Shown piece after piece: positions 1 through 64,000 of a stretch of 64,000 nt of DNA. The notes beneath the pieces were generated by a model, which saw only the letters and a program-made list of their open reading frames with translations, was not told the DNA's origin and searched no databases. How positions within the stretch are numbered: position 1 is the stretch's first letter; the number at the start of each line of letters is the position of its first letter. Made by a program: the position numbers and the translations under genes. The stretch lies in contig CALMYL010000029.1 of NCBI GenBank assembly GCA_937873695.1, positions 1 through 64,000 on the forward strand, written 5' to 3'. Source of the stretch: an uncultured Ignavibacteria bacterium. Its GTDB lineage: Bacteria; Bacteroidota; Ignavibacteria; Tepidaquicellales; OLB5.

Positions 1-148
1 GTACATTCAGCAAGGCGGGAACTTCCTTCGCTTACGCTCAGTAAGTCGTAGGGGATCCCGCTTTGTGTTTATATATAGAGTATATTCAGCAAGGCGGGAA
101 CTTCCTTCGCTTACGCTCAGTAAGTCGTAGGGGACCCGCTTTGTGTTT
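1..148. repeat. Two tandem copies of a hairpin-forming intergenic repeat
   Basis: Bases 1-70 and 80-148 are near-identical; the main difference is a missing T in the second copy. Each copy has outer inverted arms GCGGGA/TCCCGC and an inner stem CTTAC-GCTCA-GTAAG. A shortened relative of the core (ACTTCCTT-GCTAACGC...AAGTC) lies at 53736-53789 between different arms, so this is probably a dispersed family. The first copy starts at the window edge, so the array may continue outside. No gene is seen in 149-372 apart from the terminator of the next gene. Confidence 0.85.
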
Positions 149-244
149 TATATGACGTTTTTTTGAGACAAACCCGCAGGCCGTTTTGTTTAATTGCCGG
201 AACAGATACCTGCCTTCGCGGATATAATGGTAAGCTGGAATTCC

Positions 245-303
245 GGGAAAATAAAAAGCACAGACAAATTCTTATAAAGTCAGAAATTTTCTTTGTCTGT
301 GCT
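245..303 (-). terminator. Rho-independent terminator of tonB
   Basis: A perfect 12-bp stem (257-268 with 292-303) encloses a 23-nt loop. On the minus strand it is followed by a T-rich tract. It lies about 70 bp past the tonB stop codon. Confidence 0.75.
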
Positions 304-372
304 CTTCGTAAGCAGCTGGTGCTGCAGGTAAGAGAAAATTATCTTTTCGTCACAAATTTATTTAAATTCTGT

Positions 373-1176
373 TTACTTCAGTTTGAAGACAAAAGGTACA
401 GTGACCCATACTTTAACGGGTTTGCCATTCTGCAAACCGGGTGTAAACTGCAGCTGCATTGATTTTGATGAAACCTCATCCCTGAAAATATCGGGTCCGT
501 TTACACTGCCAACCTTTATAACGCTTCCGTCACCATCTACAAGCACTTTAACTGTCACTTTCCCTTCTATCTGGGCTTCAATAGCCATAGGCGGGTAAAC
601 CATAGAGCTTCTTACCTGCTGTAAATTAACACACTCCGGCGCTTTTTCAACTTCAAAAGACTGGTAAACAGTTTTTTCTTTTTCTTCAACTACTTCTTTT
701 TTGATAATTTTTTCTTCGATCTTCCTTTCTTCTATCTTTATCGGTCCGGAAAATGAGAACTTACCTGTATCTCCAACATTGGAAACCGGTGTTTTTATAT
801 CTTCAAGCTGCTGCTGGGTCTTAATGGTTTGCACATCGGCTTTTTCCCTGGCCACAGGCTCCGGAGTTAATGCTTCAAGGTCTTTGGTCGGAGTGGTAAT
901 TTCTTCGATCTTAGGCGGCGGTACTTCCTCATCCAGTGCAGATGGCGGCGGCTCCAGGTCAGTTAATGACACATTGATTATCCTCTGCTGGATGGTTTTA
1001 AGCTCCTGCTCCTGTTTGTATTTTGTATAATAGTGCACACCTCCGTATGCAGCCACTACACAAATGTGTATGATGATAGAATAAATCAATCCTTTCCTCA
1101 GGTATTTACGGTAAGGAATCTTAAGCTCATCTGTAAAACTTGAAGGAAGACTGTTTAATGCAATTATAGCGCTCAT
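373..1176 (-). CDS. tonB: Energy transducer TonB family protein
   Basis: 267 residues. A short cytoplasmic N-terminus is followed by one membrane segment (about residues 30-50), a proline- and acid-rich periplasmic stretch (about 70-115), a Lys/Glu-rich linker, and a C-terminal TonB domain (about 190-267). The last contains the family pattern YPPMA...GKVTVKVLVDGDG and ends in VPFVFKLK. Proteins of this family carry the proton-motive force from ExbB/ExbD to TonB-dependent outer-membrane receptors. No exbB/exbD genes are adjacent, so the partners must be elsewhere. The gene is monocistronic: a terminator lies upstream at 1213-1257 and another downstream. Confidence 0.93.
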   Translation of the reverse strand: MSAIIALNSLPSSFTDELKIPYRKYLRKGLIYSIIIHICVVAAYGGVHYYTKYKQEQELKTIQQRIINVSLTDLEPPPSALDEEVPPPKIEEITTPTKDLEALTPEPVAREKADVQTIKTQQQLEDIKTPVSNVGDTGKFSFSGPIKIEERKIEEKIIKKEVVEEKEKTVYQSFEVEKAPECVNLQQVRSSMVYPPMAIEAQIEGKVTVKVLVDGDGSVIKVGSVNGPDIFRDEVSSKSMQLQFTPGLQNGKPVKVWVTVPFVFKLK

Positions 1177-1212
1177 AATAACGCCCTCCTTATCAACTTA
1201 AATTAAGAAATA

Positions 1213-1257
1213 TGCAAAAAAAATTAAAGCATCCTCTGCATTAGCATCGGATGCTTT
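1213..1257 (-). terminator. Terminator of the ferredoxin / hemerythrin-like operon
   Basis: The arms AAAGCATCC (1226-1234) and GGATGCTTT (1249-1257) pair perfectly. On the minus strand the stem is followed by a run of T (1213-1225). Confidence 0.8.
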
Positions 1258-1382
1258 CAAAAACCGGTGGCTGCCGTATTTAACAACCTGATTCATAATA
1301 TTTTTGTATTATATTACTTCAGTCAATAATCATACCTTCTTTAAGCGATAATGTTCCGGCAAAATAAATTTAAACAGATACA

Positions 1383-1910
1383 TTAAGCGTGCGCAAAAAG
1401 TCCTTCTTTAAGTTTTTCCCTCATTTCTTCAAGTTTCTGCCGCGGCAGTACTGAATTGATCTCTTTAATGAGTACATTTTTTTTCTTGGCCGCGTCACGC
1501 TGTATCAGGTCAGCAAGCGCGATCATTTCTGCCTGCAATAGGTCCTTTTCTTTTCTTATCTCATCATTTTCAGAAAATATGTTTTTCAACGCTTCGAACA
1601 GAAGCAAAATATTGGCATTTTCATTTGTCAATGCTTCCGCGAGCGCTCTTTCAGGCAGCAGCTCTCTCAGTTCTTTAAAAAGGATATCTTCTTCCATCTT
1701 AAAAAGTCTGCTCAGCTCATCGTAAAATCTGTTAACAGTTTCGTTAATTGAACGAACAACATGAGTGTTTATTCCTTCTTTTTCAATATCCCAGTAAAGC
1801 TCATCAAGCGCACCAGACATTTCTGCCATTTTAGTGTATTCTTCTTCAAAGAAGCTTGTCGGGCTCTCAGGTTTTTTTCCGTTCAGACTGAATATTTCTT
1901 TGTTTTTCAT
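1383..1910 (-). CDS. Degenerate hemerythrin-like four-helix protein
   Basis: 175 residues, almost all helical. The spacing of hydrophobic and acidic residues follows the hemerythrin HHE pattern, for example L-F-K-M-E-E-D-I-L-F at 69-78, E-N at 97-98 and a third segment at 135-150. However, the usual ligand histidines appear to be replaced: Y25, L69, N98 and D139 occupy the expected positions, and the third-segment acidic pair is KK. If the family assignment is right, this copy should not bind a di-iron centre. It starts 1 bp after the ferredoxin stop, so the two are cotranscribed. It may be a partner or scaffold for the ferredoxin; an unrelated helical bundle remains possible. Confidence 0.5.
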   Translation of the reverse strand: MKNKEIFSLNGKKPESPTSFFEEEYTKMAEMSGALDELYWDIEKEGINTHVVRSINETVNRFYDELSRLFKMEEDILFKELRELLPERALAEALTNENANILLLFEALKNIFSENDEIRKEKDLLQAEMIALADLIQRDAAKKKNVLIKEINSVLPRQKLEEMREKLKEGLFAHA

Positions 1911-1911
1911 G

Positions 1912-2256
1912 TCAGTTCAAGCTGATTTTGGTTAAAGAAACCGGATTGATCTTTATTTTAACCCTGGTGTTATCCTCAATATCTTTTGCTTCATCAGTTA
2001 TACAGCAGGAAACAGGACATACAGCATTACATCTCGGCGCTGAATACACATTATGACATTCATTGCACCGGGAAGGTATGATGTAGTAATGATCAAATGA
2101 CTGGTAAAACTTTGCCATATAAAGATTATTAAGGTACTTAGGACGTTTTGAATTTAATATAGTTTGAGTGTTCAGCTTTGGCATAATTGCATGAACCGGG
2201 CACTCTGTTTCGCAGGCGCTGCAGTTTATACAATCATCTGTAATATGTACGGACAT
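1912..2256 (-). CDS. 2[4Fe-4S] ferredoxin with a long inter-cluster insert
   Basis: 114 residues from the ATG at 2256. That start is chosen because the preceding reading frame is not ferredoxin-like and a GAAAGG ribosome site lies just upstream. Cluster motif one is C9-x2-C12-x2-C15-x3-C19-P. Motif two is C64-x2-C67-x8-C76-x3-C80-P, the arrangement known from NifH-associated and Allochromatium-type ferredoxins. About 40 residues separate the motifs, much more than in small clostridial ferredoxins. The protein is a cytoplasmic one-electron carrier. It is cotranscribed with the hemerythrin-like gene, and a perfect Fnr-like palindrome lies about 200 bp upstream. Confidence 0.85.
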   Translation of the reverse strand: MSVHITDDCINCSACETECPVHAIMPKLNTQTILNSKRPKYLNNLYMAKFYQSFDHYYIIPSRCNECHNVYSAPRCNAVCPVSCCITDEAKDIEDNTRVKIKINPVSLTKISLN

Positions 2257-2451
2257 TTGAAACCTTTCGTAAATACCGCTGAAATATAATTTATGTTTTC
2301 GGGGATACAAACAAACAGGAATAGCCGCATTGATGCTGCAGACTCTGCTGAGCAAAGGATAGATTTGCAGGCTATGTATTGTATCCCGTACTGAATCTAT
2401 TCAAAAATAGCATTTAAACGCCACTGTTTCCTATGATATGTCTCAATTATC

Positions 2452-2471
2452 AATATGATATATATCATATT
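2452..2471. promoter_or_regulatory. Perfect 20-bp palindrome, Crp/Fnr-type operator candidate
   Basis: The sequence reads AATATGAT-ATAT-ATCATATT, a perfect inverted repeat with the ATGAT-N4-ATCAT core, close to the known FNR box TTGAT-N4-ATCAA. It lies upstream of the ferredoxin operon and abuts the terminator of the preceding uspA gene. Similar cores occur at 4693, 37580 and 63872. Confidence 0.6.
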
Positions 2472-2509
2472 AAAAAAACCTGTAATTAGATGATAATTAC
2501 AGGTTTTTT
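2472..2509. terminator. Bidirectional terminator hairpin
   Basis: A perfect stem of about 16 bp (A-run, CCTGTAATTA, 5-nt loop, TAATTACAGG, T-run) has T-tracts on both strands. It ends the minus-strand uspA transcript. Confidence 0.85.
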
Positions 2510-2555
2510 GCGGCATCAGCCGGGCCATTGGCAAAATTGATATCTGTGTATTACT

Positions 2556-3416
2556 TTATTTTCTTTGTTTTTTCAGGTTAACAATAAGTATAGGAATGTG
2601 TGAAAGCCTGACTATTCCTTCAGAAACATCCTCTGAGAAAAACCTCCGCAGCCCGCGTTTGCCGTGCGTTCCGATAGCAATGAGGTCGGCCTTAACTTCA
2701 TTTGCGTAGTTCAGTATCCCTTCTTCTTTCATATAGTCGTTATAAAGAGATACAACATATTTACCTCCATACTTCCTGCTGAAGTCATTGATCTTTCTTC
2801 TGTCATCTATCGTCCTTGAAAACTGGTCCATAGTATTTATTTTCAGCAGGTGTATTTCTGATGAATTGATCTTTCCAAACTCTTTTACAAACGGGAAAAT
2901 TCTGTAGGCTTCTTCCGAAAAATCTGATGCGAAAATGATCTTTCTGAAGAGTCCTTTAGAGGGTTTAACAGGAATAACAATTACCGGTTTAACCGCAAAC
3001 CTTACAACGCGCTCTGCTGTGCTTCCCAGAATTATCTCCTTCAGGTTGCCTGCCCCATGAGAACCCATGACGATCATATCAGCATTAATTGTCTCTGCAT
3101 ATGCGGTAATTGCATTATGAACATTTGCAGTAACTTGGTTTGATACTGATACCTTGAGGCCCTTAAGAGAGGCTCTCTTCTTCAACAGATTCAATTTTGA
3201 ATTTGAGGTCTTCTGCAGCTGGTCATTTATACCTTCAATCATGATAGAAGCAGGCGGAGACATGACCAACGGGTCTGCGGCGTAATAGAAATCAGAAACT
3301 TCACAGGCATTGAAAATGTGTATCTGAGCGCCGGTTTTGCGGGCAATTTCAGCTGCCGCATCAAGCCCATAATAGGATGGCTCTGAAAAATCAGTGGGTA
3401 CAAGTAATTTTTTCAT
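2556..3416 (-). CDS. Universal stress protein, tandem UspA domains
   Basis: 286 residues formed by two UspA folds (about 1-150 and 155-286). Each begins with a beta-strand ending in T-D-F-S / S-D-F-S and ends with the nucleotide-binding loop G-S-H-G...G-S-T-A or G-T-H-G...; the second copy has a weaker ATP loop (F-F-S-E-D-V-S). Tandem UspA proteins are cytoplasmic and generally linked to energy or oxygen limitation. The gene lies 18 bp after the DUF5661 gene, so the two probably form one operon. The two nearby Crp/Fnr regulators suggest redox control. Confidence 0.92.
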   Translation of the reverse strand: MKKLLVPTDFSEPSYYGLDAAAEIARKTGAQIHIFNACEVSDFYYAADPLVMSPPASIMIEGINDQLQKTSNSKLNLLKKRASLKGLKVSVSNQVTANVHNAITAYAETINADMIVMGSHGAGNLKEIILGSTAERVVRFAVKPVIVIPVKPSKGLFRKIIFASDFSEEAYRIFPFVKEFGKINSSEIHLLKINTMDQFSRTIDDRRKINDFSRKYGGKYVVSLYNDYMKEEGILNYANEVKADLIAIGTHGKRGLRRFFSEDVSEGIVRLSHIPILIVNLKKQRK

Positions 3417-3434
3417 GTTAATTAACTTTTTTCA

Positions 3435-3746
3435 TTATCTATTTTCTGAACTGGTGCATTTTTCTGAGGCAAATTCAATTTTGGCTTCTTTTTCCATCTT
3501 TTTAAGCCTGGTATAGTAATCGGGAATTTCTTTCAAATGAGCCAGGGCGATCTTTGCAGTCATCACAAGGTCGTCTCCTGTAATATTGGTAACGGGGTCA
3601 ATGAGGCCATGTTCCATTTCAACTTCCAGCCCCATTCGGAACTGCTCCAGATCATATTTCTGCCAATCCATGCCTATCTGCTCGCCGGCCCACATGGCTT
3701 CTTCAGCAGTAAATTTTCCGGTAAGTGACGCTATTGAATTTTCCAT
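3435..3746 (-). CDS. DUF5661 family small protein
   Basis: 103 residues, acidic and helical. It carries W-x-K-Y-D-L-E-Q-F-R-M-G-L-E-V-E-x-E-H-G and K-I-A-L-A-H-L-x-E-x-P-D-Y-Y-T-R-L, which I recall as DUF5661. It is followed directly by uspA. No biochemical role is known. Its place next to uspA and the Crp/Fnr genes suggests a stress-regulon protein. Confidence 0.75.
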   Translation of the reverse strand: MENSIASLTGKFTAEEAMWAGEQIGMDWQKYDLEQFRMGLEVEMEHGLIDPVTNITGDDLVMTAKIALAHLKEIPDYYTRLKKMEKEAKIEFASEKCTSSENR

Positions 3747-3883
3747 TTTCTTTAACGGGATAATTTATATATTCAAAAATAATACATATTATTTGAAAAG
3801 CATCTGCGAAAACGTGGTCGCTTACATCATAAACAAATATAATCATAATATGGTTCATACAAAATCTCCGCGACAGGCAACTA

Positions 3884-3919
3884 AGAAAGCCGCGCATCCA
3901 GTGAATACGCGGCTTTTCT
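3884..3919 (-). terminator. Terminator of the first Crp/Fnr gene
   Basis: The arms AGAAAGCCGCG (3884-3894) and CGCGGCTTTTCT (3908-3919) pair around a 13-nt loop. It lies about 50 bp past the stop of the regulator at 3971. The T-tract is short. Confidence 0.6.
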
Positions 3920-3970
3920 GAACGAAACTACAAATATGAGAAAACTTTACAAATTCAGATGCTCAGAAGA

Positions 3971-4636
3971 TCAATTAATAGTTGCTTTTGCGTTCAGCAT
4001 TGCTGTGTTACGAAGCAAAGGCAGATTAAGTACTTTTATGTTACCTGCTGAAAAAGTAATAAGGCCCCGGTGCGTGAACTCTGTTATGATCTTTTTCATA
4101 TAACTTTTTGAAGTACAGGTATAGCTTGCCAGCTCATCAATTGAAAGATGTATATTTATCTCCTTTGATTTGCTGATACCGTATTTTTCAACAAGCACAA
4201 GCAAAGTATCGGCGAATCTTTCATCCGACATTTTTTCGCTTATCCTGACAATATGGTCTTCCATTGAATCAATTCTGGAGCAAAGGCTTTTCATAACAAG
4301 AAGCTTATAAGTATTATTTGAGTTAATGAGTTTCATGAAATCATTTGCTGAAATAAAACTTGCCCTTGTTTCAGTTATAGCAGTTGCTGAATTTGTGTAT
4401 GGATGATTATTAACGATGGAATGCAGCCCGAGTATCTCCCCGGCGGTAGCCAGGTGAAGGATCCTCTCCTGTTCGGCAGGTTCTTCTTTGAATATCTTTA
4501 CACTGCCTGATTCAATGCAGTATAGACCTGCAGGCTGGTCGTTTTCTTTAAAGAGAACATCATTTTTGTGAAAAATGAACTGGGTTAGTTCTCCGTAGTT
4601 TTTGATTATTTCTTCTAAACCCGTGTTAGTTGCCAT
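3971..4636 (-). CDS. Crp/Fnr family transcriptional regulator (no N-terminal cysteines)
   Basis: 221 residues. A cyclic-nucleotide-binding beta-roll (about 15-125) contains G-L-Y-C-I-E-S-G-S-V-K and G-E-I-L-G. A dimer helix follows, then a winged helix (about 150-205) with the recognition segment T-C-T-S-K-S-Y-M-K-K-I. It lacks the cysteine set of oxygen-sensing FNR, so its ligand is unknown. Two overlapping palindromes of the same type as the other candidate boxes lie 57-84 bp upstream, which suggests autoregulation. Confidence 0.9.
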   Translation of the reverse strand: MATNTGLEEIIKNYGELTQFIFHKNDVLFKENDQPAGLYCIESGSVKIFKEEPAEQERILHLATAGEILGLHSIVNNHPYTNSATAITETRASFISANDFMKLINSNNTYKLLVMKSLCSRIDSMEDHIVRISEKMSDERFADTLLVLVEKYGISKSKEINIHLSIDELASYTCTSKSYMKKIITEFTHRGLITFSAGNIKVLNLPLLRNTAMLNAKATIN

Positions 4637-4692
4637 TTTGTTATAAAATTCATTTTCATAACAAAATTAGCTGTTTTTCAATGCACTTTACA

Positions 4693-4720
4693 ATGATTTC
4701 AATCATATAAAAATATGATT
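4693..4720. promoter_or_regulatory. Two overlapping palindromes upstream of the Crp/Fnr gene
   Basis: Bases 4693-4706 read ATGAT-TTCA-ATCAT, an Fnr-like core. Bases 4701-4720 form a second inverted repeat in the opposite sense, AATCATAT-AAAA-ATATGATT. They share the central ATCAT, so occupation of one should exclude the other. Confidence 0.55.
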
Positions 4721-4810
4721 TATGTAGCTGTTAAATATGACAAAAGGGGTTGAAATGGGAATAAATATAAGAAAATTCAGTAAATGCTCTCAGTTTATCC
4801 GAAAATAACC

Positions 4811-5518
4811 CTAATCATAAATATGAGCGGTCTTGATCAGTCCTTGATGATTATTCACTTTTATCTTTTTACCGATAAGATCGATCAGCTTTTCACCTTT
4901 AAAATCAGAGAGAATTCTTATCGTAGTTTCAGTTGCAGTGCCAACTATGTTAGCAATATCTTCTCTTGAAATCACGGCATTTATTGCACCTTCTTTATCA
5001 GTCCCATAGAACTCAAGCAGCATCAAAAGCGCTTCAGCCATTCTTTCGCGTACCGGTTTCTGAGCAAGTCCGGTAAGCCTTGCTTCTGCCTCTTTGAGAT
5101 CATGCGAAAGAAGCTGCATCATCTGAGTTGAAAGATCCGCATTGGTATGCAGAAAATCAAAAAATGTTCTTTTGGGAATAAAACAAACTGTAGCATCTTC
5201 CATAACTGCGGCAGTTCCAGAATAAGCTTCGCCGCTAATAAGTGAACGGTAACCAAGTACATCACCTTCTTTGGCAAGTCTTAATATCTGCTCTTTGCCT
5301 TCTTCACCTGTCTGGTAGATCTTTATCTTGCCTTTGTTAACGCAATAAACCCCTGCAGGTTTGTTTCCTTCGTTAAATATTATCTGTCCTTTTTTGTATA
5401 TGCTGCAATTCTTTTCGGAATCCATTTCGGATACTTGTGCAGTTGTCAGAGCGCAGAATACATTACCTAGCCTGGAGCGGCATTCATCACAAACGGGATT
5501 TTCAAACTGGGGTTTCAT
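4811..5518 (-). CDS. Crp/Fnr family regulator with FNR-like cysteines
   Basis: 235 residues. The N-terminus has C10-x2-C13-x8-C22 and C38. The effector roll covers about 40-150 (G-V-Y-C-V-N-K-G-K-I-K, G-D-V-L-G-Y-R), with a further cysteine in A-T-V-C-F-I-P. The winged helix has G-T-A-T-E-T-T-I-R-I-L. The N-terminal cysteines are typical of Bacteroidetes Crp/Fnr proteins and could hold an oxygen-sensitive Fe-S cluster, but the spacing differs from E. coli FNR. It is the best candidate for binding the ATGAT-N4-ATCAT boxes in this window. Confidence 0.9.
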   Translation of the reverse strand: MKPQFENPVCDECRSRLGNVFCALTTAQVSEMDSEKNCSIYKKGQIIFNEGNKPAGVYCVNKGKIKIYQTGEEGKEQILRLAKEGDVLGYRSLISGEAYSGTAAVMEDATVCFIPKRTFFDFLHTNADLSTQMMQLLSHDLKEAEARLTGLAQKPVRERMAEALLMLLEFYGTDKEGAINAVISREDIANIVGTATETTIRILSDFKGEKLIDLIGKKIKVNNHQGLIKTAHIYD

Positions 5519-5680
5519 ATCTTTTAATTACTGTTATTTTTCAGCCGTCATTTGGCTGATTTCTGTAATTATTTTTATCAATTATATAAGGTTAAAACAT
5601 AAAAATAAAGCCATTATTACATCAAAAATCATATTTTTAGTTAACCGTTGGATTAGGCTAACTTGTTAAATTACATAATA

Positions 5681-6148
5681 TTAAAAATATGATATATATA
5701 GCTGGAGGTTTTTTTGAGAGTAATCCAGCTTGATGTTGAATTTTTTCTCAAACCAATACCTGATAATTTGCGCCCTGCCTTCCAGGATCAGCAAGGCAAT
5801 TTCAATAATATCACTTTCAATAACGCCTTCGGGAATAACATCTTTGATCTCATTTTCAAATCCGAAATTTTTTACCAAATCATCATATATTTCGGAAAAA
5901 CGGTTAGCGTTGGGATAGTTGATCGTACACACATAACCAAGCGACCTGTTCAAAAGCACCCTGTCAAACAATCCGGGGTCATTTTTCAGGTACACATCTG
6001 TGTTGGCAGCATCCAAGGCATTGTTGAAAACATAACCGCTTGTATCATACGGGTCAGATATATCTATGCCGCATACACTCTGCGAATACAAAGCTTGCCC
6101 AAATACCACACAACCAAGGGCTAAGATTATAAAAATATTATTTTTAAT
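5681..6148 (-). CDS. Secreted protein of unknown function, no conventional start codon
   Basis: No family recognised. The first conventional start is GTG at 6109, which cuts the hydrophobic segment. The frame stays open upstream through K-N-N-I-F-I-I-L-A-L-G-C-V-V-F-G-Q-A-L-Y-S-Q, a clear signal peptide, back to an in-frame ATT at 6148; a TAA stop lies just before. The start is therefore either ATT or a mutated ATG. The mature part is about 130 residues, acidic, without motifs. The ATT lies 8 bp from the phage repressor's stop, so the 5' end may have been altered when the phage cluster arrived. Confidence 0.5.
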   Translation of the reverse strand: MKNNIFIILALGCVVFGQALYSQSVCGIDISDPYDTSGYVFNNALDAANTDVYLKNDPGLFDRVLLNRSLGYVCTINYPNANRFSEIYDDLVKNFGFENEIKDVIPEGVIESDIIEIALLILEGRAQIIRYWFEKKFNIKLDYSQKNLQLYISYF

Positions 6149-6156
6149 AAGTTTAG

Positions 6157-6831
6157 TTATTTAACGTCTCTTATTATTCGGTTGACCTTGTATATCTTAA
6201 CAAACTCATTTTCCAAATGGTTCGTTGGCGGGAATTTAGTATTGATGCTGTATAACGTAATTATCTTTTTTCTCCTGTCCCAGCTGATAAGCTTTGCATT
6301 AGCTTCAAAAGTATCCGGCATCGACTTAAATACAGCAACAACCGCGGTATTATCTTTTATTTTTTCTGTATGCTCACTGCATATAAGCTTATCTCCCGGG
6401 TTGATATACGGCCTCATGGAGTCACCTCTGGCAATAAGAACAAAAGGATTAAGCAGATTTCCAATATCAGCCATATCCATTACTTTCACTGCATTATCAA
6501 TCCACGTGGCCGCAGGCGAGCCGCACTCCGCATACCCAAGCACCGGCACTTTGTGAAATTTGACGGTTTTTCCGTCTGATTCAGACCTGTTTTTGTGAAT
6601 CACGCCGAACATTGAATCAACTGAAATACCGTGAATAACCCTGATCTTTTCAAGCTGATCTATTGACCAGTCGCTGATACCCCTTTTTATTTTACTTATA
6701 GAACCGGCATTTTCGTTAATGCTGCGCGAAAGCGCGTAAATTGAATTTATCCCCTTTGCCGCAAGCATAGGAAATAACCTTGAATTGATCTTACGGGTCA
6801 ATGACCTGTCTTTTGTGTGTTTTTTCTTCAT
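6157..6831 (-). CDS. Phage repressor, HTH + S24 (LexA/CI-like) autoprotease
   Basis: 224 residues. An HTH domain covers about 20-75. A peptidase S24 domain has the self-cleavage site C103-G104 (as in UmuD), nucleophile Ser138 in R-G-D-S-M-R-P and general base Lys180. RecA-triggered autocleavage would remove repression after DNA damage. It is divergent from the terminase/structural operon and shares with it a 101-bp intergenic region holding a palindromic operator. It is the only regulatory gene of the phage cluster. Confidence 0.92.
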   Translation of the reverse strand: MKKKHTKDRSLTRKINSRLFPMLAAKGINSIYALSRSINENAGSISKIKRGISDWSIDQLEKIRVIHGISVDSMFGVIHKNRSESDGKTVKFHKVPVLGYAECGSPAATWIDNAVKVMDMADIGNLLNPFVLIARGDSMRPYINPGDKLICSEHTEKIKDNTAVVAVFKSMPDTFEANAKLISWDRRKKIITLYSINTKFPPTNHLENEFVKIYKVNRIIRDVK

Positions 6832-6892
6832 AATTAATTATTTATTAAACATATATTTATGAAAATTTATTTGCCAATACCATATATTGCTC

Positions 6893-6923
6893 TTGACATA
6901 TATGCTTTTAGCATATATCTTTG
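6893..6923 (+). promoter_or_regulatory. Phage structural promoter with overlapping repressor operator
   Basis: TTGACA at 6893-6898 and TATCTT at 6916-6921 are separated by 17 bp; 6916-6923 (TATCTTTG) also fits the Bacteroidetes -7 box TAnnTTTG. The interval is filled by the inverted repeat ATATATGC-TTTTA-GCATATAT (6898-6918). A partial half-site CATATATTGC lies upstream at 6881-6890. A repressor bound here would block the promoter directly. Confidence 0.7.
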
Positions 6924-6932
6924 TAACGTTGT

Positions 6933-7490
6933 TTGAATGCTTATGCAAATATAACAATAAAAACTTACAAAAAAATTTCTAAAAATCAGATCACTGTTAC
7001 CTTGACAAAAAAAGCATGCAAAACCAAACTTCCCGAAAGTATCCAGAAAGACGCAATTGAACTTGCAAAGTTCGGTCTCAGTTATTCAGAAATGGAAATG
7101 ATACTTGATGCTGAGCCTGGTTCAATTGAGCGGCTTTCTAAAAGATCACCAGGTTTCCGCCGTGATCTTGAAACTGCACCCCTAAATGCCGTTATAGAGG
7201 TTGAAAAAGCATTATTGAAACGTGCGCTTGGTTACTGGATCACAGAAGAATTCAGGACATACATTCCTGCTGATTCCGGTGAAATCAGTGATAACCCGGA
7301 AGTAAAACTGAAGGAAACTAAAATCGTTAAGAAATTCGTTCCGCCTGATTCTTCTGCGGCGTTGATATATCTTTACAACATACGCGGGAAGAGATGGAGC
7401 AAGAATCCCGAAAGCCAAAGCGGTATTACTGTGGAAGAATATATGGAACTGAAGCGCAATGCGCAGAAACAGGCTGAAGAAAATATGTAG
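6933..7490 (+). CDS. Putative small terminase subunit
   Basis: 185 residues. The N-terminal part has an HTH-like segment (about 40-75, F-G-L-S-Y-S-E-M-E-M-I-L). The C-terminal part ends in A-L-I-Y-L-Y-N-I-R-G-K-R-W-S-K, typical of TerS-like proteins that recognise packaging DNA. It lies directly before the large terminase. Its start is uncertain: TTG at 6933 would be almost leaderless relative to the promoter, and the in-frame TTG at 7002 would leave a leader of about 75 nt. Confidence 0.75.
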   Translation: MNAYANITIKTYKKISKNQITVTLTKKACKTKLPESIQKDAIELAKFGLSYSEMEMILDAEPGSIERLSKRSPGFRRDLETAPLNAVIEVEKALLKRALGYWITEEFRTYIPADSGEISDNPEVKLKETKIVKKFVPPDSSAALIYLYNIRGKRWSKNPESQSGITVEEYMELKRNAQKQAEENM

Positions 7491-7565
7491 AAAAAGCAGC
7501 AAAGGCTTCAAAAAAGCAGGCAGTAAGTAATTTATGTGCAACCTTTATGAAATTTAGGGGATTTA

Positions 7566-8897
7566 ATGCCGGATATAAACAAACTAACAGCAAGATGGTT
7601 TGAAATAAATCAAAAAGCCCAAAAGCACCCTGTTCAGATGAAACTAAAGAAAGATCTCAATGAGAAAAGATTCAGGAATTACCTGATCGCAGCAGGAAGG
7701 CGCTCATTCAAAACAGAAAGGTTTGCCAAAAGGCTAATAATGAATGAAATGCTTAAAGATGAAAGTTACAAGAAATTCTTTTTCGCGGGGGCGCCAACAA
7801 GGCAGCAGGCCAAGGAAATTTTTTGGGATGATCTGAAAAGACTTATACCTCCCAATATAGACAGAAAGATATCAGAAACCAGCTTGAAAATTGAAATAAA
7901 TGGCGGTGGTACCTTAAGAGTCATTGGTTTAAAGGAATTCAGACGGGTTCAGGGGCAGTTGATGCATGGTATAGTGATATCGGAGTACCAGGATTGTGAT
8001 GCGGCTGTCTATAATGAATCAATTGAACCGATGATTAATGATACCCGCGGCTGGTGCATAAAAGAAGGCAGACCGTTCGGTAAAAACCATTTCTTTGATG
8101 AGTTCTTAAAGGGCAGACACGGCAGGAAAGGATGGCAGTCATACCACTGGACAAGCGAGGAAATTTTGAGTACAGAGCAGATAGAAGAGGCTAAGGCAAA
8201 TCTCGCCAAACCCGATTACGAACGAGAGTACAAAGCCTCCTTTGAGACGGCTTCGCAAAGACCTTACTACGCCTATACCGAAAAGAACAATAAACGAACT
8301 GAGATACTCCCCCACCTGCCTTTTATTGTCGCATGTGATTTCAATGCGCAGGATAAACCCATGAGCTGGGTCGTAGGTCAAAGACACACAGAAGGAACCG
8401 GGGAAATTACTTACTGGCATAAAGCGTTATCGTTTCAGTTCACAAATACAATTATGATGTGCAAAATACTTGATGAAGATTATTTTATGGCGCTTAGCGC
8501 CGGATATCCGAAGAAAATTATTTTTTACGGTGATTATGCCGGCAAAAAACACACATCAAACTCAAGTTACAATGACTGGGAAATAATCGAAAACTATTTC
8601 ACGAATAAAACCAAAATAGAAAAGAGAATTAAGCCGTGTTTATCTATCCGTGATTCAATTGGGGCGACCAATGCGCAATTGTGTAATTCCAAAGGTGAAA
8701 TAAGGCAATATGTTGACCCCGAAAACTGCGGTGAGCTTATTAAGGACTGGGAATACTGCGCATGGAAGGATAACGGAAGAGAGCTTGACGAACGGGATCC
8801 CCTTAGAACACATTTATGCCGGGCGGTTGATTACTATAATGAATACGAATACTCAATACGCGGCAAACCAAGCATTGCTTCATTCAGAACAATTTAA
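7566..8897 (+). CDS. Terminase large subunit (ATPase/nuclease)
   Basis: 443 residues. Walker A is the atypical G-R-R-S-F-K-T-E (about 44-51), and the Walker B glutamate is in I-V-I-S-E-Y-Q-D (E140). The C-terminal nuclease region starts at I-V-A-C-D-F-N-A, with further acidic residues in Y-G-D-Y-A-G-K and near the end (R-A-V-D-Y-Y-N). The protein drives DNA into the procapsid and cuts it. Length and motifs are complete, so packaging may be functional. Confidence 0.92.
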   Translation: MPDINKLTARWFEINQKAQKHPVQMKLKKDLNEKRFRNYLIAAGRRSFKTERFAKRLIMNEMLKDESYKKFFFAGAPTRQQAKEIFWDDLKRLIPPNIDRKISETSLKIEINGGGTLRVIGLKEFRRVQGQLMHGIVISEYQDCDAAVYNESIEPMINDTRGWCIKEGRPFGKNHFFDEFLKGRHGRKGWQSYHWTSEEILSTEQIEEAKANLAKPDYEREYKASFETASQRPYYAYTEKNNKRTEILPHLPFIVACDFNAQDKPMSWVVGQRHTEGTGEITYWHKALSFQFTNTIMMCKILDEDYFMALSAGYPKKIIFYGDYAGKKHTSNSSYNDWEIIENYFTNKTKIEKRIKPCLSIRDSIGATNAQLCNSKGEIRQYVDPENCGELIKDWEYCAWKDNGRELDERDPLRTHLCRAVDYYNEYEYSIRGKPSIASFRTI

Positions 8898-8917
8898 AAT
8901 CTAAACTATAAACCGAT

Positions 8918-10273
8918 ATGCTCTTAACAGGTAATATTTTCAGTGAACTTAACAATGCATTCAACAGCGCGCTAAAGAAAAGCGAGATCTACAGGCTATC
9001 ACTTCACAATGAATTTGCCGCATTTTACAACAATGATTATGAATCAATTTGCGGCTATTTGCGTGAAGCCACTTTGAACAATCCATTTTCAGAGGAAACT
9101 CTGCAGGACCTCAGGTTCCGGCATGTAAATGTGATAAGAAAGATAATCGGCAGAATAACCAGCGGTATCTTTACCAAAGACCCGGTTATCAAATTAAATG
9201 ATGCAACTGAAGAAGAACAAAAACTCTTAAGCAGTATCTTAAATGATTCCAGGTTCGTACAAAAAGTAAAAGAAGCATTCCAAAAAGCGGTTTACTTCAA
9301 TATCACTGAAGCAAATGTCGTGTGGGATAGTGAACTTAAAAGACTCAGGATAGATATTATTACTCCCAATAATTATACGGTTGAGTGCGGCGGTGATTAC
9401 CTGGAAAAATCCAAAATTGCGGTTCGCAAAGCGGATGAGGAGGGCGAAATATACTGGTCTTATTGGAGCAAAACTGAACATTACCTTGTAAAAGGCGATG
9501 AGGTTATTCCCGCTAAAGGTAACCCTGAAAAGATAAATCCATATTCATTAAGCGGTAACTACAGGTACGCCCTCCCCTTTGCAGCGTTAAGGATAGAAGA
9601 AGGCGAAGATTATTTTGGCGAACCTAACTGGAATATTTTCCTGCACCAGAAAAATCTTGATATAAGACTAACAGACCTTAACGAAACAGAGCTCAAAACA
9701 CTTCACCAGATATATTTGGGTATTAATACTAACTTCATTGATGGTGAATCATTTAAGGCTGGTGATTTTAAGCAGATAAACAACGTGAAGGATGACGATA
9801 AAGAACCAAGAATTGAAAGCATCATTGCAAATGTAGATTATGGCTCAGTTAGAGAGAACATTGACTGGCATAACAGGCTGGTGCTGAGCAGTGAAGCAAT
9901 AAGCGGAAGCTCCGCCAGCACCGAATTGAAGGCTGAGTCCGGTGCGGCAAAGATTATTGATGAGCTTGAGCTTCTTGAAAGGCGCGAGGAATACAAAACT
10001 GAACTTTACCACTTTATGCAGCACCTGCTTGAAGTAACAAGGGTTGTGTGGAATTATTACAATCCAAAGCAGGCACTTCCGGCTGATAAGACATTTGAGG
10101 TAAGATTCACCGAAGCGAAAGTATTTGAATCGATTGATGACAAGAAGAAACGCTATGCTATGGCTCTGGAGTACGGCTACAAAGATAAAATTGATATCAC
10201 CGCCGAAGAGCTGGAAGTGAGTGAAGATGAAGCGAGGGAGATCATAAATGTTCGGAAAGAACGGAACTCTTAA
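8918..10273 (+). CDS. Phage portal protein
   Basis: 451 residues, following the large terminase by 20 bp. The N-terminal helical region is followed by a mixed core and a long helical C-terminus with charged stretches (E-L-L-E-R-R-E-E-Y-K-T-E). Size, position and the S-G-S-S-A-S-T-E-L-K-A-E-S-G-A-A-K segment fit SPP1 gp6-like portals that form the dodecameric DNA gate of the capsid. The call rests on gene order and general resemblance. Confidence 0.8.
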   Translation: MLLTGNIFSELNNAFNSALKKSEIYRLSLHNEFAAFYNNDYESICGYLREATLNNPFSEETLQDLRFRHVNVIRKIIGRITSGIFTKDPVIKLNDATEEEQKLLSSILNDSRFVQKVKEAFQKAVYFNITEANVVWDSELKRLRIDIITPNNYTVECGGDYLEKSKIAVRKADEEGEIYWSYWSKTEHYLVKGDEVIPAKGNPEKINPYSLSGNYRYALPFAALRIEEGEDYFGEPNWNIFLHQKNLDIRLTDLNETELKTLHQIYLGINTNFIDGESFKAGDFKQINNVKDDDKEPRIESIIANVDYGSVRENIDWHNRLVLSSEAISGSSASTELKAESGAAKIIDELELLERREEYKTELYHFMQHLLEVTRVVWNYYNPKQALPADKTFEVRFTEAKVFESIDDKKKRYAMALEYGYKDKIDITAEELEVSEDEAREIINVRKERNS

Positions 10274-10308
10274 AAACCAGAATTTACGAAATTAATTAAA
10301 TCAAACTT

Positions 10309-10827
10309 ATGAAAATACAATTTAACTCTGATGATGCGTCAACATCCGGCGGAGGAAGCTCACCTGCTGATGAGAAAGAGAAAGTCACCTTAACAAGAGC
10401 GGAGCATGAAAAGCTTGTAAAGAATTCAAATGAATTCTTCGAACTAAAGAATGCCAATGTAAAAACAGAAAACAGGATCAAAGAGCTTGAAGGTTCTGTA
10501 AAGTCACTAACGGATGAAAAAGAAAGCATAACACAGAAATTCACAGCCCTGGAGCAAGGCGTAAAACAACAGTATTATGAGCAGTTACCGGATGAACATA
10601 AAAAAATAGCGGAGCTTATTCCCACCATTGAAGGCTTGCGGGATTACGTAAACCTTAACACGGCAAAGCCGCCTGCGGGAAGCGATTCCGCGAGACCCGG
10701 CCCCGGCGGAGCGGAGCTCACAGCAAAATGGGATGAGCTGAGCTACAACGAAAAGGAAGATCTCCGCAAAAAACGCCCCGAGCTGTGGAAAAAACTCTAC
10801 CGCGAAAAATTCGGTTTTAACAACTAA
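10309..10827 (+). CDS. Putative capsid scaffold protein
   Basis: 172 residues. A disordered Ser/Gly start is followed by a long charged coiled coil (about 25-85), a Pro/Gly-rich linker, and a basic C-terminal helical tail (W-K-K-L-Y-R-E-K-F-G). This layout, and the position between portal and capsid, are those of scaffolds, whose C-terminal tail contacts the capsid protein. No prohead protease gene is found in the cluster. Confidence 0.7.
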   Translation: MKIQFNSDDASTSGGGSSPADEKEKVTLTRAEHEKLVKNSNEFFELKNANVKTENRIKELEGSVKSLTDEKESITQKFTALEQGVKQQYYEQLPDEHKKIAELIPTIEGLRDYVNLNTAKPPAGSDSARPGPGGAELTAKWDELSYNEKEDLRKKRPELWKKLYREKFGFNN

Positions 10828-10830
10828 CAA

Positions 10831-10884
10831 TTATCAACTATCAACTAGCAACTATCAACTATCAACTATCAACTATCAACTATT
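10831..10884. repeat. Period-7 ATCAACT repeat in the capsid gene leader
   Basis: About seven imperfect copies of ATCAACT lie directly before the major capsid gene. The tract is AT-rich, nearly free of G and unlikely to fold. Related tracts precede the tail-tube and fibre genes. Confidence 0.85.
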
Positions 10885-10926
10885 TAAATAACTCTTTTAC
10901 AAACTAAACACAGAAAGAAAAGATCT

Positions 10927-11940
10927 ATGGCATCATTAACACTTGATGATCTCGCAGGTAAATTCCAGAGTGAGACCTTTAAGGCCACACTGAGAGGAAC
11001 ATTTACCAAGGCACTCAGCTTTTTCGGCTCCGGTTTTATGACCGAAGCGCCTGATGAAGTTGTTGACCCTAACCAGACGGGTACATTCGGCAACCTGCCG
11101 CAATGGAATGTTGATACTTCTGACCCTGACCAGATAACAACATCTTCGACAACTCCAATTAACAAGCTTTCGGCATACAAGGACCGCTTCGCATGGATGG
11201 AGCTTGAAAAAGGCTGGGGCGCGCAGGAGCTTGTCAACACTGTAGCAGGCAGAGGCAATGATATGATCGAAGAGATCGCCGTGCATATTGGCGAGTACTG
11301 GGCATATGCATTGCAGAAAAGAGCGATCAATATTTTAAAAGGCAACTTCGCAACTGCGCTTGCATCAAGCCACTCAACCGGCAATACTTATTCAGGTGCA
11401 AACATTTCAAACGCGGGTGTACTCGCGGCAAAATATAAGCTGGGCGACTGGCACAGGATGCTGAGCGTTATCTTAATGCACTCAAAAGTGCACGGCGATG
11501 CCGTTACAAATAATCTTATTACTTTCCCCGCCGGACCCGTTGGCAATAACACATTCGTAACCGGTAACCCGGGACAGATACTGGGACTTATGCCTTTTGC
11601 GGATGATGACCTTACAGCTACCGCAAGCGTATATTCAACATTCCTTGGCGGCAGAGGCTCAATGGTATACAAGCTCCGCAACAGGCCGGGAAGCGCCATG
11701 ACAAATAAGAACGTTGTAAAAACAGGCGGCATTTATCTTGAGCTTGCCCGTGATGCAAAACAGGCAGGCGGAACAGATGAGATAATCACAAGGGTATCTT
11801 GTATGGTTCACACACCCGGCGTTGCATATGATGACGCTGCTCCGGAGAATCCAACCCTTGCGCAGCTTGCAACCGGCAGCAACTGGTCAAAAGTAGCTCC
11901 TGATAAGCTCATCAAAGTCGCTGAGCTGAAGACAACATAG
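10927..11940 (+). CDS. Major capsid protein
   Basis: 337 residues, with the order scaffold then capsid typical of tailed phages. The N-terminal segment (L-D-D-L-A-G-K-F-Q-S-E-T-F) is followed by a mixed alpha/beta body that includes W-A-Y-A-L-Q-K-R-A-I-N-I-L-K-G and a terminal T-R-V-S-C-M-V-H-T-P-G-V-A-Y strand, consistent with HK97-fold capsids without a large N-terminal delta domain. It is the first gene after the ATCAACT repeat leader. Confidence 0.82.
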   Translation: MASLTLDDLAGKFQSETFKATLRGTFTKALSFFGSGFMTEAPDEVVDPNQTGTFGNLPQWNVDTSDPDQITTSSTTPINKLSAYKDRFAWMELEKGWGAQELVNTVAGRGNDMIEEIAVHIGEYWAYALQKRAINILKGNFATALASSHSTGNTYSGANISNAGVLAAKYKLGDWHRMLSVILMHSKVHGDAVTNNLITFPAGPVGNNTFVTGNPGQILGLMPFADDDLTATASVYSTFLGGRGSMVYKLRNRPGSAMTNKNVVKTGGIYLELARDAKQAGGTDEIITRVSCMVHTPGVAYDDAAPENPTLAQLATGSNWSKVAPDKLIKVAELKTT

Positions 11941-12048
11941 GCCGTTTTTCACTCTTATGAATTAGCTCTTACGAAAACTTCCCTGCCCTGCTCATATAAC
12001 AATGAGCAGGTAAGGGATTTAAAAAACTAACATTAACCAATACTACTT

Positions 12049-12372
12049 ATGAGTGATACAAACAAAGGAAAAGATATATACGAAATAAATCCCGCTGTGC
12101 TGAACTCACCAATGGGTTACAGCTCACAAATTGATGGCGATAATATTATGGTCGTGGCTCACTTGTTCGGCGAGGGATTTAACAGGCACAATGAAAAGAT
12201 ACGGATCATTAAGGAAGAAGGATTTGTGCTTGTAAATGGTGAGCGGACGGCTTCAGGGAAATTTGAGGCGCTTAGCGATAAGCAGTTATATGAGCTTGTA
12301 ACAGCAGGCGTGATACTGCTGAGTGAGAAACAAAGGAATGATTTCAGAAAGAAATTTTTTACATCAAAATAA
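12049..12372 (+). CDS. Phage structural protein of unknown role
   Basis: 107 residues, not recognised. It lies between the major capsid and head-tail adaptor genes. The mix of short beta segments and a helical C-terminus (K-Q-R-N-D-F-R-K-K-F-F) and the position would suit a decoration or capsid-accessory protein, but nothing proves it. Confidence 0.6.
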   Translation: MSDTNKGKDIYEINPAVLNSPMGYSSQIDGDNIMVVAHLFGEGFNRHNEKIRIIKEEGFVLVNGERTASGKFEALSDKQLYELVTAGVILLSEKQRNDFRKKFFTSK

Positions 12373-12384
12373 AACACACTTACA

Positions 12385-13074
12385 ATGCCACTTGAAGAAT
12401 ATTTAACAGAAGACGACTTGAAAAGCTGCATACCGGAGCTCTCAAGGTTTCTTTGGAGCGAAGAAACAGATTTCACTCCACAGAAACAAAAAGCGATCGA
12501 AGAAGTTACGCTTGAGCTTTCAAACCGGGGATTCAACCCCGCAGAGATTATGCCGAGACTTTATATCAGGTATGCGGGTACTATTGAGGCCGCTGACCAT
12601 ACCACTGAGCCGACAAACGAAGACCTCGCAGCACGGCTGCGGTATGTACTTGATGTAAAAGTATTCACTGCGGGCGGACTAAAAACCTTTATACTGCAGG
12701 GAAGCAATGATTCAGCTAACTGGGAAACCATCGATTCACGCAAAGCTGAAGCTATTGGAATAATTACCTTCATACTTCCCCGCTCATACCTGTATTACAG
12801 GCTTAATGTTACCATTACCGGAGGTTCAATTGATTACGCCGCATACTTATGTGATACATCGATCGAAAAACTGATATCATACAAATGGCTGGAACTGATT
12901 CTGCTTGATAGATTTACTGCTGAAAACGATCAGTACCATTTAAAGATGAAATATTTCAGGAAAGAATATGAAAACCTGCTGGGTAAGATAAGGATTTGGA
13001 TGGATAGCGATTCCGATGGCAAACTTGCTTTGAACGAATTCAGCAAAACCACTACAATAAAAATACTTAAATAA
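12385..13074 (+). CDS. Head-tail adaptor with an inserted beta domain
   Basis: 229 residues. The first about 55 residues (Y-L-T-E-D-D-L...L-W-S-E-E-T) and the last about 65 (I-S-Y-K-W-L-E-L-I-L-L-D-R-F...Y-F-R-K-E-Y) look like the two halves of a gp6-like helical adaptor. Between them lies a segment of about 100 residues (A-G-G-L-K-T-F-I-L-Q-G-S-N-D-S-A-N-W-E) resembling discoidin/F5-8-type or Ig-like beta sandwiches. The insert would project from the head-tail joint. Assignment is by position and pattern. Confidence 0.55.
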   Translation: MPLEEYLTEDDLKSCIPELSRFLWSEETDFTPQKQKAIEEVTLELSNRGFNPAEIMPRLYIRYAGTIEAADHTTEPTNEDLAARLRYVLDVKVFTAGGLKTFILQGSNDSANWETIDSRKAEAIGIITFILPRSYLYYRLNVTITGGSIDYAAYLCDTSIEKLISYKWLELILLDRFTAENDQYHLKMKYFRKEYENLLGKIRIWMDSDSDGKLALNEFSKTTTIKILK

Positions 13075-13080
13075 ATCAAC

Positions 13081-13557
13081 ATGCTTTATAAAGTAATTAA
13101 TGACTGGGTAACCGGAAAAATAACTATACTCAACGGTACACTTTCTGTCCCGGAAAAGCTAAATGCAAACGAAGTGAATTTTGACATGGACTTCCTTCCG
13201 GCAAACCTTAAGGATAACTCATACATCATCAAACTGAGTGAAATAACATTAGATGACAATGAATCCGGTGCAATAATTGTGAATGTTAAGATCGAATTTC
13301 ACTTCAGGCTTTATAAGAAGTCATTGGATATCTACAAAAAGATAATTGATGATAAGCTGTTTGCATTATGCAAATTGTTAGGTGATGATTCACAGGCAGG
13401 ATTGGAATACACTTCAAACGGTTTCACCATCGCGAATATTCACAAAGTAAATGTGACCGGAACAGATAAGGGGTATAAAGGCGGCGAGTATATTTTTCCT
13501 GTGGCAGAATTTGAGCTGCAGATAATTGACAGTGAGCAATTATCAATGAACAATTAA
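13081..13557 (+). CDS. Putative tail terminator / completion protein
   Basis: 158 residues of mixed alpha/beta, placed between the adaptor and the tail-tube gene where siphophages encode the tail terminator. No specific motif is recognised. The gene begins 6 bp after the adaptor gene. Confidence 0.5.
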   Translation: MLYKVINDWVTGKITILNGTLSVPEKLNANEVNFDMDFLPANLKDNSYIIKLSEITLDDNESGAIIVNVKIEFHFRLYKKSLDIYKKIIDDKLFALCKLLGDDSQAGLEYTSNGFTIANIHKVNVTGTDKGYKGGEYIFPVAEFELQIIDSEQLSMNN

Positions 13558-13589
13558 CAGTTAATTTTTGAAAATTGCGTAACCTATAA

Positions 13590-13660
13590 ACTGTAAACTA
13601 TCAACTGTAAACTATCAACTGTAAACTATCAACTGTAAACTATCAACTATAAATTATAAA
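13590..13660. repeat. Period-14 CTGTAAACTATCAA repeat before the tail-tube gene
   Basis: About five near-perfect units run head to tail and end about 10 bp before the ATG at 13672. They share ACTATCAA with the repeat at 10831 and the tract at 18124. Confidence 0.85.
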
Positions 13661-13671
13661 CTATAAAAATT

Positions 13672-14229
13672 ATGTCCAGAGCGTTAAGAGACAAAGGCGG
13701 GAATCAGCTTGTAATAATTGAGCTAGATGAAAATCTTGCTGTTCCCGGCTCGATTACAAACGGTACGAACGCATTAAACTGCGGATTGATATTTGAATCG
13801 CAGGTTGATATTGATGCGAAGACCGAAAAATTCAAAGCCGAAGACGGCAAAACCTACGGTCAGGATGAAGAGTTCGAAGGCAGGACCGCAGGGGTACTAA
13901 TGGAAACATCAAAGCTCATTGCTGACTATCTTGCCTTCGGCACACGCGGTAAGCTTCATCTTGAAATTAAGTATGAAGGTATAAAAGACGGCAAGCACCA
14001 GGAGGTCTTAAAAATTGCGAATGTTACTCCCCAGATGCATTTTAAAACTCCGGGCGGCACAAAAGCCATGAAGTATGAATCAGTTTCTGTTGTACAGCCT
14101 CAGCCGGTTGTGATCTCACCCGCGAATATTACGGCAATTGAATCTGCATTGGGGGTAAATATCAGGACTACGGGTCCGGTAACTATCCCAGCGGAGCAGG
14201 AACATGTAATTGTGGAAACAGAACTTTGA
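13672..14229 (+). CDS. Putative major tail (tube) protein
   Basis: 185 residues, beta-rich. It directly precedes the frameshifted chaperone pair, the usual place of the tube gene. The segments K-F-K-A-E-D-G-K-T-Y-G and L-A-F-G-T-R-G-K-L-H-L-E-I-K-Y suit a tube barrel. It has the most regular repeat leader of the cluster, consistent with a high-copy product. Confidence 0.65.
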   Translation: MSRALRDKGGNQLVIIELDENLAVPGSITNGTNALNCGLIFESQVDIDAKTEKFKAEDGKTYGQDEEFEGRTAGVLMETSKLIADYLAFGTRGKLHLEIKYEGIKDGKHQEVLKIANVTPQMHFKTPGGTKAMKYESVSVVQPQPVVISPANITAIESALGVNIRTTGPVTIPAEQEHVIVETEL

Positions 14230-14271
14230 TCAAATATCAAATAACAAAGAACAAATAGCATATAATTGATT

Positions 14272-14781
14272 ATGGATAACATTTACGAATACAACGGGAT
14301 TAAATACAAACTGAAAAAGCCGGATCTGGGTGTACTTCATAAGGCTTCTCCCCTCTTAATAAAATACAGGGAGCTAATTTATAAATACTCAGCGGGTATT
14401 GATTCATCACAGCTTTTATGTGCAGAAAATGAGGTCATAATATTAAAAGAAGCAATTGAAGAAGCTGAAGCTGAAATACCCGTTAATGAAGAATCGCTGA
14501 ATAAGTTAAAGCAAAAGCTCATTGAAGCTGAGAAATTACTTAACGCGCCGCCAATATCACAGCTTAGGAAACACCTTGCAGAAATTGATTCGCTGGCATT
14601 ATTTGAAATAATTACGGATGCGGAATTCATTTCGGGATTATTCAGTGATATACTAGTAAGCGCCGAAGGCGCAAGAGTGAAATTTGATAAGAATTCATTC
14701 AGTGAAATCGACTCAATTGAATTTATTAAAAATGTGATTACAGATTTTTTTTTGAGCGTACAACTACCTGCAGTAAAATAA
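14272..14781 (+). CDS. Tail assembly chaperone, G-type product
   Basis: 169 residues from ATG 14272. Helical and acidic, with a coiled-coil stretch in the middle. The last codons contain nine consecutive T (14745-14753) read as GAT TTT TTT TTG. The gene sits between the tail-tube and tail-length genes and overlaps a -1 frame extension, the arrangement of lambda gpG/gpGT. The unshifted product ends at 14781. Confidence 0.8.
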   Translation: MDNIYEYNGIKYKLKKPDLGVLHKASPLLIKYRELIYKYSAGIDSSQLLCAENEVIILKEAIEEAEAEIPVNEESLNKLKQKLIEAEKLLNAPPISQLRKHLAEIDSLALFEIITDAEFISGLFSDILVSAEGARVKFDKNSFSEIDSIEFIKNVITDFFLSVQLPAVK

Positions 14782-15026
14782 ATGCATTTCGTGAGAAGTT
14801 TGTTTCTGCCGAAAGCTGTAATACTATTTTGCCTGAAAGATTCGATATACCAGGCGGGCTGGAGTACCTTTACATGATATCAGAACTTGCGAAATACTAC
14901 GGCTTACAGCCCCGCGAAGCGGAAAAAATGAATGAAATGGATTTCTGGATAATGCGTGAATTTCAAATACTAAAACTCAATAGAGAAGAATACATTATGA
15001 AACTGAAATTTAATAGAGATCAATAA
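14272..15026 (+). CDS. GT fusion made by programmed -1 frameshift
   Basis: Slippage on T-TTT-TTG (14748-14754) puts ribosomes in the -1 frame, which is open from GAG at 14754 to the stop at 15026, adding about 90 residues. The total is about 251 residues. The downstream part (L-P-E-R-F-D-I-P-G-G-L-E-Y-L-Y...L-Q-P-R-E-A-E-K-M) has only a TTG at 14829 as a possible independent start, and coding character continues upstream of it to the slippery run. The T domain is expected to recruit tail tube to the tape measure. Confidence 0.75.
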
Positions 15027-15028
15027 TT

Positions 15029-15586
15029 ATGATACCTGATACTGAAATAACAGCGCTGATTCAATCGTTAAATAAAATGACAAGTGAAATTACACGGTTG
15101 ATTCCGGTGGGAAGAAATTCCGCAGAAAAAGAACCCGGCACTGCGGTAAACTCACTTGATAAACCTGCGGCAAGCTCCGCTGAAATTGCCGGCTACTTTG
15201 GGATCATGTTAGATACAACAAAAAGTATGCTTGGCAATATGGGACTTATGGATACGGGCTTCACTAAAACCGTGCAGATTATTCTGCAATTGCTCAGTTC
15301 AATAACCGGCAGCGGCGGCGGGTTTGGGGGATTCTTCAGCGGGATACTTGGGGTAATTGGCGGTATTGTCGGCGGTCCATTAGGCGCAGCCGCCGGAGGC
15401 GGCATTGGTTCATTATTTGGCAGGCAGCAGTTAAGCCTTAACTCACAATTGAATAGCTCAATAAACTCGTCATCACAGATGCCGCAGATAATTAACCAGG
15501 TAGTGGTTAAGAATCCGGTTACCTTTACCCGCGCATTTGATGTTGAAGTAAAAACCCGAAGTTTGAGAGGAGGAATTGACCTGTAA
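15029..15586 (+). CDS. Short tape-measure-like tail protein
   Basis: 185 residues, just 2 bp after the GT frame, where the tape measure gene normally lies. The centre is a hydrophobic Gly/Ala-rich segment (about 95-130: G-G-F-G-G-F-F-S-G-I-L-G-V-I-G-G) of the kind found in tape measures. It is far shorter than usual tape measures (commonly over 600 residues). It could be a minimal tape measure, giving a very short tail, or a different tail component with the real tape measure lost. Confidence 0.5.
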   Translation: MIPDTEITALIQSLNKMTSEITRLIPVGRNSAEKEPGTAVNSLDKPAASSAEIAGYFGIMLDTTKSMLGNMGLMDTGFTKTVQIILQLLSSITGSGGGFGGFFSGILGVIGGIVGGPLGAAAGGGIGSLFGRQQLSLNSQLNSSINSSSQMPQIINQVVVKNPVTFTRAFDVEVKTRSLRGGIDL

Positions 15587-16995
15587 TGCCTGTATATATT
15601 AAAAAATACCGCGGCGGCAACTACTTCAATGAGCGTGTATTTGTTGATAGCCTGGTGCTTAACTATATTCCCTCTGACGGGCTGCCTGTATTCAGGTTTG
15701 AAACAGAAGATGCCGCAGGCATCGGCACGTACCGTGCCGGGGATTTTGACCTGAACATATCACTTCTGCAAAAAGAATTATCCCAAAACAGAAGCAGTAT
15801 CAGAGATTTTTTCCTGGGTGAAGAGCGAGATTTTTATTACCTCATAATTATCAAAACCGGCGCGCAGACGTTTACAGGTGTATCACAGCAATCACAAATT
15901 GCGGCTGATTATACTTACTCACAAAACCGCTGGCATGTGAAGCTAACCTGTAAAGATATATTGATAGAATGGGCTAAACGCTGCGAAGCAGCGGCGAATT
16001 CAACCATTAACTTCGCAAATGGCGAGCAGCTTACATTTGAGGAATACATAGTAAGGCATTTTGCAGGATTAACCGGCAGTGTTGTGATGATAGAATTACC
16101 CCAAAAAACTTACCTTGAGCGGCTTAGGGAGCTTTACAGCAATATACAGTGGTGTTACGCGCTGGGAGATTACAGGAATTTTATAACGGGACAGCAAAAT
16201 ATCAGCCGCTGGGAAACATTCAAAGAGCTTGCCAAGGGTCTAGGCTTTAATTTTGAAATGTATCTGAATCCGGGAACTGAGGATTTAAGCGAACCTGAAT
16301 TTATTTTTAAGATATTTTTTATTACCGATCTTGTATATGAGCCGCCCGTTACACCGGAAATAATTGAGATAACAGAATCAATCACAGCCCCCAGGCTTGA
16401 ATGGCTTTTCCTGAAATACCGGAGTTTTGTTTTTGCCGAAGCTGAGTACGCTGACGGAATATTTTTCAGCAAGGACGCCTCATACGGCTCAGATACAAAT
16501 CACGGCGATGGCACTACTTTATATCCCACATGCGCTGTGACTTTTCAGAACAAACTGCTGAGTTATATAAATGAAAATCAGGTGACAGAAAAAAACGTAG
16601 TGCGCGATATAGATTTCAAAGAAATGCCGCTTAAGCAGTATAATTATGATTTTAATGCAAATGTACCAATAGGGAAATTGTATCAATTGGATGAAGCTCT
16701 AGGCGGGGGTATGGCGTATTCGAGGATATTTAACTGCGCGAGGGTTCATGGAGGTAATATTGATTTTTATGATTTCATACCAATTCAAAAAAATGCAGTA
16801 CTAAATCTAAAAAGATTTATTAAAAATGAAATTAAAATATTAAAAATTGTAATTCGTTTAGATTATGATCATAATTTAAAATTATGGTCGTACCTGGATT
16901 TAAATGGTGAAAATTATCTTCTAAAATCTATCAGTGAATTAGATCTTCAACAGAATAAGATTGAAATGGATATTATTAAAGCTTCATTACCTTAA
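15586..16995 (+). CDS. Tail-tip / baseplate hub-like protein
   Basis: 469 residues; its ATG overlaps the preceding stop region (TAATG). Beta-rich N-terminus and repeated aromatic strands suit a distal tail or hub protein, but no motif decides. The last roughly 75 codons are much more AT-rich than the rest of the gene, and its end overlaps the convergent lipoprotein gene by 20 bp, so the 3' part was probably replaced along with that gene. Confidence 0.55.
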   Translation: MPVYIKKYRGGNYFNERVFVDSLVLNYIPSDGLPVFRFETEDAAGIGTYRAGDFDLNISLLQKELSQNRSSIRDFFLGEERDFYYLIIIKTGAQTFTGVSQQSQIAADYTYSQNRWHVKLTCKDILIEWAKRCEAAANSTINFANGEQLTFEEYIVRHFAGLTGSVVMIELPQKTYLERLRELYSNIQWCYALGDYRNFITGQQNISRWETFKELAKGLGFNFEMYLNPGTEDLSEPEFIFKIFFITDLVYEPPVTPEIIEITESITAPRLEWLFLKYRSFVFAEAEYADGIFFSKDASYGSDTNHGDGTTLYPTCAVTFQNKLLSYINENQVTEKNVVRDIDFKEMPLKQYNYDFNANVPIGKLYQLDEALGGGMAYSRIFNCARVHGGNIDFYDFIPIQKNAVLNLKRFIKNEIKILKIVIRLDYDHNLKLWSYLDLNGENYLLKSISELDLQQNKIEMDIIKASLP

Positions 16996-17416
16996 TATTT
17001 TTAAGTCTAATAAAATATGGAGTATTGCCATTGATTTGCACATAGAATTTTAAAATGTAATTTAATGATGCGTTAATTGTCAATGTATGATTATTATTCA
17101 AAGAAGAAATAACATTGTTAGTACTATCGCTATAAATTTGGTTACTATCTGCTGCTGAAACTCTATATAGAGCATACGAATTCACCGAATCAGCATTTGT
17201 GGAGCAGCTAAATGTAATTCTAATATTCGGCGCGTTATTGATAACAAGATTTGAATCTATGATACCGAGAATTGTATTCAATGTAATACTCAAACTATCC
17301 ATTGAAAAAATCACTGTCTCCCCATTACCGTTGTTGTTTGTGTTGGTAGTATTATCATCGCCGCAGCCGTAAATGTAAATTGTAAAAAGGGCAAAAAGTG
17401 TAATTAAATATTTCAT
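16976..17416 (-). CDS. Small lipoprotein, probable phage moron
   Basis: 146 residues. The signal peptide ends in a lipobox-like I-Y-G-C-G-D-D. A Thr/Asn/Gly linker and a beta-rich domain with many Asn and Ser follow. It is the only minus-strand gene inside the phage structural cluster and is AT-rich compared with its neighbours, the classical signs of a moron. Lipoprotein morons in other phages can block superinfection; that role is only a suggestion here. Confidence 0.65.
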   Translation of the reverse strand: MKYLITLFALFTIYIYGCGDDNTTNTNNNGNGETVIFSMDSLSITLNTILGIIDSNLVINNAPNIRITFSCSTNADSVNSYALYRVSAADSNQIYSDSTNNVISSLNNNHTLTINASLNYILKFYVQINGNTPYFIRLKNIKVMKL

Positions 17417-17505
17417 AAGTTTTCTTTGATTTTGTTTTCAGCAAAAATAAGTGTTTCAATAAACAGATACAATTAAAATTTCCTTTTCAACAAAAAATAA
17501 ACAAT

Positions 17506-18042
17506 ATGAGCATAATTAACGGATATTCAGTACCGGTTGTAAGAATATTTGATCCAGAGAGTCCGGGCGAAGCGGAAGAAACCATCACGCTTCCATTAAC
17601 AAACAGCCAGGGACTCACGGAGTCATACGAAGTGAAAAAGATAACCCATGAGCTTATAAGTCTAACCCCCGGCCAGCCTGATATAATTAACGCGCAGCAA
17701 ATAATTGGCTATATGATAACATTCTCACTCAACTACAGCCGGTGGATATCGGGCGAAGCGCTATACGGGGCAGTAAAGAAGATTTTCGATGCCGCAAAAG
17801 CTGGGAGGAAGTTATTCCTGACACCAAGAGCCGATGCGCCCTGGCGTGAATTTGAGATTCAGCTTGCCAACGAGACACTTGAGCTTGGTATAAATAAAGG
17901 GGGCACAAAAGCCTTAACGCACAGGTTCCCTGTGCTTGTGTTCCGCTCCACGAGGCTTGAGCCTGATCTTAAATGGTTTCCACCGGGCTACGCTGAGCCG
18001 GGCGGCGGAACGGGGATACCTATTGAAGGAAGCAATATGTAA
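17506..18042 (+). CDS. Phage tail-associated protein
   Basis: 178 residues, not assigned to a family. It contains R-A-D-A-P-W-R-E-F-E-I-Q-L-A and a proline/glycine-rich end (P-P-G-Y-A-E-P-G-G-G-T-G). It lies between the hub-like and fibre genes, so it is probably a tail-tip component. Confidence 0.55.
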   Translation: MSIINGYSVPVVRIFDPESPGEAEETITLPLTNSQGLTESYEVKKITHELISLTPGQPDIINAQQIIGYMITFSLNYSRWISGEALYGAVKKIFDAAKAGRKLFLTPRADAPWREFEIQLANETLELGINKGGTKALTHRFPVLVFRSTRLEPDLKWFPPGYAEPGGGTGIPIEGSNM

Positions 18043-18123
18043 GTCAAAAGGTAAAAGGCAAAAGGCAAAAAGAGAATCCAAATAACAAATATCAAATAAC
18101 AAAAAGCAAATAACAAAGAAACA

Positions 18124-18190
18124 AACAACTATAAACTGTCAATTATAAACTATCAACTATCAACTGTAAACTATCAATTATCAACTATAA
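18124..18190. repeat. AAACTATCAACT-type degenerate repeats before the fibre gene
   Basis: At least six ACTATCAA / ACTGTAAA words occur before the ATG at 18199, preceded at 18045-18120 by A-rich AAAAGGC and AATAACAAA word repeats. They match the words in the 10831 and 13590 repeats. Confidence 0.75.
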
Positions 18191-18198
18191 AAACCACT

Positions 18199-19542
18199 AT
18201 GAAAAAGATCTTATTTATCCTCGTTTCACTCATTATGTTTCAAGTTTCACTTTGGAGCCAGTTCACTTCTTTGCCTATAAGGCTGGTGAATTCGACAGGG
18301 GCTCCATTAACCGGGCAGAGCGGGAACATTGAATTCACTAAGTACCCGCACAACTATCCCGCAGATAAAATTACGGGAATTACCGTAAACGAAGTTGGCA
18401 CAGCCGGCAATTATATTGCCAAGGGATTCAGCTCGTTTCAATTCGCCAAACTATGGCTTGCAGGTGTTGAGCAGCAATGGTTCGATAGTGTATTAACAGG
18501 AAACATTTTTACTTACCTAAACAGCAATTACGTTACTCTGGGCACAACGCAAACTATAACCGGCAGCAAGAACACCACCGGAAACTGGAACGCGACATCA
18601 ACCGGTAACTGGCTGTATTCGGGAAGCTCAACAAGCAATACATTTTATAAGCCGTACATCATAAATTCCTCGCCATGGTACAATGATCTTTCGCAATTAT
18701 CATCAACATCGCTGCTTTTCAAAAATGCGGGTGACTCCTTATACTTTAAGCGCGAATATGTTTATTTTGATGCGACAGATAACAAGCTTTACTTTAATAC
18801 TACCGGTACTCTTGGCACATTCAGGATCGCAAGACGCGGTAACGGTCAATTGTTTGATATGAACACATCGGATTTCTACTGGTCAACTGAGAGCGGGCTG
18901 AACTTAAATCACGATATACTGAACAGGGATAGCATTGCTTCCAAAAACTATACTGGGATAAAGGACACTACGTGGAACTTACTTGGTGAGCCGGTAAACA
19001 AGTACCGTTTTTTAAGCTTAAAGAAACCGTTTTGGTCAAATCCGCTGCCGTACCCTGACTGGAAATGGTATTACAAATCGGTTAGTGAAACCGGAGTGAT
19101 AAATGCACGCGACAGCTTTACGGTTATGAATCACGCAGATATGACCTTTGATGAGACTCCTTTTGAAGTATTCGGGGTTGAAAGCTGGAGCGACTGCGAT
19201 ACCGTTACACTGCCTGTTCGGGGACTATATACAATAACTTACGATTGCAGCGTAATTTTTCCTTATTCAGAGTTTTCAGGAATTCATGAAAGGGACTCGG
19301 TGATATTGCGGGTTGTTAACGAGCTTAGTGTAGATATACCAGCTTCGTACACTGAATACTGGAGGGAGTTTTATGACGGCACAATGTACCACCCTGAATC
19401 AAGACCCGTCAGCAAAACTTTCACTCTGTTTAACGCCGTGCCGGGTACAAAATATTACCTGCAGGTTTATGGTATTCTTAACACGGGTTTGATAAATATC
19501 GCGGTAACAAAACCATCGATAACTTATACTCTGATCAGATAA
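18199..19542 (+). CDS. Fibre-like protein with a Sec signal peptide
   Basis: 447 residues. The first about 21 residues (M-K-K-I-L-F-I-L-V-S-L-I-M-F-Q-V-S-L-W-S-Q) look like an export signal, which is unexpected for a tail fibre assembled in the cytoplasm. The body has fibre-like repeats (T-G-S-K-N-T-T-G-N-W-N-A-T-S-T-G-N-W) and ends in a beta-rich domain (about 330-447). Its place in the cluster argues for a fibre or adhesin. It could instead be a host-surface protein acquired as cargo. Confidence 0.55.
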   Translation: MKKILFILVSLIMFQVSLWSQFTSLPIRLVNSTGAPLTGQSGNIEFTKYPHNYPADKITGITVNEVGTAGNYIAKGFSSFQFAKLWLAGVEQQWFDSVLTGNIFTYLNSNYVTLGTTQTITGSKNTTGNWNATSTGNWLYSGSSTSNTFYKPYIINSSPWYNDLSQLSSTSLLFKNAGDSLYFKREYVYFDATDNKLYFNTTGTLGTFRIARRGNGQLFDMNTSDFYWSTESGLNLNHDILNRDSIASKNYTGIKDTTWNLLGEPVNKYRFLSLKKPFWSNPLPYPDWKWYYKSVSETGVINARDSFTVMNHADMTFDETPFEVFGVESWSDCDTVTLPVRGLYTITYDCSVIFPYSEFSGIHERDSVILRVVNELSVDIPASYTEYWREFYDGTMYHPESRPVSKTFTLFNAVPGTKYYLQVYGILNTGLINIAVTKPSITYTLIR

Positions 19543-19571
19543 AAAAAAATTAACAAAATAAAACGTTGAGT

Positions 19572-19805
19572 ATGGAAATTATAAATAACGCTTTAGTAAC
19601 CGAAGCGATCAAGTGGCTGATACTTGTATCGGCGGGTTTGATACTTCAGCAGCTTCGCAGGATACTGAAGCGGCTTACGCTGGTTGAGTATAAGCTTCAG
19701 GCAGCGGACTATGCCCTGGAAAAAAGCTTTAAGAACGGGTATGAGATTCACCGCGACGCGAAGCTGAGGGAATTATTGAAATCAGATAGGTTTGTAAATA
19801 AGTGA
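19572..19805 (+). CDS. Small membrane protein of the lysis region
   Basis: 77 residues from ATG 19572. One hydrophobic segment (about 10-25: A-I-K-W-L-I-L-V-S-A-G-L-I-L) is followed by a charged helical tail, like small phage antiholin or spanin-type proteins. Its place after the fibre and before the holin-like gene supports a lysis or virion-release role. Confidence 0.5.
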   Translation: MEIINNALVTEAIKWLILVSAGLILQQLRRILKRLTLVEYKLQAADYALEKSFKNGYEIHRDAKLRELLKSDRFVNK

Positions 19806-19950
19806 AACGTGAAACGTCAAATGTGAAATGTAAAACCTTCCCTCGCTGGCACTCGTTATGGCGGGCGTGAAACGGGGAAACAGAGAAGTGTCTCAAAAAC
19901 TAATATAAATAAAACAACTATAGAAAAACTTTACAGATAAGGAGAGAGTA

Positions 19951-20271
19951 ATGGAATTAACAACATCACCGGTTTCGATGAACATTCACAGGGAAACCGA
20001 CGTACTGGGTCTGGCCCGTGCGGAAAAGAAAAGAGATTACTGGCAAAAGGTCACAAAGGGCATTCTGCCCGTACCTGCGGGTCAGACAATTGACTATGCC
20101 GAAGAACGCTTCATTTACTGGCTGAAGCAGGTTGAAAAATACAGGGAAAGAATTGAAAAGCATATCAATGATTTTGAGAAGATAAAGGATCCCGTGGGAT
20201 TTTTAGCATGGATAGCGGGAGTGGTTGAGACGATAAGGAAAATTATAGCATTGATAACGAGAAATGTGTGA
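19951..20271 (+). CDS. Hypothetical phage protein with amphipathic helices
   Basis: 106 residues, preceded by GGAGAGAG as a Shine-Dalgarno-like site. Charged helices are followed by a C-terminal hydrophobic stretch (V-G-F-L-A-W-I-A-G-V-V-E-T-I-R-K-I-I-A-L-I). It is likely membrane-associated. It lies within the lysis module; no family recognised. Confidence 0.55.
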   Translation: MELTTSPVSMNIHRETDVLGLARAEKKRDYWQKVTKGILPVPAGQTIDYAEERFIYWLKQVEKYRERIEKHINDFEKIKDPVGFLAWIAGVVETIRKIIALITRNV

Positions 20272-20414
20272 AGATGCAGGCGTGATCCCGCCAAGCAGAA
20301 GAGCGGGACTGCAGAAAGCGCAGAAAGGCACTCATGCAACGAAAAATGTCAAATGCGAATCAAAGAATAACAAAGAATACATAAAATCTAATAACTTTAT
20401 AAATAAAACCAATT

Positions 20415-20630
20415 ATGCAGAATATAATAGAAGAATACTTAGGTAAAAACTGGCGCACTACGCTTTGGGGCGGAATTATGATGGCAGCCCTTGCCATTAA
20501 TCAAGCGCCAACAGTTATAGAATTCCTCCCCGATAACATTGAAGCATGGGTACGGGGAATTTCGGGTCTGATAGTGATTGCCTCAGGAATGAAGTTTGTT
20601 GTTGAAGCAAAAGATAAAAATAGTGTATAG
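20415..20630 (+). CDS. Holin-like two-TM protein
   Basis: 71 residues with two hydrophobic segments (T-L-W-G-G-I-M-M-A-A-L-A-I and I-S-G-L-I-V-I-A-S-G-M) and a charged C-terminus. Size and layout match class II phage holins, and an endolysin follows within 300 bp. Confidence 0.6.
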   Translation: MQNIIEEYLGKNWRTTLWGGIMMAALAINQAPTVIEFLPDNIEAWVRGISGLIVIASGMKFVVEAKDKNSV

Positions 20631-20723
20631 TTTATAGTTGATAATTAGATTTTCTGCCTTTGGGCTGCCGAAATAAATCTTTCTGAAAAATGAAAGATCT
20701 CACAGTCCTTACGGAATATCAAA

Positions 20724-20775
20724 TTAACCCCTTTGTTGGTGTTTTAACCCCTTTGTTGGTGTTGTCACCAACAAA
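20724..20775 (+). repeat. Tandem 20-bp repeat plus inverted copy before the endolysin
   Basis: TTAACCCCTTTGTTGGTGTT occurs twice in a row (20724-20743 and 20744-20763), followed at 20766-20775 by CACCAACAAA, which can pair with TTTGTTGGTG of the second copy. The hairpin lies in the 281-bp holin-endolysin gap and may attenuate or terminate transcription. Nothing else is seen there. Confidence 0.75.
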
Positions 20776-20911
20776 AACGGAAAAAAATTAATTGTATTTC
20801 AGGACCCTTGCTTACACATTAAGCAGGCACATACCAAAACAACTTACATGAACCTATCAATAACTTCAATATGGTCCAAAGGCAGATTTAATTTTAGAAA
20901 GGAAAAATAAT

Positions 20912-21559
20912 ATGAATCCTTCGGTTCAACCACAGGTAAACAAAGAATACTTCACAAATAACTATCACAGGCTATTTGGCAAAAAGCTGAGTGCGGCTAA
21001 ACAGAAGAATATATTTACAATCATAGATGCGTTTGTAAATGATGAAGCAATGAAGAGTCTAAGGTGGCTGGCTTACATACTGGCAACAAGTATGCATGAA
21101 TCAAACGATACATTCGCTCCCGTAGCCGAAGGCTACTGGATAAAACCGGAGAGCAAAAGAGTCAGCGCTTTGTACAGCTATTACACAAAAAATAATCCGG
21201 GAGCATTACGAACAATTTTCCCGAACGGCAAATCCGGCGCAGCATATTACGGCAGAGGAAGAGTAGTACAGCTTACGCATGATTTTAATTATAAGCTTGC
21301 ATCACTTAAAATTTACGGTGACCTGAGGCTTTTCAACGACCCCGATATGATAATCAATGATGCCGCCTGTGATCTGGCTGTAACTTTCCGGGGAATGCGG
21401 GAAGGATGGTTCACAGGTCACAGACTTGAGCAGTATTTTCCCCTGGGCAGCAATAAAGCCAACTGGCGCGGTGCGCGGAAGATCATAAACGGGCTTGATA
21501 AAGCTAACCTGATTGCGGGATATGCGATGAAGTTTTATGATTTGCTGGAATGGGAGTAA
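20912..21559 (+). CDS. GH19 family endolysin
   Basis: 215 residues. It has the GH19 chitinase/lysozyme pattern: catalytic Glu63 in A-T-S-M-H-E-S, a second Glu at 73 in P-V-A-E-G, then Y-Y-G-R-G-R-V-V-Q-L-T-H-D-F-N-Y. GH19 phage enzymes cut peptidoglycan glycan strands. No signal peptide is present, as expected for holin-assisted release. It is the last gene of the phage cluster. Confidence 0.9.
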   Translation: MNPSVQPQVNKEYFTNNYHRLFGKKLSAAKQKNIFTIIDAFVNDEAMKSLRWLAYILATSMHESNDTFAPVAEGYWIKPESKRVSALYSYYTKNNPGALRTIFPNGKSGAAYYGRGRVVQLTHDFNYKLASLKIYGDLRLFNDPDMIINDAACDLAVTFRGMREGWFTGHRLEQYFPLGSNKANWRGARKIINGLDKANLIAGYAMKFYDLLEWE

Positions 21560-21695
21560 ATAACATAGTGTAGGTGCATTCATATACTACAAACCTGCTT
21601 CTTTCCCCTTGAATTTTTCCTCCATAATTATCAAATTATTATAACCATAAATCTTCATACCGGATATTTCCTGAAAATCACTTGAGGGGCAAGCC

Positions 21696-22988
21696 ATGAA
21701 AAAACTTCATCCGTTTATTTCACTCCTAAGCGCAGCTTTGCTGCTGATTTTCACAGCAAAAGCTGTTGGACAGAACTGCAGTTACACATGGGTTCAGCAG
21801 AACTCAGGTACTGCAAGCCAGTTTACAACTGTAAAAGCTGTAAATGAACTTGTTTGCTGGGTGGGCGGAGCAGGTGCACAGGTGCGCCGTACAACTGATG
21901 GAGGGGCAACATGGCTGAATGCAAATCCAAATCCAGGAGTAGTGGCTGGAATGACAAACAGCATTGATGCTATTGACGGCAATACTGCCTGGCTAACTTC
22001 AACAAACGGCGGAAGCACCTTCATTTATAAAACAACAAACGGCGGAGCGCTTTGGCAGCAGGTTTTTACTTCCGCCCAGACAAGAATATTCGGATTAAAG
22101 ATGATAAGCGCCTCTAACGGGTTTGCCTTCGGCGACCCGGTTTCAAATGTGTGGCAGCTTTTGCTCACTACAAACGGCGGACTGAACTGGCAGCTCTCAC
22201 CCACCGCTCCACCGGCACAAAGCAACATAGAAACCTGCCTGCCCGGCAGTTTCCAGGTTTCAATGCCAAATATCTGGTGGGGAACAAGTATTACCACTGT
22301 ATACCGTTCAACCAACGGCGGGGTAAGCTTCACCTCACACGATGCGAATGTTTCGGGGATATATATTCTGGCTGTACATTATAATTCTGCAGGCACGGGA
22401 CTATCCGCAAGCATATCAATGTCAAGATCGACTAACGGCGGTGAAAGTTATTCTTCACTTCCGGCTCCCGGGGCAGGCAATATTGAAGCAATACAGGGTG
22501 AAGGTGATAATTTCTGGTTCATTCGCGGCACAAATATTTACCGTTCAACAAATACAGGCGGTACGTGGGAACAGGTTCATACAACGGCACAAACATTGAT
22601 GAACATGGACTTCCCCGATGGTTTAACGGGCTGCCAAATGGGCTGGGCAGTTGGTTTTGGCGGCGGAATTTACAAAATGACAGGAAGTCTGGTTGGCGCC
22701 GGGAATAACCAGAACGAAGTTCCTGAAAGATATCTGCTTAAACAGAATTATCCAAACCCGTTCAATCCGGAAACAGTAATAGAGTTTTCGATTCCAAAAA
22801 ACGAATTTATTGAGCTTAAGCTTTATGATGCAATAGGTAATGAATTATCAGTACTTGAAAGCGGGAATCTGACCGCAGGAAGTTATAGCTATAAGTTTTC
22901 TGCTGATGGTCTTTCAAGCGGAATATTTTTTTACACATTAAAAACCACTGATTTTACAGATACTAAAAAAATGCTTATCATAAAATGA
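21696..22988 (+). CDS. Secreted YCF48/BNR-repeat protein with T9SS sorting domain
   Basis: 430 residues. Signal peptide (1-25), then repeated T-T-N-G-G / R-S-T-N-G-G-x-S motifs spaced about 40-50 residues apart, typical of a YCF48/BNR beta-propeller, then a C-terminal Por-type sorting domain (about 345-430) beginning N-Y-P-N-P-F-N-P and ending T-K-K-M-L-I-I-K. It is probably exported by T9SS and kept at the cell surface or secreted. Ligand unknown. Confidence 0.88.
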   Translation: MKKLHPFISLLSAALLLIFTAKAVGQNCSYTWVQQNSGTASQFTTVKAVNELVCWVGGAGAQVRRTTDGGATWLNANPNPGVVAGMTNSIDAIDGNTAWLTSTNGGSTFIYKTTNGGALWQQVFTSAQTRIFGLKMISASNGFAFGDPVSNVWQLLLTTNGGLNWQLSPTAPPAQSNIETCLPGSFQVSMPNIWWGTSITTVYRSTNGGVSFTSHDANVSGIYILAVHYNSAGTGLSASISMSRSTNGGESYSSLPAPGAGNIEAIQGEGDNFWFIRGTNIYRSTNTGGTWEQVHTTAQTLMNMDFPDGLTGCQMGWAVGFGGGIYKMTGSLVGAGNNQNEVPERYLLKQNYPNPFNPETVIEFSIPKNEFIELKLYDAIGNELSVLESGNLTAGSYSYKFSADGLSSGIFFYTLKTTDFTDTKKMLIIK

Positions 22989-23083
22989 TTACCTCAAATC
23001 GTTAGATTAAAGCGCTTTACTTCTATTGCATTTAAATGAATTTTCACTGAAATTTCGCGGAAATTAAAATAAAGGATATTCTA

Positions 23084-24283
23084 TTGATAAAGATTCCCGT
23101 TTTGGCTGTAATACTTCTGATTGCTGCAAATACCGTTGCACAGGATCAATACAACATAAATTCACGCAACAATGAAAGTAATTTCATCCATTCGCACAAT
23201 GTAAAATCTAAAAGTGTTTATGAATACCGCTACTCTAAAGAGCAGGATGGTGTACTTGCCGATAGCGGTTATAAATCGTTTTACTATGGTTATGATGACC
23301 GCGGAAATATGACTGAGTATTCAAAATTTCATGTGTTCACGGATCTGACCATCAAAGAATTTTACCAGTACGGCAAAGGTGACAGGATAATCCAGGCTAA
23401 CAGGTATAATTCAAAAAATGATATCATAGAAATGATAAGTTATAGATATAACAAAAAGGGTCAGTTAAAAAGCGAGCTGCATGAAGCCTATTATAACTCA
23501 GTAAGAGTCGGGGTTTACTTTACCATTCTTGCCAGCGTTATGGAAAGCGAGCTTTTTGGACGAGTACAGGATGAGCTAGCAATTGAACCAAGACTTGAGA
23601 GTTATACTATTATAGTGAACATCACAGATCCGGAAGAACAGAACCAATATATAGTTATTGGCGATGAAACTGACCCTTCGAGTCCAAGATACTGGTGGAG
23701 CCAGTTGAGCATGGCAACACAAAAGGAACTGCTTGCTTACCAGGGACCCAACAGGAAGGAACACGAATATGTGAGCAAATTCATAAATGAAGTTAAGTTC
23801 AGCTATGATAAAGCCGGGAATCTAACCAAACGTGAAGTATATAATACTTCAGGCAGTACAATAGAAAAGGAATCATTTAAGTATGACCCTGCAGGAAGAA
23901 GGATTGCTTATACAAAATATAACGAAGACGGCAGGGTTACAAGCATGGAAAGCTACAGCTATGACGGCACAGGAAGGTTAATTGAATCAGCGGGAGTTGA
24001 ACCCGGCGGCAGCATTACCGGCAGGCTGAGCATAAGTTATGACGAGTACGGAAACATTAAAGAAAAGATTTGGTACAACAGGTTTGGTGAGATCAATGGA
24101 AAGTATGTTTACATTTATGAAGGAAACCGGTTAAAAGAAGAAATAAAGTACCGCGGCGAAACCGAAAAAGAGAGCCATAATACTTATGGATATGATGAAC
24201 ATGGAAAACTGATTGATATTGTGAAATATGATATTAATGACAGGAAGGACAGACTGATTAAGTATGTATATGAAAGTTATTGA
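23084..24283 (+). CDS. Secreted YD/RHS-like repeat protein
   Basis: 399 residues from a TTG start. Signal peptide (1-19), then YD-type repeats such as Y-D-K-A-G-N-L-T-K-R, Y-D-P-A-G-R-R-I-A-Y, Y-D-G-T-G-R-L-I-E and Y-D-E-Y-G-N-I-K-E. Unlike polymorphic toxins it has no large shell and no C-terminal toxin domain, and it lacks a T9SS tail. It is likely a small periplasmic or surface YD-repeat protein. The 396-bp gap after it (24284-24679) shows no gene; it is AT-rich. Confidence 0.75.
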   Translation: MIKIPVLAVILLIAANTVAQDQYNINSRNNESNFIHSHNVKSKSVYEYRYSKEQDGVLADSGYKSFYYGYDDRGNMTEYSKFHVFTDLTIKEFYQYGKGDRIIQANRYNSKNDIIEMISYRYNKKGQLKSELHEAYYNSVRVGVYFTILASVMESELFGRVQDELAIEPRLESYTIIVNITDPEEQNQYIVIGDETDPSSPRYWWSQLSMATQKELLAYQGPNRKEHEYVSKFINEVKFSYDKAGNLTKREVYNTSGSTIEKESFKYDPAGRRIAYTKYNEDGRVTSMESYSYDGTGRLIESAGVEPGGSITGRLSISYDEYGNIKEKIWYNRFGEINGKYVYIYEGNRLKEEIKYRGETEKESHNTYGYDEHGKLIDIVKYDINDRKDRLIKYVYESY

Positions 24284-24679
24284 AGTTTCAATATAGACCT
24301 ATTTTATAAGAATTTTTTTGTTCATAGCTTCAATGCACGGAATTGCTTTTTCAAATACTTAAGTAAACTCGAAGCGCAGCTGTAACCTATGAATACTTAC
24401 CAGAACAATCATTTTTCGCATTAATCAGCTTTTGTATACTTAATCGGCTACAAACATTTGTAATAGGCTCTTTTTGAATCGTTATAGCAATGTATGTAAG
24501 ATTTATCCTACGTTTATTTTCCTAATATCCTACAAATTAACTTGCATTTATTAAAACCTTTCATAATATTTAACATAATCCAATATGTTATTCGGGTATC
24601 ATTTATTTTGTTGATCTGTAGATGTAAAGTATTTTATTTCATAACAGCAGCAATCAATATTAATTATTTTTATAACTAA

Positions 24680-26137
24680 ATGAACCAACATATGAAAACT
24701 CATTTTCTGCTTAAGAAAAAGGATGTTTTTGCAATATTGGTATTTCTCCTGGCAATCACTTCCAGCACATTCTCTCAGCTTCCGGATCTTCTGTATTATA
24801 AATTTGAAAGGAACCCAACTCCTTTAACTGTGGTGAACTGCGGCAACGCGGGTACACCAATTGCTACTATGACGGGATTAACGCTTACTTCCGGCGGGCA
24901 ATATGACACCTGTATAACAGGATCCGGTGTAACCGGAGCAGGTGTAGTTACAGGATGGAATAATAGTTTTGGAACTTCCAGCTGGACAATTGGCATGTGG
25001 GTTGATATTCCCACCACTACATTCGGTTACCTGTTCGGCGATGGTGCCGGTTCGTTCAGATGCTTTAACAACGGCGCTGCGGGAACTAACGCGATTACTC
25101 TCAGGGGTACAGGCATAACAAATGTAAATGTAACAGGTTTCGCATCCGGACCTACTTATGTTCATTTTGTATATGATTCTGCCCTGGCAAATATTAAAGT
25201 GTATAAAAACGGTGTGCTCTCAGTCACAGTAGCGCAAACCCCGTTAAACCTGGCAGCAGGCACAGGCTTTAAAGTAGGCGGATATACTACGGTGGCCGGG
25301 TTTACAGGTAAAATGGATGAATTCAGAGTTTACAGAAGGGCGCTTTCTCAGGCAGAAATAACAGCGACATGGAATACTGATATCGGTGACTGTTTGGTTC
25401 CGCCGGGTCAGTTAATGACATTATGCAGAGGGGGGCTGAACCTGCCGATTTCTGACCACTCAACTTTGCGCGACTCTGTAAATGTAGTTCTTGGTGCCGG
25501 CTGCACCGTACTTGATGTAAATGTCAGGATTGATACTGTAACCCATACCTGGGATTCGGATCTTTCATTCTACCTGAGCAAGGGCACAACAGGTGTTAAA
25601 ATTATTAATAAGGTTGGCGGCTCCGGTGATAATTTTATCAATACGGTTTTAAATGATTCAGCAACCACATTGATAGCTTCAGGTACAGCTCCGTTTACCG
25701 GATCGTATAAACCTTCAAATCCGCTGGCGCCTTTTAATGGTCCATTTTCAGCGGGATACTGGAAGCTCACTATAACCGATACTGCGACAGGAGATACAGG
25801 TCTTTTGAAGAGATGGTGCCTGGTAATTACTTATGACTGCCCGACAGGAGGAGTTCAGACGGTTGAAATTCCGAATTATTACAACCTGTCGCAGAATTTC
25901 CCGAATCCGTTCAATCCTGAAACTACAATAAAATTCGCAATACCGCAGACTGAAAAAGTAAAACTTGTAATTTTTGATATTCTTGGAAGAGAAGTTACCA
26001 CGCTGGTAAATGAATTGAAAAATGCGGGTACATATTCTGTCAGGTTTGACGGATCTTCATTAGCATCAGGAATATATTTTTATTCTATACAGACTCCAAA
26101 CTTCACGGAGACTAAAAAAATGCTATTGGTAAAATAA
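24680..26137 (+). CDS. LamG + P-domain secreted protein with T9SS sorting domain
   Basis: 485 residues; ATG 24692 is an alternative start with the better signal peptide. A LamG/concanavalin-like domain (about 35-235) ends in K-M-D-E-F-R-V-Y-R-R-A-L-S. It is followed by a proprotein-convertase P-like domain (about 250-390: D-L-S-F-Y-L-S...G-Y-W-K-L-T-I-T-D) and a T9SS sorting domain (about 400-485, N-F-P-N-P-F-N-P). Such P domains commonly accompany secreted adhesins or proteases; no catalytic domain is present here. Confidence 0.88.
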   Translation: MNQHMKTHFLLKKKDVFAILVFLLAITSSTFSQLPDLLYYKFERNPTPLTVVNCGNAGTPIATMTGLTLTSGGQYDTCITGSGVTGAGVVTGWNNSFGTSSWTIGMWVDIPTTTFGYLFGDGAGSFRCFNNGAAGTNAITLRGTGITNVNVTGFASGPTYVHFVYDSALANIKVYKNGVLSVTVAQTPLNLAAGTGFKVGGYTTVAGFTGKMDEFRVYRRALSQAEITATWNTDIGDCLVPPGQLMTLCRGGLNLPISDHSTLRDSVNVVLGAGCTVLDVNVRIDTVTHTWDSDLSFYLSKGTTGVKIINKVGGSGDNFINTVLNDSATTLIASGTAPFTGSYKPSNPLAPFNGPFSAGYWKLTITDTATGDTGLLKRWCLVITYDCPTGGVQTVEIPNYYNLSQNFPNPFNPETTIKFAIPQTEKVKLVIFDILGREVTTLVNELKNAGTYSVRFDGSSLASGIYFYSIQTPNFTETKKMLLVK

Positions 26138-26207
26138 CCGGAATTTGTTTCATCTTTTTCCTCGTTGTAACACTGTTCACATCTTCATCGTTCTCATAGT
26201 CGCATTT

Positions 26208-26240
26208 GATGCCCGCTTTTTTCCGGCGGGCATCTTCTTT
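26208..26240 (+). terminator. Terminator after the LamG/P-domain gene
   Basis: GATGCCCGC (26208-26216) and GCGGGCATC (26226-26234) pair around a T-rich loop and are followed by TTCTTTT. Confidence 0.75.
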
Positions 26241-26271
26241 TAAGATAAGCGAATATCATACACAACAAATT

Positions 26272-27519
26272 TTACTTAACTAATATCATCTTTTTCGTTT
26301 CTCTAAAACTGCCGGCAGTCAGAGTATACAGGTAAACCCCGCTTGGCATACTTACAGCATTCCATACGGCTTCATATTTTCCGGCCTTCAGGCTTGCGTT
26401 AATAAGAGCTGAAACCTCACGGCCAAGCAGATCATTTACAACTAATTTAGTATCAAAGGAATTAACCCGTTCTGTACCGGGGATCTCAAATTTTATTTTT
26501 GTTACAGGATTAAACGGGTTCGGATAGTTCTGTGATAACTCAAATTTATCCGGGATATTCTGGTTATTGCCGGAAATTCCTATAACATTTCCAAATGTGA
26601 ACGCGGCAAAAACAGGTATATGATCGCTTGAATAATGAATTGCATCAGCAACTGAATCAGGCACTGCGGTATTGGGTCTGCGGTTTATGGAATCATTGTA
26701 ATGATTGCCGTCATTGCCGTAAGGAGTCATAGTTCCCGGCACGTATGCTATTCTGCCCGCGTTAAATATTCCCGGTGACATTAATATCATATCAAACCGG
26801 TCATCCATTCCCCCCGTAGAGCCGCCTCCAAATCCGCGGGTGCGGGGTGATTGAGTGTGATGCTGCCTGTACTGAAACTGATTCCATGAACCCGTCATTG
26901 AGATTGCATCGGAAAAATGACCATTGCCGTTTGTTATCTGTTTTAGCTTGATATAAGCCGGTTCATAATCACCGTAAATATTAAAATCACCAACTACCAT
27001 ATAAAATGAATTTGCCGGTAATACGGAAGTGAATTTCCTCAGGCTGTCAACTTCGGCGGCGCGCTGATTTTCATTTGCGGTACCGCTGCTTGATTTTAGG
27101 TGTACAGAAAAAATTCTAAGCGTATCTGCGGGGTAACTGATATGGATTATCTTAAATTCATTTATGTCGCGAAGCGACGTCCTGATTCGGGTATTACTGA
27201 TGAAACGGAATTTGGATGTCCTGTAGAATATCCCGTTATCGGTATCAGTACCATCTATAAATGTACCCATTGAATAAACATTGCCGTATGCATTCATAAC
27301 ACTGTTAAGAAACCCGTTCATTCCTGCCAGGCTTGTCATTTCCTGCACCACAAGTATATCAGGGTTTGAATTTCTTATAACTTTTCTGAAGTTGGGATTC
27401 CTAATCGCAGAATCAACATCAGGATAATTAAGCAGGTTATACGTCATTATTCGTGCGTTTTCCTGGGAAAACGCTGTACAGGCAATTCCAAGTAATATAA
27501 TGTATAATAGTTTTTTCAA
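26272..27519 (-). CDS. Secreted endonuclease/exonuclease/phosphatase-fold protein, T9SS cargo
   Basis: 415 residues. Signal peptide (1-18), then an EEP domain (about 20-305): M-T-Y-N-L-L-N-Y-P near the start, V-V-Q-E-M-T as the metal-binding Glu, V-G-D-F-N-I-Y-G-D for the catalytic Asp/Asn pair, and S-S-D-H-I-P-V at the end. A T9SS sorting domain follows (N-Y-P-N-P-F-N-P). The motifs suggest an active nuclease or phosphodiesterase at the cell surface, possibly for extracellular DNA use. Confidence 0.9.
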   Translation of the reverse strand: MKKLLYIILLGIACTAFSQENARIMTYNLLNYPDVDSAIRNPNFRKVIRNSNPDILVVQEMTSLAGMNGFLNSVMNAYGNVYSMGTFIDGTDTDNGIFYRTSKFRFISNTRIRTSLRDINEFKIIHISYPADTLRIFSVHLKSSSGTANENQRAAEVDSLRKFTSVLPANSFYMVVGDFNIYGDYEPAYIKLKQITNGNGHFSDAISMTGSWNQFQYRQHHTQSPRTRGFGGGSTGGMDDRFDMILMSPGIFNAGRIAYVPGTMTPYGNDGNHYNDSINRRPNTAVPDSVADAIHYSSDHIPVFAAFTFGNVIGISGNNQNIPDKFELSQNYPNPFNPVTKIKFEIPGTERVNSFDTKLVVNDLLGREVSALINASLKAGKYEAVWNAVSMPSGVYLYTLTAGSFRETKKMILVK

Positions 27520-27611
27520 TTCAATTTTTTTAATGAACGCTAAAATAGCTGAATGTAACGTAAATTAAAATGGTATAACACCAATGCTCTCCAGGCTTTT
27601 TGAAGAAATAG

Positions 27612-27648
27612 AAAAAGCCTCTGAAACAATAAATTTCAGAGGCTTTTT
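27612..27648 (-). terminator. Terminator of the Omp28-like gene
   Basis: A perfect 15-bp stem (27612-27626 with 27634-27648) with AGCCTCTGAAA arms and A/T tails on both sides lies 19 bp past the stop. Confidence 0.85.
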
Positions 27649-27666
27649 TATAAACTGTGTACTCTC

Positions 27667-29541
27667 TTATTTTACAACAACCATTTTCCTGGTTTCGGTA
27701 AATTCACTTGTGCTTAAAGTGTAGTAGTAAATTCCGCTTGCGAAATTTGAAGCGTCAATTTCTGCGTTGTATTGACCTGCATTAATTGCGCCATCGTAAT
27801 AAACACCCATTAACTGACCGATACCGTTATACACTTTGAATGAAGCATTGGTGTTTTTGGGAATTGAAAAATGCACATTTGTAACAGGATTGAAAGGATT
27901 TGGATAATTCTGTGAAAGCTCAAATTTATCAGGAATGTTTGTACCCTGCTGATTTATACCGGTAACAACAAAGGATGAAGAAACACCCTGCTGCATTTCG
28001 GAAATATTGAGCGCGCCATTATCTTTGTAAATAAAAATATCAAACCTGCAGTTGCCGGGTATTAATGCTGCACCAAGAGTAACCGTGAAAGTTAACGGGT
28101 AAACCTGGTTCTGGTTCCAAGTACCTGTGTTTACGTTTGTACCGTTTGCGCCGTTTACAATATTTCTAACAACATCATCATGGATAGCCGTAGGATTACC
28201 GGGACAATAACCATTACCGGTCTGCGCATATACCAGGCTGTTTTCTTTGAGCACGTAATTCACTTTAAACTGCCCCGTGAGAGTCTGCAATGCTGTGGCA
28301 TTTGCGTTCACGGTAAGCTCACGCGTCCCTACATTATAGTTAGAGCTGACCACATCAATTTTTACAGGTGAGGCCGGGCTTTGCGAAAGCCTGTACTCTG
28401 CATCCGTGAACATAGAGCCCCAGCCGTTATTGGCGCCAAGTCTCCGGTCAACCAATCCGGAAGGATAACCGGAAAAGCCAAGTAAGCCTATAATTCCGTT
28501 GCCGTTAAATGTCTGCCATGGATCTGATCCTCCATGATAAGCAAGAATTACCGAGTTGGGATATACCTGCGCAAGATGCCGCGCTTCATCATCGCCGCAC
28601 GGGCACCACTGGCACCATGTGCCTGTACAGAACTCAAGCACTACATTACGCGGTGAAGTTGATACGATAAGTGTATTTGAAATCGTATCGTTCGATACAT
28701 TCTGATCAGAACCTAATGAAGTATAGCAAGTCATTGTGTAATTGCCTACAGTTGCAAAATTGTAACTTGTAAAATTAACAGTCTGTACCTGTCCTGCTGC
28801 AAGATTCGAAACACTCTGTGTGTTCGTATATCCGCCCGGATTGATGGTCATTGTAACGTTAAACGACTGTGTGCCGGTACCGTAATTACGTACAGAAACC
28901 TGCGGAGCGACACCCTGCGGTGTAATTGACCACTTAGGTGCAATGATACTGCTGAGTCCTGCATCGTTGGCATAAGGTACCCCCACTCTGATATTATCGA
29001 GATAGAGATTATTTCCGTAAGCAGATACCCCGGTGAATTTGACTTTGTTAGTCCCGGTGGGCAGGGCATTTCTTTTGGTTGCCCACTGACTAGGTGTCGG
29101 CACAAAAAGATCATACGTTGCGGGAGCAGTTTTTAACGGGCCTGAGGGTCCCCCTAAATAAGAAATTAGCAGGTTCCATGTAGAACCGTTATCAGTAGAG
29201 TAATAAATATCCAGCTTATCATTTTCGGCCGCTCCGGTAGTATAAGCATGATCAAATATCAGCGAGTCGCCGGAAGTTGAAGCCGGAAATGTCCTGGATA
29301 TAAGTTCAAAATTACCTGAGGCATAGTCATAAAAATCGGCAACAGCGCAAGAAAGCCCCGTACCATAACCGCTTGCATAGGTTGTTCTTATAAAATTGTA
29401 ACTTGAAGTATTTGCAAGGGTCCAACCTGCCGGCGGGAAGGAGGTATTTTCAAAATCAGCAAGCATATAAACCGTTCCTGATGAATAAATGAACGAAGTT
29501 AGAAATAACAAAAAAAGTGCGGCAGTAAATATTTTTTTCAT
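27667..29541 (-). CDS. Omp28-like thioredoxin-fold secreted protein, T9SS cargo
   Basis: 624 residues. Signal peptide (1-22), an N-terminal MAM/LamG-like beta-sandwich (about 25-190), a CARDB/Ig-like segment (about 195-295: P-Q-V-S-V-R-N-Y-G-T-G), then an Omp28-type domain (about 298-520) with V-L-E-F-C-T-G-T-W-C-Q-W-C-P-C, a thioredoxin-like cysteine motif, and a T9SS sorting domain (N-Y-P-N-P-F-N-P). It is likely a surface redox or adhesion protein. The extra cysteine after the C-x2-C is notable. Confidence 0.82.
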   Translation of the reverse strand: MKKIFTAALFLLFLTSFIYSSGTVYMLADFENTSFPPAGWTLANTSSYNFIRTTYASGYGTGLSCAVADFYDYASGNFELISRTFPASTSGDSLIFDHAYTTGAAENDKLDIYYSTDNGSTWNLLISYLGGPSGPLKTAPATYDLFVPTPSQWATKRNALPTGTNKVKFTGVSAYGNNLYLDNIRVGVPYANDAGLSSIIAPKWSITPQGVAPQVSVRNYGTGTQSFNVTMTINPGGYTNTQSVSNLAAGQVQTVNFTSYNFATVGNYTMTCYTSLGSDQNVSNDTISNTLIVSTSPRNVVLEFCTGTWCQWCPCGDDEARHLAQVYPNSVILAYHGGSDPWQTFNGNGIIGLLGFSGYPSGLVDRRLGANNGWGSMFTDAEYRLSQSPASPVKIDVVSSNYNVGTRELTVNANATALQTLTGQFKVNYVLKENSLVYAQTGNGYCPGNPTAIHDDVVRNIVNGANGTNVNTGTWNQNQVYPLTFTVTLGAALIPGNCRFDIFIYKDNGALNISEMQQGVSSSFVVTGINQQGTNIPDKFELSQNYPNPFNPVTNVHFSIPKNTNASFKVYNGIGQLMGVYYDGAINAGQYNAEIDASNFASGIYYYTLSTSEFTETRKMVVVK

Positions 29542-29642
29542 GGCAATAAATAAGTTATTGATTTGATAAATTTAGTAATTATAACATTTTATTTTGTAAT
29601 TTAAAACTTAATTAAACATTACAAAACTAACTATTTAAGCTA

Positions 29643-29667
29643 TAAAAAAACCGCCTGTTATGGCGGT
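29643..29667 (-). terminator. Terminator of osmC
   Basis: ACCGCC-TGTTAT-GGCGGT (29650-29667) is followed on the minus strand by a run of seven T. Confidence 0.8.
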
Positions 29668-29691
29668 CTTTATTCGGGTACTATCAACTAA

Positions 29692-30096
29692 CTAAACTAA
29701 TTCACCAATATTTGCTTTCACCTCAATTTCAGGGGGTTCCAGCAGGTGCTTTTTTACCGCGCACAAATTAGCGACCTTTATCACGGCATCTTTGTATTTC
29801 ACGGGGAAACTCTCGGGCAATTCAATATCAAGCTTAATTTTGCCAACGAGCCCCTTTTCAAAATCATATTCAAGTGACTGTAAAATTCTTATGTCATCAG
29901 TCGGGATGCCGCGCTGCATGCAGAATGATTTTACATAAATGCCAGCACAGGTTCCTATTGATGCAAGAAAAAGGTCAAACGGTGCGGGCGCAGAGCCCTC
30001 TCCGCCGGCTTCAACGGGCTGGTCAGTCTTTATCACTATCCCGTTATAACGCGCATTTACTTTCTTGCCTTCTTCAAAAAATATTTCCATTTTCAT
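29692..30096 (-). CDS. OsmC/Ohr family protein
   Basis: 134 residues. It carries the OsmC cysteine pair, one in S-I-G-T-C-A-G-I-Y-V-K and the second in N-L-C-A-V-K-K-H, and the family G-G-E-G-S-A-P-A-P-F-D segment. OsmC/Ohr proteins are cytoplasmic thiol peroxidases that reduce organic hydroperoxides; some reduce persulfides. A MarR-type operator candidate lies 64 bp upstream, so it probably belongs to the regulon of the adjacent marR gene. Confidence 0.9.
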   Translation of the reverse strand: MKMEIFFEEGKKVNARYNGIVIKTDQPVEAGGEGSAPAPFDLFLASIGTCAGIYVKSFCMQRGIPTDDIRILQSLEYDFEKGLVGKIKLDIELPESFPVKYKDAVIKVANLCAVKKHLLEPPEIEVKANIGELV

Positions 30097-30159
30097 GATA
30101 TTTATCCTTTATATATAATAAAAATTTTCTATTATCGACATTACAAATATAACAAATAA

Positions 30160-30176
30160 AGTTGTCAATAGCAACT
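30160..30176. promoter_or_regulatory. MarR operator candidate at osmC
   Basis: AGTTGT-CAATA-GCAACT, one mismatch from a perfect 6-5-6 inverted repeat. It is the same motif as at 30656, 37507, 37597 and 37660. Confidence 0.65.
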
Positions 30177-30223
30177 ATATGACTCCATTTTATTCCTGTT
30201 TTAAGCTCGGCAATTTGGTTTAT

Positions 30224-30646
30224 TCAGGCGGGGGTAATGATCTCTGAGATCTTATGCAGTGTTTTAGTGAAATTCTGCAGTTCATCTGCGGGAACGTTCT
30301 TTAAAATAGCGCGTTCGCACTCGCTCATAACCGCGTTTATGCGTTTTATGGCATTCTGACCCTTTAATGTAAGCTTAACATTATATATTCTTTTATCCTC
30401 CTCATCACCTCTGGCTTCGGTCAAAAATCCGTGGTCAATAAGTTTATCAATAACCCTGCTGCCGCGTGATTTTGAAAGTCCCATCATATTAGACATCTGC
30501 ATGCAGGACTTTATCTCACCTGGGCTGATAGATAACAGCCCCCTGTATTCAGAAGGCGAAAGTCTCAATTCCTCGCGTATACTCTCTTCCTTTGCCTGGC
30601 ACGTGAATTTGAGCTCAAATATAAGCTCAACAATCCCTTTATTCAT
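30224..30646 (-). CDS. MarR family regulator
   Basis: 140 residues from ATG 30646. A TTG at 30670 is rejected because it would place the start inside the operator. The winged helix has S-K-S-R-G-S-R-V-I-D-K-L-I-D-H-G-F-L and wing D-E-E-D-K-R-I-Y. Cysteines at 16, 48 and 110 could serve as thiol sensors. It follows the cytochrome operon in the same direction and precedes osmC. A matching palindrome lies 10 bp upstream of its own start. Confidence 0.9.
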   Translation of the reverse strand: MNKGIVELIFELKFTCQAKEESIREELRLSPSEYRGLLSISPGEIKSCMQMSNMMGLSKSRGSRVIDKLIDHGFLTEARGDEEDKRIYNVKLTLKGQNAIKRINAVMSECERAILKNVPADELQNFTKTLHKISEIITPA

Positions 30647-30655
30647 ATATTTAAA

Positions 30656-30672
30656 TGTTGTTACAGGCAACT
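30656..30672. promoter_or_regulatory. MarR operator candidate at marR (autoregulation)
   Basis: TGTTGT-TACAG-GCAACT, 10 bp upstream of the marR ATG. Its overlap with the expected leader fits simple autorepression. Confidence 0.6.
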
Positions 30673-30754
30673 TAATTAAAATTGTTTACATTTTCAATAA
30701 ACATTATTCTTTTCGCCAACAAACTATCACTCGCTTATATACGTGCATGTTATG

Positions 30755-32653
30755 CTAATGCCATCCCTGGCCAAGTATAGAATAGAATATCAGCAGGGCG
30801 AGTACAGTACCGGTAAGTACTGCAACCAGACCAAATACTCTAAGTGTGATATCCCATACAATTGGTGTGGGTTTTTTCACTTCAAACTTATCTGTTACGC
30901 CTTGTTCTATGTATCTTTTCCATTGATCTCCGCGCTCATGAACCATCTCTTTTTCAGTTACCTGCCCGTTGAAAATGACAAAATCCATCGGGAATTTTTC
31001 TACTCTTAAGTGCGTGTTGAAAAAATGCACTGTAAAAATAAATCCAACAGCCAGCAAAGCTTCATCTGAGTGAATGATTGTAGCCATGTTAAAGATCCAC
31101 CCCGGAAGGAATGAACTGAAAAATTCAGGGAACCAGAGTACCAAACCGCTTGATCCGATAATAGCAACACCCCAGAAAACAGCGAGGAAGTCAAATTTTT
31201 CCCAGTATGTCCACCTGTCAAATGAGGGTTTGGGGCCCCTGAAGAAGAACCACCTGAACATAGCATTGATATCGGCAAGGTCTTTCCGGTTAATGAAAAG
31301 TGAATCAGGGCCGAAGAGCCTTTGCAGGAAAGTTTGTTTGGAGTTCTTCTTCGAAAAGAGGAATCTAATACTCATAACAAGTGTTGCTGTAAAATACCCA
31401 AAAGTAATTATAGCAGCTGCCCGGTGAATTAATCCGGCGCTGCTTATGCCGCCTAAATAATCCATAAGCGTTTTACCCCAGGATGTATAATTGAATTTCA
31501 AAGGAAGCCCTGTTATTGCCAGAGCAAGAAAACTGGTTACCACGAACAGATGCATGGTAATATGCACCGGCCTGAACCGCCTGTATACTTTTCGTTTGAT
31601 CCTGAGACTGCTTTTTGGCGCGAATTCTTCACCCGAGAAATTTTCTTCGTTGCGCTTTTGCTTCTTTTCCACAAAACCTCTGAATACCCAAAGCAGCGAA
31701 TGAATCCAGAAGAACAGGAATGTTCCCGCAAGCAGGAGATTCATGAACATTGTTACCCAGTAAAGCAGCGGATATTTCTCACTGTCACCGGGATCAGCAT
31801 GGGCAATGAATTTTGAAAAACCAACACCGGCGTTAACGTGGCACTGTTTGCATGTATTTGTCAAATTAGCGGAGTAAACTGTTGAATTTGTATCCTTCGC
31901 GGGCAGTATGTTATGCGAACTGTGGCAATCTGCGCATCCTGCGACCTTTTCAGGGTATCCAAGCCTGATGTTCTTTCCGTGATAGCTTTCGAAATATGAT
32001 TTAGGGGCAATTGTTGTTACATTGCTTCTTTTCATCATCTCCTCATCAGAATGGCATTTCATGCATGCCTGTGTGTGGAATGTCCTTCCCTGGGAAATGT
32101 TATCGATCTTACTTATCGCATGCTTATTGTGGCAATCAGTACATCCGGGTGCGTCATTGCTGCCTTCTTCTATGGCTTTAAAATGCACAGATCTGAAAAA
32201 AGCAGATTCATTTTCGTGGCACTTGGCGCACAATTTTGAAGATTCCTTCTTATTATTTTTGATCGAAGTGATATTATGTATATCAGAATGACATTTTGAG
32301 CAGCTTACCGGGAGCCTGGTAGAATTATGCACACTTGTTTCATGCTCTTTGGAAACTGAACTGTGGCAGTTCGAACAATTTGAAGGCTTAAAGGAAACTA
32401 TACAGCTTGTTTTACCTTTGGTAAGTTTATCAACCGGTTTTGTTTCATCTTTAACATGGCATGCCTGGCACATTAATGAACTGTGAACTGATTTATTATA
32501 TGAGTCTGCTGAAATATGTTTTTCATGACAACTCATACACTCCTTGTTGGAGAAAGAATTATCGCCAGATGTTTGCGCAGTTACTGAACTTGCAGCTGAC
32601 CCGAAAATGAACAGAAACAATATCGAATTAATTACCGCATTTAAAAATTTCAT
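30755..32653 (-). CDS. Nine-heme cytochrome c fused to a cytochrome b561-type membrane domain
   Basis: 632 residues. Signal peptide (1-26), then a periplasmic domain with nine C-x2-C-H motifs (C-M-S-C-H through C-K-Q-C-H, about residues 37-285), then four or more membrane helices with His residues typical of diheme cytochrome b561 ([29 protein letters not shown]). A last helix follows near the C-terminus. Such fusions exchange electrons between the quinone pool and periplasmic multiheme partners. It is the last gene of the octaheme cytochrome operon and the likely membrane link to it. Confidence 0.9.
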
Positions 32654-32674
32654 ACTATCAAATAATTTTTATAT

Positions 32675-33871
32675 TTAGCTGCAAAGCCCGCCTGAACGTT
32701 TTTTTGTACTTATCTTTATCTTTGGTGAATATGCATCCTTAGGAAACAACTGTAATACTTCTGAGGGCGGAGATGCCGTATTTATAGTTTTCCCTGAAAT
32801 AGTTTTGCCTTCAAACAATGAATTCCAGTTTTTCAGCCCGTTTTCCAGTATGTAAACATTATTCACTCCCTGAACTTTCAGGTATTTCCATGCCTGAACG
32901 GAAACGGAATCATTATCGGCAATCAATACAACCACACCCTGTGACGGAAGCTGAGAAAGTGGACCCACAAATCCCGGATTCAGAAAATCTTCCGGTTTTG
33001 CATTCTCAGAACCGCTGAGATGAAAAGTCCTGAATTCATTTTCTGAACGAAGGTCAAGGGTTACAAGCTTTATTGAAGCTTCGTTATATGTTTTAACATA
33101 CTCAAGCGGGTGAATAAAAACATCGCGCGCAGCAAGTTGTCCTGCATACTTGCCTTCCATCAAAGACCACTTACGTACAGGGTCAGGCTGGCCAATTATC
33201 CAAACCATTGCCGCAGTTACAAGCAATACCATGCTTCCTGCCAGATATGAACGTTTTGATATCTTCCAAGACCATGGTTTATCCTTGCCTTTGTTCCTGA
33301 AGAATTCTTCAGTTTTTTCAGCTCCGTAAAACATCGCAAGCGCCATCACAACAACCGCAAACAAAGTAGCCCCTATTGACCACCCAAGCCAGTCTGAAAC
33401 GAGATATCTTTCAGTGAAGGATGAATTCCAAAAATCTTCAAAAGCTGGAAGCGATTCTCCGAAGAGTCCCGCTCCAAGTACTGTGCCTATCAGAAAGAAA
33501 AGTCCATCAATTTTAAAACTGGCTGCTGATACCAGCGAAGTGCCGGGACAATAACCGCCCACGATAAAGCCTACACCCATAATCAAACCGCCGACTATTC
33601 CCGGCCACAAAAATGTTTGTGTAACAGATATCTGTGAAAAATCCAGATAACCAAGGGCAGAAGCGAGAAAGATCAATATTGCGGCAACAATAATACCGGT
33701 AAACATTGTCTTCAGTACGGTCATATCTTTTAAATAGAACTGGGCTGCCAGGCGCCTTGAGTCACCAAAGCCCGCAAGCTCCAGGGAAACTCCGAATCCG
33801 ATACCGATAAGTACAAATACGGCATAACCGCCGAATTTTCCGAGAACTGCAATTACATCTATAGGTAACAT
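32675..33871 (-). CDS. YeeE/YedE transporter half fused to a rhodanese-like domain
   Basis: 398 residues. The membrane part (about 1-240) carries the family motif G-V-G-F-I-V-G-G-Y-C-P-G-T-S with the conserved Cys. The C-terminal rhodanese-like domain (about 255-350: L-V-T-L-D-L-R-S-E-N-E-F) has A-D-N-D-S-V-S in the catalytic loop in place of the cysteine. The chain ends in R-S-G-G-L-C-S, which provides a lone C-terminal cysteine. YeeE/YedE proteins import thiosulfate in E. coli. A role in sulfane-sulfur transport is inferred. Confidence 0.85.
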   Translation of the reverse strand: MLPIDVIAVLGKFGGYAVFVLIGIGFGVSLELAGFGDSRRLAAQFYLKDMTVLKTMFTGIIVAAILIFLASALGYLDFSQISVTQTFLWPGIVGGLIMGVGFIVGGYCPGTSLVSAASFKIDGLFFLIGTVLGAGLFGESLPAFEDFWNSSFTERYLVSDWLGWSIGATLFAVVVMALAMFYGAEKTEEFFRNKGKDKPWSWKISKRSYLAGSMVLLVTAAMVWIIGQPDPVRKWSLMEGKYAGQLAARDVFIHPLEYVKTYNEASIKLVTLDLRSENEFRTFHLSGSENAKPEDFLNPGFVGPLSQLPSQGVVVLIADNDSVSVQAWKYLKVQGVNNVYILENGLKNWNSLFEGKTISGKTINTASPPSEVLQLFPKDAYSPKIKISTKKRSGGLCS

Positions 33872-33894
33872 AATAGAATAGATTTACTTTTTGT

Positions 33895-34422
33895 TTAGTT
33901 TGATTCAACCCACAGGCGGCGTACAAAGTATGCAACTGCATAGCCACCTATGAAAACACTGAACATGAATGCCCAGCTTCCCAGCGAAAGTACTGCCCCG
34001 CCGGATAATGCCTGTCCTGATGTGCAGCCTCGTGCAAACCTTGCGCCGTAGCCCATAATTAATCCGCCAATTAGAGCAAATATGAGGCGCTGCCAATTTG
34101 AAATTTGCGGACCTTTAAAAATCTCAAATTTCAGCCTTCCGTTCAAGAGCGCGGAAATCATTCCTCCCGCGAAAGTCCCTATCAACAGAAAAACGCTGGC
34201 ATGATCAAGCGGGTTATGGTCACCGGCTCCCATAAGCGCAAACGTACTTATTATATCTACGTGGGATGGCCAAAGTAATTTGGTCAGTGCAACATGTATC
34301 CTGCTAATAGCTCCGGATGCCCCCAGTCCGCTATGCGTCAAAGCATAAGCGCCAAAAAGTACCACACCTAATATAGTGCCGGCGAAATATGGATTTTTAT
34401 ACGGTTTTGTTTTAATTTTCAT
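33895..34422 (-). CDS. YeeE/YedE family transporter half
   Basis: 175 residues, about four membrane helices. It has the signature G-Y-G-A-R-F-A-R-G-C-T-S-G-Q-A-L-S-G-G-A, whose cysteine binds thiosulfate in the E. coli protein. Half-size YeeE proteins usually work as pairs, and the next gene supplies the second half with its own G-G-Y-C-P-G-T motif. The spacing is 23 bp. Confidence 0.9.
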   Translation of the reverse strand: MKIKTKPYKNPYFAGTILGVVLFGAYALTHSGLGASGAISRIHVALTKLLWPSHVDIISTFALMGAGDHNPLDHASVFLLIGTFAGGMISALLNGRLKFEIFKGPQISNWQRLIFALIGGLIMGYGARFARGCTSGQALSGGAVLSLGSWAFMFSVFIGGYAVAYFVRRLWVESN

Positions 34423-34443
34423 GACTTCTGCTGATTATTAATT

Positions 34444-35880
34444 TCATTTACCCGGGCCCCCGAGAGGGTCATGTTCATAACCCAGCTCAACCCAGTTAAA
34501 TCTGCTGTTTTTGGAATGACAATCTGTACATGTTAAAGCATTTTTTCCTGTTGTAACCATATGTGTAATTGGCCAGTACATCTTAGTATTTGTAAAACCA
34601 AATTTTCCGCTATATGGCAAATTATTAAGCTTCGCACCAATTTCAAGCGCATAGCTCCAGTTAAATTTAGTCCAGTAGCCTCCTTCGCCGCTGGTAAGAG
34701 GCGGTATGATAATATTATTCACAATATCATAAGGCTGAGTAGCATGATGCACTTTGAATGGCCATATTTTCGCATTCTTATCACTGCGTGAGCCAAGCGG
34801 ACGATTTATGTAATGTTCGGTCTCATTATCAAGTTTATCTCCCATTATATATCTATCCATTTTACCATTATACCATGCGTATGTTGGAATAACACCCTCT
34901 TCATATTGAAACTCACCTTTTATCTTTAGATATTCATGCGGACTGTCTATCCTGGTTGAGTCGCCTGCCTTTGACCAGTCCCAGATCATTTTTGTTGGCA
35001 GTTTTCTTGCGAATTCAGGAATGTGGCAGGTTTGGCACGCAATACGCGATGTATGCTTGTTTAGCCTGGGCTCTTTATGCGGCTGATCTGTGTGGCATTT
35101 ATCACAATTAAACCTGTTAACAGCAGTCTTTTCAGAATAAGTAGTATTTACTTTCCCTGAAATAACATGATTATGTGTAGTATGACAATCAACGCACTGA
35201 AAATTGAGTTTTCCCATATGGAAATCAAGTTCTTTGTTCGCATTGATAAGAGATTCATCCAGATCGCCGTGTTTTACGCCCATGCCTCCGCCGCCGCTAA
35301 AATGGCAGGCACCGCAATTTTCGCGCGCAGGCCGGTGAACACTTCCGGCTACCACTTTCAAATTCACACTGCTGTTTGGCATTCCAAGCTTCGTTTTTGA
35401 ATATGTACCGGAGCCATCGTGACAAACCAGACAATCAACATTTTCTTCCTTCGAAAAATCAAAGCTCATATCGCCCCAGCCGTAACCGGCATGACATGAT
35501 GTGCATGATGTCCAGTTCCCAACAACGCTGATGCAAAAATTATTTACCTGGTTCCTTTTGCCAAGCGGAATATTTTTCCCGTTGCGTTCAACATCACCGC
35601 TTATCCATGTCCAGTGAGGTGTTTTCATGACTTCTTTCGCGCTCTCGGGGTGGCACCCAAGACATTTGCGCGTTACTTCCTGCGGTGATGCAATTGAATC
35701 TTTAAAATAAGCTGTATGATCAAGATGTGGGATCACCCGCCCTTCAAGCGGATTGATCGGTTTCGGCGCAAGGCTGTTTTCAGAACCGGAATCCTTGCCG
35801 CAGGAAGACAATGCAAGCGCCATAAAGAAAACGGCGCCCGCATATCCCATCAAGTAACCTATATACTTTGTAATTTTCAT
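34444..35880 (-). CDS. Octaheme c-type cytochrome lipoprotein, tetrathionate reductase family
   Basis: 478 residues from ATG 35880, chosen because the upstream extension is not part of the signal peptide. The lipobox is A-L-S-S-C27. Eight C-x2-C-H motifs begin at residues 73, 126, 150, 189, 229, 259, 282 and 451. The long gap before the last heme and the overall layout match the Shewanella octaheme tetrathionate reductase (OTR) family, which reduces tetrathionate and, in vitro, nitrite and hydroxylamine. A lipid anchor suggests membrane attachment. The neighbouring thiosulfate-type transporters support a sulfur-compound substrate. Confidence 0.85.
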   Translation of the reverse strand: MKITKYIGYLMGYAGAVFFMALALSSCGKDSGSENSLAPKPINPLEGRVIPHLDHTAYFKDSIASPQEVTRKCLGCHPESAKEVMKTPHWTWISGDVERNGKNIPLGKRNQVNNFCISVVGNWTSCTSCHAGYGWGDMSFDFSKEENVDCLVCHDGSGTYSKTKLGMPNSSVNLKVVAGSVHRPARENCGACHFSGGGGMGVKHGDLDESLINANKELDFHMGKLNFQCVDCHTTHNHVISGKVNTTYSEKTAVNRFNCDKCHTDQPHKEPRLNKHTSRIACQTCHIPEFARKLPTKMIWDWSKAGDSTRIDSPHEYLKIKGEFQYEEGVIPTYAWYNGKMDRYIMGDKLDNETEHYINRPLGSRSDKNAKIWPFKVHHATQPYDIVNNIIIPPLTSGEGGYWTKFNWSYALEIGAKLNNLPYSGKFGFTNTKMYWPITHMVTTGKNALTCTDCHSKNSRFNWVELGYEHDPLGGPGK

Positions 35881-35968
35881 TTTTTGTTCGTTGTGCTGAT
35901 AATAGATCAATGTCATATTTTTGGATTCTTCCCTACTCACTGCGGTTTTACCTGAACAGTTTCATCTC

Positions 35969-37471
35969 TCAGTACTTCCATGTTAAAGATAAATGGAATA
36001 GCATTGTTTGAAGTGATGATGTGCTGCTGCTATATTCAGATGCTATTGTACTTGGATTTGATGCTGTAAGCTCTTTATTCAATGCCATTTCATATGCAAA
36101 GTTCACTGCGAATTTTGGCGAAAGATTCAGCGTGCCGCCTGCCATCACATGGTTTTCAACAATTGCCGGAAATACCGGGAATACTGTTGTTTCAGGAACC
36201 GGATTTGTACCATATGTATAGCCTAAACGGAAAGTGAACATTCTTGAAAAATCATACTCGCCGCCCGCGTGAATAATGTATGAGTCTTTCCATTCAAGCG
36301 GGAAGTTAAGTGAAAATGCCCCTGTGTTGCCCATCATTCTGTTGATGTTAGCATTCTGTCCGCCTGTCATGCTGAGCTCCATTTTTTCGAAGGCTTTCTT
36401 CCAGTTCAGCCATTCAAGATCCATTCCGAAACGGAATTTTTTATTCGGGGCAGCATATGAAAAACCGAACGATATCTGCTGCGGCATTGAAAGTTTGTTT
36501 TCAAGATCGTAGGATGCTTTTGCTCCCAATGAGAGGTCAATTCCCATCTGTGTAAATGCAGTCATTGCGGAATCCATTGCCTGCTGCTGTGTGATACCCG
36601 GGTAATTTGTCATATAGCCCATTACAACCCTGCCGAATGCATCGTTCATCTGGTAGGTCATATCCATATCAGCTTTGCCGTTCTTGTAAGTAAGATCAAC
36701 AGGCAGAGTATAGCTTAAACCCAATGAGAACATATCATTTACTTTGTAGGCAAGACCTATCTTTCCTCCGAAACCAAATGCTGTAAGATCGCTCATATTC
36801 GCATAAGCGGTTACTTCGCTGTATCCAAGTCCGCCCTGTGACTGCGGAGCGGAAAACATCTGGCCAAAGGTCATTCCGGTCTGCGGATTTACAACACCCT
36901 TAAGCTCGTTTGGTGAAAGACTGTACGGCATACGGAAATCCATCATGCTGTAATACATGTGAGCTGAAAAACCTGCTGAGAAGTTTTTGCTGAATTTGTA
37001 CGATAGAGAAGGACCGCCCTGCATAACTGCGAATTTTGAAAAATATTCCTGCTGCACGTAGTTACCGCTTTGATCTTTGAACAACTGGTGATTAAGTTTA
37101 AAATCAGATCCCATACCGCCGTTCGTAAAGAAACCGAGCCCTACGGTAAATTTTGATTTTTTTGGTGTATATGTAACACCCAGGGATGGAAGCGGGTATG
37201 TTGCTGAATTTCCTTCAGCATTATTGATCGTATTTGTAAATTTTAGTTTAGGAATCATCATGGAAAAATCTGCATCAAGCATATTTTCTTTTAAGAATGA
37301 AATTCCTGCAGGATTTGTCATTAACAAACTGGTATTATCAAAGAAGCCCGTTGATACGCCTCCCCTGCCGGTGGTTTTCGCGTCAAAACCTATAAGCCTG
37401 GTACCGTTCTGAGAGTAAATTCCGGATATGAATATGATGGATAGAAGTAAAAAACCTGTAATTTTCTTCAT
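35969..37471 (-). CDS. OmpP1/FadL family outer-membrane protein
   Basis: 500 residues. Signal peptide (1-20), then the FadL/TodX N-terminal signature G-R-G-G-V-S-T-G-F-F-D-N-T-S-L-L-M-T-N-P-A-G-I, alternating beta strands and a terminal aromatic strand ending L-S-L-T-W-K-Y. FadL-type porins move hydrophobic compounds across the outer membrane. It is the first gene of the operon leading to the octaheme cytochrome, with a MarR-type palindrome 36 bp before its start. This suggests uptake of the substrate or of a hydrophobic sulfur species. Confidence 0.9.
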   Translation of the reverse strand: MKKITGFLLLSIIFISGIYSQNGTRLIGFDAKTTGRGGVSTGFFDNTSLLMTNPAGISFLKENMLDADFSMMIPKLKFTNTINNAEGNSATYPLPSLGVTYTPKKSKFTVGLGFFTNGGMGSDFKLNHQLFKDQSGNYVQQEYFSKFAVMQGGPSLSYKFSKNFSAGFSAHMYYSMMDFRMPYSLSPNELKGVVNPQTGMTFGQMFSAPQSQGGLGYSEVTAYANMSDLTAFGFGGKIGLAYKVNDMFSLGLSYTLPVDLTYKNGKADMDMTYQMNDAFGRVVMGYMTNYPGITQQQAMDSAMTAFTQMGIDLSLGAKASYDLENKLSMPQQISFGFSYAAPNKKFRFGMDLEWLNWKKAFEKMELSMTGGQNANINRMMGNTGAFSLNFPLEWKDSYIIHAGGEYDFSRMFTFRLGYTYGTNPVPETTVFPVFPAIVENHVMAGGTLNLSPKFAVNFAYEMALNKELTASNPSTIASEYSSSTSSLQTMLFHLSLTWKY

Positions 37472-37506
37472 TTTTCCCTTTTTTGGATTAGATTAACATT
37501 ATTATT

Positions 37507-37523
37507 AGTCGCTAATGGCAACT
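37507..37523. promoter_or_regulatory. MarR operator candidate before the fadL/octaheme operon
   Basis: AGTCGC-TAATG-GCAACT, one mismatch from a perfect inverted repeat, 36 bp upstream of the fadL-like start codon. Confidence 0.6.
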
Positions 37524-37579
37524 ATACAAAGATAATACGCGCCCACAGCGATAAAATATGATTTGTTTCACCCAAAAAT

Positions 37580-37593
37580 ATGATTTTTGTCAT
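37580..37593. promoter_or_regulatory. Fnr-like box in the divergent promoter
   Basis: ATGAT-TTTT-GTCAT, one mismatch from the ATGAT-N4-ATCAT core seen upstream of the ferredoxin operon. It lies midway between the divergent genes and 3 bp from the central MarR site. Confidence 0.5.
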
Positions 37594-37596
37594 CTT

Positions 37597-37613
37597 TGTT
37601 GCCTGTGGCAACT
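37597..37613. promoter_or_regulatory. Central MarR operator candidate
   Basis: TGTTGC-CTGTG-GCAACT with perfect GTTGC/GCAAC arms. It abuts the Fnr-like box. Confidence 0.65.
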
Positions 37614-37659
37614 TATTATCCCCTTTTCGCTCACTTGACATTTGGAACTTTTTATATTA

Positions 37660-37676
37660 AGTTGCCATTAGCAACT
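37660..37676. promoter_or_regulatory. MarR operator candidate before the thioredoxin operon
   Basis: AGTTGC-CATTA-GCAACT, a perfect 6-5-6 inverted repeat, 29 bp upstream of the thioredoxin start codon. It mirrors the site before the fadL-like gene. Confidence 0.7.
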
Positions 37677-37705
37677 AATAGAAAGCTGTAATTATTGTAA
37701 AATTT

Positions 37706-38287
37706 ATGAAAAAAACAAAAATCACATTACACATCCTGATCCTGGCAGGCATTTTCTCTGTTTTGCTTGCTTCATGCGGCAAAAAAGAAGACAGATCTGT
37801 GAATTATAATACACCCTCAGATCAGAATAAAAACGTTCAGAAAACGATAACAAATAGTGATATAAAAACCAGCCCTGAACCGGTCAAAAAAGAAAATATT
37901 AACAAAGAAAATAATACAAAAGGAAGCACGAAAATGGTACATTTAACAGCGGCAGAATTCAAACAGAAGGTATTCAATTATGAAACACAGAAGGAATGGA
38001 AATTCACGGGAGATGTTCCGGTAATTATTGATTTCTATGCAGACTGGTGCGGACCCTGCAAAATGGTTGCGCCGGTTCTCGAAGAATTATCAAAAGAATA
38101 TGACGGAAAAGTTCAGATTTACAAAGTAGATACAGAAGCAGAGCAGGAACTTGCATCTGTATTCGGAATACGCAGCATTCCTTCAATTCTCTTTATCCCT
38201 ATGGAAGGAAAACCGCAAATGTCAATGGGCGCACTTCCGAAGGAAAGTTTTGTAAAGGCTATAAACGAAATTTTGCTTGTAAATTAA
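37706..38287 (+). CDS. Thioredoxin-domain lipoprotein
   Basis: 193 residues. The lipobox is L-L-A-S-C-G-K near residue 24. A disordered Lys/Asn-rich linker (about 30-75) is followed by a thioredoxin fold with D-W-C-G-P-C-K and the cis-proline loop S-I-P-S-I-L-F. The active site is that of classical cytoplasmic thioredoxin, but the protein is anchored outside the cytoplasm. It could reduce disulfides or persulfides produced by the neighbouring sulfur and cytochrome proteins. Confidence 0.9.
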   Translation: MKKTKITLHILILAGIFSVLLASCGKKEDRSVNYNTPSDQNKNVQKTITNSDIKTSPEPVKKENINKENNTKGSTKMVHLTAAEFKQKVFNYETQKEWKFTGDVPVIIDFYADWCGPCKMVAPVLEELSKEYDGKVQIYKVDTEAEQELASVFGIRSIPSILFIPMEGKPQMSMGALPKESFVKAINEILLVN

Positions 38288-38300
38288 TAAATAACAGATC

Positions 38301-38513
38301 ATGAAAAAGAATATGGGTTCAGCAGACAAAATAATCAGAATTCTGATCGCAATAGCAGTGTTTACCCTTTATTTTACAGGTACTGTAACAGGCACACTGG
38401 GAATTTTACTTATGGTTTTTGCAGTTATATTTGTATTAACAAGCCTGATAGGTACTTGCCCGCTTTATCTGCCTCTGGGATTAAGTACATTGAGGAAGAA
38501 ACTGAAAAGTTAA
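38301..38513 (+). CDS. DUF2892 small membrane protein
   Basis: 70 residues, two membrane helices, with the family pattern N-M-G-S-A-D-K-I-I-R near the start and G-T-C-P-L-Y-L-P-L-G near the end. DUF2892 domains are found fused to or beside rhodaneses (as in YgaP), which links them to sulfane sulfur. It lies 13 bp after the thioredoxin gene. Confidence 0.88.
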   Translation: MKKNMGSADKIIRILIAIAVFTLYFTGTVTGTLGILLMVFAVIFVLTSLIGTCPLYLPLGLSTLRKKLKS

Positions 38514-38542
38514 CCATACTGTAAAACAGCAAAATTATAACA

Positions 38543-38761
38543 ATGATAGATAAGTATATAAAGAACAGATTTCTGAAACTTGGGATCTATGGAATTATTG
38601 GCGGCTTTATAGGTTACGCATATTATTATTTCGTCGGGTGCCAGAATGGCTGCCCGCTGAGCTCAAACTGGTATATTACTACCGGCTACGGTTTCGCATC
38701 AGGTCTCCTGCTTGGTTTACCGCCAAAGAAAAAGCCTGAAGGCGAAAATAAAACAGCATAA
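38543..38761 (+). CDS. DUF6132-like small membrane protein
   Basis: 72 residues with two hydrophobic segments and the motif Y-Y-Y-F-V-G-C-Q-N-G-C-P-L-S-S-N-W, which I recall as DUF6132. The two cysteines could be redox-active. It is the third gene of the divergent operon and is followed by a strong terminator. Confidence 0.7.
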   Translation: MIDKYIKNRFLKLGIYGIIGGFIGYAYYYFVGCQNGCPLSSNWYITTGYGFASGLLLGLPPKKKPEGENKTA

Positions 38762-38804
38762 TTACAGAAGAGCATAGCATATATCACTTACTTTACCGAA
38801 TCAT

Positions 38805-38837
38805 AAAAAAAGCCTTTATATTACAGGCTTTTTTTTT
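38805..38837 (+). terminator. Terminator of the thioredoxin operon
   Basis: AGCCT/AGGCT arms flanked by A and T runs (38805-38815 with 38825-38835), with a 9-nt loop. It could act on both strands. Confidence 0.85.
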
Positions 38838-38920
38838 GCTTTTAATTTCACTTTGAAGCAACAATTTGTCAACAGATTCTCCTGATTGAAACACGCAGGT
38901 ACAATAGTAAAAGCCAATCA

Positions 38921-39110
38921 GGACTATAGTCCGTTTGTGGGAAAGACTTTTCCCCCGCTATATAGAACGGGGCTAAAATATTTTGTATCACCGTCAGCAG
39001 CTAGAGACCTCCCCTGCAAAATCTGCCGTCTTAGCAAAGTCTCCTGAAAGGGACTCTGCAACTATACCTGAATAAACTCGTGCAATTCATGAAACTCGTG
39101 GTTAAATCAT
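38921..39110. repeat. Intergenic block with palindromes and a dispersed-repeat copy
   Basis: The 360-bp gap before the cupin pseudogene has no gene. It contains GGACTATAGTCC (38921-38932), a CCCCG...CGGGG hairpin (about 38953-38972) and, from about 39028, a copy of the AAGTCTCCT-x-AAGGGACTCTGC...CTCGTGCAATTC element that also occurs twice near 47861-48070. Confidence 0.7.
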
Positions 39111-39121
39111 TTAGCTTTATA

Positions 39122-39449
39122 TCATTCCGATTTTATCATCACCAATATCATCTTAAAAGCAGTTGCTGCTTTAAGTGAATGCGGTTCACCCGCCGGCATT
39201 ACGATAGCCTTTCCGGCGCCCAGCGAATACTTCTTGCCTGAAATTGTTATTTCTGCCATCTGTTATCTGCACGAACGCGTCAAAAGGAGCGGTATGTTCG
39301 CTTAATCCTTCGCCTTTATCAAATGCGAACAGTGTAATATTACCGCTGCTCTTTTTCAGCAGAACTTTACTTACTACTGCACCTGACTGGTATTTAAGCA
39401 GCTCATTCAGATTCATACTTACTGTTTCAGATTCCCTGGTTTCTTTCAT
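39122..39449 (-). pseudogene. Cupin-domain protein, single-base frameshift
   Basis: The first frame (39449 down to about 39258) encodes a typical small cupin start: L-L-K-Y-Q-S-G-A-V-V-S-K and F-D-K-G-E-G-L-S-E-H-T-A-P-F-D-A-F. After T-D-G the expected sequence continues in another frame as A-E-I-T-I-S-G-K-K-Y-S-L-G-A-G, then M-P-A-G-E-P-H-S-L, to a stop at 39122. Loss of one base near 39255-39259 explains this. It is either a recent pseudogene or a sequencing error. Intact, it would be about 108 residues. Confidence 0.82.
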
Positions 39450-39525
39450 ATATAATTGTATTTATTTATACTCAAATATACGATTCTGCTTTATGAAATC
39501 AATTGACTTACATCAATTTCTGCAT

Positions 39526-39553
39526 AAAAAAAGCCCGTCTAAAAGACGGGCTT
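39526..39553 (-). terminator. Terminator of the YceI gene
   Basis: AAGCCCGTCT-AAA-AGACGGGCTT (39531-39553) is followed on the minus strand by a T-run. Confidence 0.88.
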
Positions 39554-39613
39554 CTGTGTAAATGTTCAATAAGTTTCTCAATCAATCAACTATTAAACAA
39601 TCCTTTGTAATAA

Positions 39614-40195
39614 TTATTTTTTAGAAAATTCGCCATCGGCTTTAATTCTTACTTCCTCGCTTATCGCAAAATCAGGGAAAGTTGAACCGATATTGAAATC
39701 TGATCTTTTAAGTGTTCCTAATATCTGTAAACCGGCAACATCTGCATTATTTGCCATTGGATTCTGTATTGTACCACGGTGAATAAGGTTAACAGTTATT
39801 TCTTTTGTTATACCGTGCATTGTTAAGTTGCCTTTTAACTTGAATGTCTTATCCCCGGTTTTTTCGATCGAAGTGCTCTTGAATGTCAAAGTTGGATATG
39901 TTGCGGCATCAAAAAAATCAGCTGATTTCAGATGTTTATCACGCGCTTCAATTCCGGTATTAATAGTATTGATATCGGCAGTCATTTCAATAACCGCATC
40001 GCTGAAATCGGCCTGAGATGATGTAACTGTTACATCAAAAGTTGTAAAGTAGCCGGTCACATCAGCAATTGAAAGATGTGTTACAACAAATCCCAGTTTT
40101 GAGTGGTTTGGATCCTGTTTCCAAACAGTTTGAGCACTCAGGTTAAATGTAGAAAATACAGCAATTAAAGCGAGAAACAGTGAAAATCTTTTCAT
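39614..40195 (-). CDS. YceI family periplasmic lipid-binding-like protein
   Basis: 193 residues. Signal peptide (1-21), then the YceI lipocalin-like barrel with W-K-Q-D-P-N-H-S-K-L-G-F-V-V-T-H and the K-G-N-L-T-M-H-G-I-T-K-E-I strand. YceI-fold proteins bind isoprenoid or quinone-like lipids. The gene is monocistronic, with a perfect palindrome 39 bp upstream of its start. Confidence 0.92.
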   Translation of the reverse strand: MKRFSLFLALIAVFSTFNLSAQTVWKQDPNHSKLGFVVTHLSIADVTGYFTTFDVTVTSSQADFSDAVIEMTADINTINTGIEARDKHLKSADFFDAATYPTLTFKSTSIEKTGDKTFKLKGNLTMHGITKEITVNLIHRGTIQNPMANNADVAGLQILGTLKRSDFNIGSTFPDFAISEEVRIKADGEFSKK

Positions 40196-40233
40196 GTCTA
40201 AGTAGTGTTAGTTTAAAAATGGTGGTTAGTTCT

Positions 40234-40251
40234 TATGTGTTGCAACACATA
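40234..40251. promoter_or_regulatory. Perfect 18-bp palindrome upstream of yceI
   Basis: TATGTGTTGCAACACATA is fully self-complementary. Its core GTTGCAAC looks like the two GTTGC/GCAAC half-sites of the MarR motif fused without a spacer, but the spacing differs, so another MarR-type regulator may bind. Confidence 0.6.
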
Positions 40252-40457
40252 TATAGCCATAAAGTTCCCGAATTTGAAGAATAATAACCAAGACAGCTCT
40301 AAATTTATGTATATATTGTAATTCTTTATAAAGGAGAGTGAATTTAAGAGAAATTAATTCAAAAATTCATTTTCAGCCTAATCTAATATTATCTTTTATT
40401 GATCCTTAAAAGCAAGCATATGATATATTAGATCATGATCTTATTTTGAACATACTA

Positions 40458-41420
40458 CTAAATAGCAATCACTACAGAGCCCTTTTTATGCCCTTTTTCA
40501 ACGTATTTATGAGCTTCCCTGATACTTTCGAGAGAATATGTTCTGTCAATTACCGGCTTCAATTTACCCGCCGCAATAAAAGAACTAATGGTTTCTAAGT
40601 TCTCTTTTCTTTCATTCGCAATTCCGCCCACAACTCTTTTGCCGGTGAACATATTAACTATCAGACCGCTCAAAATATCCGAGATGTCTGTATGAACAGA
40701 CCTTACATAGATACCACTTTTACCAAGTCTTCTTATGCTCCCCCAGAAAGGACTTTTGCCTACAGTATCAAATATGATATCAAATTCTGCATCTTGTTCA
40801 GTAAAATCGGTAACAGTATAATCAATAACATTATCTGCACCAAGTGATCTTACCAGGTCAATGTTCGCGGTACTGCAAACACCTGTTACTTCAGCGCCAA
40901 GGTATTTAGCAATTTGCACTGCGTAAACTCCTAACGCACCAGAAGCGCCATAGATCAAGATCCTGTTACCTTTGCTTAACCTGGCTTTTTCTTTTATAAA
41001 ATAATAGGAAGCCAATGCTCCAAAAGGAATTGATGCTGCCTGTTCGAAACTTAGCCCATCAGGAATAACTGCAATTGCAGAATCTTCTTTTAATTTTATG
41101 TACTCCGCATTCGTTCCGGAATCTAAACCGGCCGCTCCGAAAACTCTTTCTTTGACTTTGAAACTCCGTACTTTTTTACCGGTTAGCTCAACTTCACCGG
41201 CAAACTCATTGCCCGGTATCCGGATCCTTTTTGGTTTAAGAAATCCGTTAAAAAATCTAACAAGATAAGGATCAGCTTTTCTTAAATGAACGTCACCGGC
41301 GGTAACTGTTGCCGCTTTGACCCTTATGAGCAGTTCATTATCCTGAATTTCAAGTTTATCAACATTCCTGATCTCTAAAACTTCTGGTCCTCCGTACCTT
41401 TCAAAATAAGCAGCCTTCAT
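40458..41420 (-). CDS. NAD(P)-dependent quinone-oxidoreductase-like dehydrogenase
   Basis: 320 residues, medium-chain dehydrogenase fold without the zinc-binding cysteines. The GroES-like N-terminus contains R-I-P-G-N-E-F-A-G-E-V. The Rossmann motif is I-Y-G-A-S-G-A-L-G-V-Y-A-V-Q-I-A-K. The end K-G-H-K-K-G-S-V-V-I is typical. Members reduce quinones or activated alkenes. It follows the UPF0316 gene by 86 bp in the same direction, so it may be the distal gene of the opine/B12 operon, though this is uncertain. Confidence 0.88.
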   Translation of the reverse strand: MKAAYFERYGGPEVLEIRNVDKLEIQDNELLIRVKAATVTAGDVHLRKADPYLVRFFNGFLKPKRIRIPGNEFAGEVELTGKKVRSFKVKERVFGAAGLDSGTNAEYIKLKEDSAIAVIPDGLSFEQAASIPFGALASYYFIKEKARLSKGNRILIYGASGALGVYAVQIAKYLGAEVTGVCSTANIDLVRSLGADNVIDYTVTDFTEQDAEFDIIFDTVGKSPFWGSIRRLGKSGIYVRSVHTDISDILSGLIVNMFTGKRVVGGIANERKENLETISSFIAAGKLKPVIDRTYSLESIREAHKYVEKGHKKGSVVIAI

Positions 41421-41506
41421 TGTTGTTTCTCCTCAATTAAACTCTCAATTATTGTTAAAGCTATTCTCCCTAAAAACAGATCATAATAAAAAACAATTAA
41501 AGTTAA

Positions 41507-42028
41507 TTACTTTCTTGAATGGATAAAACCTCTATAAGGTATAACCGACTGCACTGAGATAAATGCTGCGGGATCAATCTTCTCTATAGTCTTAATTATC
41601 TCAGATCTTCGTTTAGCCATAACAATCAGAACCAGAACGGCTACACCGCTTCTTGCCCCTTCGCCGGGTACAATTGTTACGCCAATTTTAAGGGATCTCA
41701 GTTTGTCAGCAATAGCATCTGTATGGTATTTTGAGATCACATAAAGCTGAAGATATCCGGTACCAAATTTGTTCTCAATTGAAACTCCGGCAATAGTACC
41801 TAAAGCAAACCCCGCGGAATAGCCCAGAATGTTCCATGTATTATCAAGGTTCTGCATTATATATCTCATAGCAGCTATCCATATCATTACTTCAATAAAT
41901 CCATATACGGCGGCACGGTATTTATGTCCTTTAACAACATTCAGCATCCTTAACGTACCCAAAGATACATCAATGATCCTGGCACACATAATAAAGAACA
42001 TACCTGCCGAAATACTCAGTATGTTCAT
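41507..42028 (-). CDS. UPF0316 (DUF2179-type) membrane protein
   Basis: 173 residues. Three N-terminal membrane helices contain the family pattern R-I-I-D-V-S-L-G-T-L-R and the G-T-I-A-G-V-S-I-E loop. A cytoplasmic domain follows (about 95-173) with V-P-G-E-G-A-R-S-G-V-A-V-L. It starts 12 bp after the asparagine-synthase-like gene, so it is cotranscribed. The family has no known function; a transport or sensing role for the cluster product is possible. Confidence 0.85.
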   Translation of the reverse strand: MNILSISAGMFFIMCARIIDVSLGTLRMLNVVKGHKYRAAVYGFIEVMIWIAAMRYIMQNLDNTWNILGYSAGFALGTIAGVSIENKFGTGYLQLYVISKYHTDAIADKLRSLKIGVTIVPGEGARSGVAVLVLIVMAKRRSEIIKTIEKIDPAAFISVQSVIPYRGFIHSRK

Positions 42029-42040
42029 TGTTTTACCCTT

Positions 42041-43522
42041 CTAAAAATCCGCTGTTACACCGGCAATAAGTTTATCTTCGCAAAATGAAAAATGCTCTTT
42101 ATAAATTCTATAAAAATAAAGCTCATCTTTACCTCTTATATTATGCGGAGCCTGTGAGCTTTCATTAAGAAATTCCTGATCACTAATTTCAGATTCAGCA
42201 ATCTTCCTGAATAATTCTTCGGCACCTGAGCCTTCTGAAAATTTCAGTTTATCTCTCCACAATATTTCTTCAGGCAAATAGTCCTTAAACGCCTTCCTGA
42301 GCAGGTATTTTTCCATCTTATTATCTCCTGCACATCTTAATTTTATCGGAATGCTGTGAGCAAATTCAACAAACTCATGATCTAGGAACGGAACCCGTGC
42401 CTCTATAGAATGAGCCATAGTCATCCTGTCTGTTCTTTGAAGATTAACATTGTGCAAAGATCTTGTAAGCCTTATGAGTTCATCATTAAGCACACCGGAA
42501 CATTTCATATTTTTAAGATAATGATACCCGCTGAAAAGTTCATCAGCTCCTTCACCTGTAAGTACAACTTTTATCTTTCCTTTTGCAGCCCTGGCTACAA
42601 AATAATTAGGCAGGGCGCTTCTTACCAGCGGCGCGTCAAATGATTCAAGGTAATATATCACATCGTGAATTGAATTCCGCATTTCCTTTTCAGTATATAT
42701 ATATTCATAGTGTTTTGAATTCAGAAATTCCGCGACCTTTCTGGCGGCCATAAGATCATCACTACCTTCAGTACCAACAGCGAATGTGTGCAGTTTATCA
42801 ACATACGGATTCATTAGTGCTGCAATAATGCTGCTGTCAAGTCCGCCACTGAGAAAAATTCCAACAGGAACGTCTGAAACAAGCCTGCGTTTGACAGAAA
42901 CGAATAATTTCTGGCGGATCATTGAACAAATTTCATTTTCATCTCTAAGGAAAGGACTTTCATACGAATCTATAGAATAGTACTGATGAAACCCGGTTAT
43001 ATTCGAGTAATAATACCCCGGGGGAAACTCGCTGATATCTTCAAAACCCTCAAGGGATTTGATCTCTGAAGCAAAAGCCATAACTCCGTTCTTGCTTCCA
43101 AAGTAAAGAGGTTTAATTCCTATTCTGTCCCTTGCGGCAAAAATGTTACCGCTGTCATTTATTACAAAAGCGAACATTCCGTTCAAAAGTTTCAAACAAT
43201 CATAACCGAATTCTTCAAACAGATGAAGCAGTACTTCACTGTCAGAGTCAGTCTTAAATTCATGATTACCGAGAAATTCCTTTCTTAGTTCTTTGTAATT
43301 ATAGATCTCTCCGTTACAAACAATACATTTATCACCGGTTTCATTATAAATAGGCTGTACTCCGCCTTTAAGATCAATTATAGACAGCCTGGTATGTCCA
43401 AGAATTATTCCCCTGCCGGAAAAATAGCCATACTCATCCGGCCCTCTGTGTTTTAACTTCCGGGTCATACTGTATATATCAACCGGATCATTGGTTCCAT
43501 ATAAAGCTGTTATTCCGCACAT
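42041..43522 (-). CDS. Asparagine-synthase-like glutamine amidotransferase
   Basis: 493 residues. The class II glutaminase has the N-terminal Cys2 nucleophile (M-C-G-I-T), R-G-P-D-E and C-N-G-E-I-Y-N. The synthetase half has the ATP pyrophosphatase loop S-G-G-L-D-S-S (225-231) and L-T-G-E-G-A-D-E-L-F-S-G-Y. All catalytic residues appear present. It is shorter than E. coli AsnB (554) and lies in an operon with an opine-type dehydrogenase and a B12 enzyme, so it may amidate a pathway intermediate rather than aspartate. Confidence 0.88.
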   Translation of the reverse strand: MCGITALYGTNDPVDIYSMTRKLKHRGPDEYGYFSGRGIILGHTRLSIIDLKGGVQPIYNETGDKCIVCNGEIYNYKELRKEFLGNHEFKTDSDSEVLLHLFEEFGYDCLKLLNGMFAFVINDSGNIFAARDRIGIKPLYFGSKNGVMAFASEIKSLEGFEDISEFPPGYYYSNITGFHQYYSIDSYESPFLRDENEICSMIRQKLFVSVKRRLVSDVPVGIFLSGGLDSSIIAALMNPYVDKLHTFAVGTEGSDDLMAARKVAEFLNSKHYEYIYTEKEMRNSIHDVIYYLESFDAPLVRSALPNYFVARAAKGKIKVVLTGEGADELFSGYHYLKNMKCSGVLNDELIRLTRSLHNVNLQRTDRMTMAHSIEARVPFLDHEFVEFAHSIPIKLRCAGDNKMEKYLLRKAFKDYLPEEILWRDKLKFSEGSGAEELFRKIAESEISDQEFLNESSQAPHNIRGKDELYFYRIYKEHFSFCEDKLIAGVTADF

Positions 43523-43554
43523 GTTATCAGTTCCTTTCTGTTATTTAAATGGAT

Positions 43555-45207
43555 TTATAACTTCCCTTTATCGTTTAATATTTTTTCAGTCCTCTCTTTT
43601 TCCTTTATTATTCTGCCTGAATTCTCTTCAACGGCATACCATGCTCCATCAATAAGGCTGGTGGTAATTTCACCGCAAAGGTGGCTGTTACCCCTGAAAT
43701 GTGGCGCATCCAGTAATCCGTGCTTTATAGCCTTTGCAATAACATTGGCATCACCTAGAGGGTCATCTGAAACATTACCCCCGTATATTTTCAAGGCTTC
43801 CAGCAAAATGTGAGCTTCTTCAAGCAGTTCTTCGCGCCTTTTTTTCACCGATTCATCATTTTTCATATCCGGCAGCCCATCAAGGCAGTTATGCAGAACG
43901 CCATGGGCAATATTACAGCTTTCTATCAGCTCACCCGGAAAAGTTGCATGATCCCCTTCGCTGAATCCCACTACATGCAGTATGTGCGGCTGCAATGCAA
44001 GGCTCATTGCAATTGATGCTGCAAGCTGTCCTTTTGCAATTGCGGGCACAGGGAAAAAATGCGCGATACCGGCCCTAACTTCTCTGTATACCTTAAAATC
44101 ATTGTCTTCAAGAGATTCAAGCAAGTTCCTCTTTGCTGTCATTTTGGCAATATCCATAACAGGGTACGTGCCAGGCGGAGTGTTAAACATAAACTGGGAT
44201 ACATAATTTTTCACTCCCATCTTTTTGGCGTTATATGCTGCAAGATAGCTCATAACAACTGCCAGTGAATCATGTGCGTCTCTAAGACTCCACTGGTGTG
44301 ACTCATTTACTTCTACAGGTATGTTCTTATCAGCATACCACTTCATAACGTTTCTATTTTCTGTGATAGCATCATATAAACTCCGTTCTGATCTGCCGTC
44401 TATCACACTGTACCAGCACAGCGGAATTGCAGCCCATGCATTATTTATTGTTTCAACGCTCATTTCAGCCCATTTCAGAAGGTCATTAGTGCCGCTGTAA
44501 CAGCGCATAAGCGGATAGTTGCCGCACCTGGATGCTTCGTAAATTGCCTTCAGGTGTCCGGGTATTCTGACTGGTACCCCGCCGGCTCCATCCATTGCCG
44601 GATTCATTTCAGCCTGGTTAAAGAAGAATTCCTGTGCATTCTGGTCAGTCCCAAGTGAAAGCACATCAAGTACTTCTGCTTCGGCGATCTCTTTAGCTCC
44701 TTTTATGGTTTCTTCTACATTGGGTCTGCCAAAGTGATGCCGCAGCAGCGGGTACGGATATTTTTTATTTATCCTGCCAATAAGCGTATTTTCCTGGGAT
44801 ATATCTTCAGCTTTGTTATCGCTGCCCCTAAGAAATGCTTTGATTTCTTTTATTGATTCAGTGCCGGCAAAAACCTTTTCAAATAACCCCGAGCTTTCTG
44901 CAGCTTTTGCCGCAGGCGGAGTTCCGCCGAAAATAAACTTTATTCCGGCTAAGTTAAATTGTTTGATCTTCTTTTTCAGCTCTTCAAATAACAGCGCTGC
45001 AACTTCCGGCGTAAGCCGGTAACTTACAGCGGCAACCTGGGGTTTCTGCTTAATGATCTCATCTATGAACCTGTTTACCGGAACAGCAGGACCTAATGAA
45101 ATCGTCCTGAAGCCTTCAGATTCCGCCAGCTTAAGAAAATGATGTAACCCGCCGATATGTACACAGCTGCCTAATGCAGCACCAAGGATCAATTTTTCTT
45201 TCACCAT
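43555..45207 (-). CDS. B12-dependent mutase-like protein (B12 domain fused to a glutamate-mutase-E-like barrel)
   Basis: 550 residues. An N-terminal Rossmann-like cobalamin domain (about 5-125) has C15-x-H17-x2-G20 where the family has D-x-H-x2-G, followed by V-S-Y-R-L and F-G-G-T-P. The rest resembles glutamate mutase E: R-C-Y-S-G-T-N-D around Arg235 corresponds to the substrate-binding R-H-G-T-P-D region, and W-Y-A-D-K-N-I-P-V-E-V-N to a following strand. Glutamate mutase usually has separate S and E subunits; here they seem fused. It probably rearranges an amino-acid-like substrate, but a methyl-transfer role is not excluded. Confidence 0.65.
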   Translation of the reverse strand: MVKEKLILGAALGSCVHIGGLHHFLKLAESEGFRTISLGPAVPVNRFIDEIIKQKPQVAAVSYRLTPEVAALLFEELKKKIKQFNLAGIKFIFGGTPPAAKAAESSGLFEKVFAGTESIKEIKAFLRGSDNKAEDISQENTLIGRINKKYPYPLLRHHFGRPNVEETIKGAKEIAEAEVLDVLSLGTDQNAQEFFFNQAEMNPAMDGAGGVPVRIPGHLKAIYEASRCGNYPLMRCYSGTNDLLKWAEMSVETINNAWAAIPLCWYSVIDGRSERSLYDAITENRNVMKWYADKNIPVEVNESHQWSLRDAHDSLAVVMSYLAAYNAKKMGVKNYVSQFMFNTPPGTYPVMDIAKMTAKRNLLESLEDNDFKVYREVRAGIAHFFPVPAIAKGQLAASIAMSLALQPHILHVVGFSEGDHATFPGELIESCNIAHGVLHNCLDGLPDMKNDESVKKRREELLEEAHILLEALKIYGGNVSDDPLGDANVIAKAIKHGLLDAPHFRGNSHLCGEITTSLIDGAWYAVEENSGRIIKEKERTEKILNDKGKL

Positions 45208-45266
45208 TTTTATCCTAATTTATTTCCTAAACTTTTTTACTTCGTGAACTTATTTTATTTCTATCT

Positions 45267-46382
45267 TTATTTATTAATATCTGCCTGCCCTATAGAAAGC
45301 AGCCTAAGTTCCTTAAGGCTCATATCCGCAATTCCCAGTTTTTCCACTGTTCTTCCCGTTTCAAAATAATTTATACCATTAAGAGAAGAAGCAAGGTAGA
45401 TAAGTGAATTTATTGCCGGAGTATCTACTTTGAATTTTTTTCCCAAAGAAGCTATAGGTACAAGACTCTCCGGAACATCTTCATTTAAGTATCTCATATC
45501 AAGAGTTGGTGGAGCCATTATTCCCCTATACCCGGGGTTAGAATGAACCGCTTCGTAAAGATCTTTGCCAACAGCTCCATAAGCAAGGTACAGCCATTCC
45601 CTTGCGGTCATTGCACGGATTCCAAGAGCAGCAGCAACCGCAACGCGCTCCTTATCAACTTCTTCAAGCACCCGGGCAATAGAGCGTGTTATTCCTTCAA
45701 CGTAAAACTGGAACTCATTAATATCCTCTATCCAGCCGGCGTTTAGAATACTTATTGCCGGGTGAAATACTGCTCCAATGTTATCGAAACTGGTCTTGAA
45801 AATATTATCACCGGGTACAAATTCATTATATGCCGGTTTAAGCTTTTCTATCACAATAGGAATTTTATGCGCCCTCACAGAGGCTATAGGAATTGAATTT
45901 TTGACACGGAAAATATGAACATGTCCGGGTCCAACAACTCTTGAAGCATAGAGAAATGTCTGCGCTTCGGCAATGATAACATCAGCTTTCACGTTTTGTC
46001 TTATCAGGATCTGTTTAAATTCAAGAGCTCCGAATGTTCTGCCGGGATGCAGTATAACTATCTGGCCATCACGCAAATGTGGCGCGCATTTTTCCGCCAT
46101 AAACCTGTGCGCTGTTGCAGGAACAACAACCATTATTATATCTGCGCCATCCAAAGCCTGTTTAATATCGGTTGTTGCAATTTTAATGATCCCGTCGCCT
46201 TCAATTTCACCATCAAGCTTTATCAAGCCGGTAGCTTTTATTCCCCATAATCTTTCTTCACTTCTGTTGAAAAGATTAACAGTAAAACCCATTAATGCCA
46301 GATGGCCTGCCATTGCCAGTCCGCCATGACCTGCCCCCAGAACCGCGAATTTTGGTTTTGTATTTCCGCTTGTTTGTTTCAA
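45267..46382 (-). CDS. Octopine/opine-type dehydrogenase
   Basis: 371 residues from a TTG start with a strong AGGAGG site 8 bp before it. The N-terminal NAD(P) fold has G-A-G-H-G-G (16-21). The C-terminal octopine-dehydrogenase domain has the catalytic His207 in D-N-I-G-A-V-F-H-P-A. The family reductively joins an amino acid to an alpha-keto acid, or oxidises such secondary amines. It is the first gene of the operon with the B12 enzyme and the amidotransferase. The 426-bp region upstream (46383-46808) shows no gene and should hold the operon promoter. Confidence 0.88.
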   Translation of the reverse strand: MKQTSGNTKPKFAVLGAGHGGLAMAGHLALMGFTVNLFNRSEERLWGIKATGLIKLDGEIEGDGIIKIATTDIKQALDGADIIMVVVPATAHRFMAEKCAPHLRDGQIVILHPGRTFGALEFKQILIRQNVKADVIIAEAQTFLYASRVVGPGHVHIFRVKNSIPIASVRAHKIPIVIEKLKPAYNEFVPGDNIFKTSFDNIGAVFHPAISILNAGWIEDINEFQFYVEGITRSIARVLEEVDKERVAVAAALGIRAMTAREWLYLAYGAVGKDLYEAVHSNPGYRGIMAPPTLDMRYLNEDVPESLVPIASLGKKFKVDTPAINSLIYLASSLNGINYFETGRTVEKLGIADMSLKELRLLSIGQADINK

Positions 46383-46808
46383 AGAAATAACCTCCTGTAA
46401 TTATGTTATTTTTTGAGATTATTGTTATGTGAGATTTTGAAAAAGAACTCCTAAGGAATACTGTTATAAAACAGAAAGTAATATTTGTAATTATATACAA
46501 AATAAAATTTTATGATTAAATCGCAAGTTAAATACAATTTAATCGGGGCAAAAAATCCCTAAGTTACTATTTTTACACTGAATCTTTTTTCTGCATAAAA
46601 GATCATTTCAACTGAATTCAATCAATATAACACAATGTTTTTCATTCGTTACTTGTTTAGAAATCACCTGAACAATACTATTATTGCAGGAAATTCAGGA
46701 ACACAAAATTCGACCGGCATCTAATAATTTTTTAATCTGTTTAATATATAAATATTTGTTGCTAAATTATCAGAAATCATATCAAGTCATTTTAAAAAAA
46801 TATAAATT

Positions 46809-47369
46809 ATGGATGCAGACAAAGCAACTTTAACAATGATCGAAAACCTGGAGAAAAACAGCGGAAAATCTCTGGATGAATGGGTGAAAATAGTGCAGAA
46901 GGAAAAATTCGCCAAACACGGTGAGGTGATCAAATTCCTTAAAGAAAAGCATAAGTTAACCCATGGCTACGCCAACCTGGTGGCGCATAAATCAAAAGGA
47001 TCAGATGCCGGGTCGGTTGAGAATAAGGATTCACTTATAGATGCCCAGTACAAAGGCAAAGAGCATTTTATACCGGTATACGAAAAGCTGATAAGTGAGA
47101 TCAAAAAATTCGGGAATGATATTGAGACTGCTCCCAAGAATGCTTACGTAAGCCTTCGCCGGAAAAAACAATTTGCCCTGCTTCAGCCGGCAACCAAGAC
47201 CAGGTTTGAAGTTGGGATCATACTTAAAGGTCAGGCTGCAAAAGGCAAACTTGAAGAAATAAAAAGCGCCAATTCAATGTGCAGCCATAAGATCAATATT
47301 ACAGATATCAAAGATATTGATAAAGAAGTAATTGACTGGCTGAAAAAGGCTTATGATAATGCGGGATAA
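46809..47369 (+). CDS. DUF4287 + DUF5655 protein
   Basis: 186 residues. The DUF4287 segment (about 1-65) has T-M-I-E-N-L-E-K-N-S-G-K-S-L-D-E-W. The DUF5655 segment (about 80-183) has A-P-K-N-A-Y-V-S-L-R-R-K-K-Q-F-A-L-L-Q-P. This pair is common in one protein; the function is unknown, possibly nucleic-acid binding. It is followed 45 bp later by a DUF1801 gene. Confidence 0.85.
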   Translation: MDADKATLTMIENLEKNSGKSLDEWVKIVQKEKFAKHGEVIKFLKEKHKLTHGYANLVAHKSKGSDAGSVENKDSLIDAQYKGKEHFIPVYEKLISEIKKFGNDIETAPKNAYVSLRRKKQFALLQPATKTRFEVGIILKGQAAKGKLEEIKSANSMCSHKINITDIKDIDKEVIDWLKKAYDNAG

Positions 47370-47414
47370 ATATATTAACTCGTTTGAATGATCCAAATTT
47401 TATAATGATAAAAT

Positions 47415-47807
47415 ATGATCCCCAAAGAAATTACAGAATACAATAAAAAACAATCTGCAAACGATAAGCTAATCTGCAAAAAACTTGCCGAAGTTATCAG
47501 CGAAAGCCTAAAGACCGCCGAAAGCAAGATATGGCATGCGCACCCTGTATGGTTCATCGAGGGTAATCCAATTGCAGGATACCACAAGCTTAAGGATTCA
47601 GTTCGCCTGTTGTTCTGGAGCGGGCAATCGTTTGATGAACCGGGATTGAAGCCTGAAGGCTCATTTAAAGCTGCCGAGGTAAGATATACATCACCCGACG
47701 AAATAAAAGTTACACACCTAAGGCGCTGGCTTAAGAAGGCGAAAGATATTCAGTGGGATTATGAAAATATTGTAAAGCGTAAAGGTAAATTAATTAGGCT
47801 GAAATAG
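47415..47807 (+). CDS. DUF1801 family protein
   Basis: 130 residues with the DUF1801 (YdhG-like) features K-I-W-H-A-H-P-V-W-F, G-Y-H-K-L-K-D and L-F-W-S-G-Q-S-F. DUF1801 proteins are small cytoplasmic proteins related in fold to frataxin. The role is unknown. Two more DUF1801-like genes occur at 53258 and 54683. Confidence 0.8.
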   Translation: MIPKEITEYNKKQSANDKLICKKLAEVISESLKTAESKIWHAHPVWFIEGNPIAGYHKLKDSVRLLFWSGQSFDEPGLKPEGSFKAAEVRYTSPDEIKVTHLRRWLKKAKDIQWDYENIVKRKGKLIRLK

Positions 47808-47824
47808 ATTCATCGACCTTTCTT

Positions 47825-48070
47825 TAACCCTGTTTCCCAAACTCCAGTTTGGGAACAACATATTCCGTCTCCGCAGAGCCTCCTGTAAGGGACTCCAACG
47901 TCTCCGCAGAGTCTCCTGTAAGGGACTCTGCCGAAACATCAAAATCAATTCGAGCAATTCGTATTAACCCTGTTTCCCAAACTCCAGTTTGGGAAACAAC
48001 ATATTCCGTCTTCGCTGAGTCTTCTGTAAGGACTCTGCGACAATTCCAAAACAAATTCGTGTAATTAGTG
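47825..48070. repeat. Two-unit dispersed repeat with two hairpin types
   Basis: Unit A (TAACCCTGTTTCCCAAACTC...TTCCGTCT) occurs at 47825-47870 and 47965-48010 and forms a CCCAAACT-CC-AGTTTGGG hairpin. Unit B (GCAGAGTC-TCCTGTAAG-GGACTCTGC, also a hairpin) occurs about three times and again near 39040. Each block ends in a sequence like CAATTCGTGTAATTAGTGGTTA. The rest of the 466-bp gap before katG has no gene. Confidence 0.85.
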
Positions 48071-48255
48071 GTTATTCTTTTCTGTATATCCCCTTCTGAA
48101 ACGATAATCACCCGCAAACCGTTATTATTTTTACCTTTAATATTTTCAATTAAACAATTAATTTTAACATCCAATTTCACAAAATTCAACATTCATTTAG
48201 TTCAACAGCGGCAAGCTGTTAATCTGCTATTTTATAAATTGAAAATAATCTCTAA

Positions 48256-50472
<2,217 letters not shown>

Positions 50473-50497
50473 AAATATTATTAAGGCAAAATAAACT

Positions 50498-50531
50498 AAA
50501 GGCACTCGGAAGAAATTCTAAGTGCCTTTTT
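50498..50531 (+). terminator. Terminator of katG (probably bidirectional)
   Basis: AAAGGCACT (50498-50506) pairs with AGTGCCTTT (50521-50529), followed by T. It is shared with the convergent T9SS gene. Confidence 0.85.
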
Positions 50532-50561
50532 AACAAAAGAAATATTAAAATTTCAAGATCC

Positions 50562-52121
50562 TTATTTTATAATAATCATTTTTTTCGTTTCCAAATAGTT
50601 CTCAGCTTCAAGTTTATAAAAATATATACCGCTGGGAAAATCGAATGCGTCCCATACTACCTCATGTTTCCCTGCACTTTGAATGCCATTAACAAGTATC
50701 TCTATTTCTTTTCCTGTTGCATCATAGATAGTTAACTTAACATTTGCTGAATTTGGCATTTCAAATGTAATTGTTGTTGATGGATTAAAAGGATTCGGAA
50801 AATTTTGTTCAAGTCTGAATGACTTAGGAAGGTTATTATTATTTTGTTGAATACCAATAATATTCGGCAGATACCTCCACGAATAATATACATCTGATCC
50901 ATATTGAGGTCTTAATTGTGACCAAACTGCATATATTCGAAGTGAATCAGTTGTAAACAGATGATAATGTCCCGTACCATATTCATTGCCGAATACTTCT
51001 GAGGAATCGCTCACTTTTTCTTCTGTTGCCCAACTGACTCCCCTATTGGTTGAATATGTATAGTAAGTCGATTTTCTTCCTCCTGCATGACTTGCAGCAA
51101 AACCGCGTGTATCATACCATTGCAGGTGAATAGTACCATAAATGTCACACTCGATATGCGGCTGCCAGAGATATGAAGTATCAGGAACAGGACCGGCGGG
51201 AATTTTCACTCTTGGTTCGAATGAAGCGGCTCCGTTTGTTGAACGGGAAAAAAATATATTAGGTCTTCCACCGGGTAACGGTAAAGAATCACCCCATACG
51301 ACATAAACATCATTATAAACAGGTGAAACTGCCATAGAACTTGTAATTTGGTATGGTATATCTACGGGGAATAAAGCAGTCCTGCCGGTATCAGGTAAAG
51401 CAACATTTGGGAGCCAGCTATTACCGCCATCAGTTGACTTGCCAACAAATACCTGCCAAGGCGGCGGGTATCCTGATCCCAAATTTCTTCTATCCCAGAA
51501 CATGCTGACATAAACAATATTTGAATCTTTGGGATCTTCTCTCACAATTGGGAATAAACGGAATGTTTCTAAATTCCCGTTATTAACAATAGTACCCTGG
51601 GAAAAAGTTATTCCTCTATCCACTGATTTCATAACTTTAACTCTATATTGCTGACCAATAAATGACATAAAACAAACATAAATCCTCTCTCCTGTATTAT
51701 CAATCCATGGTTTGTCTGCTATTTCATTGCTCTGATTGAGAGTTAAAGGCAGCCAGTTTTGCCCCTCATTAGTTGAACGGTAATATACAATTCTCCAATA
51801 TCCGGCATTGTTAACGGTAACTAAATGGATGTTACCAAGATCATCAGTTTCCATCACACCATCTCCGGTTGGATAACCGGGTAAATATGTTTCCGGCAGC
51901 CATGTTAAACCACCATCTGTTGACTTTGCAAATTTTTGAGAATTTGCCAAATACGAAACATAAATATTAGGATACTTGACTGCTATGCATGCTTCAATAT
52001 TCACAAGATAACTTCCAGATACTTTAATACTGGGTGACCATGGGGAATCTGCGAATGATGAAAAGTTAAGTACAAAACTTAAAAATATATCTAAAATCAA
52101 AAAAGCTAATAAAGATTTCAC
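50562..52121 (-). CDS. Sialidase-like BNR-repeat secreted protein with T9SS sorting domain
   Basis: 519 residues. Signal peptide (1-24), then a beta-propeller with several BNR/Asp-box motifs (S-T-D-G-G-L-T-W, S-T-N-E-G-Q-N-W, S-V-D-R-G-I-T-F, S-T-D-G-G-N-S-W, S-T-N-R-G-V-S-W) and a T9SS tail (about 435-519, N-F-P-N-P-F-N-P). The arginine triad of true sialidases cannot be confirmed, so a binding or structural role is as likely as glycosidase activity. The 370 bp upstream (52122-52491) hold no recognisable gene. Confidence 0.85.
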   Translation of the reverse strand: MKSLLAFLILDIFLSFVLNFSSFADSPWSPSIKVSGSYLVNIEACIAVKYPNIYVSYLANSQKFAKSTDGGLTWLPETYLPGYPTGDGVMETDDLGNIHLVTVNNAGYWRIVYYRSTNEGQNWLPLTLNQSNEIADKPWIDNTGERIYVCFMSFIGQQYRVKVMKSVDRGITFSQGTIVNNGNLETFRLFPIVREDPKDSNIVYVSMFWDRRNLGSGYPPPWQVFVGKSTDGGNSWLPNVALPDTGRTALFPVDIPYQITSSMAVSPVYNDVYVVWGDSLPLPGGRPNIFFSRSTNGAASFEPRVKIPAGPVPDTSYLWQPHIECDIYGTIHLQWYDTRGFAASHAGGRKSTYYTYSTNRGVSWATEEKVSDSSEVFGNEYGTGHYHLFTTDSLRIYAVWSQLRPQYGSDVYYSWRYLPNIIGIQQNNNNLPKSFRLEQNFPNPFNPSTTITFEMPNSANVKLTIYDATGKEIEILVNGIQSAGKHEVVWDAFDFPSGIYFYKLEAENYLETKKMIIIK

Positions 52122-52491
52122 TTTATCTCCTTTTCAAAATTCTTAATACTACAACTACAACTTCAAAATATAATGTGTAATTTAGATAATTACAATCCTT
52201 TCATTAAAAAATATTATACTCTACTCAAGTATTCTGCTATTCAAAGCTGGTGTTTGTGCTTACTTCTTGGTCCAGTTTTTCAGCAATTCTAATGTTTTCG
52301 AAAGTGAAAACAATGAGATATTAGTCAGAAAATAAACGAAAATGAAATTTGGAAAATCAAAGTCTATGCTTCTTTGTTTACGGCGGTTATCAACTGAATG
52401 CCTACCAAAATCTTTCCGCAATTTGTATATTTGCACTCATTACCGGATTCTTCTATGATAAAACATTTAATCAGGAATTAAACTGCAACAC

Positions 52492-53049
52492 ATGAGAAAA
52501 GTTATCGCGGCATTCAACATGACACTTGACGGATATTGCGACCATACCTCGGGTATTCCGGCGGATGAAATACATTTTCATTATGCCAAGCAGTTGGAGG
52601 AGGCGGGAGTGATACTCTACGGCAGAACAACATACCAGCTTATGGAATACTGGCGAAGCGTTCTGGAAAATCCCACAGGTGAAAAACACATGGATGATTT
52701 TGCCTCGGCAATAAATAAGGTCCCGAAGCTGGTTTTTTCGCGTACGCTAAAGAGTGTTGATTGGGCAAGCGCAAGGCTCTCCAAGCGCGGGCTTGCTGAA
52801 GAAGTAAATGAGCTGAAGCAGCAAGCGGGTAAGGATATTTATGTATCGAGTCCGAGTTTAATAGTACAGTTAACACAGCTTGGCATGATTGATGAGTACC
52901 AGTTATGCATTCACCCTGTAATAGCAGGCAGCGGGCTGGTGTTGTTTAAGGATATAAAGGATAAGATCCTGCTAAAGCTCATCGGGACAAAAGTATTTGA
53001 TTTTGGCGGGGTGATACTTTACTATGAGCCAGAAAAAAACAATTTGTAA
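52492..53049 (+). CDS. Dihydrofolate reductase / RibD C-terminal family protein
   Basis: 185 residues. M-T-L-D-G-Y at the start, G-R-T-T-Y-Q-L-M in the cofactor region and S-P-S-L-I-V-Q-L plus H-P-V-I-A-G-S-G-L-V-L-F in the core match YyaP/YwjB-type DHFR-like reductases. They are NADPH-binding proteins of mostly unknown substrate. The gene stands alone. Confidence 0.88.
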   Translation: MRKVIAAFNMTLDGYCDHTSGIPADEIHFHYAKQLEEAGVILYGRTTYQLMEYWRSVLENPTGEKHMDDFASAINKVPKLVFSRTLKSVDWASARLSKRGLAEEVNELKQQAGKDIYVSSPSLIVQLTQLGMIDEYQLCIHPVIAGSGLVLFKDIKDKILLKLIGTKVFDFGGVILYYEPEKNNL

Positions 53050-53135
53050 TGAACCTTCCTCCTTCGGAGTAAGGTTTCGCCACAAGAAACGTGGCTCAAT
53101 AATTGTTTGTCAAAATCCTATGCTAAGACCCCCTT

Positions 53136-53173
53136 CCCGCTGAGGCGGGACAAGCTGTCCGCCTGAGGCGGAC
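53136..53173. repeat. Pair of GC-rich palindromes
   Basis: CCCGC-TGAG-GCGGG (53136-53149) and GTCCGC-CTGAG-GCGGAC (53157-53173) are two stem-loops sharing a TGAG loop, in an otherwise gene-free 208-bp gap. Confidence 0.75.
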
Positions 53174-53257
53174 ACTCCCCCTTAGTAATGGGGAGATATT
53201 TACAAGACCAACAACCATGAAACAGAAAGATAGAATCTATATTATTAAATTTATAAT

Positions 53258-53731
53258 ATGAAAGCACAGGGAAAAACAGTAAAAGAAATTCTGGCAAATG
53301 TGCCTGAGGAGAGGCATGAGGCTTTTAATAAGCTGCACAATGTGATTGTTAAAAATCTGCCAAAAGGATTTGAAGCGGCTATCAGCTACGGCGGGTTGGG
53401 TTACGTGGTGCCGCATAAGATCTACCCCGCAGGTTACCACTGCAAACCCACTGAGCCGCTTCCGTTTGCGGGCATCGCTTCGCAAAAAGACTCAATTAAT
53501 TTTTACCACATGGGTGTTTACGCTGATCCCAAATTATTAAAATGGTTTGTCAGTGAGTTCCCCAAACACACCAAAGGAAAACTTGATATGGGAAAAAGCT
53601 GTGTACGCTTTAAGAAGATGGATGATATTCCATACAAACTGATTGGTGAATTAATGAAAAAAATGAGTGTTAAGGATTGGATCGGGATGTATGAGGCGAA
53701 TTATAATCCGAAATCCAGGAAGAAGAAATAA
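53258..53731 (+). CDS. DUF1801 family protein
   Basis: 157 residues. Central pattern A-I-S-Y-G-G-L-G-Y-V-V-P, Y-C-K/Y-H-C-K-P-like loop, I-N-F-Y-H-M-G-V-Y and G-K-S-C-V-R-F-K-K-M-D-D-I-P are typical of DUF1801. The C-terminus is basic. Function unknown. Confidence 0.85.
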   Translation: MKAQGKTVKEILANVPEERHEAFNKLHNVIVKNLPKGFEAAISYGGLGYVVPHKIYPAGYHCKPTEPLPFAGIASQKDSINFYHMGVYADPKLLKWFVSEFPKHTKGKLDMGKSCVRFKKMDDIPYKLIGELMKKMSVKDWIGMYEANYNPKSRKKK

Positions 53732-53735
53732 TTTT

Positions 53736-53789
53736 GTTGTTGGTCAACTTCCTTTGCTAACGCAAATTAAGTCAGGCAAGACCAACAAC
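53736..53789. repeat. Inverted-arm relative of the window-start repeat
   Basis: GTTGTTGGTC (53736-53745) and GACCAACAAC (53780-53789) are perfect inverted arms enclosing ACTTCCTT-GCTAACGC...TTAAGTC, the same core as in the 1-148 element but with different arms. Confidence 0.7.
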
Positions 53790-53822
53790 GGGTTTTCTTG
53801 TTTAATATTAAACAGAGTTTTA

Positions 53823-53890
53823 AAACCGTTGAAACGGTTTGTTATTATTAGTACAAGATTAAACCCACAACTAAAGTCGTGGGGTTTTTA
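53823..53890. repeat. Two consecutive hairpins
   Basis: AAACCGTT-GA-AACGGTTT (53823-53840) is perfect. CCCACAAC-TAAA-GTCGTGGG (53864-53883) has one mismatch and is followed by a T-run, so it could terminate the DUF1801 transcript. Confidence 0.75.
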
Positions 53891-53938
53891 TTTATACATT
53901 AACAATTATTTTGTATAAATTTACTCATAAATTGTTAA

Positions 53939-54655
53939 ATGTCCGAAAATAACAATAATCACCACGACCACCACCACCCGCATTCACATGAGCACAACCA
54001 CGAGCATAACCACGCACACAGCCATGCTGATCATTCAGATGAGCATGAAGTGCGCACGCGCTGGGTTGTTTACCTTACAGCGGGCACAATGGTTGTTGAA
54101 ATATTTTTCGGGTACTGGACAGGCTCAATGGCGCTGCTTGCCGATGGCTATCACATGGCAAGCCATGTTCTGGCATTGGGATTAAGCTGGGCAGCATATA
54201 TTATTGCCCGCAAATATTCTGAAAGCGAAAAATGTTCATTTGAAAAGAGCAAGCTCTTAGCCCTTTCAGGGTTCACAAGCGCAATTGTGCTTATTGTAAT
54301 TGCGGTAATAATGGCAATTGAATCCATTGACAGATTTTTCAATCCCGTAGAGATTAAATTTGGCGAGGCAATTTTTGTTGCCGTTATTGGTCTGATAGTA
54401 AACGCGCTCAGCGCGTTGTTCCTGCATCACGGGCATGAACACCATGACCATAACATACGCTCCGCCTACCTCCACGTACTGGCAGATGGTCTCACAAGTG
54501 TAACAGCTATAATAGCATTAACGGCGGGAATGCTATACAATTTATACTCTCTTGATAGCATTTCAGGGATAATAAGTTCTGTGGTAATAACCCGGTGGGC
54601 ATACGGGCTTATTAAGGGCTCTGGAAAAGATCTGATCAATTTTAAGAAGAAATAG
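53939..54655 (+). CDS. DmeF-like cation diffusion facilitator, His-rich N-terminus, no C-terminal domain
   Basis: 238 residues. The first 37 residues are extremely His-rich (H-H-D-H-H-H-P-H-S-H and similar), followed by six membrane helices. Metal-site residues are present in A-L-L-A-D-G-Y-H-M-A-S-H and Y-L-H-V-L-A-D-G-L-T-S. The chain ends just after the last helix (K-D-L-I-N-F-K-K-K), so the usual cytoplasmic C-terminal domain is absent. It is likely a Co/Ni/Zn exporter of the DmeF branch. Confidence 0.9.
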   Translation: MSENNNNHHDHHHPHSHEHNHEHNHAHSHADHSDEHEVRTRWVVYLTAGTMVVEIFFGYWTGSMALLADGYHMASHVLALGLSWAAYIIARKYSESEKCSFEKSKLLALSGFTSAIVLIVIAVIMAIESIDRFFNPVEIKFGEAIFVAVIGLIVNALSALFLHHGHEHHDHNIRSAYLHVLADGLTSVTAIIALTAGMLYNLYSLDSISGIISSVVITRWAYGLIKGSGKDLINFKKK

Positions 54656-54682
54656 TTTATCTGTTAATAAAATAAATTCAAC

Positions 54683-55096
54683 ATGGGCAAATTAGCGGAG
54701 ATTAAAACCAAACAAACCGAATTAAGCGTTGAGGATTTCATAAATTCAGTTAAAGATGAACAAAAACGCAAAGATAGTTTAACTCTGCTAAAGATATATA
54801 AGAAGATATCCGGCGAGAAGCCTAAGATATGGGGAAGCTCAATTATAGGTTTCGGGAAGAAGGTGTATAAGAGTCCAGCCACAGGCCGTGAAGTTGAGTG
54901 GTTTAAGCTTGGGTTTTCACCCCGCAAGGCGAATATATCTTTGCAGCTTGTCATTGATGTAAGAAAACACTCTGACATTCTAAAGAAATTCGGCAAACAC
55001 AAAGCAGGAGTGGGATGTCTCTACATAAACAAGCTGGCAGATATAGATATGAAGGTTCTTGAAAAATTGGTGAAAGAGGCTGCGAAGGGAAAGTAA
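54683..55096 (+). CDS. DUF1801 family protein
   Basis: 137 residues. Pattern: K-I-W-G-S-S-I-I-G-F-G, E-V-E-W-F-K-L-G-F-S-P-R-K and G-V-G-C-L-Y-I-N-K-L-A-D-I-D. It follows the metal exporter by 27 bp, so they may be cotranscribed. The 289-bp region after it has no gene. Confidence 0.88.
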   Translation: MGKLAEIKTKQTELSVEDFINSVKDEQKRKDSLTLLKIYKKISGEKPKIWGSSIIGFGKKVYKSPATGREVEWFKLGFSPRKANISLQLVIDVRKHSDILKKFGKHKAGVGCLYINKLADIDMKVLEKLVKEAAKGK

Positions 55097-55385
55097 ATAA
55101 GTTTTATCAATCATCCCTTCCTCTAAGCTGACCTACCCTATATGGATAGATTAACGGCTTCATAATTCCGCTTTATACTACAGGATCATTTTCCATAATT
55201 TCAGCTGCTTCTTCTCTACTTTCAGTTTTAAACTACCGATAATCCGAGTTTACCAATTGTTGCGGGTCCGGCATTAATTATGTAAGAGTTTCAGAGGATG
55301 TATAATAAAACCTTTGACGTCTTTGTACTGTTATTTTTCTTAGTACTACTTGTTTCATTTTTTGTTATTAAAAAAATATAAATAA

Positions 55386-55835
55386 ATGGAAAAAATGAGT
55401 TATACAAGGTTTATTATAACAATGGCAATTTCTTTTTTTGTCATGTATATAGTTATGTTTCTGAATATGGAAAGTATCGTTCATTATCACACCAGTTTAA
55501 GCCGGATTTATATGGCGATCTTGATGATAGCACCCATGGCGGTTATAATGCTGTTATTGATGGGAAAAATGTACCCGGATAAAAAGCTGAATACAGGTAT
55601 TATACTGGCCGCGTTAATTTTGTTTACTGTGACTTTTACTGCATTAAGAACTCAAACCCCTATAGGTGATATGCAATATATGCGTGCTATGATCTCACAT
55701 CATTCTTCTGCTATAATGACCAGCAAAAATGCTAACATAACTGATCCCGAAGTAAAAAAACTCTCTGAAAAAATTATTCAAAGCCAGGAAGATGAAATAA
55801 AGCAAATGGAATTAATATTGGAAAGAATGAAATAG
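55386..55835 (+). CDS. DUF305 membrane protein
   Basis: 149 residues. Three membrane helices (about 8-95) are followed by a DUF305-like region with the key M-I-S-H-H-S-S-A-I-M motif and E-D-E-I-K-Q-M. DUF305 His-His pairs are associated with metal (often copper) handling outside the cytoplasm. This is only about half of a full DUF305 domain. Confidence 0.85.
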   Translation: MEKMSYTRFIITMAISFFVMYIVMFLNMESIVHYHTSLSRIYMAILMIAPMAVIMLLLMGKMYPDKKLNTGIILAALILFTVTFTALRTQTPIGDMQYMRAMISHHSSAIMTSKNANITDPEVKKLSEKIIQSQEDEIKQMELILERMK

Positions 55836-55847
55836 CATTTATTTATC

Positions 55848-57050
55848 TCAAAGATCTTCCAACCGGCAAATGAATCCCCAGCCGCCGCCCAGTTCACTCA
55901 ACGCAAGTATAAGCTCATTCCTGCCTTTCTTTAAAGGAAGGTAAACTGCATCATTTTCAGGGTCAACAATACCAAGGAACCTTGTATCCCTGAAATTCTG
56001 CGCGCTCCTGCCGCGGAATAATATATTACCGTTCAGGAAAACACTTACCTCATCACTATAACCGAAACTGAGTTTCTTTACGCCGTCACTTGCGGAATTG
56101 ATAATACACTTTGCATAAATTAACTTCGATCCCGGCTGAGGCTCAAGGCGTTTTGAAAAATCATTTGCAAATGTTACTCTTATTCTGGGTGCTGCACGGT
56201 AGCGGTAAAGTGTTACAAATCCCGGCGCTTCTGCTTCAACACTTTGCCATTGGATAGTATCTGTTTCTGCGCCGGTAAGAGGGCGCTCGGGATCAATTGA
56301 CAGCGCGTCGTAAGACGGGGAGAGTTCCCACGCCGTTATAATTCCGGGCATCATAGGCGGCTGTTGTCTTATCCAATCAGCATCAGGGGTAGTCTGAATT
56401 CTGAAATCCGAAAAATAAGCTTCACCCATAAGTACAACCAGGGCGACTGAACCTCTTTGGACCCCGCTTTTCAGGTCATTCATAACAAGCGCCGGATTAT
56501 TCATATCTTTAACATAAAGGTATGCCTGCGCGCCTTTAATAACTATCCGCAGGTGAAACCACTGGTTATGCGGAATATCAACAGCGCCGGTAAAACCGGG
56601 TCCGTTGTATATTTGCCAGTTGAGCCCCCCGCCAATTACAGGTGTATACTGCATCGCATCCGGCTGCCCGGAGTAATGCTGCCTGAGATAAAGATATTCG
56701 GCATTAGCGCCGGTGCTATCAATGCGGAACTGCACACCGAAGAATCCGCGGCTTGCCGGTGTTGAAACGTCAACATCAATGATTGCATCCCGCATTTCAT
56801 AATCTTTCAATATTGCGGCTCCCCCATTAAGAAAAATGCTCTGACGTCCCTGGTATTCAATAAAATCTGTCTTACCCTGAAGATCCCAATGCATGGAATC
56901 AGCTGCCGCGGAAAGTACTTTTGACGAATCCGGAATACAATTTTGCGGGTTCAAATTATCAGCGGCTCTTGTTAATGCCGGTAATAAAATGGAGCAGACA
57001 ACCATAAAAATAAAGATCATAATAACAACAGCATTTTTAAATAATAGCAT
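55848..57050 (-). CDS. Secreted concanavalin/GH16-like domain protein
   Basis: 400 residues. Signal peptide (1-30), a lectin-like 3-keto-disaccharide-hydrolase/DUF1080-type sandwich (about 55-220: F-F-G-V-Q-F-R-I-D, W-F-H-L-R-I-V-I-K-G), then a second beta domain (about 240-400) with V-F-L-N-G-N-I-L-F-R-G, resembling sugar-binding jelly rolls. No catalytic residues are evident and there is no T9SS tail. It may bind a polysaccharide or cell-wall sugar. Confidence 0.72.
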   Translation of the reverse strand: MLLFKNAVVIMIFIFMVVCSILLPALTRAADNLNPQNCIPDSSKVLSAAADSMHWDLQGKTDFIEYQGRQSIFLNGGAAILKDYEMRDAIIDVDVSTPASRGFFGVQFRIDSTGANAEYLYLRQHYSGQPDAMQYTPVIGGGLNWQIYNGPGFTGAVDIPHNQWFHLRIVIKGAQAYLYVKDMNNPALVMNDLKSGVQRGSVALVVLMGEAYFSDFRIQTTPDADWIRQQPPMMPGIITAWELSPSYDALSIDPERPLTGAETDTIQWQSVEAEAPGFVTLYRYRAAPRIRVTFANDFSKRLEPQPGSKLIYAKCIINSASDGVKKLSFGYSDEVSVFLNGNILFRGRSAQNFRDTRFLGIVDPENDAVYLPLKKGRNELILALSELGGGWGFICRLEDL

Positions 57051-57289
57051 ATAGTTTTCTTTATTGTTTTTGGGGATTAAAATACTGAAGAGCTATACTG
57101 TTAGATGTTAATTTATTAAAAAAGGTTTATACCCTTTCAATGATATATGATTTTTTTTAGAAATTAGATAAATCCGGAATTCCTTAAATTGTTCTTTTGT
57201 AATGGCAATATTATGACCTGATAAGTATATTAAGGCTGAATAGTGAAGTCATTAAAAAATTACAAGCTTTCTTAAATGAACCGTTTAAC

Positions 57290-57745
57290 ATGGCGCGAAT
57301 CAGAATTACGGAAAAAATTATCATAAACTCCAGCCGTGAAATAATTTTTGATTTTACGCAGGATTATGCAAACAGGCTCAAATGGGATACCTTCCTGAAG
57401 AAAGCCGAACTGATGGACCGGGCTATGGAAGCCGGTGTTGGAGTTAAAGCCGATTGCGTTGCCAAAAACGGACTGGGTATGATCACGGAATACGTTTCAT
57501 TTAACCGGCCTGAAGGAACTGCTGTTAAAATGATAAAGGGTCCTTTTATATTCAGTTCATTTGCAGGTTCATGGAAATTTGCTCAGATTGAACCTGAACA
57601 GACTGAAGTATCGTTCATTTATTCATTTGAGCTCCGCTGGCCATTCAGAATATTCCGGAACAAAATTAACAGCAAATTGCACTCAGAAGTTAAGCAAAGG
57701 CTCCTTGACCTGAAAAATAATTTGGAAGCTTATCATGAAACATAA
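57290..57745 (+). CDS. SRPBCC/polyketide-cyclase-like protein
   Basis: 151 residues with an SRPBCC (START-like) fold: N-S-S-R-E-I-I-F-D-F-T-Q-D near the start, S-S-F-A-G-S-W-K-F and a helical end. These proteins have a hydrophobic ligand pocket; the ligand is unknown. It ends just before a terminator shared with the convergent tRNA-Asp. Confidence 0.85.
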   Translation: MARIRITEKIIINSSREIIFDFTQDYANRLKWDTFLKKAELMDRAMEAGVGVKADCVAKNGLGMITEYVSFNRPEGTAVKMIKGPFIFSSFAGSWKFAQIEPEQTEVSFIYSFELRWPFRIFRNKINSKLHSEVKQRLLDLKNNLEAYHET

Positions 57746-57746
57746 A

Positions 57747-57770
57747 AAAACCGCCAAATTTGGCGGTTTT
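57747..57770. terminator. Perfect palindromic terminator shared by SRPBCC gene and tRNA-Asp
   Basis: The 24-bp sequence 57747-57770 is fully self-complementary (ACCGCCAAATTTGGCGGT core with A and T tails). It ends exactly 1 bp before the tRNA CCA end and 2 bp after the SRPBCC stop, so it can serve both directions. Confidence 0.85.
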
Positions 57771-57847
57771 TGGCGGAACCGACGAGATTCGAACTCGCGA
57801 CCTCTTGAGTGACAGTCAAGCGTTCTAACCAGCTGAACTACGGCTCC
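57771..57847 (-). tRNA. tRNA-Asp (GTC)
   Basis: On the minus strand the molecule starts GGAGCCG and ends CGGTTCC-G-CCA, with the CCA encoded. The 7-bp acceptor stem includes one G-U pair. The D arm contains AGCTGGTTAGA, the anticodon stem-loop is CTTGA-CTGTCAC-TCAAG with anticodon GTC (plus-strand 57811-57813), and the T loop is TTCGAAT. No features suggest a defect. Confidence 0.97.
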
Positions 57848-57992
57848 TTTTTGTAATATTTACAAATTTAAGCAAAATTCCCAAATCTTACAAATCATAA
57901 ATTCAGTATAAAACTTACTTTACCAAAACCTCCAGCTTATGTTTAATGTTCTTTTACTATAAGGTTTAACTTATAATTAAGCAAACAGAACA

Positions 57993-58778
57993 ATGAATTC
58001 ACAAAATCGACTATTAATACTGGTATTAATCATCATTTTGACTGCTGCCGGCTGTTCCAAAACCGGACATTATGAAAAAGGAAAAGAACTGCTTGCCAAA
58101 AAACAATACCCAGAAGCTATTGCGGAATTCCAAAAGATTGATGCTATAGAAAAAGATTACAGGCTTGCACAATCAAAGATCGCTTATATTCAGGGTCTGC
58201 AGTCTTTCAATGACAGTCTCTTCAGTGCTGCAGAAGTCCAGCTTGTAAGAGTAGCAAGTGATGATGAATATTACCACGAGTCACAATTAATGCTTGATAA
58301 GATCAATCAGCGTAAAATGAGCAGTATTATTCCCAAAACAGATACTTTGATCGTGAGAGAGGAAATAATTGGAAGCAAAGGTGAAGATAAGTCACAAGAT
58401 AAAGTAAAAGCAGAAACCGAATCTGATCTTGACAAAACAGCAAAATTTACCGCTCAGCTGCGTGACCTGATAGAAAAGTTTGAATCGCTGTACCAATCAG
58501 CTTATACATCAGGTGTCAGTTCCAAAGAGAACTATTTAACCAATATGAGATCTGTTGCCTCCAGACTGAACGCGCTTGATTACGGGGCAAAAGAAAAAGA
58601 TGCAAATGCCCTTGAACTGAAACAAAGAGCAACAGCCTGGATGAATAAAAGAATTGAGTTTATTGGCAGGCTCATAAAAGATAATACAGCTAAGGAAACA
58701 AATACATCACGATCCCTGAAGGAAGAAGGAGATAAACTGTATTACAGTGTGACTCAGCAGATTAAGAAGACAAAATAA
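57993..58778 (+). CDS. TPR-like lipoprotein
   Basis: 261 residues. The lipobox is T-A-A-G-C-S near residue 21. TPR-like helices follow (Y-E-K-G-K-E-L-L-A-K-K-Q-Y-P-E-A-I-A-E-F-Q), then a disordered Lys/Asp/Glu stretch and a helical C-terminus. It is likely anchored in a membrane facing the periplasm. Function unknown. Confidence 0.75.
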   Translation: MNSQNRLLILVLIIILTAAGCSKTGHYEKGKELLAKKQYPEAIAEFQKIDAIEKDYRLAQSKIAYIQGLQSFNDSLFSAAEVQLVRVASDDEYYHESQLMLDKINQRKMSSIIPKTDTLIVREEIIGSKGEDKSQDKVKAETESDLDKTAKFTAQLRDLIEKFESLYQSAYTSGVSSKENYLTNMRSVASRLNALDYGAKEKDANALELKQRATAWMNKRIEFIGRLIKDNTAKETNTSRSLKEEGDKLYYSVTQQIKKTK

Positions 58779-58780
58779 AT

Positions 58781-60439
58781 TCATACTGTTTCAAGATATT
58801 TGTGAACCATACTTATTGAAGCAGAGCCTTCGCCAACTGCCGCGGCAACTCGTTTGCCTGAGCCTGCCCTGACATCTCCGGCAGCAAAAACTCCAGGAAT
58901 ATTTGTTTCCAGAATGAACGGGTCACGTTCAGGTATCCAACCTTCTAATTTATTGTTAACCCTCACCAGGTCAGGACCTGTTAATATATAGCCCTTATCA
59001 TCTGTCTGCAGTAACCCTTTCATCATTTCTGTCCGGGGAGCTGAACCTATAAATATAAATACAGCAGAAGTATCCTTTTCAAAAACTTTCCCGTCCTTAA
59101 CATTTTTAAGGGTGATCTTTTCAAGCTTTCCGCTGCCATTTAGGGCACACATTTCTGTTTCGGTGAGCACTTTAATATTAGCAGCAGAATTTATTCTTTC
59201 TACAAGGTAGTTTGACATCGCCTTACTAAGCGATCCGGCCCTGACAATCATGGTAACACTCTTTGCATATCGTGAAAAAAACAATGCACCCTGCCCGGCG
59301 GAATTTGCTCCGCCAAGAATACACACATCCTGATCTTTGTATGTAGCAGCTTCTGTCATAGCCGCGCCGTAATAAACACCCGTACCAAGAAACTTATCAA
59401 TTCCCTGTGTTTCGAGCATTCTGACCGATACTCCAGATGTAAATACAACAGCGTAAGAAGATACTTCTTTTCCGCTGCAAAGCTTTAATATCTTATAAGG
59501 CTCTTCTATTCTAATTGAAACGATTTCTTCATTCATTATCTCTGCTCCAAATCGCCTTACCTGTGCAGTTGCTCTGCCGGCAAGTTCTGTTCCGCTTATT
59601 CCGGAAGGAAATCCAAGGTAATTTTCAATTCTGGAGCTTGTTCCTGCCTGCCCGCCGGGTGCGTTTTGTTCAACAACCAGTGTTTTAAGTCCTTCAGAAG
59701 CTGCATATACTGCAGCAGCTAGTCCTGCAGGACCTGCTCCTACAATAATCAGATCATAAAACGGAAGTTTGGCGCTTGTCTGCAATCCTGCTTTTTCAGC
59801 GATTTTGCTGTTGGAAGGCATTATTAAATTAGTTCCGTCAGGAAACAGAACAACAGGGAGTTTGTTGATATCACCTGTAATTGATAAGGCAAGCTGTTTC
59901 ATTTCTGCATCAGCTTCAATATCAGACCATTGGGATGGAATTAGATTCCTTGAAAGGTATTCCTTAACAACATAACTTTTTGATGACCATCTTGAACCTA
60001 TAAGTCTGATACCGTCATAAGGCATACGCACATTTTCTGCCCAATCATAAAGCAGTTCGTTAAGTGCCGGATAAAGTTTTTCTTCAGGCGGGTTCCAGGG
60101 TTTTAGCAGGTAATGATCCAGCTTAATATCATTAATTGCTTTTATGGCAACTTCGATATCTGAATATGCTGTAAGCAAAATTGATTTTGCATCCGGAAAG
60201 ATCTCCTTTACCAACCCCAGAAATGTTACCCCGTCCATTACAGGCATACGCTGATCTGAAATGAACAAAGCTACGGTTTCATTTTTCTGCTTTAGTTCAT
60301 TTACAAGCTCAATGGCTTCATTTGCGGAATCGGTTGCGCTTACCCGGTACATCTCGCGGTATTCGTTCCTTACATCACGCTGTATGGCACGCAGGACATG
60401 TTCATCATCATCAACAATAATGATAAAAGGAAGTCTCAA
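58781..60439 (-). CDS. Response regulator fused to thioredoxin-reductase-like flavoprotein
   Basis: 552 residues. A receiver domain (1-125) has phosphoacceptor D62, T90 and K113. A glutaredoxin-like segment (about 140-220) has W-S-S-K-S where a C-P-x-C would be. A thioredoxin-reductase-like part (about 228-552) has FAD motif G-A-G-P-A-G (234-239) and NAD(P) motif G-G-A-N-S-A-G, but G-A-A-M (358-361) where the C-A-T-C disulfide belongs. It overlaps the kinase gene by 4 bp. It should still bind FAD and NAD(P)H, but cannot be a normal thioredoxin reductase. Confidence 0.92.
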   Translation of the reverse strand: MRLPFIIIVDDDEHVLRAIQRDVRNEYREMYRVSATDSANEAIELVNELKQKNETVALFISDQRMPVMDGVTFLGLVKEIFPDAKSILLTAYSDIEVAIKAINDIKLDHYLLKPWNPPEEKLYPALNELLYDWAENVRMPYDGIRLIGSRWSSKSYVVKEYLSRNLIPSQWSDIEADAEMKQLALSITGDINKLPVVLFPDGTNLIMPSNSKIAEKAGLQTSAKLPFYDLIIVGAGPAGLAAAVYAASEGLKTLVVEQNAPGGQAGTSSRIENYLGFPSGISGTELAGRATAQVRRFGAEIMNEEIVSIRIEEPYKILKLCSGKEVSSYAVVFTSGVSVRMLETQGIDKFLGTGVYYGAAMTEAATYKDQDVCILGGANSAGQGALFFSRYAKSVTMIVRAGSLSKAMSNYLVERINSAANIKVLTETEMCALNGSGKLEKITLKNVKDGKVFEKDTSAVFIFIGSAPRTEMMKGLLQTDDKGYILTGPDLVRVNNKLEGWIPERDPFILETNIPGVFAAGDVRAGSGKRVAAAVGEGSASISMVHKYLETV

Positions 60440-61857
60440 TCCTCATCCTCCTTTACGGAAGTTAACGGAATACATATCTTAAATTCGGTGCTCCCCGGCT
60501 GCGAAAAAACTCTTATATCTCCGTTATGATTTTTAATTACCCTGTTGACAAGGTCAAGACCTATGCCTGTACCTTCTCCAACTTTTTTAGTTGTAAAAAA
60601 CGGATCGAAAATCCTGGATTGAATTTCAGGCGGTATGCCTGCACCATTATCACAGATCTTAACGCATACATTCTTACCGTCAGACGATGTTTCAATATTC
60701 AGTTTACCGCCATCAGACATTGCGTAAATTGCATTATCTATAATATTTGTCCATACCTGGTTCATTTCTTCAATATATACAGGAATTTCGGGGAGATTAT
60801 CAGCGAATACTCTGTTTACTGTGATATTCTTTTCCCTTAATTTATATCCCATCAGCGTAAGAGCATTTTCAATATCACGGTGAATATCAGTCAGTGCAGG
60901 CTTATTTGTCTGGTCCATATGAACATGACTTTTGATAGCGCTAACCAGGCTGGAAATTCTTGAAGATGATTCATGCAGGTCCTGCAGTATCTTTTTGGAA
61001 ATGAGAAGATTTTCTACCCAGTGAAGTATATGAATAAATTCTTCATCTTCAACATCCTGCTTAATTCTGGAAAGATCTTCTACTGTAATACCCGCATCTG
61101 CATATGTATCGCCGGCAATTCTGTCGCCGGCTTTAATATTCTTCTGAAACCAGTTTTCGATCTCATCTTCCCTTTTCATTTTTTCTTTAAGGCTTAGTTT
61201 TTCTACGGCAGTATTTTCCTTTTCCTCCACCAATTCATTTATCTTTCTTATCAGGTCAGGGCTCCTGGTAAACTGCATCAGTTTGCCGGTTAAGAAGTAA
61301 TTATCTTTCAGTCTTTTTTTCAATTCATCAGCAATTCGGTTGATAGCCGATGCAGGATTGTTCATTTCGTGCGCAATACCGGCAGCAAGTTTGCCAAGCG
61401 CACTCACCTTTTCCTGCTGCAGCTTTGTTGTCGCAAATGCCCTTGCTCTTTCAGTCATGTAGCTGACAAGCCTGTTGTTAAGCTCGGGACTTAATTTCGC
61501 AAGCTCAGTGAAATATTTTTTATGAAGCCTGTACATTTTTGTATATCCAACTGTATATGCGTTACCCGGAGAAACCTTCATTCTGGAATAAGGCAACAAG
61601 CCTCCAACACCGCCTGTAAATTTATTGTTCTGAAAATTAAAATACAGCACTTCCTGCCCGTTTATATCCATATAAAAATCAAATCTGCCTTCGGGTATAA
61701 ACCACAAATGCTCTGCGGGGTCATCCTTTCTGTAAAAAAGGACCCCATCATCAATTTCATCGTATTCCGATCTTTCATAGATCCATCTGATCACTTCCTC
61801 AGGCAGATCATGAAGTATGACTACTTTTTTCAGATCATCTATAGATTTACCGGGCAT
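60436..61857 (-). CDS. Sensor histidine kinase with cyclic-nucleotide-binding-like domain
   Basis: 473 residues. A Crp-like effector domain covers about 10-125 (L-F-Y-R-K-D-D-P-A-E-H-L-W-F-I-P-E-G). The H box is G-K-L-A-A-G-I-A-H163-E-M-N-N-P; then comes a long helical region (about 180-320). The ATPase domain has N box N-I-I-D-N-A-I-Y-A-M, G1 D-N-G-A-G-I-P and G2 G-E-G-T-G-I-G-L. There is no membrane segment, so it is a cytoplasmic sensor. It overlaps the regulator gene, its likely phosphorylation target. Confidence 0.92.
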   Translation of the reverse strand: MPGKSIDDLKKVVILHDLPEEVIRWIYERSEYDEIDDGVLFYRKDDPAEHLWFIPEGRFDFYMDINGQEVLYFNFQNNKFTGGVGGLLPYSRMKVSPGNAYTVGYTKMYRLHKKYFTELAKLSPELNNRLVSYMTERARAFATTKLQQEKVSALGKLAAGIAHEMNNPASAINRIADELKKRLKDNYFLTGKLMQFTRSPDLIRKINELVEEKENTAVEKLSLKEKMKREDEIENWFQKNIKAGDRIAGDTYADAGITVEDLSRIKQDVEDEEFIHILHWVENLLISKKILQDLHESSSRISSLVSAIKSHVHMDQTNKPALTDIHRDIENALTLMGYKLREKNITVNRVFADNLPEIPVYIEEMNQVWTNIIDNAIYAMSDGGKLNIETSSDGKNVCVKICDNGAGIPPEIQSRIFDPFFTTKKVGEGTGIGLDLVNRVIKNHNGDIRVFSQPGSTEFKICIPLTSVKEDED

Positions 61858-62062
61858 ATATTTTTGATATGTTTAAAATGATAATAGATATCTTTGCTCA
61901 TTACAGAATTCAATAACGGCTCAGCAGATTTAACTTCGTAATATATGACAGGAAATAAAAAACAGGAATATATTTTCGATATGTATGTAAATACAACAAA
62001 AAAATAAGGGCTTTCCGGATCGTATCAGCAGAGAAAATATAACAGAACCGGAAGAAACAGTG

Positions 62063-62320
62063 CTAGCTGTTATGAGTTTTCTTAAAATCTTCAGGCGTAT
62101 AGGTATTCAGTTTAGTAACTTTTGCCTTATGTCTGATAAATGAAGGTACAGTAAGCAGCGCTTCTGTTTCATTTTCACCTTCTATGACTGCCCACCCGGT
62201 GTGCACACCAGATTTGCAGCCCCAGCTATAATGTGTTATATAACCCAGATTCAGAACCTGTATCATAACACTGGGGCAATCTTCTGGTGTATGAGGTGAT
62301 TCTACAAGGAATCTATCCAT
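62063..62320 (-). CDS. Small conserved hypothetical protein
   Basis: 85 residues. The start M-D-R-F-L-V-E-S-P-H-T-P-E-D-C and the end T-P-E-D-F-K-K-T-H frame a compact segment with G-C-K-S-G-V-H-T-G-W and V-P-S-F-I-R. The layout recalls small DUF4242-like alpha/beta proteins, but I do not recognise a family. The Cys and His residues could bind metal. It is monocistronic. Confidence 0.6.
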   Translation of the reverse strand: MDRFLVESPHTPEDCPSVMIQVLNLGYITHYSWGCKSGVHTGWAVIEGENETEALLTVPSFIRHKAKVTKLNTYTPEDFKKTHNS

Positions 62321-62465
62321 TTTATTTTATATTATGATTGAACTTAACTAAAACAAATATAACAATACTTTGAAAATATAACAATTAATGTAATTTTTTT
62401 TTGTACAGGTTTCTCTGATATAATATCAAAATAGTGATTTTTTTAATGTAACTGCAATAACCAAT

Positions 62466-62500
62466 AAAAAACCTGAAATCTTCTTAGATCTCAGGTTTTT
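62466..62500 (-). terminator. Terminator of the radical SAM gene
   Basis: AAAAACCTGA...TCAGGTTTTT with an inner AATCT/AGATC stem, 75 bp past the stop. Confidence 0.75.
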
Positions 62501-62574
62501 AAATTATTCTGCCTAATTAAGAAATATTAGTACGTAAATTGAATTCCATCCGGAAACAATGCAGCAATCAGAAA

Positions 62575-63801
62575 TTAAACTCCAAGTTTCTCCAGTTCTT
62601 TTGCAAGATTTTTGGGATAAGTCTTAATATTATAACCATACTTCAACTGCTCTTCCATCCTGCAGGAATAAACCAGCTTGCCGTTCCAAACAGTCATATC
62701 AGGACAGCCATCGCACATACTCTGTCTGCCGTCTTCGAGAAAATCAACCGGCTGAATTATCATTATTGATTGGTAGTACAGCTTACTGAAGATTCTGAAA
62801 GGATTTTTGATATATTTAAAGAATGTCTTCCTTAACTTTCTATCAAACAATCCCATCAAAAGCATTGATCTTCCTTTCCTGTTCATTTTAGGACGGGTAT
62901 AAGATAAATATTTCCCGTACATCAGGTGATATCCCGTCTGTACAATTTCCATTGCCTTGCTGCCCATGTACCCGAAGATCCTGCTTTTGGTACCCAGTCT
63001 GCCGCTAAGCAGCCATTTAAATGAATCAGCTTTTTCTGAGCCGTTTAGGTAAGCACAGGGATCAAAATCAGGGTAAGTCTTTCTTATAATATCAACAACT
63101 TCATCAGCCATAATATCAACTCTGTCAGGAACATCTTCGTTGTAAACCAATTCGCCCATATTGATCTTTTTAGGACCAAGATACCAGTCAACATCCCTGT
63201 TATCAACCGCGCGGTAAATTATGAACACCATTACATTCACAATATCAATATTTTTATGCGCCCATTTCATCATATCGGGAATGTGAATAAGGGTATCTTC
63301 ATATACAGTTGAATTGAACGAACAGGAAATTCCGCCTTCATCAGCAAGCATTCTTGCGTATTTATACCGAAGTTCATTAAGCTCAACTTCATCGGCCTGT
63401 TTCCATCCGGGACGGTTCTGTTTGCTATCAATATGGAACGTGAAGCCGTAAACTCCTGCAAGTTTTAACTCATGCAGCAGTCCTTTAGTAAGTGCTATAC
63501 CATTGGTATTCACTATAGGCTTGCAGCCAAGATCAGCAACCATCTTCACTATTTCAACTATCTGCGGATGAAGTAACGGTTCACCGCCCGCTATAGATAT
63601 ACTGTCAGACTTCCGGTAATGCATGAATACATCAAGTTCTTCTTTTATTTCATGCAGCGTTTTGTGGCTGTTGATCTCATTTTTCCTGTAACAGCCCAGG
63701 CAGGCAAGATTGCATTTCGCGGTGGGTTCAAGCCATGAAATAATATTATCAGATAAATTCCATGGTAAACGGTAATAATCAAGGTGATGAAGTGTGTTCA
63801 T
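62575..63801 (-). CDS. Radical SAM protein with extra C-terminal cysteines
   Basis: 408 residues. The radical SAM cluster motif is C30-x3-C34-x2-C37 (A-K-C-N-L-A-C-L-G-C-Y), with the SAM-binding S-I-A-G-G-E-P-L near residue 70. The C-terminus has C-D-G-C-P-D...V-Y-S-C-R, which could hold an auxiliary Fe-S cluster. The substrate is not evident; a long hydrophobic/basic region (about 290-350) hints at membrane proximity or a lipid substrate. An Fnr-like box lies 71 bp upstream. Confidence 0.88.
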   Translation of the reverse strand: MNTLHHLDYYRLPWNLSDNIISWLEPTAKCNLACLGCYRKNEINSHKTLHEIKEELDVFMHYRKSDSISIAGGEPLLHPQIVEIVKMVADLGCKPIVNTNGIALTKGLLHELKLAGVYGFTFHIDSKQNRPGWKQADEVELNELRYKYARMLADEGGISCSFNSTVYEDTLIHIPDMMKWAHKNIDIVNVMVFIIYRAVDNRDVDWYLGPKKINMGELVYNEDVPDRVDIMADEVVDIIRKTYPDFDPCAYLNGSEKADSFKWLLSGRLGTKSRIFGYMGSKAMEIVQTGYHLMYGKYLSYTRPKMNRKGRSMLLMGLFDRKLRKTFFKYIKNPFRIFSKLYYQSIMIIQPVDFLEDGRQSMCDGCPDMTVWNGKLVYSCRMEEQLKYGYNIKTYPKNLAKELEKLGV

Positions 63802-63871
63802 AATACCTCCAAATAGAAAAAAGCCCCAATTTAAATTTTGCTAATATACCCAATGTTACATTGCAAAAAAT

Positions 63872-63885
63872 ATGATTATTATCAA
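63872..63885. promoter_or_regulatory. Fnr-like box upstream of the radical SAM gene
   Basis: ATGAT-TATT-ATCAA has a consensus-like FNR right half-site (ATCAA) and the local ATGAT left half-site. An isolated ATATGAT half-site follows at about 63892. Oxygen-responsive control of an Fe-S enzyme would be logical. The last 100 bp of the window show no gene. Confidence 0.5.
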
Positions 63886-64000
63886 AATTTTATATGATAA
63901 TTGGAACATTGAAAACTAACTTCAATATTTCCGCATTCTTAAAATGCGTTTTCTTACTTATGCCTCCTTAATATCTTACCGCTGCTAACTGAAATTTGGC

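Follow-up and report, generated by a model that had tools for sequence, protein, structure and literature searches.

Crown galls, metallophores and invertebrate muscle are the settings in which opine chemistry has been known so far. To our knowledge, only a few AdoCbl-dependent mutase reactions have been described, and it is rare for a new family to come with an obligate partner of its own. The described systems closest to the locus reported here were: glutamate mutase (MutS/MutE, EC 5.4.99.1; 1cb7/6h9e); the ornithine 4,5- and lysine 5,6-aminomutases (OraE, KamDE); the metagenomic opine dehydrogenases (mODHs) acting on acidic amino acids; E. coli AsnB and human ASNS; beta-lactam synthetase and CarA; and the opine-decorated O-antigens. 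Glu330 of glutamate mutase and Glu338 of ornithine aminomutase contact the adenosyl ribose, and the PLP-binding Lys of the aminomutases sits in the Rossmann domain (PMC3958899). In six metagenomic opine dehydrogenases, R111 and G198 (ArODH numbering; replacing Ala111 and Asn198) confer a preference for L-Asp/L-Glu with pyruvate, and double mutants at 111/198 swap L-Phe and L-Asp specificity (PMC10787698); the part of that source consulted reports no genomic partner for the mODHs. Asp-400 of human ASNS is part of a modelled ammonium pocket (PMC6748925). Opines are amide-linked to amino sugars of O-antigens, as in the alanopine-Qui4N of Providencia alcalifaciens O35 (PMC10609480).

The window, a stretch of 64,000 nucleotides from an uncultured Ignavibacteria bacterium (contig CALMYL010000029.1), contained five tightly packed open reading frames, all on the minus strand, as an earlier note on this DNA had claimed. 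From the first gene to the last these encoded: an opine dehydrogenase (ODH; 45267-46382, 371 aa, TTG start; PF02317, E 4e-44); a fused AdoCbl-dependent mutase, or B12 protein (43555-45207, 550 aa; B12-binding PF02310, E 4e-7); an AsnB-like adenylating amidotransferase (42041-43522, 493 aa; PF00733 (Asn_synthase), 1e-78; GATase_7, 3e-41); a UPF0316 membrane protein (41507-42028; DUF5698 and DUF2179); and an MDR/quinone-oxidoreductase-like protein (40458-41420; ADH_zinc_N_2), judged to be a neighbour outside the module. The intergenic gaps were 59 bp (ODH-B12), 32 bp (B12-AsnB), 12 bp (AsnB-UPF0316) and 86 bp (UPF0316-MDR). Pfam agreed with all four family assignments made from the letters alone, namely ODH, AsnB, UPF0316 and MDR. 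The domains and residues located below lie on the same strand.

Whole-genome search of 391 genomes from the class detected the mutase in 11. In the same draw PF02317 scored above its family cut-off in 11 genomes, the identical 11, and no genome among the 391 contained the ODH alone or the mutase alone. The probability of this coincidence is about 10^-21 under independence with phylogeny ignored, and because both genes coincide in exactly 11 of the 391 genomes their linkage is not a product of chance. Carriers were spread over several families (f1, f4, f5, f13 and f59). The distribution was patchy: among the genomes drawn from the window's genus, three had the pair and at least 10 lacked it, and these genus-level absences imply repeated gain or loss. 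In a Bacteroidota order the mutase was found in 9 of 393 genomes. Sampling was within Bacteroidota, in the broad sense of the genome set, and several loci came from MAG data.

Across the wider phylum the ODH and mutase genes were adjacent and co-directional in all 18 complete loci, capsule-type ones included, overlapping in eight; the ODH gene preceded the mutase gene in 16. At partial loci the absent neighbour was explained by a contig end. Genes unlinked in relatives had been named in the earlier note as evidence against a common pathway; the relatives carried them linked. A scan of GTDB species genomes with exact peptide patterns, which reached three close loci only (the wider set came from the whole-genome searches), found the gene set in Chlorobi bacterium OLB5 (B12 protein 91% identity), in a Bacteroidota MAG and in a second MAG where the contig cut the ODH end. 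No relative of the mutase was found in plasmid records queried with two mutase homologues or in viral contigs queried with the mutase alignment. The core of the module was confirmed as the ODH and the fused AdoCbl mutase.

Trees of the ODH and of the mutase split into the same three groups: clades A, B and C. Clade A comprised the trio with an AsnB-type third gene, which followed the B12 gene in every locus whose contig was long enough, a linkage spanning Ignavibacteria and one Bacteroidota MAG. Clade B comprised mostly capsule/exopolysaccharide-type loci, and clade C comprised two loci with the B12 gene ahead of the ODH gene. Instead of the AsnB-type gene, six of the eight clade B/C loci usually of the capsule type had an ATP-grasp-type ligase within the operon or close by, in one case a Ddl-like enzyme followed by an alanine racemase. 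The B12, ODH and AsnB trees agreed on the main clades and disagreed inside clade A, where low support meant that replacement of the AsnB gene was neither shown nor excluded. Taken with the known opine-substituted O-antigens, in which no mutase step is known, the neighbourhoods of clades B and C suggest a surface-glycan role; the capsule-type homologues may have another product.

Sequence profiles saw little of the mutase beyond its cobalamin domain. The only Pfam match, to PF02310, fell just below the family cut-off; NCBIfam gave weak matches to the B12-binding domain only. The C-terminal 414 residues (137-550) had no Pfam match at E up to 10, and a PDB sequence search with the mutase profile returned cobalamin domains and not the barrel. 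The likeness to glutamate mutase proposed in the earlier note, invisible to Pfam, was clear from a structure model built on a 20-sequence alignment (mean pLDDT 87.3, pTM 0.76). Foldseek ranked glutamate mutase epsilon at the top (6h9e_B, 1.6e-15), followed by ornithine and lysine aminomutases and then by acyl-CoA mutases. VIA gave Z 34.0 to 6h9e_B (376 residues aligned, rmsd 3.0 A), Z 30.4 to lysine 5,6-aminomutase and Z of about 22 to methylmalonyl-CoA mutase. By these structure matches the fold is that of an AdoCbl mutase, to which the cobalamin domain is fused N-terminally: a cobalamin-binding Rossmann domain (residues 1-130; 44818-45207) and a glutamate-mutase-epsilon-like TIM barrel with a C-terminal part (residues about 137-542; 43582-44799). 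Glutamate mutase has the same two-domain plan and fold, whereas the module enzyme is a single fused chain of about 14% identity to it and is always accompanied by an ODH.

Across 20 mutase members from all three clades, 61 residues were invariant. In the DxHxxG motif, His17 (the cobalamin lower ligand; 45157-45159) and Gly20 were invariant in 20 of 20; the Asp position was a Cys in clades A and C, and DxH was present in the clade B rows. Glu417 (43957-43959), the predicted ribose contact, was invariant and aligned to Glu330 of glutamate mutase in a profile alignment that ran nearly end to end and was statistically weak. With the ornithine and lysine aminomutases the enzyme shares the barrel fold (Z 27-30), AdoCbl and the conserved ribose Glu, but not the Rossmann-domain lysine for PLP: residues 1-130 contained no conserved Lys in the 20-member alignment. 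In the same weak alignment the substrate arginines of glutamate mutase (Arg66, Arg100 and Arg149, its arginine claw) had no counterpart at the aligned positions: invariant His158 and Tyr237 stood at the positions of Arg66 and Arg149, and Arg100 fell in a gap region. Invariant Arg156 and Arg235 were two residues from the aligned Arg66 and Arg149 positions, which makes a basic pocket differing from that of glutamate mutase plausible. The individual folds of the module are known; the mutase family appears to be new and undescribed.

The nearest solved relative of the ODH was ArODH (1bg6; E 1e-71, nearly full length). Four residues were invariant in 20 ODHs from module loci, one of which (the first copy at L096) did not adjoin a mutase: Arg115 (46038-46040), Gly203 (45774-45776), the catalytic His207 (45762-45764) and Asp243. 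Trp263 was also invariant, and the enzyme has the two-domain PF02317 fold with its catalytic His-Asp and Trp. The Arg/Gly pair was found in 20 of 20 module-locus ODHs versus none of seven controls (ArODH and six unlinked plasmid ODHs; a Burkholderia ODH, L173, which gave no clean ORF, was left out). The PF02317 fold, the His/Asp dyad, Arg 111 and Gly 198 (ArODH numbering) are shared with the acidic-amino-acid mODHs (PMC10787698), and the module ODH differs from these in being tied to a mutase gene. Since Arg115/Gly203 correspond to the R111/G198 pair, the amino donor is predicted to be acidic.

The AsnB-like enzyme of the window has both domains and the catalytic residues of E. coli AsnB and human ASNS. 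Its class II amidotransferase motifs (MCGI, RLSIIDL, NGEIYN and SDSE) were intact, as had been read from the sequence, including the glutaminase Cys2 (43517-43519). That reading stood for the window and failed for most relatives, in which the glutaminase half was degenerate: in 8 of 12 loci the protein started with M[AST].I instead of MCGI, the glutaminase motifs were gone, and Cys2 plus about 50-60 residues of the glutaminase domain were lost. The degenerate version occupied the same slot in unrelated lineages. In their dead, shrunken glutaminase these relatives resemble beta-lactam synthetase and CarA, and like them would handle an N-carboxyalkyl amino acid.

The trio AsnBs formed one clade apart from ordinary AsnBs (SH-aLRT 92). 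All 13 clade members had Asn or Ala where human ASNS has Asp-400 (Asn360 in the window; 42443-42445), versus Asp in all the ordinary short AsnBs that could be aligned at this site; the mis-extracted row L151 was dropped from this comparison. Such a change would be expected if the substrate were N-substituted, its amine bearing an extra group. Equivalents of the catalytic ASNS residues Glu-364, Asp-367 and Lys-466 were kept, and the C-terminus was shorter than in AsnB/ASNS. The window enzyme passed the NCBI asparagine synthase B equivalog NF006949 with 573 bits (cut-off 499). The same genome contained two further Asn_synthase genes, and seven genus-mates without the ODH-B12 pair lacked this AsnB and kept AsnBs of roughly 610 and/or 650 aa. 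The gene is thus not the organism's sole asparagine synthetase, the other circumstance that the earlier note had set against its own proposal. One genome (G425, locus L131) had this AsnB type and a UPF0316 gene without the ODH and the mutase, so this AsnB can occur where the pair is missing. The AsnB-like enzyme of the window is, as judged from its sequence, a member of a distinct clade and not the housekeeping enzyme.

We tentatively favor, at somewhat under an even chance, a three-step pathway in which an acidic opine is made, its skeleton is rearranged by AdoCbl chemistry and a carboxylate is activated into an amide. In the first step the ODH would join an acidic L-amino acid (Glu or Asp) reductively to a 2-oxo acid. 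With pyruvate, the probable partner, the product would be an N-(1-carboxyethyl) acidic amino acid; the residue signature is the sole sequence constraint on the keto acid and on the choice of Glu or Asp. In the second, the fused enzyme, given its fold and cofactor residues in silico, would catalyze a radical carbon-skeleton rearrangement of the glutamate-mutase type. The most conservative version would convert N-(1-carboxyethyl)-glutamate to N-(1-carboxyethyl)-3-methylaspartate, the substrate being N-substituted and not a free amino acid. It is the gene order that suggests this sequence of the two steps. In the third step the AsnB-like enzyme, a family member by its domains, would adenylate the distal Asp-like (beta) carboxylate and form an amide, in the window probably with glutamine-derived ammonia. 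With the glutaminase site gone in most relatives, the nucleophile there would be free ammonia or another amine. In the capsule-type loci the ATP-grasp ligase (once Ddl-type) would join the product and an amine, which could be an amino sugar. The earlier note had proposed that an amino acid is rearranged, condensed and amidated; the module and the enzyme families were borne out, and the chemistry is what we infer. Counted against the three-step pathway were the lack of Arg66, Arg100 and Arg149 at the aligned positions of the weak alignment, the equivalog cut-off passed by the AsnB and the presence of that AsnB without the pair in G425.

An unlikely alternative is that the mutase acts first, on free L-glutamate, to give (2S,3S)-3-methylaspartate, which an Asp-preferring ODH and then the AsnB-like enzyme would carry to the same end product. 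Glutamate mutase is the closest fold, and enzymes with the ODH signature favor L-Asp over L-Glu (PMC10787698), 3-methylaspartate being Asp-like. This route is opposed by the lack of the substrate arginines at the aligned positions (weak alignment) in a pocket otherwise strictly conserved, by the fact that Pfam does not place the mutase in the glutamate mutase epsilon family and by the ODH-first order of 16 of the 18 complete loci. It is more doubtful still that only the ODH and mutase are coupled and that the AsnB-like protein is an ordinary asparagine synthetase downstream by accident. The equivalog score and G425 would fit such an accident; the joint absence of the pair and this AsnB from seven genus-mates, the two other AsnBs of the genome, the separate clade with its 13 of 13 change in the Asp pocket and the degenerate version in the same slot of unrelated lineages would not.

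Two further routes appear very improbable. In the degradative direction, the ODH would oxidize an environmental opine and the mutase would send the acidic amino acid into fermentation by the methylaspartate pathway. In its favor, ODHs work reversibly and glutamate fermentation is a known setting of glutamate mutase. Against it, the loci read showed no recognizable methylaspartase or opine transporter beside the pair, most loci had a carboxylate-amine ligase nearby, and capsule or exopolysaccharide-type loci held many of the clade B/C copies. The nearby ligases and the capsule-type loci point to biosynthesis. In a clavam-like route, the mutase would shift the nitrogen, N-(1-carboxyethyl) to N-(2-carboxyethyl), and the AsnB-like enzyme would close a beta-lactam. 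The substrate of beta-lactam synthetase is itself an N-carboxyethyl amino acid, N2-(2-carboxyethyl)arginine, and Cys2 and the glutaminase segment are lost in beta-lactam and carbapenam synthetases as in 8 of the 12 loci. Closure was set low because the catalytic Tyr of these synthetases is missing: at the position of the CarA Tyr every clade member retains the Glu of GEG.DE, as AsnB does. The module enzymes also match AsnB far better than CarA or beta-lactam synthetase, the glutaminase of the window enzyme is intact, and a nitrogen shift without PLP would be chemically hard, no PLP lysine being present.

The proposal of an undescribed pathway joining an ODH, a glutamate-mutase-like B12 enzyme and an AsnB-like enzyme gained support in that the genes are linked and the AsnB is an extra copy. 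A literature search for the gene combination found no description, with most subscription literature outside its coverage, and the ODH-mutase pairing and the resulting pathway appear undescribed. We regard it as quite possible, and stop short of calling it probable, that the B12 protein belongs to an unrecognized AdoCbl mutase family with an opine substrate (an acidic amino acid bearing an N-carboxyalkyl group), tied one-to-one to the ODH and feeding amide-forming enzymes. If so, both the B12 reaction and the resulting class of metabolites or glycan decorations would be new. The module would connect opine chemistry to B12 radical chemistry, offers acidic opines as substrates that can be tested directly, and may account for unusual amide-linked components in the surface glycans of Bacteroidota. 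Its AsnB-like enzyme shows repeated tuning, the loss of glutaminase in most loci being a natural experiment in nucleophile change of amide-forming enzymes.

The two last genes of the operon did not belong to the conserved unit in which the earlier note had placed UPF0316 and, possibly, the MDR gene. UPF0316 was kept in L002, L071, L072 and G425 and absent from the other trio loci; it is a lineage-specific accessory of the window's lineage only. The MDR gene was excluded from the module: neither the closest relatives (L002, L071 and L072) nor any other locus had it alongside the other genes. Promoter- and terminator-like sites showed no excess over the chance level, and no Rfam family, the cobalamin riboswitch included, reached threshold near the operon. 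A search of the window genome for ATP:corrinoid adenosyltransferases, which would make AdoCbl, did not find the PduO type and found one of the CobA/BtuR type.

A trio-type AsnB followed by the gene for the UPF0316 membrane protein was found at L131:2198-4202 (genome G425), and neither the opine dehydrogenase (ODH) nor the mutase was present in this genome. AsnB and UPF0316 may therefore be an independent unit in this family.

Outside the module, a second, short AsnB paralogue adjoined an ordinary AsnB at three loci of Bacteroidota genomes: L134 (G025), L135 (G021) and L147 (G170). These paralogues began with MSGLLA or MGGILA, were without Cys2 and fell in a clade distinct from that of the module's AsnB. 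They are a further case of glutaminase cysteine loss besides the module clade.

A polysaccharide-type locus (L096:3444-9505) contained two ODH genes, both with the Arg/Gly acidic signature; the mutase adjoined the second ODH only. At L092:10630-13083, two further genes adjoined an ODH-mutase-Ddl-like operon: one was alanine-racemase-like, and the other encoded a radical SAM protein that carries a B12-binding domain. These neighbors suggest that the operon's product contains D-alanine.

Within the window, the cupin-like gene (39186-39449) appears frameshifted: unrelated residues replaced the second half found in the closest relatives (L002, L071, and L072), each of which had an intact 109-aa copy. 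A 122-aa ORF (47824-48192) containing an internal repeat (SLTGDSAETLESLTGGSAETEYVV) is probably not an ordinary gene.
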